Source: Ruminococcus sp.
GTDB taxonomy: Bacteria; Bacillota; Clostridia; Oscillospirales; Ruminococcaceae
Reading direction: 5' to 3'
Length of the DNA stretch: 35,052 nucleotides
Assembly (NCBI GenBank): GCA_017450925.1
Contig: JAFSSS010000055.1
Span: 1-35,052 of the forward strand
The notes under the pieces: generated by a model
What the model saw: the letters and a program-made list of their open reading frames with translations, nothing else
What the model was told of the DNA's origin: nothing
Databases searched by the model: none
Translations under genes and position numbers: made by a program
Part shown: positions 1-35,052 of the stretch, piece after piece
How positions within the stretch are numbered: position 1 is the stretch's first letter
Layout: each line of letters begins with the position of its first letter

Positions 1-143
1 GCACATCATCTGCTTGCCAGCTTTCCGTCATATTACCCAAATTCTCCTTGACTTGCGTCAGCAAGCCTGCGTCGAATTTAGGCAATCTGACGAAAAGCTG
101 GACGGCGCAGCTGATGCACAGGGGTCGTGCGGTGTTGCCTTAA
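1..143 (-). repeat. MITE-like foldback element, copy 1 (cut by window start)
   Basis: Positions 1-139 are the reverse complement of the first 139 bases of copy 3 (19452-19590), with only three differences found by eye. The right end is the terminal inverted repeat GGTGTTGCC at 131-139, followed by TTAA at 140-143, the presumed half of a target duplication. The other terminus lies outside the window, about 33 bases away if the copy has the same length as copy 3. No reading frame of its own is visible. Bases 144-211 hold nothing recognisable. Confidence 0.85.
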
Positions 144-211
144 CGAAAGCCGGGGTAAATTAGTCTTAGATACTTCTTTTTTGGTGACACACTTGACCTG
201 TGCATATCTTT

Positions 212-1810
212 TCACAAAGTCCCCTCATACAACGTCTTATCCCCGACCTTGACGAGCTGGACACCGACAGTCTTTTTCTTGTTGAAATTAAAGCTCAGCA
301 TATACCCAACATCAAGCCCGAAGTAGTCAAGATATTCAGACAGCTGCTGCTCGCCTTCGGCGTTGTACCGCTCGCCCCGCCATATTTTAAGCTCAATTAT
401 ATACTGCTGACCGAGATAATCGACTACAATATCAGTCCGGGTCTGATCTCTGGTTTGGGCTTCGATGTAGTAATTTCCGGTGCCGTTTATTATCGGGCGA
501 AGGTATAGGAGAAACTGCTCTCTGCCGTCTTTCTCCTTGAACTTTTCCTCAAGCGGGCCGAAAACTTCGGTATAAGTTTTTATGAAACGCTCCATAATAA
601 GGCGCATATCGAGCCTGCCGTCCTTGATGAAAATGTTCTTGGCGAGCGTCCCCTCCGAGGTGAACACATTGTTGTTGATGTCGTTCTCGGTGCAGAACAT
701 ATTGTAAAGACGTGTCTCGAAAATTCTGTTTGCGATGACAGCCCTGCCCTCGTGCCGTCTGATAAAGCCGTAGGTCACAAGCTGGCTGATGCCCTCGTTG
801 TCGGCGCTATACGGAATAACTGCTCCCTCCATAAGCACCCGGCGCAGAAGCGCTTTCATCTCGGGATAGTTTGTCAGCTTCCCCATAAGCGAATCGAACA
901 AAGTGTTGCTTTCGATAAGGATAGCCTTGACAGCTTCATCAATTCCGTTTCTCGTCCACGCATCGGAGAGAGTTTTGAATTTCCCCGGCACGAGCTTCTC
1001 GTCAATGATCTGACAGATACGGCTGACAAGGAATGGATAACCGCTGGTATAGTCATAGATAAGCTGTGCGATCGCAGATGTATCCATACCTGTATTGTGA
1101 TCTGCTTCATAATCATCAAGCATACCCTTGATACCGTCGGCGTGAAGCGACATATCAATATCAAATTCCGCAGCAATATTCCACGGGCTGTTGACCTTTG
1201 ACTGATCCTCATCACGCATCTTGCTCTTTAGGTGCTTGATGTCAGTTACTCCTGCAAGAATGACCGACTGGAAAGCGGGGTTTGATGCGTCTTCCTCTCT
1301 GTTAAGATACTGTAATCTAAGCTGTGCAAGAAAATCCAGAAAGACTTGATTATTCGATGCGCTGTCAACCTCGTCGATAAACATCACAACAGGCTTTTCA
1401 GAAGCTCTGAACCAGTCTGAAAACGCCGAAAAAAGCGTCCTGAGTTCAAGCTCTTCGGTGTCTGCGGAAGCTATCTGCTTCAGCGCAGATACATTGTTTT
1501 CCGGCATTGCAGTCTGACCGCTCACAGCTTTTTCGACAACATAATTTGCAAGTGCTTTTACAAAGCTGCCCTCGGTCTTGAAGGTAGAATTGCTCATATA
1601 CTGAAAGTCAAGGCTTAACACACAATAGTCATTTGAAAGATATTTTTTCAGCGCTGCAAGGGTAGTCGTCTTGCCGTACTGTCTCGCTCTGTTGATCGTA
1701 AAATAGTCGCCGTAATCGACCATAGCCTTTATCTTTTCGAGCCGCTCGGTGATATCGACCATATAGTCCTTGTTGGGATTGCAAAGCCCGGTGGTCTTGA
1801 ATCTTTTCAT
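212..1810 (-). CDS. AAA-ATPase-like / PD-(D/E)XK nuclease-like protein
   Basis: A 532-residue protein of the family in which an N-terminal AAA-like ATPase (AAA-ATPase_like) is joined to a C-terminal PD-(D/E)XK nuclease-like domain. A P-loop variant, RARQYGKTTT, lies at residues 41-50, and a Walker B-like MFIDEVDSA lies near residue 145. The C-terminal nuclease signature is TDIVVDY near 459 followed by IELKIW, with D460, E473 and K475 as candidate catalytic residues. I chose the ATG at 1810 because AAAGGCGG lies just upstream. The longer ATG at 1843 has no ribosome site and would sit almost at the transcription start of the promoter at 1851-1879. The family is common in Bacteroidota and Clostridia genomes and often multicopy; its cellular role is not established, and defence or mobile-element links are speculation. 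The gene stands alone, next to repeat copy 1. Confidence 0.85.
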   Translation of the reverse strand: MKRFKTTGLCNPNKDYMVDITERLEKIKAMVDYGDYFTINRARQYGKTTTLAALKKYLSNDYCVLSLDFQYMSNSTFKTEGSFVKALANYVVEKAVSGQTAMPENNVSALKQIASADTEELELRTLFSAFSDWFRASEKPVVMFIDEVDSASNNQVFLDFLAQLRLQYLNREEDASNPAFQSVILAGVTDIKHLKSKMRDEDQSKVNSPWNIAAEFDIDMSLHADGIKGMLDDYEADHNTGMDTSAIAQLIYDYTSGYPFLVSRICQIIDEKLVPGKFKTLSDAWTRNGIDEAVKAILIESNTLFDSLMGKLTNYPEMKALLRRVLMEGAVIPYSADNEGISQLVTYGFIRRHEGRAVIANRIFETRLYNMFCTENDINNNVFTSEGTLAKNIFIKDGRLDMRLIMERFIKTYTEVFGPLEEKFKEKDGREQFLLYLRPIINGTGNYYIEAQTRDQTRTDIVVDYLGQQYIIELKIWRGERYNAEGEQQLSEYLDYFGLDVGYMLSFNFNKKKTVGVQLVKVGDKTLYEGTL

Positions 1811-1850
1811 TTTTTCGCCGCCTTTCCATGGGGTGATATTCATTGTTTAT

Positions 1851-1879
1851 ATTATAACACAGATTTTGCGATATTGCAA
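1851..1879 (-). promoter_or_regulatory. Sigma-A promoter for the AAA-ATPase gene
   Basis: On the minus strand TTGCAA (1874-1879) and TATAAT (1851-1856) are separated by exactly 17 bases. Transcription would start near 1844, giving a leader of about 35 bases before the ATG at 1810 and supporting that start. Confidence 0.7.
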
Positions 1880-1920
1880 CTGATGAAATAAAGAATTATC
1901 AAACAGGGCGCCGGAGCTTT

Positions 1921-2222
1921 TTTGAAGCCAGCGTCCTGCCGGCACTGGAAACTATCCTCGGCACTTACATCGGGACGGCAGAAAGTGACCCCACACAGCA
2001 GAAGCTGGACGAGATCAACGAGAAGATCGACAAGCTGTTTGACAAGATGAACGATGTGCAGAATTCTATCGAGAGGTTCATCAAGGGCGAGCTGAAAATG
2101 GATTCCTTGCCTGCAACAGCGTGATGTTCAGCGGCGAGGCTATCGATAGGGCAAAGCCGGTCTGCGAGTCGATCATTAAGACTTATGCAGCAGCCTGCAT
2201 TGTAGCAATGATCGGACACTGA
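1921..2222 (+). pseudogene. Decayed coding remnant with coiled-coil sequence
   Basis: An open frame from 1921 to 2124 translates to 67 residues with a heptad-like segment (KLDEINEKIDKLFDKMNDV). It has no start codon or ribosome site, so only the 3' part of a gene appears to survive. From 2124 another frame (MFSGEAIDRAKPV..., 32 residues) runs on to a stop at 2222, as expected if the original gene was also frameshifted. I do not recognise the parent family. The stretch 2223-2282 between this remnant and the next promoter holds no gene. Confidence 0.45.
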
Positions 2223-2282
2223 TCGGAACACATAAATAAAGAAAGCATAACAAAACGTTCGTGCAACAGTGCGGGCGCTTTT

Positions 2283-2311
2283 TTGACATTTGGGCGGGGG
2301 TGTGATATAAT
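2283..2311 (+). promoter_or_regulatory. Consensus promoter for the GNAT-nitroreductase pair
   Basis: Perfect TTGACA (2283-2288), a 17-base spacer and perfect TATAAT (2306-2311) with an extended -10 TG at 2303. The predicted start is near 2318, about 50 bases before the acetyltransferase ATG. Confidence 0.85.
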
Positions 2312-2366
2312 GATTCTGAGACAGATCGGAGTGAATAAGGCTTGAGATAAAATTTAGGAGTTTATT

Positions 2367-2819
2367 ATGGAAACAGAATATAAAAGATTGACCGAAAATG
2401 AACTTGACACATTTATAAAAATGCGAATTAACCAGCTTCGTGAGGAAGGCGCAAAGGAGGATATTGATCTCTATCCTGCACTGAATGACTATTACACAAG
2501 GCACATGGCTGACGGTACTTTTGTGGCGTGGCTCGTATTTGACGGCGATAAGATCATCGGTACAAGCGGAATGTCATTCGTTGAAAAACCGCCCTACTTC
2601 GGCTGCCCCAGCGGTAAGCTCGGGCTTTTGTCCAGTATGTTCACAGACAAGGAATATCGGCGCAAGGGCATTGCAAGTGAGCTTTTGAAGCGTGTGGTAG
2701 ATGAAGCAAGAAACTACGGCTGCGGAACAGTTCAGATCACGGCATCGGATATGGGTGTCAAACTGTACACGGCGTTTGGATTTACGCACAACAATAATTT
2801 CATGCAGTATAAACTGTAA
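2367..2819 (+). CDS. GNAT-family N-acetyltransferase
   Basis: A 150-residue acetyl-CoA-dependent acetyltransferase of the GNAT fold. The acetyl-CoA-binding motif A is visible as MFTDKEYRRKGIASELLKRV around residues 91-110, with the RRKGIA pyrophosphate loop. It is followed by the typical beta5/alpha4 portion ending LYTAFGFTHNN. The length is normal for a single GNAT domain. AGGAG at 2356-2360 sits 6 bases before the ATG. The acceptor substrate cannot be told from sequence. The nitroreductase gene follows after 13 bases, so the two are probably cotranscribed from the promoter at 2283. Confidence 0.9.
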   Translation: METEYKRLTENELDTFIKMRINQLREEGAKEDIDLYPALNDYYTRHMADGTFVAWLVFDGDKIIGTSGMSFVEKPPYFGCPSGKLGLLSSMFTDKEYRRKGIASELLKRVVDEARNYGCGTVQITASDMGVKLYTAFGFTHNNNFMQYKL

Positions 2820-2832
2820 CGGAGGTATCACC

Positions 2833-3327
2833 ATGAACGAGATATTTACAAGAGTAAGCACCCGTAAATTTGAGGACAGACCTGTTGAGCCCGAGAAGAT
2901 CACACAGCTTCTCAAAGCCGCAATGCAGGCACCCTCGGCAGGAAATCAGCAGCCGTGGGAATTCTTTGTTGTAACGGACAAGGAGAAGATCAAGGCACTA
3001 TCGGAGAGCAATCCTTATGCCGGCTGTGCGGCCGGCGCACCCGTTGTTATCGTGCCTTGCTATAAAGTTGAAGGTGCAAGGTTTCCCGAATACTGCGAGA
3101 TCGACCTGAGTATCGCCACGGAAAACCTGTGGCTTGAAGCGGCCTCGCTCGGTCTTGGTGCGGTGTGGATCGGTACTGCTCCGCTGAAGGACAGAATGGA
3201 AAAGGTCGAAGCTGTCCTCGGAAATCCCGACGGGCTTCACGCTTTCGCACTTGTACCTGTGGGCTATCCTGCGGAAACGAAGGAGCAGCAGGACAGGTTT
3301 GATGAAAGCAGGGTACATTATTTGTGA
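2833..3327 (+). CDS. Nitroreductase-family flavoprotein
   Basis: A 164-residue FMN-dependent nitroreductase-fold protein. The N-terminal FMN-phosphate signature STRKFEDRPV, the segment AMQAPSAGNQQPWEFFVV and the C-terminal LGLGAVWIGT are hallmark blocks of the compact clostridial nitroreductases. These enzymes use NAD(P)H to reduce nitro compounds, flavins or quinones; the physiological substrate is unknown. A GGAGG site at 2821-2825 fixes the ATG at 2833. An upstream in-frame extension would run back through the acetyltransferase gene and is rejected. Confidence 0.9.
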   Translation: MNEIFTRVSTRKFEDRPVEPEKITQLLKAAMQAPSAGNQQPWEFFVVTDKEKIKALSESNPYAGCAAGAPVVIVPCYKVEGARFPEYCEIDLSIATENLWLEAASLGLGAVWIGTAPLKDRMEKVEAVLGNPDGLHAFALVPVGYPAETKEQQDRFDESRVHYL

Positions 3328-3623
3328 GTGTTTTATGAGATAAATCGGAATTTGCAGGGGCGTGCCCCTGCACCCAACGCCCTCGCTACAAACTTTGTGC
3401 AGAGCTATTGCTTTGTCTGGCTCGGGGCTGAAAACTGTTCAGGTCTGTAAATCATATTTGCCGAAATAAAGCAAGCCAATAACCGCGGGCACCGCATTAC
3501 ACTGCCTGTGCAAGTGGAAGCGACAAAGGAGCGTAACGCGAACTGCGCCGCCGCCGCTGCGGCAAATCGGAATTTGCAGGGGATGACCATTTTTAAAAGG
3601 GTCTCCCCTAATAGCTCTCGCAT
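3328..3623. repeat. Gene-free spacer with palindromic repeat family B
   Basis: About 300 bases without a credible gene. Bases 3354-3381 are identical to 25547-25574 and begin with the palindrome GCAGGGGC-gt-GCCCCTGC. A 19-base block (3342-3360) recurs directly at 3564-3582, bracketing the spacer. Near the right end GGGGATGACC (3579-3588) faces GGGTCTCCCC as an imperfect hairpin. This looks like an accreted repeat region, not a coding sequence. Confidence 0.6.
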
Positions 3624-3660
3624 AAAAACAGCGAGCTGCCAGTAACAGCTCGCTGTTTTT
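3624..3660. terminator. Bidirectional intrinsic terminator
   Basis: A perfect 15-base stem, AAAAACAGCGAGCTG (3624-3638) with CAGCTCGCTGTTTTT (3646-3660), and a 7-base loop. The stem ends in A and T tracts, so it can stop the rightward nitroreductase transcript and the leftward Rrf2 transcript. Confidence 0.9.
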
Positions 3661-3672
3661 CTATGTATCAGT

Positions 3673-4110
3673 TTATTCCTTGCTTATAAGCGCCTGCGTA
3701 TCCTCAACGATTTGAGCAACAGTCGTTGATCTAAGCTCTTTTTCAAGAGCCGCCTGCGCCGCTGCAAGCCGGCCGTCCATTGCCTTGTGGATATTGCGTC
3801 CCACAGGGCATTCCACATTGGGGTTTTCATGGAAGTGGAACAGTCCCTCGTCTTCTATGCAGTCAACCGCCTTATAGATGTCATACAGCGTTATCGTATC
3901 AAGCGGTTTTGCAAGGTGCGCTCCTCCGCTGCCTTGACGGGTCTCGACTATTCCCGCTTTGCGAAGCTGCCCGAGGACGCCCCGGACTATCACCGCATTG
4001 ACACCCGTACTGCCCGACAGAAAATCGCTTGTCACTCGCATCTGACCGTCAAATATGTCGATACAGGTGAGGATATGCACCGCTGCCGTGAATCTGCTTG
4101 TGATCTGCAT
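3673..4110 (-). CDS. Rrf2-family transcriptional regulator (YwnA-like)
   Basis: A 145-residue Rrf2-type winged-helix regulator. MQITSRFTAAVHILTCIDIF opens the DNA-binding domain and the recognition region with wing is NAVIVRGVLGQLRKAGIVET followed by RQGSGGAHLAK (about residues 37-67). The three clustered cysteines that bind Fe-S clusters in IscR/NsrR are not present as a triad (single Cys near residues 82 and 100), so it is probably not an Fe-S sensor. It lies 17 bases downstream of an NAD(P)-binding protein gene, the same pairing as ywnB-ywnA in Bacillus. Autoregulation of the shared promoter is inferred. Confidence 0.85.
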   Translation of the reverse strand: MQITSRFTAAVHILTCIDIFDGQMRVTSDFLSGSTGVNAVIVRGVLGQLRKAGIVETRQGSGGAHLAKPLDTITLYDIYKAVDCIEDEGLFHFHENPNVECPVGRNIHKAMDGRLAAAQAALEKELRSTTVAQIVEDTQALISKE

Positions 4111-4127
4111 AGATGTTCATCTCTTTC

Positions 4128-4757
4128 TTATTCTCTTACCACGCTGATACGCTGTCTGATGTGATCGCCGCTTTCGATCTCGTCCACCATAGCAATAGCG
4201 TAATCTGCATAGCTTATTATGCTCTCGCCCTTAGAGTTGAGCGTCAGCTCCTCGCCCGCGAGGATGTACCTGCCGCTGCGCTCGCCGTCCGCCTGAAAAT
4301 CTCCTGCGGGGCTTATGTATGTCCACTTTACGTCATTTCTCTGACGGAGTTCGCCCAGCGCTTTTGCCATAGCAGAAGCCAGCGGCTTGAACACCTCGGG
4401 GAAATCAGCACCGTCAGAAACGCAGGCGGTATGCTCTGCGTTAACATACAGACTTCCTGCGCCGCCGACAACGAGCAGTCTTGTATCAGTTCCCGAAAGA
4501 GCATCACACAGGTGAGCAAGTGAAGCGGAGTGCTGCGGAAGCGTTTCGGGCGTCCATGCGCCGAAGGCATCTACAACTGCATCAAAGCCAGCCAGATCTG
4601 CGGCGGTCAGATCGAACAGATCCTTTACAATAACGTTCTGCGCGGCGGACTTATTATCGCCCTTTACAACTGCTGTTACGTCAAGCCCTCTGCCTACTGC
4701 CTCTTTCACGATGAGCTGACCTGCCTTGCCGTTTGCACAAACTACTGCGATTTTCAT
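4128..4757 (-). CDS. NAD(P)-binding Rossmann protein (YwnB-like, atypical SDR)
   Basis: A 209-residue atypical short-chain dehydrogenase of the NAD(P)H-binding (NmrA/YwnB-like) kind. The dinucleotide motif is at the extreme N-terminus, KIAVVCANGKAGQLIVKEA, a GxxGxxG variant, followed by a FDAVVDAFGAW strand and LLVVGGAGSLYV. Such proteins are reductases or redox sensors; the substrate is unknown. An AGGAGGT site at 4765-4771 supports the ATG at 4757. It is the first gene of a two-gene unit with the Rrf2 regulator. Confidence 0.85.
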   Translation of the reverse strand: MKIAVVCANGKAGQLIVKEAVGRGLDVTAVVKGDNKSAAQNVIVKDLFDLTAADLAGFDAVVDAFGAWTPETLPQHSASLAHLCDALSGTDTRLLVVGGAGSLYVNAEHTACVSDGADFPEVFKPLASAMAKALGELRQRNDVKWTYISPAGDFQADGERSGRYILAGEELTLNSKGESIISYADYAIAMVDEIESGDHIRQRISVVRE

Positions 4758-4772
4758 AATGATTACCTCCTA

Positions 4773-4881
4773 ATTATAACATGATATCAGCGATTTGTAA
4801 AGTTGTAAACATTGTTGTTTCAGCTTTCAAGCATATTATAGCATGAGGTCATCAACTTGTCAATACGTTTATTACAACTTT
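4773..4881 (-). promoter_or_regulatory. Promoter and putative Rrf2 operators upstream of ywnB-like gene
   Basis: On the minus strand a perfect TTGACA (4858-4863) and TATAAT (4835-4840) are 17 bases apart. The ten-base motif AAAGTTGTAA occurs at 4799-4808 on the plus strand and again, inverted, at 4872-4881, so one copy flanks the promoter on each side. These are good candidates for Rrf2 regulator sites. A second promoter-like pair (TGTAAA 4796-4801, ATTATA 4773-4778) would start the RNA inside the ribosome site and is less likely to be used. Confidence 0.6.
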
Positions 4882-4976
4882 AGCGATATGCATAAATTTT
4901 CAGCCTGCTGATGCGCACATTTCACAAATGCTGCTCTTGGGTCATTGCTCACGAGCAGCGAATAAAGCAAACAACG

Positions 4977-5020
4977 ACAAAAAGACCCCCCACGGTATAA
5001 TTGAAACCGCAGGAGGTCTT
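4977..5020 (-). terminator. Intrinsic terminator after the methyltransferase-STAS gene
   Basis: Read on the minus strand, AAGACCTCCTGCGGT (5006-5020) pairs with ACCGTGGGGGGTCTT (4982-4996) with a few mismatches, followed by a T tract (to about 4977). It lies just after the stop at 5036. Confidence 0.75.
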
Positions 5021-5035
5021 GTTTCAGCATTCAGC

Positions 5036-6268
5036 TCACAGCAGCAGCTCGGCAAAGCCCGTGGTCTCGAAGATCTCCATGACGCTCTGCGAGATGTTTA
5101 TGACCGAAAGGCGCTCTTTGCTTCCCAGCCTTTTCCGTATTATCAGCAGCGAGCGCAGGCCTGCCGAGGAGATATAGTCGAGATCGGCGAGGTCGATGCA
5201 GACCCTCTGCACCTCCCTTTTCGCTGACTCCTCTTCAAAGACCGTGACGAGCCGGGGCGCAGTGAGAGTATCCAGCCTGCCCGAGATGCTTACGGTCAGA
5301 ACCCCTGCCGCATTATGTGCATTGATGCTGAATTCCGATGACCTGCTTTTTTTCTTCTCCCTGTCGGTAAGGGTCAGCCTCCAGACGCATAGCTCCATGC
5401 AGGCCTCCCTAAGTTCATCCATAAGCCCCTCTCGCAGATCGGAAAGAGATGTGAGGTCGGGGAGGTATTTTCCCATATTCAGCCTTTCGACCTTGAAGCC
5501 TCTCTGCTCTGCCCATTTGATGCTTTCCTCAAGAGGCAGGGTCATAAAGGTATTGGTGTTCACATTGCTTTTTGAGAGCCTGGATATTTCTTTCCGCTGC
5601 TGTATAAAGCGCTCCATGGTCTCCTTGTCGCCGTTGGCAACGATCCCTGCGGTGATCCTGATATAATCGCCGATCTCGCGGTCGGGGGTTATCCAGCAGC
5701 CTCCGCGCTCTGAAAGAACGGAGCGCACGGTTTCGAACATCGCTTCCGTTTCGGAGTCTGTGAAATAAGAGAGCAGCCCCTCGGTGGTGATGCAGACAGG
5801 GCCGCTGATGCCTTTGAGTGCCGCCTTGACGGAATCCGGATTTGTAGCATCGGCACTGGTCATGGTGACGAACCTCTTTTCATCCTCGGAAAGCAGCGCA
5901 TCGACAGCTTCGCCCATATCTGCGATAGTCGCCGGAAGGTCTGCGCCTACATAGCGGATACCCCTTCTTGCGTATTCTATGGGGCGCATCGTATATCCGC
6001 AGGGGATATCCAGCAAAAGGGCTGGCGCCTCGTCATCAAGTATCTGCTCCATAGTGCCGTAACGGGCTTCAAGGATAGATACGAAGATCTTCCTTACGGG
6101 GTCGGTTATCCTTTCGGGTACCTGCATGAATCTTTCCTTGGGCCGATCCTTCTCAAGGAAAGCGACTATCTGCTTAGCTGTCTCGTTCCCGAAGGACGCA
6201 TAGCGATACACCGAAGATCTTGCCGTCAGAAACACGGGGTTGATCTCCTTCAACAGTTGTTCATCCAT
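5036..6268 (-). CDS. Class I methyltransferase (LCM/O-methyltransferase-like) fused to a STAS domain
   Basis: A 410-residue two-domain protein. Residues 1-300 resemble the leucine-carboxyl/polyketide O-methyltransferase group of SAM enzymes: motif I LLLDIPCGYT at 84-93, the acidic adenosine-ribose contact after VGAD at 107-110, and TEGLLSYF at 162-169. Residues 324-410 are a STAS domain like the anti-sigma antagonists SpoIIAA/RsbV, with DYISSAGLRS around 364-373 containing the serine that is phosphorylated in that family. Start: ATG at 6268 with AAAGGTG 8 bases upstream; a GTG at 6277 is less well placed. The fusion suggests that methylation, or a signal sensed by the SAM domain, is tied to a partner-switching pathway, but no kinase or phosphatase gene is adjacent. 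It has its own promoter and terminator. Confidence 0.85.
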   Translation of the reverse strand: MDEQLLKEINPVFLTARSSVYRYASFGNETAKQIVAFLEKDRPKERFMQVPERITDPVRKIFVSILEARYGTMEQILDDEAPALLLDIPCGYTMRPIEYARRGIRYVGADLPATIADMGEAVDALLSEDEKRFVTMTSADATNPDSVKAALKGISGPVCITTEGLLSYFTDSETEAMFETVRSVLSERGGCWITPDREIGDYIRITAGIVANGDKETMERFIQQRKEISRLSKSNVNTNTFMTLPLEESIKWAEQRGFKVERLNMGKYLPDLTSLSDLREGLMDELREACMELCVWRLTLTDREKKKSRSSEFSINAHNAAGVLTVSISGRLDTLTAPRLVTVFEEESAKREVQRVCIDLADLDYISSAGLRSLLIIRKRLGSKERLSVINISQSVMEIFETTGFAELLL

Positions 6269-6306
6269 TATTACCACACCTTTGCTGTATGTTGTTTACA
6301 ATATAT

Positions 6307-6335
6307 ATTATATCGGAGATCGGAGAGCTTGTCAA
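6307..6335 (-). promoter_or_regulatory. Consensus promoter for methyltransferase-STAS gene
   Basis: Minus-strand TTGACA (6330-6335), a 17-base spacer and TATAAT (6307-6312); the predicted start is near 6300, about 32 bases before the ATG. The remaining stretch to 6565 has no gene. It holds a small hairpin, GTGCCG-caaaa-CGGCAC at 6509-6525, downstream of the flavodoxin gene but without a T tract. Confidence 0.85.
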
Positions 6336-6565
6336 TGACCGTGATGAAGGGAGAAAACGTCAAACAGCAGTGTTCAGCAAGGATGCTTCCTCCGCGGGCG
6401 GAGCTAAGGAGCTGTGCTTTGTTTGTCCGGATAAGGACACAGCAATGGAGCCTTGGCAGAACAGAGCAGCATTTATCCTGAGGAAAGGGATAGGCTATGC
6501 CCTCTGCGGTGCCGCAAAACGGCACTCTCACGGTATTGCCAATGATAAGCTTCAGCGCCGAGCGG

Positions 6566-7084
6566 TTACTGCTTCAAAACAAACTCTATCAGCGGTCTGA
6601 TATTCTCCCTGCTTGAAAAATCCACAGGCGTATCGTAGGCGTCCAGCATTCCCTGTTCGTCCTCGGTACGCTCCTTTATTCTCTGCAGGCGCAGCTTCAG
6701 CATTTTCATCAGCACCTTGTCCTTTGCAGTCAGCTTGTCAAAATCAAAGCCGCCGCGCAGATAAAAGCATCCGACAGCTTTCTGCTGCCCGGCAGTCAGC
6801 ACCCTGTCCCAAAAGACCTTCATTTCATGCTCTCTGCCGGGATTTGAGCCTACCGCAAAAAGCGCAATCCTCTTGCCCTTCAGCTTGTCAAGATTATTGG
6901 TGATAAGCTTTACGCCGTTAAACCCGCCGGCATACATCCCGCCGCCGTAAATGACCGTGTCATAGCCGATGATATCCGAAAGCTCGGGGTCTTCCTTGAT
7001 ATCACAGCCAAGCTCCTCGGCTATCCACTGCGCATATCTTTTGGTGTAGCCCGATTTTGATCTGTATGCAACTATCGCTTTCAT
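6566..7084 (-). CDS. Flavodoxin-domain protein
   Basis: A 172-residue flavodoxin-fold protein. The FMN phosphate-binding loop is at the N-terminus, AYRSKSGYTKRYAQWIAEEL (residues 5-24). It is followed by YDTVIYGGGMYAGGFNG, the usual isoalloxazine-contacting loop, and RIALFAVGSNPG. It resembles the flavodoxin_5 group that includes protoporphyrinogen dehydrogenase HemG, but HemG identity cannot be claimed. Its ATG overlaps the stop of the MarR-type gene (ATGA at 7081-7084), so translation is coupled. An electron-transfer or quinone-reducing role controlled by the MarR regulator is inferred. Confidence 0.85.
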   Translation of the reverse strand: MKAIVAYRSKSGYTKRYAQWIAEELGCDIKEDPELSDIIGYDTVIYGGGMYAGGFNGVKLITNNLDKLKGKRIALFAVGSNPGREHEMKVFWDRVLTAGQQKAVGCFYLRGGFDFDKLTAKDKVLMKMLKLRLQRIKERTEDEQGMLDAYDTPVDFSSRENIRPLIEFVLKQ

Positions 7085-7539
7085 ACCTGCATCTCCTCCT
7101 TTAATTCATTCAGTCTGTCACAGAGCTTTGCAAGGGCAGAGCAATAGGCGGTGGTCTCCTCCTCGGTCAGACACTCAAACAGCTTAAACACGAACCGCTG
7201 ATCCTGCCCGTCCTTTTTGGTGCGGAGATGCTCCGCGGCCTCGGTCTTAACAAGTCGGATCGCTCTCTTATCCTTTTTATCGGGAACGACCTTCAGAAAG
7301 CCCTTGCTGATAAGGCGGTCAACTATCTGCCGCATACTCTGATGTGTAACGCCCGAAAGCTCTGAAATCTGCCTGAGCGTCGGCGGTTCGGGGAAAGCGT
7401 CTATCATCGTTATCGCAAGCCACTGCTTTGCGGTTATGTCCTCAAAGCCCGAATCCATTATCGCCTGCAGGCGGTTCGCACAGATAAAGATATTAACATA
7501 AGCGATAAGCCGCTGATCCATTTTTTCAAAGTCGTACAT
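7081..7539 (-). CDS. MarR-family transcriptional regulator
   Basis: A 152-residue MarR-type winged-helix repressor. The DNA-binding region reads ITMIDAFPEPPTLRQISELS, then GVTHQSMRQIVDRLISKGFL, then the wing VVPDKKDKRAIRLVKT. Start at the ATG at 7539 with AAGGAGGGG just upstream; a longer frame back to 7590 crosses the operator and has no ribosome site. First gene of a two-gene operon with the flavodoxin. The promoter is overlapped by a perfect inverted repeat, which points to autorepression. Confidence 0.9.
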   Translation of the reverse strand: MYDFEKMDQRLIAYVNIFICANRLQAIMDSGFEDITAKQWLAITMIDAFPEPPTLRQISELSGVTHQSMRQIVDRLISKGFLKVVPDKKDKRAIRLVKTEAAEHLRTKKDGQDQRFVFKLFECLTEEETTAYCSALAKLCDRLNELKEEMQV

Positions 7540-7552
7540 AAGCCCCTCCTTG

Positions 7553-7607
7553 ATATGCAGTATATTACCTATATATGCATTATACTGCATATTTCCCGCC
7601 GTGTCAA
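7553..7607 (-). promoter_or_regulatory. MarR-flavodoxin promoter with 12-bp inverted-repeat operator
   Basis: Minus-strand TTGACA (7602-7607) and TATAAT (7579-7584) are 17 bases apart. A perfect 12-base inverted repeat, ATATGCAGTATA (7553-7564) and TATACTGCATAT (7581-7592), overlaps the -10 box and the start site, with 16 bases between the arms. Repressor bound here would block RNA polymerase. The pairing with the MarR gene immediately downstream makes autoregulation the simplest reading. Confidence 0.8.
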
Positions 7608-7707
7608 GACCGTTTTACAAAAACAGACCCTGCCGGCAGCTAAAGCAGATAACAGACTGTAAAAGAAACGCTCCGGGACACTTATCATATACATTTTGTT
7701 ATAACTA

Positions 7708-7736
7708 TTGAAATATCCGAGGATGTATGTTATAAT
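7708..7736 (+). promoter_or_regulatory. Promoter for the secreted beta-lactamase-fold gene
   Basis: TTGAAA (7708-7713), a 17-base spacer and TATAAT (7731-7736). The start near 7743 leaves a leader of about 80 bases before the ATG at 7825, which argues against the longer frame beginning at 7708. Confidence 0.75.
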
Positions 7737-7824
7737 CCTATACGAGAAAGCAGATGACATCTTTTCTTCCGTTGTCAGACGTCATATATTGCCTGCACTG
7801 CATAAATATGAAAGGAGCTTTGAT

Positions 7825-9756
7825 ATGAACGGCAAAAGTAAATTATGTCTGACCTTGATCGGAGTTATAGCCGCAGCCGCTGTATTGGCGGCACCCAAGT
7901 CCTTTGCGTATGCTGATGCATATAAGGCAGAGGCCTCTGAAATCCTGCCCGGCAGCACACAGGATGATCTCCCTGCAGAAGAACCGGCGGAGCCCATATC
8001 CATTGAAAATGCAAGCATTATACTGAACACTGCAGCCTTCAGCTACACAGGAAAAGAAATCAAGCCCGGGCTTATCACTGTAAAGCAGGATAACAAGGTG
8101 CTTGAAAAGGATAAGGACTATACTGTGAGCTATGAAAACAATGTAAAAACAGGATATATGACAGCGGCGGTAAAGATAACAGGCATCGGCGATTACACAT
8201 CCGAAGCCTGTAAGTATTTTTCTATAGCCCCCGAGGTAAAGGAGATCGCTGCACTTTCCACCTCCAACGACTCTGTCAGAGTCAGCTGGGAGGAGGATGA
8301 AAACGCACTTGCTTACCAGATCCTTTATTCCACCGCAAGCGATTTTTCCTCCAATGTTCACAGCACTACCGTAAAGGGCAGGGTTTATGTGAACCTAAGC
8401 AATATCCCCGCGGCCGGAGAGCGCTGGTATATAAAGATACGTTCCTTTATAACGGATACAGGAGAAGTAACCGGGAAAAGGATAGGCACCTACGGTCAGA
8501 TCCGCTCCATAGTTGTAAAGGACAATATCCGATCTGTCACTATCCCCTACTGCTCCTATACATACACCGGCAGTCAGATCAAGCCGACGGTCAAGGTCAA
8601 GGGAACAAACGGAGTGCTTCTTAAAGAGGGAACAGATTATACACTCGCCTATTCTCCAAATATAAATGTAGGTTCTGCCGCTATAGCCGTTATCGGCAAG
8701 GGAAAGATACAGGGGACTTATATCAAGAAATTCATAATCAAGCCCAAGAAAAACGCCTTGACTGCGCTTTATTCCGATAAAAAAGGAACCTTTACGGCTT
8801 CATGGAAGGCCGACAGCACAGCTACAGGCTATCAGGTGATGTATTCCACCGATCCTGATTTTGAAAAGGATGTACACACCTATTCCTCCTCCCGGACTAC
8901 AGAGACCTTTTCAAGATATGCCGAGGCCGGCAAGACCTATTATGTAAAGGTCCGTTCCTATCTTGCGGCCAACGGGACAAGATACGGGAATTACAGCCCT
9001 GTAAAGAAAATCACTGCGATGAGCAGGGATATAAGCGTTCTTAGAGACAGACTTGCAAACGCTATAAACAGCTATCCCGGCAGCTGGTCTGTATATGTAA
9101 AAAATCTTCGCACTGATGAAACTGCAGAAGTCAACAGCCACCGTACATACTATGCTGCGAGCCTTATGAAGCTCTACTGTATGGCTGCTACCTATGACGC
9201 TATTGAAAAGGGAAGGATAGCCGAGACCGCTACAGTTCAGCTCTATCTAAGACAGATGATAACAGTGAGCAGCAACGATGCTTTTAATCAGCTTCTCAGG
9301 ATAATCGGAAAAACAGCAGTAAGAGACTGGATAATTAAAAACGGATATTCCGAAACTGCACAGTTCCACGGATACAGCGAGGGCTCCTACTATTACTGGA
9401 CTATCATCGAGTCGAACAGAAGTAATTATACATCGGCGGCTGATTGTGCCAAGTTCTTTGAGTCGGTGTATAAGGGGACCTGTGTTTCCAAAACAGCATC
9501 GCAGAAGATGTTGAATCTGCTTAAAGCACAGCAGGTAAAATACAAGGCTCCGGCAGCAATACCCAGTTGGGTGCAGACAGCCAATAAGACCGGCGAGGTA
9601 GCCGACAACACCCACGACTGTATGCTGGTATTCTTAGAGGGTGATCCTTATATCATAAGCGTTATGTCTGAAATCAAAGGCGCAGGGTGGTCTTATGCTT
9701 ACCACGTTACAGATCTGTCAAGGATAACCTATAACTATTTCAGCTTGAATAAATAG
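7825..9756 (+). CDS. Secreted class A beta-lactamase-fold serine hydrolase with MBG/FN3-like repeats
   Basis: A 643-residue exported protein. A signal peptide (KSKLCLTLIG then AAAAVLAA) occupies about residues 1-30. Then come two pairs of modules: an MBG/Big-like domain (about 50-130, starting at FSYTGKEIKP), an FN3-like domain (137-230), a second MBG-like domain (233-305, YTYTGSQIKP) and a second FN3-like domain (308-398). The C-terminal domain (about 400-640) has all three penicillin-recognising motifs: S446-L-M-K449, S482-S-N484 and K588-T-G590. AAAGGAG lies before the ATG. The domain belongs to the class A beta-lactamase-related hydrolases. The modular front suggests attachment to the cell surface or a polymer, so a cell-wall role is as likely as antibiotic hydrolysis. 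No LPXTG or dockerin is seen. Confidence 0.85.
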   Translation: MNGKSKLCLTLIGVIAAAAVLAAPKSFAYADAYKAEASEILPGSTQDDLPAEEPAEPISIENASIILNTAAFSYTGKEIKPGLITVKQDNKVLEKDKDYTVSYENNVKTGYMTAAVKITGIGDYTSEACKYFSIAPEVKEIAALSTSNDSVRVSWEEDENALAYQILYSTASDFSSNVHSTTVKGRVYVNLSNIPAAGERWYIKIRSFITDTGEVTGKRIGTYGQIRSIVVKDNIRSVTIPYCSYTYTGSQIKPTVKVKGTNGVLLKEGTDYTLAYSPNINVGSAAIAVIGKGKIQGTYIKKFIIKPKKNALTALYSDKKGTFTASWKADSTATGYQVMYSTDPDFEKDVHTYSSSRTTETFSRYAEAGKTYYVKVRSYLAANGTRYGNYSPVKKITAMSRDISVLRDRLANAINSYPGSWSVYVKNLRTDETAEVNSHRTYYAASLMKLYCMAATYDAIEKGRIAETATVQLYLRQMITVSSNDAFNQLLRIIGKTAVRDWIIKNGYSETAQFHGYSEGSYYYWTIIESNRSNYTSAADCAKFFESVYKGTCVSKTASQKMLNLLKAQQVKYKAPAAIPSWVQTANKTGEVADNTHDCMLVFLEGDPYIISVMSEIKGAGWSYAYHVTDLSRITYNYFSLNK

Positions 9757-9793
9757 CACCCGATACAGTCATTTGCGTGCATTGCCTTACTGA

Positions 9794-9826
9794 AAATGGG
9801 CTCGGAGCTTCCGAACCCATTTTTTT
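9794..9826 (+). terminator. Intrinsic terminator after the beta-lactamase-fold gene
   Basis: AAATGGGCTCGGA (9794-9806) pairs with TCCGAACCCATTT (9810-9822) with one G-T type mismatch, a three-base loop and a run of T to 9826. It overlaps the last codon of the converging anti-sigma-like gene, so it may work for both. Confidence 0.9.
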
Positions 9827-10811
9827 ATCTGCTTGACCTTACAAGCTCCTTTGAAAAATATTTCTCTCCGTTAAATTCTACATATCCCACCTTTCCAAGT
9901 CTGTAAAGACCGTCCTCTGTAAAGCCTGTCAAAATATCTGTTCTGCACTCTCCGTCAGTATAATACACAGAGAAGTTAAAGCCCTCGCTCTCCTCGGCTC
10001 TGCGGTTTTCATACAGGCAGACCTCGGATAAATATATCTCATCGCCGCTCTTGCTCTGCAGAATAAGCGTGTCAAAATTCGATGCCGTCGGCAGTTCAAA
10101 GCTCATTCCCTCAAATATCCCCGCGCCTTGCTCTTTGAAATATGTTTTCAGCTGACCGCATTCGACCCGTACTTTATCATCAGCGCCCAAATTGCTTTTG
10201 TTTATCCCGAAGGTGAATACGGCTTCCGATTCATTGCCCTTTTTGCCGAACATATTGTCAGAGGTCGAGTTGAAGCCCGTCAGCCTTTCCCCCGACTGCG
10301 AATAAGCGATCATATAGGGGATGAACTGGTCAAAATCACCGTCCACCCTTTCAAAGTAATCGGCGATCTCCGAAGCTGTCATTTTCTTTACCTCCTCGGG
10401 TAAGATAAGATTATCCGATATAAACCCCTTTCCCTCATCGTCAAGCCCTTCGAGTGTGGCAGTGCAGCGAATGTATATCTCATCGGAAATGACAGTATCA
10501 ACTGTCATTCGCAGGTGGCTGTTCTCACAGACTATCGGCTCGCCGGTGCGCTTTTCAAGCTCGGCTAAAAGCTCGGTATTCCCGTTGTATTCATGCAGGG
10601 CGTTTTCCTTGTGCGGGATAAAGCGGCTTATCACAGCCGCTGCCCCTATGCCGAGCGCAGAGGTCATCAAGGCTGCTGCGGCTATTACAGCTGCCAGCCT
10701 GCCAAGCCTTATTTTCCGCTTTGGCAGGGTGTCGGTATCGGCCTCTGAAACAAGCGAGCTGTCTATCCCGCCGAGTGCATCCAGCAAGGCAAATTCTCTT
10801 TCTCTGCTCAT
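9825..10811 (-). CDS. Membrane anti-sigma-like protein (DUF4179-like)
   Basis: A 328-residue bitopic membrane protein. Residues 1-33 are a short cytoplasmic segment (REREFALLDALGGIDSSLV). The single membrane segment is about 35-58 (RLAAVIAAAALMTSALGIGA), and the remaining 265 residues are extracytoplasmic. The layout and the four-base ATGA overlap with the ECF sigma gene (10808-10811) match the clostridial DUF4179 anti-sigma proteins. The inferred job is to hold the sigma factor at the membrane until an outside signal is sensed. No zinc-binding HxxxCxxC anti-sigma motif is present. Specific family membership is judged from layout more than sequence. Confidence 0.7.
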   Translation of the reverse strand: MSREREFALLDALGGIDSSLVSEADTDTLPKRKIRLGRLAAVIAAAALMTSALGIGAAAVISRFIPHKENALHEYNGNTELLAELEKRTGEPIVCENSHLRMTVDTVISDEIYIRCTATLEGLDDEGKGFISDNLILPEEVKKMTASEIADYFERVDGDFDQFIPYMIAYSQSGERLTGFNSTSDNMFGKKGNESEAVFTFGINKSNLGADDKVRVECGQLKTYFKEQGAGIFEGMSFELPTASNFDTLILQSKSGDEIYLSEVCLYENRRAEESEGFNFSVYYTDGECRTDILTGFTEDGLYRLGKVGYVEFNGEKYFSKELVRSSR

Positions 10812-11365
10812 ATAAGCCCCTCCTTTGAAAGCTGCTGCTTCAGCTTTTTTCGCATTCGCATAAGCGTTACCGTTATATAGCTCTCCGTCAGATCAAATCT
10901 CTCGGAGAGCTGTTTTATGCTGTCAAAATAATAGTACCGCCTTACAAACAGGATCCGCTTGTCCCTTGGCTGGGAGTGCAAAAAGCGGTTTATCGCATCT
11001 GTGATCGCCTGCCCGTCAAGTCTGCTTTCGATCCCTTTATCATCGGGCAGCAGCTCGGCTGTCTCGTCAAGTGTCTGCGTCATCCGCTCGCTCTGCCGTT
11101 TGTATGAAAGTCGTTTTCTGTATATGTCAAGCGAGATATTCCGCACTATAACAGTAAGATATGCCCCGAGGCTCTTTGGCTTTTGAGGCGGGATAGTGTT
11201 CCATGCACGCATAAGCGTGTCGTTTACAGCCTCCTCGCTGTCCTCGCTGTTTTCAAGTATATTAAAGGCGATGCGCTCGCACACAGCACCGTATTTTTTT
11301 TGAGTCTCCTTGACAGCGTTTTCGCTGCGCTCAAAGAACAGCGTGATAATATCCGTATCTTCCAT
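10808..11365 (-). CDS. ECF-type sigma-70 family RNA polymerase sigma factor
   Basis: A 185-residue ECF sigma factor with only regions 2 and 4. Region 2 runs from about residue 20 to 85 (ILENSEDSEEAVNDTLMRAW, then YLTVIVRNISLDIYRKR). Region 4 is near 125-180, with the helix-turn-helix FDSIKQLSERFDLTESYITV followed by TLMRMRKKLKQQL. AGGTGG precedes the ATG at 11365. Translation is coupled to the anti-sigma-like gene. Its own promoter region contains a bipartite ECF-like element that is repeated, inverted, in front of the divergent lipoprotein/ABC operon. Confidence 0.92.
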   Translation of the reverse strand: MEDTDIITLFFERSENAVKETQKKYGAVCERIAFNILENSEDSEEAVNDTLMRAWNTIPPQKPKSLGAYLTVIVRNISLDIYRKRLSYKRQSERMTQTLDETAELLPDDKGIESRLDGQAITDAINRFLHSQPRDKRILFVRRYYYFDSIKQLSERFDLTESYITVTLMRMRKKLKQQLSKEGLI

Positions 11366-11386
11366 ATATTCACCACCTATTATTAT

Positions 11387-11453
11387 TGACGTAAGATCAA
11401 GTCATTACACTACAAATATTTTTTGTGTAGTGTGCAGCCGCGGTTTTACGTCA
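11387..11453. promoter_or_regulatory. Divergent pair of identical ECF-type promoters
   Basis: Rightward: TGTAGTGT (11426-11433), 12 bases, TTACGTCA (11446-11453). Leftward: the same two octamers with the same 12-base gap (11407-11414 and 11387-11394 on the minus strand). CGTC is the classic -10 core of ECF sigma factors. TGTAGT to CGTC is 17 bases, a normal ECF spacer. The leftward start would fall about 14 bases before the sigma ATG, the rightward about 28 bases before the lipoprotein ATG. The inner octamers also form an 8-base stem. Both sides are probably driven by the adjacent sigma factor. Confidence 0.8.
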
Positions 11454-11488
11454 GTATATACAGAACAGATCATCCGGGAGGGATAGTA

Positions 11489-12664
11489 ATGAAAAGGCTT
11501 ATAACCATACTTTCAGCAACCTTGACCCTGCTGACAGCCTGTGCGGAAAATGCAGACAGCGGGTATGTTGATGTGAGCAGGGCGGAACAGCAGTACAGTG
11601 CGGCACAGTCAGAACCGCCTGCCGAGGAGCTTTTGCTTGATGATAGGGCAAAGGTCTTTTTGCAAACGGGGTATTCTCTGTCCTCGACACAGCTTGCAAT
11701 ATTTGAAACCAACAGCCGCAGGCTTGTTGATCTTAACACTGGTGTAATAAGCTCCTTCTGCGATATTCCGGGCTGTCCTCACGATGACACGGCGACAGAC
11801 ACCTGCCTTGAATATCAGCCGATAAACAGTCCGCATTTTGCCAACGGAGGAATGTATTACACAAAATACTTTTCGCCCGGCAAGCTGTTTTTCAGATCCA
11901 ACGGCGAAGAAAGGCCGGTCTTTGAAAACACCTTTTACACCGACAAGGAGGCCGAGCTCGAACCCGATGCCAAAACCGGCTGCGGATTTTTTATCCGTGG
12001 GGAAACGTTATATGTTACAGGAATGACCTATTTCTACACCGTCGATATAGGCACAATGAAGCAGAGCTGCGAGCCTGTCATCATATCGGAAAGCCCTATA
12101 TGGAACGCCGATATCAGCGGCGATATGTTCTATGTCACAAATGAAAATTTAGAGCTTATCAGCTATGATATGAAAAGCGGTGAGCTTAAAAAGCTTGCCG
12201 ACAAGGTATGGCGCATACAGGCCTGTGACGATAGCCTTTATTACATAAAAACCGATGATGGCAATAACTCTGTTTTTAAGAGTGACCCTGACGGGAGCAA
12301 TGAGAAAAAGCTTGTCTCCGATACCGAGCTTTCAATGTATGTGACCGATAAATACATTTACTATCTGACGGCTGACGGCTTGTATAGCAGCGACTTATCG
12401 GGCGGAAACGCTAAGAAGATAAGCCTTGAACTCACCTACGAAAATAACGAGCAATATGTCACAAGGGACTTCGGCACAGTGCAGCTTATCTCCTGCCCGT
12501 CATCAAGGTTTATCTACCTGCTTGACTACACTAAAAGTACAGGCGATAAATGCTATAATGCACTTTTCAGGATAGACAAGGAAACAAATGAGGTCAGTGC
12601 CACAAGTCTTGGTATCTGGTATCAGCCGGAAGGCGGCGGCAAGGAAGAAATACTTTCATATTGA
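11489..12664 (+). CDS. Beta-propeller-like lipoprotein (DUF5050-like) with Cys/His motif
   Basis: A 391-residue lipoprotein with signal MKRLITILSATLTLLTAC and cleavage before the Cys of LTAC. The body has repeating blade-like segments (LISYDMKSGELKKLADKVW, DSLYYIKTDDG, FKSDPDGSNEKKLVSD, KYIYYLTADGLYSSDLSG), as in DUF5050/Tricorn-like propellers. Near residue 90 is a C-x4-C-x-H-x7-C arrangement (CDIPGCPHDDTATDTC) common in clostridial propeller lipoproteins and possibly a metal or disulfide site. GGGAGG precedes the ATG; the frame open upstream to 11423 would begin before the predicted transcript start. First gene of the operon under the rightward ECF-type promoter, so it is a candidate sensor or substrate-binding part of the ABC system. 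Confidence 0.75.
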   Translation: MKRLITILSATLTLLTACAENADSGYVDVSRAEQQYSAAQSEPPAEELLLDDRAKVFLQTGYSLSSTQLAIFETNSRRLVDLNTGVISSFCDIPGCPHDDTATDTCLEYQPINSPHFANGGMYYTKYFSPGKLFFRSNGEERPVFENTFYTDKEAELEPDAKTGCGFFIRGETLYVTGMTYFYTVDIGTMKQSCEPVIISESPIWNADISGDMFYVTNENLELISYDMKSGELKKLADKVWRIQACDDSLYYIKTDDGNNSVFKSDPDGSNEKKLVSDTELSMYVTDKYIYYLTADGLYSSDLSGGNAKKISLELTYENNEQYVTRDFGTVQLISCPSSRFIYLLDYTKSTGDKCYNALFRIDKETNEVSATSLGIWYQPEGGGKEEILSY

Positions 12665-12675
12665 GGATTAGAAAG

Positions 12676-13734
12676 ATGAATAAAAGAATAACGCTGATAT
12701 ATCTGCTTCTGATAATAAGTGTACTACTATGTGGATGCACAGATAATGCCGCATCAGATAATAGCTCAGAGATCGAGGTTTTGGAAAAATTGACATCAGC
12801 TTCTGATAATAATGAATCTGATAATGAATCATTTGATTTTTTTGTTGCTATGAATTTAAGTAAATTAAATGCTGATAACAGTACAGGTGAACCGTTGGGA
12901 TTTAAATATGAAATAGATGACGGTTTAGTTAGTATTGTACTTGAAACTACAGTGTCACCGGACAGCAGTATACAATCAGATAAGCTTCCGGTAAGGGTTT
13001 GGCTTATATGCGATAATAAATTATTACCGTTTTCACTTGACGGGGGCGAATTCAAAGAAACCAACGAATATGATGAAAGTGAGGGATATTCTCATATTAT
13101 CAGCTTTAACGGAAACAAGGATATGAGATTTGTAACAGTAGTAATATCTGCATTGCCCGATCATATCCCGGAGCTTAAGCTCGGCTTGTATACCGGGATC
13201 TGTACATATACGTTTGTAAACACAAGTTCAAATTCGCTTGACATTATTCCTGACACTATTGATGAGAATAATTATCTTATGACACCCGCAATTATCCGCA
13301 GAGGCTGTTTTGATTTTGATAAATCGTCATTCGAAAATGATTCCGAGGCTCACTTTCAGTTTTATGAGGACTTTATCCTAAAAGAAAATGATAATATGTA
13401 CATTAAAATCAACCGCGATCAGGTCAATGATGAGCAAGAACCATTGGGAATATATTATAGCTTGTTAACTATATGCGACGGAGAAATAATACCTGTCTTT
13501 AACGGAAACAAAACAATTATAGTCCACACCCCTTTTACAAGTGAATTAAAAGCCTGTGATAAGACATTTGAATATGCTATCCCTTCCACATTTCTTAAAT
13601 CCAAAGGAATGCACATATTACAAGCTGTTGCCGTACCTTATTATATTCCGAATGCTTTAGATAATATAAAAAACAACACATCATATGGCTATAATGGTTC
13701 AAGCACTAACAAAACCAGAGTTGTTAAAGAATGA
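12676..13734 (+). CDS. Lipoprotein of unknown function, AT-rich
   Basis: A 352-residue lipoprotein. Its signal is KRITLIYLLLIISVLLCGC, cleaved before the second Cys, followed by a Ser/Asn/Asp-rich linker. No domain is recognised in the remainder, which is rich in beta-prone sequence and has two similar-looking halves (PLGFKYEIDDGLVSIVLE and EPLGIYYSLLTICDGEIIPV). The gene is clearly richer in A+T at third positions than its neighbours, which hints at separate acquisition. ATG at 12676 after GAGG; it starts 11 bases after the previous stop. GTG start of the permease follows after 13 bases. Confidence 0.7.
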   Translation: MNKRITLIYLLLIISVLLCGCTDNAASDNSSEIEVLEKLTSASDNNESDNESFDFFVAMNLSKLNADNSTGEPLGFKYEIDDGLVSIVLETTVSPDSSIQSDKLPVRVWLICDNKLLPFSLDGGEFKETNEYDESEGYSHIISFNGNKDMRFVTVVISALPDHIPELKLGLYTGICTYTFVNTSSNSLDIIPDTIDENNYLMTPAIIRRGCFDFDKSSFENDSEAHFQFYEDFILKENDNMYIKINRDQVNDEQEPLGIYYSLLTICDGEIIPVFNGNKTIIVHTPFTSELKACDKTFEYAIPSTFLKSKGMHILQAVAVPYYIPNALDNIKNNTSYGYNGSSTNKTRVVKE

Positions 13735-13747
13735 GGTGAGCCATTAA

Positions 13748-14947
13748 GTGAAATACGAATACAAAAAGCTTTTCTCCTCAAAGCTGATGCTTATTATGCT
13801 TGCACTTACTTTTGCATACATGGTATATCTGCCGGTGCGTGAGGTCTGGGGCGGAATAGAGGAAAACCGCAAAACAGTTGATGCCTATGAGAATATTATA
13901 GCAAAAGCGCAGGCAGATAACAAGACCTACGGCGAGCTTTACGAGGAAATAAACGATATCTTCGCAAACGGTGAGGCTAAGCCTATATACAGTGACAACG
14001 CTGTAAACGATGTGGGCGGTATAATGTTTGCGGCCGACAAGCTGCAATATGTGACGACCGGCTTTGAGGCTGACAGAAAAGAGCTTGTAAAGGGAATGAT
14101 CTATCAGAACGTCACCGAGCAGCAAAAGGAAAGCCCCGACAAATATCTTATCAGAGCGAACGAGAAAGCAATATCGCAGTACAACCGCAGGATAGAGCTT
14201 GAATTTGAAAACACCGGAATAAACAGCTCGGGCTATTATTCGTCTTTCAATTATTCAATGTGGGAGTATGTGATGATAGCCCTCTGCGTTATGATGACGG
14301 TGCGGCTTTTCACACTTGAATACACCACCTCCGCATACCGTCTTGTCAACACAAGCAAACGCACGGTGCAGAGCTTGTTTTTCAAAAAGTATCTTGCAGT
14401 TTTAAGCATTGCCGCACTTGTGCTTTTAATCCAGGCGGTTTTTGAAATAGCTTTCGGGATCTATGCCTACGGTGCTAAGAATTTCAGCCTGCCCCTGCAG
14501 CAGATAGCCGAGTTTGAATACTGCCCATACATACTCAGCATAGCGGGATTTTATGTGATAAAATATTTTGTAAGGCTTATCTGCTATACGGCTGTTATCT
14601 CGGTAACAGCGCTGATCGCTGTTTTGATAAAGCGTCCGCTGATCGTGAACATCACAGCTATCATCATTTCGGCAGGCGGGCTGGCGGCAAATATGGCGCT
14701 CTTCGTTGCAATAGACAAAAGTGAAAAGAGCAGGTCGGCGCTTATTTCTGTTTATGACCGTCTGCGCATCTTCCTGCCGCAGAGTCTGCTGAACTTAAGG
14801 GAATACCTCAAGGGCTTTGACTGCTTTTCGCTGTTCGGTTTCCCTTGCAGCAGGATAGTGTTCTGTATTGCTTTGGCGGTCATCATATCGGCAGCCTGCG
14901 CTGTGCTTGGATATATCCAAAGCGGGAAGATAAGGAGGGCGGCATAA
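13748..14947 (+). CDS. ABC-2-type permease-like membrane protein A
   Basis: A 399-residue membrane protein with one N-terminal membrane helix (about 11-30), an extracytoplasmic stretch of about 140 residues, then five helices (about 174-195, 215-245, 255-295, 300-325 and 375-395). This 1+5 layout is typical of ABC-2 permeases of lantibiotic-immunity and exporter type. GTG start after GAGGTGA. The stop overlaps the ATPase ATG by one base. It is very likely a half-transporter partner of permease B (15809-16846), which has the same layout. Confidence 0.8.
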   Translation: MKYEYKKLFSSKLMLIMLALTFAYMVYLPVREVWGGIEENRKTVDAYENIIAKAQADNKTYGELYEEINDIFANGEAKPIYSDNAVNDVGGIMFAADKLQYVTTGFEADRKELVKGMIYQNVTEQQKESPDKYLIRANEKAISQYNRRIELEFENTGINSSGYYSSFNYSMWEYVMIALCVMMTVRLFTLEYTTSAYRLVNTSKRTVQSLFFKKYLAVLSIAALVLLIQAVFEIAFGIYAYGAKNFSLPLQQIAEFEYCPYILSIAGFYVIKYFVRLICYTAVISVTALIAVLIKRPLIVNITAIIISAGGLAANMALFVAIDKSEKSRSALISVYDRLRIFLPQSLLNLREYLKGFDCFSLFGFPCSRIVFCIALAVIISAACAVLGYIQSGKIRRAA

Positions 14948-15816
14948 TGGAGCTTGAATTTAAAAATGTCTGCAAAAGCTATAGGTCAAAGCAGGCGCTT
15001 ACAGATTTTTCGGTAATACTGCAAGAGGGCGTTCATGCTCTGCTCGGCCCCAACGGAGCAGGCAAATCAACGCTTATGAATATCCTTGCAGGTCTGCTTA
15101 AACAGACCTCGGGCGGTGTGACCCTTGACGGTGCAGACACCGACAAAATGGGCGCGGCCTTTCGTGAGATACTCGGCTTTATGCCGCAGGAGCTTGGCTT
15201 TTACAAGAGCTTTTCGGCTGTTGAAACGCTTGAATACTATGCTGCTCTGCGTGATGTGAAGGACAGTAAAAAGCGCATAGACGAGCTGCTGACACTTGTT
15301 AATTTGCAAGAGGATAAAAAGCGCAAAGTCGGCGGTTACAGCGGCGGGATGAAACGTCGGCTCGGCATTGCTCTTGCCCTGCTCAACGACCCGAAAATAC
15401 TTATCCTTGACGAGCCCACGGCAGGGCTTGACCCAAAGGAGAGAATGCGCTTTCGCAATGTTATCTCGCAGGTGGGCTTCGGCAGGATAGTCATTCTTGC
15501 CACGCATATCGTTTCCGATGTGGAGAGCATCAGCGATGACTGCCTGCTGCTCAAAGAAGGGCGGCTGATAGACAAGGGCAGCCCCGACGAGCTTTGTGCA
15601 AAGGTCGAGGGCAAGGTCTGGGATATCCCAATGACCGAACAGCAGGCGGAGAGCTATCTGCTGACACACAGCTGCGCCAACATCATCAAGCGTGAGGGCG
15701 GTGTTTTTGTGCATACGGTGTCGGATGAAAAGCCCGACAAAAATGCAAGCCATGCAAAGGCAGGGCTTGAAGATGTTTACATGAACTATTTTGGCGAAGT
15801 GACGGAAAATGCTTAG
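14947..15816 (+). CDS. ABC transporter ATP-binding protein
   Basis: A 289-residue nucleotide-binding subunit. Walker A GPNGAGKST near residue 39, Q-loop GFMPQELGFYKSFSA, signature YSGGMKRRLGIALAL, Walker B ILILDEPTAGLDP and the switch histidine in ATHIVSD are all present. The 60-residue C-terminal tail is as expected for exporters of the CcmA/NatA type. It lies between two permease genes with overlapping stops and starts, so the three form one transporter. The start at 14947 gives the normal N-terminus (MELEFKNVCKSY). Confidence 0.95.
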   Translation: MELEFKNVCKSYRSKQALTDFSVILQEGVHALLGPNGAGKSTLMNILAGLLKQTSGGVTLDGADTDKMGAAFREILGFMPQELGFYKSFSAVETLEYYAALRDVKDSKKRIDELLTLVNLQEDKKRKVGGYSGGMKRRLGIALALLNDPKILILDEPTAGLDPKERMRFRNVISQVGFGRIVILATHIVSDVESISDDCLLLKEGRLIDKGSPDELCAKVEGKVWDIPMTEQQAESYLLTHSCANIIKREGGVFVHTVSDEKPDKNASHAKAGLEDVYMNYFGEVTENA

Positions 15817-16846
15817 GATATTTTTCACGGAGCTTAAAAAGCTTATAAGGATAAACCGCCTGCCGCTTGTCATTCTGCTGGCGGTCGCTGTAAGGGCGGT
15901 GCTGTGCATTCTGCCGTCGGTGCATGAACACCCCTATTCCGATGAAGTCTATAAAAGCTGCACCGCACAGCTTGAGGGTAGGCTTACAGCTGAAAAGACA
16001 GAGTATCTGAATTCCCGCCTTGCCGAGATAGACCGGCTTATCGCCGCTTATGATGAAATGCAGCAAAGATACACGGCCGGAGAGGTCACCCTTGATGAAT
16101 ATTCAGCCTATACCGAACGGCACGGAAAAGCAAAGGCGGAGGAAAGCACGGTGCGTTATCTTTGCCGCAAATGCAAGGCACTTGACGGCTGTACTGATTT
16201 TGACAAGCAGATCTTCTGTGACACCGCATGGAGCGATCTTTTTGAGGACAACGGCTTTGACTGTGTAATGCTTATCGCACTTTTGTGTATTGCTGTCCCT
16301 GCTTTTGATAACGAGTATTCGTCGGGGAGCTTCAAGCAGCTTCTCACCTCAAAGCGAGGAAAAGCACAGCTTGCAGTTTCAAAGCTTGCGGCGGTCTGGG
16401 TGACAGTGCTTGTGCTTTCCTGTCTGATGAACGCTGTCAGACTCGGCATATTTGCATATCACAACGGGCTGACCTACAGTGATATGCCTGTCGGGAATAT
16501 CCTGCTGACTGACGGCTTCGGTGATACCTCTCTGATAGGATATTATCTAAAAGACACGATCATCAAGTCTCTGATATGGGCGATGTATGCCTGTCTTTTC
16601 AGCCTTATCGCAGTGCTTTTTAAAAATGTTGCCTTTGCGGTATTGGCAGGGTTTATTATTGGGATAACGCCGCCGATGATCTCGTCGGGAGCAGGAGGTG
16701 AGAATGCCGTTTATTTTATAAGCGGCCTGCAGCTTGCGAAGATGTACGCAGCGTCTGTTGAGCTGTGGCTGCTTGCGGGGATAATACTTTTAAAGGGTGT
16801 CTTATTTTCAGCAGCAGCTTCAAAGGTCTGGAGCAAAAAAGCATAA
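15809..16846 (+). CDS. ABC-2-type permease-like membrane protein B with Cys-rich outer loop
   Basis: A 345-residue membrane protein with a helix at about 18-38, an extracytoplasmic region of about 110 residues, then five helices. The outer loop contains four cysteines at 119, 122, 128 and 137 (CRKCKALDGC...FC), suited to disulfides or metal binding, followed by helices starting at about 152. It overlaps the ATPase gene by 8 bases. Last gene of the ECF-linked operon. The exported substrate is unknown; membrane stress or peptide export is a reasonable guess only. Confidence 0.8.
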   Translation: MLRIFFTELKKLIRINRLPLVILLAVAVRAVLCILPSVHEHPYSDEVYKSCTAQLEGRLTAEKTEYLNSRLAEIDRLIAAYDEMQQRYTAGEVTLDEYSAYTERHGKAKAEESTVRYLCRKCKALDGCTDFDKQIFCDTAWSDLFEDNGFDCVMLIALLCIAVPAFDNEYSSGSFKQLLTSKRGKAQLAVSKLAAVWVTVLVLSCLMNAVRLGIFAYHNGLTYSDMPVGNILLTDGFGDTSLIGYYLKDTIIKSLIWAMYACLFSLIAVLFKNVAFAVLAGFIIGITPPMISSGAGGENAVYFISGLQLAKMYAASVELWLLAGIILLKGVLFSAAASKVWSKKA

Positions 16847-16861
16847 GAGTTATTCAGCATT

Positions 16862-16948
16862 TTAAGGCAACACCGCACGACCCCTGTGCCTCAACGCCAG
16901 TTGAGGTTGCACATACTGATGCACAGGGGTCGTGCGGTGTTGCCTTAA
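16862..16948. repeat. MITE-like foldback element, copy 2 (short form)
   Basis: A 79-base element (16866-16944) with perfect 24-base terminal inverted repeats (16866-16889 and 16921-16944). It is flanked by TTAA on both sides (16862-16865, 16945-16948). The interior has a CCTCAAC-gcca-GTTGAGG hairpin also found, inverted, in copy 4. Compared with copy 4 it looks like an internal deletion form. It starts 15 bases after the permease B stop, and its hairpin, followed by T/A-rich sequence, may end that operon's transcript. Confidence 0.85.
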
Positions 16949-17074
16949 TATTTATCCTCCTCTGCAGTCAAAATCCGATCTTTATATACACGGTGATTGT
17001 AACACAGTTTGGGGCAATTATCAAGAATTTAACATCCGTTCCGCCGCGGGGAATGAAAAATATTGAATATGCTA

Positions 17075-17103
17075 TTGAAATGATAAAAAATGTGTGTTAT
17101 AAT
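17075..17103 (+). promoter_or_regulatory. Promoter for the SLOG-LCP-PII-like genes
   Basis: TTGAAA (17075-17080), a 17-base spacer and TATAAT (17098-17103). Start near 17110, about 40 bases before the ATG at 17150. Confidence 0.75.
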
Positions 17104-17149
17104 AGGAATAGTGAGCATTTTCGGGGAGGCAGGACGGGAGGTGCTTGTT

Positions 17150-17698
17150 ATGGAGGAAGAGATCGTATTCGACAGGTCAAGGACCTGCTGCTTTACCGGG
17201 CACAGGACCAAGGATCTGCCCTTTGGCGGAGACAGGCACTATACGGGTATGCGAAATCTGATAAGCACCCTTTACCTTGCCGTATCCGATGCTGTTAAAG
17301 AGGGATACGACACCTTTATTTCGGGAATGGCAGACGGGATAGACATTATCTGCGCCGATATCGTGGGGCAGCTCGTGAGCAAGGGCGAAAAGATAAGGCT
17401 GGTCTGCGCAGTGCCCTATGCGGGGCAGATAAAGGAGCATCATACACCGAGAGGGGCTTACCTTTATAAAACGCTGACCGAGCGTTTCCCTACGGTGGTG
17501 CTGGCGAGGAGATATCATCAGGACTGCTACAGGGAGCGCAATGCGTTCATGGTGGCACATTCCTCGAAGCTTATCGGGGTCTATAAGCACAAGACACGGG
17601 GGTCGGGAACGCTGCAGACTATCAGACTTGCCGAAAGGGCGGGGCTGGAATGCAGGATAATCCGGCTGGACGATCAGAATGTTTTCTATATGAAATAA
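17150..17698 (+). CDS. SLOG-superfamily protein (DUF1273/YpsA-like)
   Basis: A 182-residue Rossmann-like SLOG protein. The signature blocks are CCFTGHRTKDLPFGGD at the N-terminus, GYDTFISGMADGIDIICADI in the middle (the nucleotide-binding GMA.G.D segment) and PYAGQIKEHH. Members are predicted to bind nucleotides or nucleotide-derived signals; YpsA of Bacillus affects cell division, but the biochemical role is not settled. The ATG at 17150 follows GGGAGG at a good distance; the longer frame from 17090 begins upstream of the -10 box and cannot be right. Confidence 0.85.
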   Translation: MEEEIVFDRSRTCCFTGHRTKDLPFGGDRHYTGMRNLISTLYLAVSDAVKEGYDTFISGMADGIDIICADIVGQLVSKGEKIRLVCAVPYAGQIKEHHTPRGAYLYKTLTERFPTVVLARRYHQDCYRERNAFMVAHSSKLIGVYKHKTRGSGTLQTIRLAERAGLECRIIRLDDQNVFYMK

Positions 17699-17725
17699 AC
17701 TGCAGGGATAAGGAGTTTTCGCGCA

Positions 17726-18727
17726 ATGGCTAAGAAAAAGAGATCACAGGCACCTGTGGCGCTGGTATATGTGATAACGCTGCTGGTGTTCATGGCGGTG
17801 TTCGGATATATAGCTTACAGGCTCATCATGCAAATGGATTCGTGGAAAAAGGATGAATCGGCGGTGGAGGTCGAGACTGATCCCAGCTTTAATCTCCTGT
17901 TCGCAAGGATCGAAAAGACAGGTGTGCTGAAGGACGCTGCGGTGCTTAGGTTCTCGCCCGAGGAGGATAAGGTGTTCGTGCTGCCGCTGTCGGCATACAC
18001 GGTGAACAGCTCCTCCGGCAAGACCTTTGAGGAGATCTACGAGGCGGGCGGCGCAAGACAGCTGGAGAAGACTGTCGAGAGCGTGTTCGGCATCAAGGTG
18101 GATCACTATCTGACGGTGAACAAGGCCGGGTTCGAGACAGTGGCGGATATCATCGGCGGTATCGTTTATACTCCGCGGGAGGACCTTTACAAGCTGGCGG
18201 AAAAGGATGCGGACGATATCTCGTACCAAGCCGGAAAGGCCGTGGATCTTAGCGGACATATGGTGGCGCAGCTGCTGGGAGAAAATGTGTTCTCCGACGG
18301 CTATAAGGGAAATTTGGACTTTTTGGGAACGGTGCTGGAGCAGCTGGTGAACAATGCCTTCCAGCAGTCAAACTTCACAAAGGCAAGTCTTGAAAATATG
18401 TTCTCGCAGCTTACAGGCGGCGGAGATACGAGCTACACCAAGAACGAGTTCGCCGACAACAGATCCACCCTCAACGGGATGCTTGACAAGCATCTGAACA
18501 AGCCGGCAGTGCTTATGGTGCCGGAGGGTGAGTGGCGTGAGGACAACAGGTTCGTTCCTGCTGCGACCTTCGTCAACGAGCTGAAGGAGGTATTCGGAGG
18601 GAAAAGCTCCAAGGGAGCGGTGACCTTCGGAAGCAGCACGGCACAGACGGAGCAGACACCGGCAGAGAACAGAAACCTTGAGGAGCAGACTGCCAATGCC
18701 GCGGACACCGAGACTGCGGAAAACTGA
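17726..18727 (+). CDS. Degenerate LytR-CpsA-Psr (LCP)-like membrane protein
   Basis: A 333-residue protein with an N-terminal membrane anchor (about 11-33) and an outer domain resembling the LCP fold. The block VDHYLTVNKAGFETVADIIG followed by GIVYTP matches the central LCP signature. The strand before it, DKVFVLPLSAYTV, lacks the arginine of the usual SIPRD motif. The segment corresponding to the second arginine pair reads SGHMVAQLLGENVFSDGYKG with no arginine. LCP enzymes attach wall polymers using these arginines to hold the pyrophosphate, so this copy is probably non-catalytic or has another ligand. The C-terminal 50 residues are a low-complexity Thr/Glu/Ala tail. AAGGAG precedes the ATG. 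Confidence 0.7.
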   Translation: MAKKKRSQAPVALVYVITLLVFMAVFGYIAYRLIMQMDSWKKDESAVEVETDPSFNLLFARIEKTGVLKDAAVLRFSPEEDKVFVLPLSAYTVNSSSGKTFEEIYEAGGARQLEKTVESVFGIKVDHYLTVNKAGFETVADIIGGIVYTPREDLYKLAEKDADDISYQAGKAVDLSGHMVAQLLGENVFSDGYKGNLDFLGTVLEQLVNNAFQQSNFTKASLENMFSQLTGGGDTSYTKNEFADNRSTLNGMLDKHLNKPAVLMVPEGEWREDNRFVPAATFVNELKEVFGGKSSKGAVTFGSSTAQTEQTPAENRNLEEQTANAADTETAEN

Positions 18728-18745
18728 TCGGAGGGAGAACGGCTA

Positions 18746-19294
18746 ATGAAGCTAATGGTCATAATTCTAAACAAGCTGGAGGCTATGGAATATCTGCTGG
18801 AGGGGCTTTCGGCAGCGGGCATCGGCGGTGCGACGATCATTGAGTCCTCGGGAATGGCTATGACGCTGAACAAGCTGGACAGCTCCTTTGTAAGCGCTTC
18901 GATAAGAGCGCTGTTCAGCTCTGACAACGACGAGGATAACAGGACGATCATCTCTGTTATCAGAGACGATCAGCTGGAGATCGCAAGAAAGGTCATCTAC
19001 AGCACTGTGGGAGATCTTTCAATGCCGAACACGGGAATACTTTTCACTCTGCCCATTGATTTTGCCGAGGGCATAAAGAAGAACAGAGGCACGATCATGG
19101 GTACGCCGGAGGAGATAAACGAGGCGAGAGAGGCGGAGAAGAAAGCCGCTGAAGCACCCGCGGAGGAGCCTGTCAGGGAGGGCTGGATAGCCCGCAAGCT
19201 CCGCGAGAAGGCAGAGGCTGCCGAGGCCGAACAGGAGGAAAGGGAGAAGGCAGCTCCGGCAGAGGAGGAGCAGGAAACCGGCGGCGACGAGTGA
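18746..19294 (+). CDS. PII-like protein with charged C-terminal tail
   Basis: A 182-residue protein. Residues 1-115 have the look of a PII/GlnB-like ferredoxin fold: KLMVIILNKLEAMEYLLEGL, then the GIGGATIIESSGMAM block and a final strand near TGILFTLPID. The classical uridylylated T-loop tyrosine is not evident, so it is a divergent PII-like protein. Residues 120-182 are an Ala/Glu/Lys/Arg-rich, probably helical tail. GGAGGGAG lies before the ATG. It follows the LCP-like gene by 18 bases and is probably cotranscribed with it. The ligand and target are unknown. Confidence 0.7.
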   Translation: MKLMVIILNKLEAMEYLLEGLSAAGIGGATIIESSGMAMTLNKLDSSFVSASIRALFSSDNDEDNRTIISVIRDDQLEIARKVIYSTVGDLSMPNTGILFTLPIDFAEGIKKNRGTIMGTPEEINEAREAEKKAAEAPAEEPVREGWIARKLREKAEAAEAEQEEREKAAPAEEEQETGGDE

Positions 19295-19344
19295 AAGATT
19301 TACAAAAAGTTCACACAAGTGGGTAAAAAAACGTGCTTTTGCTA

Positions 19345-19373
19345 TTGCAAAGCGGGAAAAAACGTGGTATAAT
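19345..19373 (+). promoter_or_regulatory. Promoter upstream of the nusA operon
   Basis: TTGCAA (19345-19350), a 17-base spacer and TATAAT (19368-19373), with start near 19380. It is followed within 15 bases by an intrinsic terminator, then a repeat element, then nusA. It could give either a short RNA or, on read-through, the nusA-infB transcript. Confidence 0.7.
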
Positions 19374-19393
19374 ACTATATGATATCGTAGAAA

Positions 19394-19423
19394 GGCTGGA
19401 AACAAAAAGTTCCGGCCTTTTTT
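19394..19423 (+). terminator. Intrinsic terminator / possible attenuator in the nusA leader
   Basis: GGCTGGAA (19394-19401) pairs with TTCCGGCC (19410-19417) with one G-U pair and is followed by six T. It lies downstream of the promoter at 19345-19373, so it may attenuate the nusA operon as well as stop read-through from the PII-like gene, which has no other visible terminator. Confidence 0.8.
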
Positions 19424-19447
19424 GTGGCCGGTTTTATACGGCCGGAA

Positions 19448-19627
19448 TATAGGCAACACCGCACGACCCCTGTGCATCAGATGCGCCGTCCAGCTTTTCG
19501 TCAGATTGCCTAAATTCGACGCGGGCTTGCTGACGCAAGTCAAGGAGAATTTGGGTAATATGACGGAAAGTTGGCAAGCAGATGATGTGCAGAGGCGTTA
19601 GCCGCGGGTCGTGCGGTGTTGCCTATA
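19448..19627 (+). repeat. MITE-like foldback element, copy 3 (complete)
   Basis: A complete 172-base element (19452-19623) with 18-base perfect termini and TATA on each side (19448-19451, 19624-19627). The whole element is an imperfect palindrome. The arms fold together through CCAGCTTTTCGTCA and TGACGGAAAGTTGG and through ATTGCCTAAATTC and GAATTTGGGTAAT. The apex is CTTGC-tgac-GCAAG. It sits between the nusA-leader terminator and the nusA start codon. Confidence 0.9.
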
Positions 19628-19673
19628 CATAAGACAATCAAAATCAAATGATCGAAAGGAATGGTCGGGAAAA

Positions 19674-20750
19674 ATGAATAAGGATTTTTTTGAGGCGCTT
19701 AGCCTGCTGCAGAAGGAAAACGATATTGATGCCGAAACTCTTATCGAGTCGGTCAAGTCGGGTATCATGAAGGCTATCAAGAAGGATTACCCCAACAGCG
19801 AGAACATCTCGGTGGAGATCGACCCCGAAAGCGGAAAGTTTGAAATGAAGATCCTCAAGGAGATCGTTGAGGGCGAGCCGGAGGATCCGGACAATCAGAT
19901 CAGTCTGGACGAGGCAAGGACCATTTCCAAGAGATCGAGAGTGGGCGGCGTCTGCGAGATCAAGCTGAACCCCGCCAAGTTCGGAAGAGTCGCAGCCCAG
20001 AACGCAAAGCAGTCGATCAAGAAGGACATCAAGGACAAGGAAAGAGAAAAGCTGCTGGAGCAGTATAAGGATAAGGTGTTCAGATGTGTTCCCGCCACCG
20101 TTCAGAAGGTGGAGCCCAACACGCTGAACGCGGTAGTCACCATTGATAAGAACGAGGTCTATTTCATCCGCAAAGAGCAGATACCCGGAGAGGTGCTGAA
20201 GCCGGGAGATGTTATACAGGTCTATGTGGTCGGCACCTCGGCGCCGGACAAAAAGCCCTCGATAAGGATCTCCAGAACTCACAGAGAGCTGGTAAAGAGA
20301 CTGTTCGAGAAGGAGGTCCCGGAGATCTACGACGGTATCGTTGAGATCAAGGCGATCTCAAGAGTTGCGGGCGCAAGATCCAAGATCGCCGTCACCAGCA
20401 ACGACCCCAATGTGGATGCTATCGGCGCCTGCATCGGGCCGGGCAAGAGCAGGATATCGGCTATCATCAACGAGCTGAACGGCGAGAAGATAGACATTAT
20501 CCAGTGGAGCGAGGATCCGGCCGAGTTCATAGCAAGAGCGCTGGCTCACGCAGAGGTGCTGAGCGTTGAGGTCTATGAAGAGGATGAGCGGAAGGAATGC
20601 AAGGTCATCGTGCCCGACGATCAGCTTTCGCTGGCTATCGGAAACAAGGGACAGAACGCCAAGCTGGCTGCCGGCCTTACCGGCTACAGGATAGACATCC
20701 TGCCGGAGCATCCCGTGCAGAAGGATGACGGTGAAGAAGAGGAAGAATAA
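19674..20750 (+). CDS. nusA: Transcription termination/antitermination factor NusA
   Basis: A 358-residue NusA of the short, Bacillota type. It has the N-terminal polymerase-binding domain (about 1-130), the S1 domain (about 133-205, FRCVPATVQKVEPNTLNAVV...), and KH1 and KH2 (about 210-345). The diagnostic block is IGACIGPGKSRISAIINELN followed by GEKIDIIQWSED; the last part LAIGNKGQNAKLAAGLTGYR is KH2. There is a Glu-rich C-terminus and no proteobacterial repeats. ATG at 19674; AAAGGA at 19655-19660 is rather far, so the ribosome site is weak. First gene of the operon; rimP is not immediately upstream as it is in Bacillus. Confidence 0.97.
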   Translation: MNKDFFEALSLLQKENDIDAETLIESVKSGIMKAIKKDYPNSENISVEIDPESGKFEMKILKEIVEGEPEDPDNQISLDEARTISKRSRVGGVCEIKLNPAKFGRVAAQNAKQSIKKDIKDKEREKLLEQYKDKVFRCVPATVQKVEPNTLNAVVTIDKNEVYFIRKEQIPGEVLKPGDVIQVYVVGTSAPDKKPSIRISRTHRELVKRLFEKEVPEIYDGIVEIKAISRVAGARSKIAVTSNDPNVDAIGACIGPGKSRISAIINELNGEKIDIIQWSEDPAEFIARALAHAEVLSVEVYEEDERKECKVIVPDDQLSLAIGNKGQNAKLAAGLTGYRIDILPEHPVQKDDGEEEEE

Positions 20751-20752
20751 TT

Positions 20753-21019
20753 ATGAAGGTTAAGAAGATCCCCATGAGGATGTGTCTGGGCTGCGGCGAG
20801 ATGAAGCCGAAAAAAGAGCTTATCAGGGTGGTGAAGAACAGCGAGGGTACGGTCTCGCTCGACCTCACCGGAAGAGCCGCGGGACGCGGGGCGTATCTTT
20901 GCAGGGATATCGAATGCTTCAGAAAGGCACGGAAGGCTCACAGGTTTGAGAAGAGCTTCGAGTGCAGGATAGATGGCGCTGTCTATGACAGCATGGAGGC
21001 GGAGCTAAGTGAAGAATAA
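20753..21019 (+). CDS. ylxR: RNA-binding protein YlxR/RnpM (DUF448)
   Basis: An 88-residue YlxR-family protein with the hallmark N-terminal PMRMCLGCGEMKPKKELIRV and GRAAGRGAYLCRD. The family is encoded between nusA and infB throughout Bacillota; the name RnpM reflects reported binding to RNase P RNA. It starts 2 bases after the nusA stop and overlaps the next gene by 11 bases. Confidence 0.95.
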   Translation: MKVKKIPMRMCLGCGEMKPKKELIRVVKNSEGTVSLDLTGRAAGRGAYLCRDIECFRKARKAHRFEKSFECRIDGAVYDSMEAELSEE

Positions 21020-21326
21020 GATAGGTCTGCTGACCATGTGCAAAAAGGCAGGACGGCTGGTGACGGGAATGGACATGGCAAAGGATGCGTGCAGAAACGG
21101 TACGGCCTTTGCGGTATTCACGGCATCGGATCTGTCGGAGAAGAGCCTTAAGGAGATCAAGTTCCACTGCGGGCGGGACGGAGTTCCGATCTATGCAGCG
21201 GGGATGACTATGGACGAGATAGGCACTGCTCTGGGAAAGCGCAGCGGGATAATCGCGGTGACGGACAAGGGCTTTGCCAAGGGTCTTGCCAAGGGGCTCA
21301 CACCGGCAGAGACAACTGAAATGTGA
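21009..21326 (+). CDS. ylxQ: L7Ae-family K-turn RNA-binding protein (YlxQ-like)
   Basis: A 105-residue ribosomal L7Ae/L30e-fold protein. Matching features are KIGLLTMCKKAGRLVTGMDM at the start, FAVFTASDLSEKSLKEI in the middle and GIIAVTDKGFAKGLAK at the end. It probably binds kink-turn RNA near the ribosome. GTG start within the end of ylxR, so translation is coupled. Position between ylxR and infB confirms the name. Confidence 0.93.
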   Translation: MKNKIGLLTMCKKAGRLVTGMDMAKDACRNGTAFAVFTASDLSEKSLKEIKFHCGRDGVPIYAAGMTMDEIGTALGKRSGIIAVTDKGFAKGLAKGLTPAETTEM

Positions 21327-21351
21327 CTGATCGAATGGAGGAAACTGATAT

Positions 21352-23832
21352 ATGGCAGTAAAGAAAATCAAGCTTAACGAACTTGCAAAGGATCTGAAGC
21401 TGTCCAACGCGGAGGTCATTGAGTGTCTGGGGGCACTGGGAGGCGATGCCAAGAAAACGGTATCGGCTCTGACACCCGAAGAGGTCAGCTATGTGTTTGA
21501 ATTTTTCACACAGAAAAATCAAGTAGCGAATTTTGACGCTTATTTTGCGGCAAATGTGGCTCCCGAGAAGCCGGCAGAGAAGAAGCCTGCTCCCAAGGCG
21601 GAGGAGAAGCCTGCGGAGAAAAAGCCCGAGCCCAAGGCAGAGGAGAAGAAGGAGCCTGTAAAGGCCGAAGAGAAAAAGCCTGCCGAGGCTGCTGCAAAGC
21701 CGGAGGAAAAGAAGCCCGAGCGCCGCAAGGAGCAGAAGAAGCAGGCCAAGAAGCAGGAGCATGGCGTAAAGACCTTTATCGGCGGAAGCAAGAGCGGCAG
21801 CACCGATGCGGGATATACCGTTTCCGAGGCCGGCGACAGCGGCGCAAGGAAGAACGTCGATACCAGAGGCAGCTATGTCGAGCTTGATAAATACAACGAA
21901 AAATACGACAACCTTGCCAATACCAAGCAGAACCGCAGCAAGGATAACTTCCAAAAGAAGCAGAAGCTGACGCAGAAGTCCCAGCAGTACAAGAAGCAGA
22001 TGAAGCAGAGCGCCAAGAGACGCGAGGGCGAGAGCGAAAAGGAGAGGCTGCGCCGTCTGGAGCTGGAAAAGGCCAGAAAGCAGCAGCTGAAGGTCCTTAT
22101 CCCGGACGAGATCGTGGTGTCGGAGCTGGCAGCAAGGCTGAAGGTAACCGTTACCGAGGTCATCAAGAAGCTCATGGGTCTTGGCGTTATGGCGAGCATA
22201 AACGAGACCGTTGACTTTGACACTGCGGCGCTGGTAGCCGAGGAGCTGGGCGCAAAGGTCGAGAAGGAGGTCATCGTTACCATTGAGGAAAGACTTATCA
22301 CCGACGAGGCCGACAACGAGGAGGATCTTGAGGAGAGAAGCCCTGTCGTAGTTGTAATGGGTCACGTTGACCACGGCAAGACCTCTATCCTTGACAGGAT
22401 CAGACACGCAAACGTAGCCGAGGGCGAGGCCGGCGGCATCACCCAGCATATCGGCGCTTATCAGGTATATTACAACAACAAGAAGATAACCTTCCTCGAT
22501 ACCCCGGGACACGAGGCCTTCACCGCTATGAGAGCAAGAGGCGCAAACGTTACGGATATCGCTATCCTTGTTGTTGCGGCTGATGACGGCATCATGCCCC
22601 AGACCGTTGAGTCCATAAACCATGCGAAAGCGGCCGGCGTTTCCATTATTGTGGCTATCAACAAAATGGATAAGGAGGGTGCCGACGCTGAAAGAGTCAA
22701 GCAGGAGCTTACCGAGCATAGCCTTGTTGTCGAGGAGTGGGGCGGCGATGTTATCGCTGTGCCTGTATCGGCCAAGACTGGAATGGGCATTGACGAGCTG
22801 CTCGAAAATATCCTGCTGGTGGCCGAGGTCAAGGAGCTGAAGGCCAATCCTCACAAGGCGGCAAAGGGAACTGTTATCGAAGCCAAGCTCGATAAGGGCA
22901 AGGGCCCGACCGCTACCCTGCTGGTCGAGGGCGGAACTCTTCACACCGGCGATGTTATCATCGCAGGCACCGCCGTGGGACGTGTAAGAACAATGACCAA
23001 CGACAAGGGTCATAAGATAGATAAGGCAGGCCCCTCTACTCCTGTTGAGATCACCGGTCTGGCAGAGGTGCCCATGAGCGGCGACACCTTCAACGCTGTT
23101 GCTGACGAAAAGCTGGCAAGAGAGCTTGTCGAGCAGAGAAAGCATCAGGCAAAGGAAGAGGAATTCAAGAAGGTGAGCAAGGTAACTCTTGACAACCTGT
23201 TCAGCCAGATCAGCGAGGGCGAGATGAAGGAGCTGCCTATCATCGTAAAGGCAGACGTTCAGGGCTCGGTCGAGGCTGTAAAGCAGAGCCTCGAGAAGAT
23301 CTCGAACGACGAGGTAAGAGTAAGAGTTATCCACGGTGCAGTGGGCGCTGTGAACGAGAGCGACGTTATGCTGGCCAATGCCTCAAATGCGATCATCGTC
23401 GGCTTCAATGTAAGACCCGACCCCGTTGCCAAGGAGCAGGCCGAGAGAGACGGCGTGGATATCCGCCTTTACAGGATAATCTACGATGCTATCGAAGAGA
23501 TCACCACAGCCATGAAGGGTATGCTTGCGCCTAAGTTCAGAGAGATCGACACCGCCCGCGTTGAGGTTCGGCAGGTATATAAGATCAGCTCTGTCGGGAA
23601 CGTTGCGGGCTGCTATGTCCTTAGCGGAAAGATCGGCAGGAACGATCTTATCAGAGTTGTGCGTGACGGCATCATCATTGCCGACGACAAGATGTCCTCG
23701 CTGAAGAGATTCAAGGACGATGTCAAGGAGGTAGCCGAAGGCTATGAGTGCGGTATTACCCTCGAGAAGTTCACCGACATCAAGGAGGGCGACATCTTCG
23801 AGGGCTATATCATGGAGGAGTACAGAGAGTAA
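21352..23832 (+). CDS. infB: Translation initiation factor IF-2
   Basis: An 826-residue GTPase that brings initiator tRNA to the ribosome. An IF2N-type domain lies at residues 1-50. A Lys/Glu/Ala/Pro-rich linker with EEKKPA-type repeats follows (about 65-135), then a second IF2N domain (about 245-300). The GTPase domain starts near 330: G1 GHVDHGKT, G2 GGITQHIG, G3 DTPGHE, G4 NKMD and G5 SAKTG. Domains II-IV run to the end ([11 protein letters not shown]). GGAGG upstream of the ATG at 21352. It lies in the same operon as nusA and is followed by rimP. Confidence 0.97.
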
Positions 23833-23868
23833 GCCTGAGCGGCGAACCTCGTTTATGGAGGCAGACAT

Positions 23869-24333
23869 ATGAATACGGCAGATAAAGTAAGAGAGCTGGC
23901 AGAGCCTGTCTGTGACGAGCTGGGTCTGTTCCTTTGGGACGTAAGGTTTGAAAAGGAGGGCGCAAGCTGGTATCTTAAAGTCCTTATCGACAAGGACGGC
24001 GGCGTGGATATGAACGACTGTGAGGCAGTTACAAGGCCGCTCAACAAGATACTGGACGAGGCCGACCCGATACAGCAGAGCTACATTCTTGAGGTGGGAA
24101 GTCCCGGACTGGGCAGAGAGCTTCGGAGGCCGGAGCATTTTCTGGTCTGCATAGGGGATGAAGTACGGGTAAGGACTATAAGGCCTGTAAACGGCGAAAG
24201 GGACTTTATCGGGATACTCTATGCCTTTGAGAAGAATGAATTTGTTATCGCACAGTCAGAGGACGAGGCTGACAGACTGACCTTCAAAACTGCGGACTGT
24301 GCCTATGTGAAGCTGAACGACGATCAGTTCTGA
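23869..24333 (+). CDS. rimP: Ribosome maturation factor RimP, at a non-standard position
   Basis: A 154-residue RimP, needed for 30S subunit maturation. The conserved blocks are KVLIDKDGGVDMNDCEAVTR, then ILEVGSPGLGRELRRPEHF and a C-terminal SH3-like part with RPVNGERDFIGILYAF. In Bacillus subtilis and many bacteria rimP is the first gene before nusA; here it lies between infB and rbfA. Length and motifs are normal, so it is probably the functional and only copy in this cluster. GGAGG precedes the ATG. Confidence 0.93.
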   Translation: MNTADKVRELAEPVCDELGLFLWDVRFEKEGASWYLKVLIDKDGGVDMNDCEAVTRPLNKILDEADPIQQSYILEVGSPGLGRELRRPEHFLVCIGDEVRVRTIRPVNGERDFIGILYAFEKNEFVIAQSEDEADRLTFKTADCAYVKLNDDQF

Positions 24334-24359
24334 CAAAACAGGATAAGGAGAATAAAGCA

Positions 24360-24773
24360 TTGGGATCGCATAAAGCGGGAAGGATGTCAGAGGACATCAG
24401 AAGGATAATCTCGGGGAAAATGAGAGACCTCAAGGATCCGAGGATAAAGGGCGGCGAGATGCTCACAGTGGTGAGATGCGAGGTCGCCCATGACGGCAGC
24501 TTCTGCAAGGTCTATATCTCCTCGCTGGAGGGGATAGACAGAGCCAAGGAGGCCGTCAAGGGCTTTGAAAGCGCGTCGGGCTTTCTGAAAAGGGAGATCT
24601 CGAACGTGCTGGGGCTTAGAAAGGCCCCGGAGCTGAAATTCGTGCCGGACGATTCGGCAGAGTATTCCGCAAGGATATTCGGGAAGCTGAAAAACATCAA
24701 GCCTTATCCCGAGGAGGAGACCTCTGAAGAGGACGAGGGCTTTGAGGACGAAGAGCCGGACGATGAGGATTGA
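24360..24773 (+). CDS. rbfA: Ribosome-binding factor A
   Basis: A 137-residue RbfA, a cold-shock 30S maturation factor that binds 16S rRNA. KH-like fold blocks RMSEDIRRIISGKMRDLKDP, DGSFCKVYISSL and the end block LRKAPELKFVPDDSAEYSAR are typical. TTG start at 24360 with AAGGAG upstream. An acidic tail of about 20 residues (EEETSEEDEGFEDEEPDDED) follows the domain and overlaps the start of the next gene. Confidence 0.93.
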   Translation: MGSHKAGRMSEDIRRIISGKMRDLKDPRIKGGEMLTVVRCEVAHDGSFCKVYISSLEGIDRAKEAVKGFESASGFLKREISNVLGLRKAPELKFVPDDSAEYSARIFGKLKNIKPYPEEETSEEDEGFEDEEPDDED

Positions 24774-25542
24774 ATACTATGATATCGGGCTGAACCTGTT
24801 TTCCTCACAGTTTCATGACAGCGGGGAGATACTTCGGGGCGCTCACGAGGCGGGGGTGCAGGTCATCATCACCGGCTCGGATATGGAAAGCAGCGAAAAG
24901 GCGGCGGAGTTCGTCAAGGCTCACGACTGCTATGCCACGGCGGGGATACATCCCCATGCCGCGGACAGGGCGGAGGAAAAGGACTTCCGGCGGATGAGAG
25001 AGCTGTATAAGAACGAAAGAGTAATAGCCGTGGGAGAGTGCGGGCTGGACTATGACAGGATGTTTTCATCCAAGAAGGGACAGCTTGGATGTCTGCGGCG
25101 GCACATTGAAATGTCGGAGGAGACGGGGCTGCCCATGTTTCTGCATGAGCGGGAGGCGCACGGGGACATGGTCAAGATGTTTGCGAGCCACCCGGAGGTA
25201 TGCAGGAGGTCGGTGATACATTGCTTTACCGGCAGTGCAGAGGAAGTCCGGGAATATCTGGACATGGGATTTTGCATTGGGGTGACAGGCTGGATCTGTG
25301 ACGAAAGGCGGTCTGACCAACTGCGCGAGGCGGTGAGGTACATACCGAGGGACAGGATCATGTCGGAGACGGATGCGCCGTATCTGAAGCCCCGGGGAAT
25401 AAAGGGATTGGGGAGGATAAATCTGCCCCAGTATGTGAGGTATGTAGTGTCGGAGCTGGCGGTACATATGGAAATAGAGGAAGAAGAATTAAAGAGACAT
25501 TTGAGGGAGAATACGGAGAGGCTGTTTGGGATAAAAGAGTGA
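24763..25542 (+). CDS. TatD-family metal-dependent hydrolase/DNase
   Basis: A 259-residue TIM-barrel hydrolase of the TatD family, metal-dependent nucleases or hydrolases. Motifs: DIGLNLFSSQF at the N-terminus, TAGIHPHAAD, AVGECGLDYDRMFS, LPMFLHEREAH, VIHCFTGSAEEV and SETDAPYLKPRG, covering the usual metal ligands. The NLFSSQF N-terminus resembles E. coli TatD rather than YcfH. ATG at 24763, overlapping rbfA by 11 bases, which couples it to the ribosome-maturation genes, an uncommon neighbour. Confidence 0.9.
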   Translation: MRIEYYDIGLNLFSSQFHDSGEILRGAHEAGVQVIITGSDMESSEKAAEFVKAHDCYATAGIHPHAADRAEEKDFRRMRELYKNERVIAVGECGLDYDRMFSSKKGQLGCLRRHIEMSEETGLPMFLHEREAHGDMVKMFASHPEVCRRSVIHCFTGSAEEVREYLDMGFCIGVTGWICDERRSDQLREAVRYIPRDRIMSETDAPYLKPRGIKGLGRINLPQYVRYVVSELAVHMEIEEEELKRHLRENTERLFGIKE

Positions 25543-25932
25543 AGCGGCAGGGGCGTGCCCCTGCACCCAACGCCGGTCCTCGCCGGACGGGGTAATTCCG
25601 CCGAGCCGAAGTTTGTGCAGGCGGCAGGGATAGACTGTCGGCGGGACGAACAAGGCTAAAAGCCTAAACGAGATGCGCATTAAAAGTTTCGGTCAAGTCC
25701 TACAGGGTGAGTGCGGTATGCCGCTCGTGAAAGCAAAGACAAGCCAACGCAAGCAGTGATACACAGTACACACCAACGCAGGATAGGATCTAACGCACAT
25801 CAGTCGAAAGAATGCGAGTACCGACAGTCACATCACGCCAAGCCGCACGGACGCGGCATGGCGGCCACAGCACGAAACAAACCCAAGCGCCCCAAAGGGG
25901 CGCGCAGCGTGAACTAAAAAAAGGAGAAAAAT
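25543..25932. repeat. Gene-free spacer with palindromic repeat family B and small hairpins
   Basis: Nearly 400 bases without a credible gene. It begins with the 28-base repeat shared with 3354-3381 (25547-25574), headed by GCAGGGGC-gt-GCCCCTGC. It ends with a GCGCCCC-aaa-GGGGCGC hairpin (25887-25903) before the AAAGGAG site of nrnA. The middle shares short words with the spacer at 28698-29199 (GCGCATTAAAA, CGGTCAAG). A 68-codon frame at 25711 has no ribosome site and an unlikely composition. Confidence 0.55.
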
Positions 25933-26880
25933 ATGACATTTGAGGAGATCGGGAAATTTTTGGAGGAGCATGACTGCTTTACCATATTGACCCATAGAAG
26001 CCCGGACGGGGATACCCTCGGCGCGGGATTTGCACTGTGGAATTATCTGCGGGATATGGGAAAAAAGGCCGTTGTAAAAAACAGCGACGGCTTCCCGGAC
26101 AGGTATGGGTTCATGTATGAGGGATATGAGCCGGAGGAATTTGCGGAGCAGTGCGTTGTGGCGGTGGATACCGCCGACCCTAAGCTGTTCGGCGAGGGAC
26201 TGGCAGAGTATCAGCAGGAGGGCAGAGTCGATCTCTGTATAGATCATCATGTATCAAATAAGCTCTATGCCAGACAAAGCTATGTTGACGGAGCAGCCTC
26301 GGCGGCAAGCCTTATACTCTATCAGCTTTTTAAGGCACTGGGACGGCCGATAAGCAAGCAGATCGCAGTATGCCTCTATACAGGCATCGCCACCGATACC
26401 GGCTGCTTTAAATACGAAAACACTACCCCGGAGGCGCATATCGCAGCGGCAGAGCTGATACAGTACGGCTTCGGGTATGCTATAATCAACAGGATGATGT
26501 TCGATATCAAAAGCAAGGGACGTATGGCAGCGGAGCATTTCGTGCAGGCGAATATGGAGTTCTACTGCCACGACAGATGTGCGCTGATAGCACTGACTAC
26601 CGAAATAATGGAAAAGTGCGGCGTTGAATCGGCAGAGTTCGAGGGGATTGCCTCTATCCCGCTTTCTGTAGAGGGCGTGGATATCGGCATCACCATAAAG
26701 CAGCGCAGCGAGGACGTCTTTAAGCTGTCGGTAAGGACTACCGAAAAAGCCGATGCCGCCGCATTCTGCAAGCGGTTCGGCGGCGGGGGACATATCCGCG
26801 CGGCAGGCTGCGAGATAAAGGGTACACTGGAAGAGGTAAGGGCTAAGGTGCTGAAAGCAGCAGAGGAGCTTGGCCTGTGA
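25933..26880 (+). CDS. nrnA: DHH/DHHA1 phosphoesterase, NrnA-like
   Basis: A 315-residue DHH-family phosphodiesterase. The DHH domain shows THRSPDGDTLGAG, VAVDTADP and DHHVSN, the Mn-binding motifs. The DHHA1 domain ends with RFGGGGHIRAAG. NrnA-type enzymes degrade short oligoribonucleotides and 3'-phosphoadenosine 5'-phosphate. The rbfA-nrnA-truB-ribF order is common in Bacillota and supports the name. AAAGGAG precedes the ATG. Confidence 0.92.
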   Translation: MTFEEIGKFLEEHDCFTILTHRSPDGDTLGAGFALWNYLRDMGKKAVVKNSDGFPDRYGFMYEGYEPEEFAEQCVVAVDTADPKLFGEGLAEYQQEGRVDLCIDHHVSNKLYARQSYVDGAASAASLILYQLFKALGRPISKQIAVCLYTGIATDTGCFKYENTTPEAHIAAAELIQYGFGYAIINRMMFDIKSKGRMAAEHFVQANMEFYCHDRCALIALTTEIMEKCGVESAEFEGIASIPLSVEGVDIGITIKQRSEDVFKLSVRTTEKADAAAFCKRFGGGGHIRAAGCEIKGTLEEVRAKVLKAAEELGL

Positions 26881-27770
26881 GCGGCGAGGCCTGCGGGCTG
26901 ATACCCGTCTATAAGCCGGAGGGCTGGACATCCTTTGACGTGGTGGCAAAGCTGCGGGGAGTGCTGCATATAAGACGGCTCGGCCACGGCGGAACGCTCG
27001 ACCCTTTGGCCGTCGGCGTGCTGCCGGTGTTCGTCGGAAAGGCAACTAAGGCCTGCGATATCCTGCCGGACAGCGATAAGGCATATGAGGCAGGCTTCCG
27101 GCTGGGCATTGCCACCGATACACAGGATATTACCGGAAGGATCCTTTCACAGTCGGATAGGGCGGCCAGCCGTAAGGACTTTGAGGCTGTCCTCGGTGCG
27201 TTCCGGGGAGAGATAATGCAGCTGCCGCCGATGTATTCGGCCGTCAAGGTCGGAGGGAAACGGCTCTATGAGCTTGCCCGTGAGGGCAGGGAGGCGGAGC
27301 GCCAGCCGCGGAGAATAACCGTCTATGAGGCGGAGCTTACAGAATATGACGAAAAGTCCCGGGAGGGGAAGCTTTATATAAGCTGCTCAAAGGGAACGTA
27401 TATACGCACGATAATACACGACCTCGGCGCGGCACTGGGCTGCGGAGCTGCGATGACATCCCTTTGCAGAGTGAGAGCCGCCGGCTTTAAGCTGGAGGAG
27501 TGCTTTACTCTCGAAGAGATAGCAGAGAGACCCATAGAGGAAGTGCTGATGCCGCTGGAAAGAGCCTTCGACGGGCTTTGGAAGGCGCGGCTGAACGAGC
27601 ATTGCACTAAGATGTACAAAAACGGCGTTAAGCTTAGCTCGTCACAGATAGGTATGCCACGGAGCTATGACAGGGACTTCTGCGTTTTCGGCGCAGAGGG
27701 GGAGCTGCTGGGCATCGCGCATATAAGGTCAGAAAATGACGAGGTAAGGGCAGTGCGGAATTTTTACTAA
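26877..27770 (+). CDS. truB: tRNA pseudouridine(55) synthase TruB
   Basis: A 297-residue TruB that makes pseudouridine 55 in tRNA. The catalytic block is GHGGTLDPLAVGVLPV, with the essential Asp near residue 42. Other conserved parts are KAYEAGFRLGIATDTQD, QLPPMYSAVKVGGKRLYELA and SCSKGTYIRTIIHDLG. GTG start overlapping the nrnA stop by four bases (GTGA), so translation is coupled. Confidence 0.95.
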   Translation: MSGEACGLIPVYKPEGWTSFDVVAKLRGVLHIRRLGHGGTLDPLAVGVLPVFVGKATKACDILPDSDKAYEAGFRLGIATDTQDITGRILSQSDRAASRKDFEAVLGAFRGEIMQLPPMYSAVKVGGKRLYELAREGREAERQPRRITVYEAELTEYDEKSREGKLYISCSKGTYIRTIIHDLGAALGCGAAMTSLCRVRAAGFKLEECFTLEEIAERPIEEVLMPLERAFDGLWKARLNEHCTKMYKNGVKLSSSQIGMPRSYDRDFCVFGAEGELLGIAHIRSENDEVRAVRNFY

Positions 27771-27791
27771 GCAAATACGGAGAATGTGACC

Positions 27792-28697
27792 ATGAAGGAT
27801 ATAACTGGAGAGCGGGGGGCGCTGGAATGGCGTACCGCGGTGGCTCTCGGTGTGTTTGACGGCGTTCATCTCGGACACAGGACGGTCATAGACAGGGCTG
27901 TCATGCTGGGCAGCGGAGAGCTGCGGTCGGTGGTGTTCACCTTCCGGCAGGGTTCGGTGACCAACAAGGGCAGGCTGCGGCTGTTAAGCGATAAGGACAA
28001 GTTCTACCGGCTGGAGCAGAGAAGAGTCGATCTTATCTGTTCGCCGGATCTAAGCGAGGTCAGAGACATGGAGGCCGAGGACTTCGTCAGCAGGATACTG
28101 GCGGGGAGGCTAAGATGCAGATACGCGGTCTGCGGAAAGGATTTCCGTTTCGGACGGGGAGCGGCCGGTGACGCGGAGCTGCTGAAAAGGCTGGGAGAGA
28201 AATACGGCTTTGAGGCTGTGGTGCTGGATAAGCTGGCGCTGGGCGGAGAGACTGTCAGCTCCACCGTGATAAAGGAGCATATCGCCAAGGGTGAGATAGT
28301 GCGGGCGAATGAACTGCTGGGGTACCGTTTCGGGTACCGGCTGCCGGTGATACACGGCAGAGAGATAGGCAGGACGTGGGATTTCCCGACGATAAACCAG
28401 CTGCTGCCGGAGGGGATAGTGATGCCGAGGTACGGCGTCTATTGTTCGAGAGTAAAGACCGGCGGGAAGGCATATACGGGAGTAACGAACATTGGAGTAA
28501 AGCCGACGGTGGGGGCGGAGAAAGCGCCTTTAGCGGAGACATACATCATAGGCTTCGGGGGGGATCTGTACGGAAAGACGGTGCAGGTCAGCTTAGAGAG
28601 GTTTATTCGTCCGGAAAGGAAATTTGAAAGCATAGAGGAGCTGCGAAAGCAGATAGAGAGGGACACAGAGGAAGCCCGCAAGACAGCGATCGAGTAA
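27792..28697 (+). CDS. ribF: Bifunctional riboflavin kinase/FAD synthetase
   Basis: A 301-residue RibF. The N-terminal FMN adenylyltransferase domain has LGVFDGVHLGHRTV, CGKDFRFGRGA and STVIKEHIAKGEI. The C-terminal riboflavin kinase domain has GREIGRTWDFPTIN, PRYGVYCSRV and NIGVKPTVG. It converts riboflavin to FMN and FAD. I favour ATG at 27792 (GGAG 9 bases upstream) over the GTG at 27786. Last gene of the cluster; no clear terminator follows. Confidence 0.95.
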   Translation: MKDITGERGALEWRTAVALGVFDGVHLGHRTVIDRAVMLGSGELRSVVFTFRQGSVTNKGRLRLLSDKDKFYRLEQRRVDLICSPDLSEVRDMEAEDFVSRILAGRLRCRYAVCGKDFRFGRGAAGDAELLKRLGEKYGFEAVVLDKLALGGETVSSTVIKEHIAKGEIVRANELLGYRFGYRLPVIHGREIGRTWDFPTINQLLPEGIVMPRYGVYCSRVKTGGKAYTGVTNIGVKPTVGAEKAPLAETYIIGFGGDLYGKTVQVSLERFIRPERKFESIEELRKQIERDTEEARKTAIE

Positions 28698-29002
28698 AAA
28701 AAAGCGGGGAGGCAAACGCGAAGCGCATTAAAAAGCGCGCGGTCAAGCCAGTCGCGCAGCCTGTCGTTCCGACAGGCCGAGGCTTGCGGGGACGGGGGCA
28801 GAGCCCCAGCAAGGGTCAATTTATTCCTCGCAAGCTCGGAATAAATCGGGACAGCGTCCCACTCGTCGCTGCACACAGTAACCAGTAGGGCGCAAAAGCA
28901 GGAAATCACATCCCAAGTAACGGGGACAATCAAAATGCAGCGCCGGAAAAAAGTAGTCCTCCCGCACTCGCAGGAAAGAGCGATAGCGATTTTCCGTACC
29001 TT
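28698..29002. other. Gene-free spacer with hairpins after ribF
   Basis: About 300 bases without a supported gene. Visible structures: a perfect GCCTGTCG-ttc-CGACAGGC hairpin (28759-28777) and an ATTTATTCC...GGAATAAAT inverted repeat (28819-28827, 28838-28846). Neither has a T tract. It shares words with 25543-25932. An open frame at 28935-29147 without a ribosome site runs through the tandem repeat and is not called as a gene. Confidence 0.5.
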
Positions 29003-29107
29003 GACAAACCAAGCAAAGTCCAAGACAAACCAAGCAAAGTCCAAGACAAACCAAGCAAAGTCCAAGACAAACCAAGCAAAGCCAAAGACGAACCAATCAA
29101 GGAACAG
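29003..29107 (+). repeat. Tandem 21-bp repeat, about 4.5 units
   Basis: Three identical 21-base units (29003-29023, 29024-29044, 29045-29065) are followed by one unit with two changes (29066-29086) and a diverged partial unit to about 29107. The unit reads GACAAACCAAGCAAAGTCC plus AA. In one frame this gives TNQAKSK heptads. There are no spacers, so it is a minisatellite, not a CRISPR array. It ends about 90 bases before the ABC ATPase gene. Confidence 0.9.
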
Positions 29108-29199
29108 GTTTTTAGATAATTGTCACACTTTTAACACAATAGCGTGATAAAGTATATACTGGAAATATTTCGGCAACAACTCTTACGGGAGGGAAAAAG

Positions 29200-30153
29200 A
29201 TGATAGAAGTACAGCATCTGTCCAAGCATTACGGAGATAAAAAAGCAGTTGACGATATCTCCTTTACTGCGGAGGACGGAGAGATACTGGGCTTTCTCGG
29301 GCCAAACGGCGCGGGAAAGTCAACAACAATGAATATCCTGACAGGCTATATCTCGTCAACATCGGGCAAGGCACTGATAGACGGGACCGATATTTTGGAG
29401 GATCCCATAAAGGCAAAATCCAAGATAGGCTACCTGCCGGAGCTGCCTCCGCTTTATATGGATATGACGGTCAAGGAGTACCTGAATTTCATATATGACC
29501 TGAAAAAGTGCAAGCTGCCAAGAACCACTCACCTAAAGGATATCTGCTCGCTGGTGAAGATAGACCACGTCTATAAGCGGCTGATAAAGAACCTTTCAAA
29601 GGGCTACAGACAGCGTGTGGGACTGGCACAGGCACTGGTGGGAAATCCAAACGTGCTTATACTTGACGAGCCGACTGTCGGTCTTGACCCGAAGCAGATA
29701 ATCGAGATAAGAACACTTATCAAGAAACTGGGAAAGAACCATACGGTGATACTTTCATCCCATATACTCTCGGAGGTGCAGGCGGTCTGCGATAAGATCG
29801 TGGTCATCAACGAGGGGAGGATCGTGGCGGACGATACGGAGGATAACCTTTCAAGAAAGCTCTCGGCTGACCACAGGCTGACTGTGCGGATAGAGGGCGA
29901 TCAGAAAAAGGTGCTGAAAATGCTGGAAAAGGCCGACAGGATCGTTAAAACGGATATCGGAGCCAAGCACGGCGAGGATATCTGGGAGTATCGGATAGAG
30001 GCCAGGGAGGGCTCGGATATCCGCAAGGAGCTGTTCATCGCCTGCGCGGAGAACGGGTTCTATATACTGGAAATGAAGTCCAGCGAGCTGACACTGGAGG
30101 ATATCTTCCTGCGGCTGACAATGGGCGGAAGCATTGACGGAGGTGAGGCGTAA
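29200..30153 (+). CDS. ABC transporter ATPase, GldA-like
   Basis: A 317-residue nucleotide-binding protein. Walker A GPNGAGKST near residue 36, Q-loop YLPELPPLYMDMT, signature LSKGYRQRVGLAQALVG, Walker B LILDEPTVGLDP and switch HIL are intact. The LPELPPLY block and the following permease/GldG-like/DUF4340 genes match the Gld-type exporters found far beyond gliding bacteria. GGGAGG lies before the ATG. The stop and the permease start overlap (taATG). No strong promoter is visible; T/A-rich TATACT at about 29155 is only a weak candidate. Confidence 0.93.
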   Translation: MIEVQHLSKHYGDKKAVDDISFTAEDGEILGFLGPNGAGKSTTMNILTGYISSTSGKALIDGTDILEDPIKAKSKIGYLPELPPLYMDMTVKEYLNFIYDLKKCKLPRTTHLKDICSLVKIDHVYKRLIKNLSKGYRQRVGLAQALVGNPNVLILDEPTVGLDPKQIIEIRTLIKKLGKNHTVILSSHILSEVQAVCDKIVVINEGRIVADDTEDNLSRKLSADHRLTVRIEGDQKKVLKMLEKADRIVKTDIGAKHGEDIWEYRIEAREGSDIRKELFIACAENGFYILEMKSSELTLEDIFLRLTMGGSIDGGEA

Positions 30154-31031
30154 TGGGCGCGATATTCAGAAGAGAGACGCTCTCGTATTTCACCTCGCCG
30201 ATAGGATATATCTATCTTGCGGCCTTCTATGCCTTTTCGGCATTCAGCTTTACCAGCAATTCGCTGCAGTACGGCACGACCAAAATGGACGGAATGTTCC
30301 AGCAGCTGATGATAATACTTATCGTGCTGATACCGATACTGACCATGAGAACGCTTTCGGAGGAGAAGAAGAATAAGACCGACCAGTGCCTGCTGACGGC
30401 ACCGGTGGGGCTTGGAAGCATCGTCGTGGGAAAATTCCTGGCGGCGTTTCTGATCTTCCTGCTGGGAGTTGCGATAACGCTGGTATATGCAGTGGTCATC
30501 TCGGCCTTTGCAGCACCCGACTGGTCGGTGATACTCGGAAACTTCGTGGGACTGGTGCTTGTGGGCGCTGCCTTTGTGGCGGTGGGCATATTCTGCTCGT
30601 CGCTGACGGAAAACCAGGTGGTATCGGCAGTCATCAGCTTTATCGCATTGATAGCACTGTATATGCTGACAACTATCGGAGACGTTATCCCGGCGGATTT
30701 CATCGAAAAGCTGATGCCCGATCTGGGAGCCGTTCCGAGGACGGTTATCACCGAGGCCGTTGTGATACTGGTAACGGCAGTGATATTCTTCGTCACGGGA
30801 AAGAAAGCGGCGGTGCCGGTCATCGGATTTATCGCTATGCTTGTACTGGGACTGTTCGCGGCAAAGGGCGAGCTGGTTCCCGTTATTCTTGACAAGCTCT
30901 CCTTCTGGGAGAGATATGTAGGCTTTACCTACGGACTTTTCGATCTATCAAACGCGCTGTTCTTTATCAGCGCCGCGGCGGTATTCCTGTTCCTGACGGT
31001 CAGGGTACTTGAAAAACGCCGCTGGGCATAA
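30153..31031 (+). CDS. ABC-2 permease, GldF-like
   Basis: A 292-residue membrane protein with about six or seven helices. The start MGAIFRRETLSYFTSPIGYI is a known N-terminal signature of GldF/ABC-2 permeases, followed by PILTMRTLSEEKKNKTDQCL (the cytoplasmic loop after helix 2) and LLTAPV. Paired with the upstream ATPase by a one-base stop/start overlap. Substrate unknown. Confidence 0.9.
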   Translation: MGAIFRRETLSYFTSPIGYIYLAAFYAFSAFSFTSNSLQYGTTKMDGMFQQLMIILIVLIPILTMRTLSEEKKNKTDQCLLTAPVGLGSIVVGKFLAAFLIFLLGVAITLVYAVVISAFAAPDWSVILGNFVGLVLVGAAFVAVGIFCSSLTENQVVSAVISFIALIALYMLTTIGDVIPADFIEKLMPDLGAVPRTVITEAVVILVTAVIFFVTGKKAAVPVIGFIAMLVLGLFAAKGELVPVILDKLSFWERYVGFTYGLFDLSNALFFISAAAVFLFLTVRVLEKRRWA

Positions 31032-31044
31032 GGAGGTGGAAGCT

Positions 31045-32730
31045 GTGGAAAAGGAAAAGAACGAAGCATCCAAGGAGCAGTCTTCCGCTCTGGAGGAGAT
31101 CGTGAAAAAGCAGAGAGAGGGCAAGCTGGGCAGCGAGGACACTGACCCGGAGACAAGGGAGGATGCCGACGAGGAGGAGCCCTGGGAAAAGCCCGCAAAG
31201 AAAAAGACCAACGTCAAGCAGCTCAAGCACGGCATGATGGCAACGGTGCTGACGCTGGTGTTCGTGGCGGCGGTGGTGCTGGTGAACGTCATCGCAACGG
31301 TGATATTCGAGCGGTATCCGCTGACGCTTGACCTTACCAAGGAGAAGAAGTATTCTATCTCCGAGCAGTCGGAGGAGTATGTAAAGAGCATAGATACAGA
31401 CGTTACGGTAACTATATTCTCTCCCGAGGATAACTTCTTGGCGCTTTCGGATTACACCCGGCAGGCGGTGGAGGTGCTGAAGAAGTTCAAGCAGTATAAC
31501 GACAGGATAAGCTACCGCTTTGTGGATATCGACGCCAGCCCGGATATCGTCAAGGACTACGGCTCTGACAACGTGACCACCTATGACATCATGTTCGAGA
31601 CAAATCCCACCGCAGAGGTGAAGCGGACGAGAAAGGTAACGCTTGTGGATCTGCTTACCTTTAACGATGAGCTGCTGACCAATCTGAACAACTACGGCAT
31701 GAGCATTGAGACGCTGGTGGCTCAAATGGGCGGCTCGGTACGGTTCCTGCAGTATTACGGGGCTTATGTTGAGGCCTCGAGAGCGGACGAGGCCTTCACC
31801 TCGGCGCTTATGGCTGTCACCGACCCGAACCCTGTAACGGCAGTGTTCGTTACGGGAAGAAAGGAAGCCGACAAGCTTTCATATCTGCAGTCACTTCTGA
31901 CGGCTAACGGTTACCAAGTGAAAACCGTTGATATCACCAAGGAAGAGATACCCGCCGAGACAAATCTGGTGGTCGTTCCCGCGCCGACGGTGGATTATCT
32001 GCCGGAGGAGGTCAAGAAGCTCTCCGATTATCTGGACAACGACGGCAAAATGGGCAAGCAGATGCTTTATGCCGGCTCTGTAAGACAGGGCGATACCCCT
32101 AATCTTGACGAGTTCCTTGAGGAGTGGGGCATCAAGATCGGAACAGGTCTGGTCTGCGAGCAGAGCGGCGATAACTACTATCAGTTCCCGTATTACACGA
32201 TCACGACTGATATCTCAAAGAACTTCACACAGGATCTGAATGCCGATCCCGTACTGCTGAACTGTATGTCGAGGCCTGTCACCCTGCTCTTTGACGAGCG
32301 GAACAACAACGGCACCGAGGCTTATGTCAAGTCAACGACCAATGCATATGTTGTGGATGTAAAGACCGGCGAACAGCTTGGCAAGGGTCAGCAGATATAC
32401 ACGGCGGTGGCCTCAAAGGCGGTGTTCTCCAGCGAGACCGGCGACGGCACCTACTCAAACATCATCGTTTACGGTGCGGTGGAGACGCTGGCGGACTCCT
32501 ATCTTAGCTTCTCCCAGTTCTCGAACCGGGAATATGTGTTGAGCCTTATCAACGGCGTTACTCACAAGACCAGCACCGGCGTTACTATCGAGCCGAAGGT
32601 CATCACCGGGAATGTGTATGATCTGACCGACAGCCAGAAGTCCGGCCTGCAGTGGACATTCACGCTGATAATCCCGGTAGTGGTACTGGTGATCGGCGGA
32701 GTGATCTGGTTGAGAAGAAAGAACAGATGA
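31045..32730 (+). CDS. GldG-like ABC auxiliary membrane protein
   Basis: A 561-residue protein. A charged cytoplasmic N-terminus (about 1-65, KEKNEASKEQSSALEEIVKK...) precedes a membrane helix (about 70-90). A large outer domain follows with LTLDLTKEKKYSISEQSEEY (GldG/ABC_transp_aux signature) and a final helix (about 536-555) before a RRKNR end. GTG start at 31045 with AAGGAGG; the earlier in-frame TTG overlaps the permease and has no ribosome site. It probably acts with the ATPase and permease as the outer part of the exporter. Confidence 0.88.
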   Translation: MEKEKNEASKEQSSALEEIVKKQREGKLGSEDTDPETREDADEEEPWEKPAKKKTNVKQLKHGMMATVLTLVFVAAVVLVNVIATVIFERYPLTLDLTKEKKYSISEQSEEYVKSIDTDVTVTIFSPEDNFLALSDYTRQAVEVLKKFKQYNDRISYRFVDIDASPDIVKDYGSDNVTTYDIMFETNPTAEVKRTRKVTLVDLLTFNDELLTNLNNYGMSIETLVAQMGGSVRFLQYYGAYVEASRADEAFTSALMAVTDPNPVTAVFVTGRKEADKLSYLQSLLTANGYQVKTVDITKEEIPAETNLVVVPAPTVDYLPEEVKKLSDYLDNDGKMGKQMLYAGSVRQGDTPNLDEFLEEWGIKIGTGLVCEQSGDNYYQFPYYTITTDISKNFTQDLNADPVLLNCMSRPVTLLFDERNNNGTEAYVKSTTNAYVVDVKTGEQLGKGQQIYTAVASKAVFSSETGDGTYSNIIVYGAVETLADSYLSFSQFSNREYVLSLINGVTHKTSTGVTIEPKVITGNVYDLTDSQKSGLQWTFTLIIPVVVLVIGGVIWLRRKNR

Positions 32731-32760
32731 CGGGATCTAATGATCTATAGGGTGTTTTAA

Positions 32761-34239
32761 ATGAACAAGAAGATACAAGGAATAATTATCGGGGGAGTTG
32801 TGGTGGCGGCTCTCGGCGGCACACTGGCCTTTCTCGAGCTGACAGGCGGAGCAAAGGACAGCTCCTCGGCGGAGGATACCTCCTCGGCAGTGGTGGCAAG
32901 CGAGGCAGAGCCCGATCCCGTGCCGATAATCACCACCGAAGAGGATAACATCGTATCTGTTGCAGTACAGAACGAGACCGGCGGCTATACACTGGAACGA
33001 CCGGAGTCGGGAAAGACGGCGCTGAATATCAAGGAGCTGACAGGGCTCAATCAAAGCACTGTGATGAAGCAGGGCATTATAAAGGATCTGGCAAAGCTTG
33101 AGGCCTATAAGCTGGTGGAGGAGAACGCCTCTGATCTGGGGAAATACGGCCTTGCCGAACCGAACACGGTATTTAAGGTCAATTTCAAGGACGGCACCTC
33201 CCGCACCTTCAAGGTGGGCGATAAGGCCACCAAGAACCGCTACCGCTATGTTTGCGAGGAGGGCAGGAGCGAGGTTTACATGATACTGGAGTCCGTGCTT
33301 TCGGATATGATCGAGCGCAAGGAGGACTTTGTGATGACCTCGCTGATACCGGCATCAACGGCCACGGAGGACACTCCCTACGGCCGGCTGACGGTCAACA
33401 GGAAAGACCTTGACTACGAAATGGCCTTTGAGGATCTGAAGGATGACAGTCAGGCGCTGATATCCTCGCAGGTAATGGTGGAGCCGATCTATGCGCATCT
33501 GAACATACAGATTTCGTCAAAGGTGACCCACGGTCTGTGGGGACTGGCGGCGGCAAGGTGCGAGAAGATCTTCCCCGACGGGGATGACATGAAGAGCTAC
33601 GGTCTGGACGACCCCTTTGCGGTGGTGTATTATAAGAACGAAACAGAGGAATACACTCTGAAGATCGGCAAGGAGATACACTCCACCGACTCAAACGGCG
33701 AGGATCTGGACGAGATCGCGGCCTATTACTGCTATGTTGAGGGCGTGAGCGGCGCAGACTGCATCTGGCAGATAGATGCGGCAAATCTCCCCTGGGCGAC
33801 CTATACCGCCGGAGATGTTATCTCGCTGATGACCACCAACAAGATCTTTGACATAAACGAGGTCAAGGTGACATACAAGGGAGAGGTCTCGGACTACACC
33901 CTGGACGGCAGTGAGGAGGAGACAAAGGTCTATTGGGTAAAGAAGAACGGACAGGACGTAGATGTAAGCAAGTTCCAGGATCTTTACAAGTACATCCTCT
34001 ATTTCCCGACTAAGGACATCTATTTTGACGAGATCAAGGGCGACCCGTTCCTGACAATAGATATCAGCCGCAAGGACGGCGGCGGAGATAAGGTAGAGTT
34101 CTTTGAGGACACCTCACGCCGCGTGCTTGTAAAGCTGAACGGCAGACCCTCCTATAAGCTTGAATCAAGGTGGACGGATGTGTTCGTTGAGAACATGGAG
34201 CGGCTCGACCGCGGAGAGGAACTGAAAGAGATACCGTGA
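32761..34239 (+). CDS. DUF4340-containing membrane-anchored protein
   Basis: A 492-residue protein with an N-terminal membrane anchor (about 4-27, IQGIIIGGVVVAALGGTLAF) and repeated DUF4340-like modules on the outside (DLGKYGLAEPNTVFKVNF and MKSYGLDDPFAVVYYKN each start one). DUF4340 genes typically follow gldG-like genes and are assumed to be part of the same envelope complex. It starts 30 bases after the GldG-like stop. Biochemical function unknown. Confidence 0.88.
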   Translation: MNKKIQGIIIGGVVVAALGGTLAFLELTGGAKDSSSAEDTSSAVVASEAEPDPVPIITTEEDNIVSVAVQNETGGYTLERPESGKTALNIKELTGLNQSTVMKQGIIKDLAKLEAYKLVEENASDLGKYGLAEPNTVFKVNFKDGTSRTFKVGDKATKNRYRYVCEEGRSEVYMILESVLSDMIERKEDFVMTSLIPASTATEDTPYGRLTVNRKDLDYEMAFEDLKDDSQALISSQVMVEPIYAHLNIQISSKVTHGLWGLAAARCEKIFPDGDDMKSYGLDDPFAVVYYKNETEEYTLKIGKEIHSTDSNGEDLDEIAAYYCYVEGVSGADCIWQIDAANLPWATYTAGDVISLMTTNKIFDINEVKVTYKGEVSDYTLDGSEEETKVYWVKKNGQDVDVSKFQDLYKYILYFPTKDIYFDEIKGDPFLTIDISRKDGGGDKVEFFEDTSRRVLVKLNGRPSYKLESRWTDVFVENMERLDRGEELKEIP

Positions 34240-34333
34240 TCCGGCAGGATTCGCCCTCGGGACATGATAGAATAGAGGGTGCGCGGATAAAACGGTTCAC
34301 TGTAAAATATGATAAGAGAAGGAGTTGTTACTA

Positions 34334-34612
34334 ATGGCAGAGACAAAATCGCCGTTTTTTACCTACAAGGGGATGCCCCTTGTAAGAAAGGGAAATGTTA
34401 TCTATTTCGGGAATATGTATGACGAGTTCATTGTAATGATCGAGATACTCGGAAGTGAGAAAAAGGGAGAGATAGATGTTGCCAATAAGGTCAGGATGAG
34501 GAAAATGGCAACGGATATTTCCATTCCCCCCAACAAGGCGATCGTCAAGATCGCAGAGAAGTCCAGCCTCTACGAGGCGCTGGACATCGCCTGTGCATGG
34601 CTCAAGGTCTGA
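34334..34612 (+). CDS. Small protein of unknown function
   Basis: A 92-residue soluble protein beginning MAETKSPFFTYKGMPLVRKG. No family recognised. It has no signal peptide or membrane helix, is rich in Lys/Ile/Val, and ends IAEKSSLYEALDIACAWLKV. AAGGAG (34318-34323) serves the ATG at 34334, 10 bases on; an in-frame TTG at 34325 is unlikely. It follows the DUF4340 gene by 94 bases and has its own terminator, so it may be the end of that operon or a separate unit. Confidence 0.75.
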   Translation: MAETKSPFFTYKGMPLVRKGNVIYFGNMYDEFIVMIEILGSEKKGEIDVANKVRMRKMATDISIPPNKAIVKIAEKSSLYEALDIACAWLKV

Positions 34613-34635
34613 CAGCACCGGAAGGAATATGCAGA

Positions 34636-34668
34636 AAACCGCAGTCGGAGATCCCGGCTGCGGTTTTT
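34636..34668 (+). terminator. Intrinsic terminator
   Basis: AAACCGCAGTCGG (34636-34648) pairs with CCGGCTGCGGTTT (34654-34666), one G-U pair, followed by TTTTT. It ends the transcript of the small protein. Confidence 0.92.
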
Positions 34669-34702
34669 GGTTTGTCCCGGATCCCGATGTCACATAAATG
34701 AA

Positions 34703-34731
34703 TGGACAAAAGGAATATCGTGTGATATAAT
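34703..34731 (+). promoter_or_regulatory. Promoter before repeat copy 4
   Basis: TGGACA (34703-34708), a 17-base spacer and TATAAT (34726-34731) with an extended -10 TG at 34723. It points into a short frame and then repeat copy 4. Confidence 0.75.
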
Positions 34732-34764
34732 AATTACAATATTGAGCAGGAAAGGAGCGGGAGC

Positions 34765-34845
34765 TTGAAAGAGATCACAAACGGAGATATCCCCGACAGA
34801 AAAGCTCTGCTCTGCTTAAGCAGAAACAGAAAAAAGTATTTTTAA
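34765..34845 (+). CDS. Possible 26-residue small ORF ending at repeat copy 4
   Basis: TTG-initiated frame (first residues MKEITNGDIPDRKALLCLSR) with AAAGGAGCGG just upstream and a strong promoter at 34703-34731. Its TAA stop is made by the TTAA target of the repeat. Because a target duplication would leave one TTAA in the ancestral site, the stop may be original, but a gene interrupted by the insertion is also possible. No family recognised. Confidence 0.35.
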   Translation: MKEITNGDIPDRKALLCLSRNRKKYF

Positions 34846-35052
34846 GGCAACACCGCACGCCCCCTGTGCATCAGTATGCGCAGCCTCAACTGGCGTTGAG
34901 GCACAGATTTCCGTCAGATTGCCTAAATTCGACGCAGGCTTGCGAGCGAAGTGTGCTTCGCTTTGCGCAACGTCAAGGAGAATTGACGTCATCTTTGATG
35001 ACGTTGGTGATCATGACGGATAAGCCGGTCGTCAAGCAGGCTTGACACGGCA
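34842..35052 (+). repeat. MITE-like foldback element, copy 4 (long form, cut by window end)
   Basis: TTAA (34842-34845) is followed by the same terminus as the other copies (GGCAACACCGCACG at 34846-34859). It carries the CCTCAAC-tggc-GTTGAGG hairpin of copy 2, the ATTGCCTAAATTCGACGC block of copies 1 and 3, and extra hairpins (GCGAAG-tgtg-CTTCGC and TGACGTCATC...GATGACGT). The second terminus is outside the window, so the element is longer than 207 bases. Confidence 0.85.

Follow-up and report, generated by a model that had tools for sequence, protein, structure and literature searches.

Between an ECF sigma factor gene and a divergent lipoprotein/ABC operon, a contig of Ruminococcus sp. carries the same bipartite sequence twice, once facing each gene. 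This raises the question of whether the two copies are promoters and, if so, which sigma factor reads them and how far its control reaches beyond the locus. A sequence-only reading of the contig had proposed that the sigma factor drives its own gene and the operon from them. The contig (35,052 nucleotides, all of it analyzed and referred to below as the window) was compared with related genomes, and the comparison of orthologous loci supported this proposal and did not refute it. Judged from these sequences, the two units very probably serve as back-to-back promoters of the neighboring ECF sigma factor, which would be autoregulated and would also drive the divergent lipoprotein/ABC-exporter operon.

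Putative Promoter Units and Genes of the Window

The pattern TGTAGTGT-N12-TTACGTCA is present twice, back to back, in the window (Table 1), while none is expected from 100 dinucleotide shuffles of the window. Each unit is 28 bases long and their inner ends are separated by 11 bases. The sequence-only reading had described two octamer pairs exactly 12 bases apart, one facing each gene, with a -35 to -10 distance of 17 and a placement at promoter distance from both start codons, and all of this was confirmed: TGTAGT and CGTC are 17 bases apart, and the unit ends 21 bases before the start codon on the sigma side and 35 bases before that of the lipoprotein on the operon side. A scan for sigma-70 promoters gave no match wholly within 11366-11488. 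One weak match (9/12; 11343-11370, plus strand) points toward the lipoprotein and spans the start of the sigma gene; sigma-70-like matches in the scanned region numbered 22, against 13.3 (sd 4.6) in shuffles. The 11 bases between the two -35 boxes (11415-11425) compare with 40-250 in relatives, and with so short a gap two polymerases may not fit together, so that the promoters of the window could compete.

Table 1. Features of the sigma/operon locus in the window.
Feature	Position	Strand	Basis or content
Sigma-facing promoter unit	11387-11414	-	TGTAGTGT-AATGACTTGATC-TTACGTCA; -35 TGTAGTG, -10 CGTC
Unit facing lipoprotein/ABC operon	11426-11453	+	TGTAGTGT-GCAGCCGCGGTT-TTACGTCA
ECF sigma factor, 185 aa	10808-11365	-	Pfam Sigma70_r2 and TIGR02937
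Probable membrane anti-sigma factor, 328 aa	9825-10811	-	Second gene of sigma operon; weak DUF4179 match
DUF5050 lipoprotein (lipoprotein 1)	11489-12664	+	Pfam PF16472, 56.8 bits, cut-off 27; signal peptide ends LTAC (by eye)
Second lipoprotein (lipoprotein 2)	12676-13734	+	Signal peptide ends LCGC (by eye); without Pfam family
Membrane protein, probable ABC permease 1	13748-14947	+	Hydrophobic sequence; without Pfam family
ABC ATPase, 289 aa	14947-15816	+	Pfam ABC_tran, 109.1 bits (longer frame 14845-15816)
ABC-2 type permease 2	15809-16846	+	Pfam ABC2_membrane_4, 29.6 bits, cut-off 27
Central control segment	10549-11636 (borders approximate)		Strongly diverged in G308; flanking genes 80-95% identical

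The sigma factor matches PF04542 (37.1 bits, cut-off 24) and TIGR02937 (66.3 bits, cut-off 42.9) over residues 18-179, and it is a small protein with regions 2 and 4 alone, as an ECF sigma factor should be; the nearest solved sequence, an ECF SigL (E 4.9e-4), adds nothing specific. The anti-sigma gene overlaps the sigma gene by 4 bases, and order and overlap fit co-transcription. Its product has a hydrophobic segment followed by A-x-A (by eye), and A-x-A-like residues are aligned among the homologues. Its DUF4179 score of 17.4 bits lies below the gathering threshold of 30.1, and the same family matches 9/10 of the aligned homologues at E ≤0.1 (best 1.1e-4). A search of PDB with the anti-sigma profile returned chance matches and nothing more. 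On the operon side, the solved sequences nearest to the ATPase are ABCA-type transporters, which again adds nothing specific, and the Pfam search found no family for lipoprotein 2, permease 1 or an extra secreted protein of the G308 locus (see below). Among the loci seen, the window and G308 have lipoprotein 2, and a contig of RGIG2923 opens with the last bases of this gene (positions 1-70), making RGIG2923 a third genome with the two-lipoprotein form; the sigma half was not found for RGIG2923, whose genome gave no anti-sigma match.

Two features of the surroundings may be recorded here. A gene for a 682-aa Beta-lactamase2-domain protein (7708-9756, plus strand) is convergent to the anti-sigma gene and ends just behind it, a neighborhood that is not common to G308. 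The repeat AAGGCAACACCGCACGACCCCTGTGC has five matches with ≤1 mismatch in the window (116-141, 16864-16946, 19450-19475, and 34844-34869), two of which form an inverted pair directly behind the ABC operon; similar sequence was seen by eye before the sigma genes of G006, G174, G014, and G001 and at the lipoprotein-side contig break of G006.

Conservation of the Unit in Relatives

Of 120 relatives, 16 of which belong to the genus, the lipoprotein had matches in 16, with clear orthologues in G012 (48%) and G006 (45%) and shorter or weaker matches of 26-35% in the remainder. Within the 16 genomes of the genus, orthologues of the sigma factor (52-56%) occur in G012, G006, and G013. When the permease alignment was used to scan 84,980 species genomes, 10 named loci were obtained. 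They belong to the Ruminococcus sp. MAGs RUG13257 (G308), RUG13311, RUG13226, RGIG4809 (G012; roe deer reticulum), RGIG6795 (G006; sheep rumen), RGIG2923 (goat omasum), and U.8_1, and to two further records named Clostridiales bacterium, one being RUG060 with two loci (G381).

The unit with its N12 spacing stands on both sides in all six of the other loci that could be seen in full, which come from five MAGs (G012, the two copies of G381, RUG13311, RUG13226, and G308). In G012 the sigma and lipoprotein genes are divergent, with TGTAGTGT-N12-CTGCGTCA before sigma and TGTAATGC-N12-ATGCGTCA, 3 positions off the pattern, on the lipoprotein side. The partial loci carry the unit in the halves that are seen: in G006 the two halves lie at two contig starts, each with a unit and with repeat-element sequence (by eye) at both contig breaks, and in G013 the sigma half with its unit lies at a contig start and the operon is not detectable. 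In total, the unit precedes the sigma gene in 9/9 TGTAGT-type sigma loci. The gap between paired units is 40, 41, 44 or 250 bases in relatives, and the spacing within the unit is always N12. G381, of a different genus, holds the whole system twice, with sigma factors 76% identical and a promoter pair for each; one of these pairs is the one 250 bases apart, with hairpin-like sequence between. A distant homologous operon (L127; lipoprotein 32%) is without the unit and has by eye a TTGACA-17-TATTAT promoter, and it has no sigma or anti-sigma match within 21 kb and no anti-sigma match in the genome.

Across 17 sites (14 distinct), TGTA, T6, T22, and CGTCA do not vary, while G occupies position 7 in 12/14 and T occupies position 19 in 13/14 distinct sites; three of the loci (L122, L123, and L124) are near-identical, so that these counts are not independent. 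The claim that CGTC is the ECF -10 core agrees with the constancy of CGTCA in 14/14 distinct sites, an invariance that is partly built in as the motif was used to choose them. From the end of the unit to the start codon there are 20-24 bases at 14/17 sites (35, 47, and 88 at the others), and such short leaders, together with the -10 CGTC, fit ECF promoters. Conservation of the octamers along with the genes had been proposed as one test by which the promoter reading could be refuted. The unit, its N12 spacing, its orientation and its promoter distance are indeed kept on both sides. The octamers as exact sequences are not, and what remains constant in them is the core TGTA-T and T-CGTCA.

Search for a Regulon

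A genome search for further members of the regulon, suggested by the sequence-only reading, was carried out at several levels of stringency. The exact 16-base pattern is found in none of the other 119 of 120 genomes, and the 2.03 Mb window assembly has no exact copies beyond the window's two; a form degenerate in the -10 octamer (YTR) recovers the relatives. As TGTAGTGT-N12-YTRCGTCA it has 8 matches in 6 of 396 genomes of the family, against 1 for the reversed pattern. Six of the 8 lie directly before orthologous sigma or lipoprotein genes (window 2, G006 1, G013 1, G381 2) and two inside coding genes. Matches in G396, G403, and contig C44 of G013 lie inside coding genes and were dismissed as chance. 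The relaxed pattern TGTARTG-N11-T-N2-TRCGTCA, with ≤1 mismatch, has 18 sites in the 8 carrier genomes, 17 at the sigma/operon locus and 1 inside a coding gene, against 5 matches of its reversed control; the pattern was built from the locus sites, and the informative part of this result is the absence of others. Because 17/18 of these sites are at the one locus, the regulon appears to be private, its predicted extent being the locus itself, and members could be missing as the window assembly is 66.6% complete. Allowing ≤2 mismatches yielded 29 matches (7 of them with 0-1 mismatch) in 13/16 genomes of the genus compared with 85 for the reversed pattern. Two-mismatch matches are thus at chance level, and the two extra hits on contigs C49 and C54 of the window genome are not counted as regulon members.

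Searching the genus for ECF sigma genes turned up 40 matches, spread over 10/16 genomes; 4 of these matches belong to the subgroup of the window. When 30 regions upstream of ECF genes were inspected by eye, the unit was seen in those 4 alone; two others were shortened by contig ends. The ECF paralogues (L054-L079) show other recurring upstream motifs by eye, e.g., GGTAGTATATAAGTGAA and GCGTGTATATAGGTGAAGCGCTTC, and this suggests several promoter classes within one genus. Related sigma genes of G174 and G432 (49%) are preceded by TGTAACGC-N12-ATGCGTCA. Since these two fall in the same 11-row clade of the sigma tree (support 99/95), TGTAGTG may derive from a TGTAAC box.

Alternative Readings of the Promoter Pair

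Taken together, the two units of the window make up a 31-base inverted repeat (71% complementarity, 11-base center), as would be expected if the mirrored octamers were an operator for a dimeric repressor or activator instead of two sigma promoters. Against this, the gap between the copies ranges from 11 to 250 bases while the spacing inside the unit stays at 12, which argues for two separate promoters and no single palindromic operator; single units moreover keep their direction and their distance to the start codon, and among the window genes searched for it is the sigma factor, the anti-sigma factor and the operon alone that are kept together. The palindromic operator was rejected on the varying gap and is very improbable. 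Only slightly more credible is that one promoter or both are read by a different ECF sigma factor of the same cell, with the neighboring sigma gene as just one of its targets. Two further ECF paralogues were matched in the window assembly and cross-recognition is possible. Yet of the seven 0-1 mismatch matches in the 16 genomes, 6 are at orthologous loci and 1 is inside a coding gene, none precedes other listed sigma paralogues, and the paralogues' own upstream regions, by eye, have other motifs. Reading by the neighboring sigma factor is therefore preferred, and the points that count against it are the lack of AAC in the -35 box, the sub-threshold DUF4179 score of the anti-sigma factor, the undetectable operon of G013, the operon-side unit of G012 that departs at 3 positions, and the weak sigma-70-like match facing the lipoprotein.

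A Mosaic Locus in Another Genus

G308 belongs to another genus than the window, and its locus aligns with the window over 9841-16860, with no alignable sequence found outside. The effector genes are close (permease 1 91%, ATPase 95%, lipoprotein 2 89%, and permease 2 81% protein identity), as are residues 121-391 of lipoprotein 1 (90%) and 89-328 of the anti-sigma factor (80%). The sigma factor on the other hand is 48% identical, anti-sigma residues 1-62 are 34% and lipoprotein 1 residues 1-48 are 23% identical, the stretches between being intermediate. DNA identity accordingly is ~80% over 9841-10560, ~55% over 10561-11640, and ~88% over 11641-16860. The diverged control segment contains the anti-sigma N-terminus and membrane segment, the sigma gene, both promoters and the lipoprotein signal peptide. 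In the other 27 pairs among 8 loci the identity of sigma tracks that of the effectors, and three pairs with ATPases 94-96% identical have sigma factors 95-98% identical. Identical fourfold sites number 10/33 in sigma plus anti-sigma 1-62 vs. 486/672 in the pooled flanking genes, a pool that left out anti-sigma 63-88 and lipoprotein 1-120 (Fisher 1.3e-6). Both G308 promoters read TGTAGTA for TGTAGTG, the identical single change on each side. G308 carries one gene more, located between operon promoter and lipoprotein gene, and its product of 147 aa looks secreted (L120, 3617-4060).

It is reasonably likely, from these comparisons, that one exchangeable cassette comprises both promoters together with the sigma gene and the sigma-binding half of its anti-sigma factor, and that in G308 it was replaced by the cassette of an AT-rich donor. 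We read the replacement as having taken place in the G308 lineage, with the window keeping the native form; the join would lie, approximately, just behind the membrane segment of the anti-sigma factor, in a sensor-plus-exporter locus that is otherwise conserved. Coevolution of ECF sigma factors and anti-sigma domains is reported in the accessible part of the literature (PMC7406223). A less likely explanation, to be taken seriously all the same, is that the mosaic is an assembly error or reflects mere fast change in the control segment, with no replacement. Both loci are MAG contigs and this is the single such pair found; the tree of sigma factors is compatible with a sister relationship of window and G308 (p-AU 0.44); and a donor search with the G308 sigma protein in 396 genomes found nothing closer than 49%, the sigma factor of G012, outside that sample, being 52% identical to it. 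In genus g150 (7 genomes) a close anti-sigma factor is found in G308 alone (70%), those of G174 and G432 being at 38-39%. Assembly error is made less likely, however, by anti-sigma and lipoprotein frames that are open across both joins, and both promoters are in place. The fourfold-site contrast is not explained by amino-acid selection alone. The G308 sigma gene also has a GC content of 30.6% against 41.8% in its operon, whereas in the window and 5 other loci the two lie within 3 points of each other; lipoprotein 2 is AT-rich in both window and G308, and low GC alone is thus no proof of foreign origin.

Comparison with Known Systems

Neither ECF promoters under autoregulation nor divergent pairs are new in kind (PMC3817407; PMC8103513). 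ECF sigma factors usually autoregulate, as described in the part of PMC3817407 available, and the regions upstream of their own genes have served to find their promoters; the autoregulated share is given as ~55% in the corresponding part of PMC8103513, which also relates that an early definition of ECF sigma factors included a -35 AAC in the promoter and was afterwards narrowed to the two domains. The window locus shares with these systems, as outlined there, the two-domain sigma factor, the adjacent gene for a probable membrane anti-sigma factor, and a unit before the sigma gene with CGTC at -10. It differs in a -35 TGTAGTG without AAC (both sites read TGTAGTGT), in the second copy that faces a divergent operon, and in an apparent one-locus regulon. 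The arrangement is ordinary in kind, save for the -35 box without the usual AAC.

Three further systems are close. The EcfG general stress locus of alphaproteobacteria likewise has a sigma operon and a divergent unit under promoters of the same regulon, but, in the account as far as accessible, the divergent gene there is the regulator PhyR and the activation mechanism is another (PMC8103513), while in the window the divergent genes encode an ABC exporter and lipoproteins. The Bacillus pairs SigV/RsiV and SigP/RsiP (ECF30 with DUF4179 anti-sigma factors; PMC6066255; PMC8844934), which respond to lysozyme or beta-lactams, have in common with the window a Firmicute ECF sigma factor and a membrane anti-sigma factor, that of the window weakly resembling DUF4179 and having A-x-A-like residues (by eye) behind the membrane segment; as differences, the anti-sigma factor of the window scores below the DUF4179 cut-off and its sigma factor far below the cut-offs of the listed SigW/SigM-type models. 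Tt-RpoE1 of Thermoanaerobacter tengcongensis reads its own promoter, with CGTC at -13 to -10, and the N-terminus of its anti-sigma factor binds the sigma factor; that anti-sigma factor is TolB-like, and the available portion of the account has no divergent ABC operon (PMC3397946). Transferring the position of CGTC in Tt-RpoE1 to the window, start sites are predicted near 11378 (minus strand) and 11462 (plus strand).

For the operon, curated immunity families give a further comparison. In LanFEG and LanI lantibiotic immunity systems a single operon encodes a lipoprotein, two membrane proteins and an ATPase. The window operon matches this gene content, permease 1 by its hydrophobic sequence alone, and its ATPase resembles TIGR03740, but the scores for the curated immunity families are far below their cut-offs (TIGR03740, 175 bits against 309.75; TIGR03733, 21.4 against 117.2; for the ATPase, among the best 25 of 192 families).

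Proposed Mechanism and Meaning

From the sequences we infer sigma recognition, feedback, a proteolytic signal and the role of the exporter as follows. As long as the cell is at rest, the sigma factor would stay bound to the membrane anti-sigma factor. An outside signal would release it, probably by cleavage of the anti-sigma factor behind the membrane segment and perhaps at the A-x-A-like site, as RsiV is described in the available text (PMC6066255). Free sigma factor would then transcribe its own operon, which is positive feedback and to which the proposed label of a self-amplifying switch would apply, as well as the divergent operon, which encodes an ABC exporter along with one or two lipoproteins. 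The probable task of the exporter is to shield the envelope from a peptide or similar agent; such a role in defence is a guess, made because the ATPase resembles a lantibiotic-protection model, at a score far below its cut-off.

Among the matches listed in the open-licence literature (titles and abstract starts), there was no account of this sigma group, of its -35 box or of a one-locus regulon, and, within the same scope, none of a natural replacement of a sigma cassette like that of G308; for all four the claim to novelty is a weak one.

For one group of ECF sigma factors of the Ruminococcus type, the locus yields a specific candidate promoter, TGTAGTG-N11-T-N2-TRCGTCA. The pair of window and G308 would amount to a natural experiment that shows which components of such a circuit have to travel together, with the sigma factor moving along with its target promoters and the inner half of the anti-sigma factor while sensor and effector stay. 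If this is true, the parts are a candidate orthogonal set of sigma factor, anti-sigma factor and promoter for circuit design, with the exchange as nature's own cassette swap, and the pair shows how bacteria could rewire sigma circuits without breaking them.
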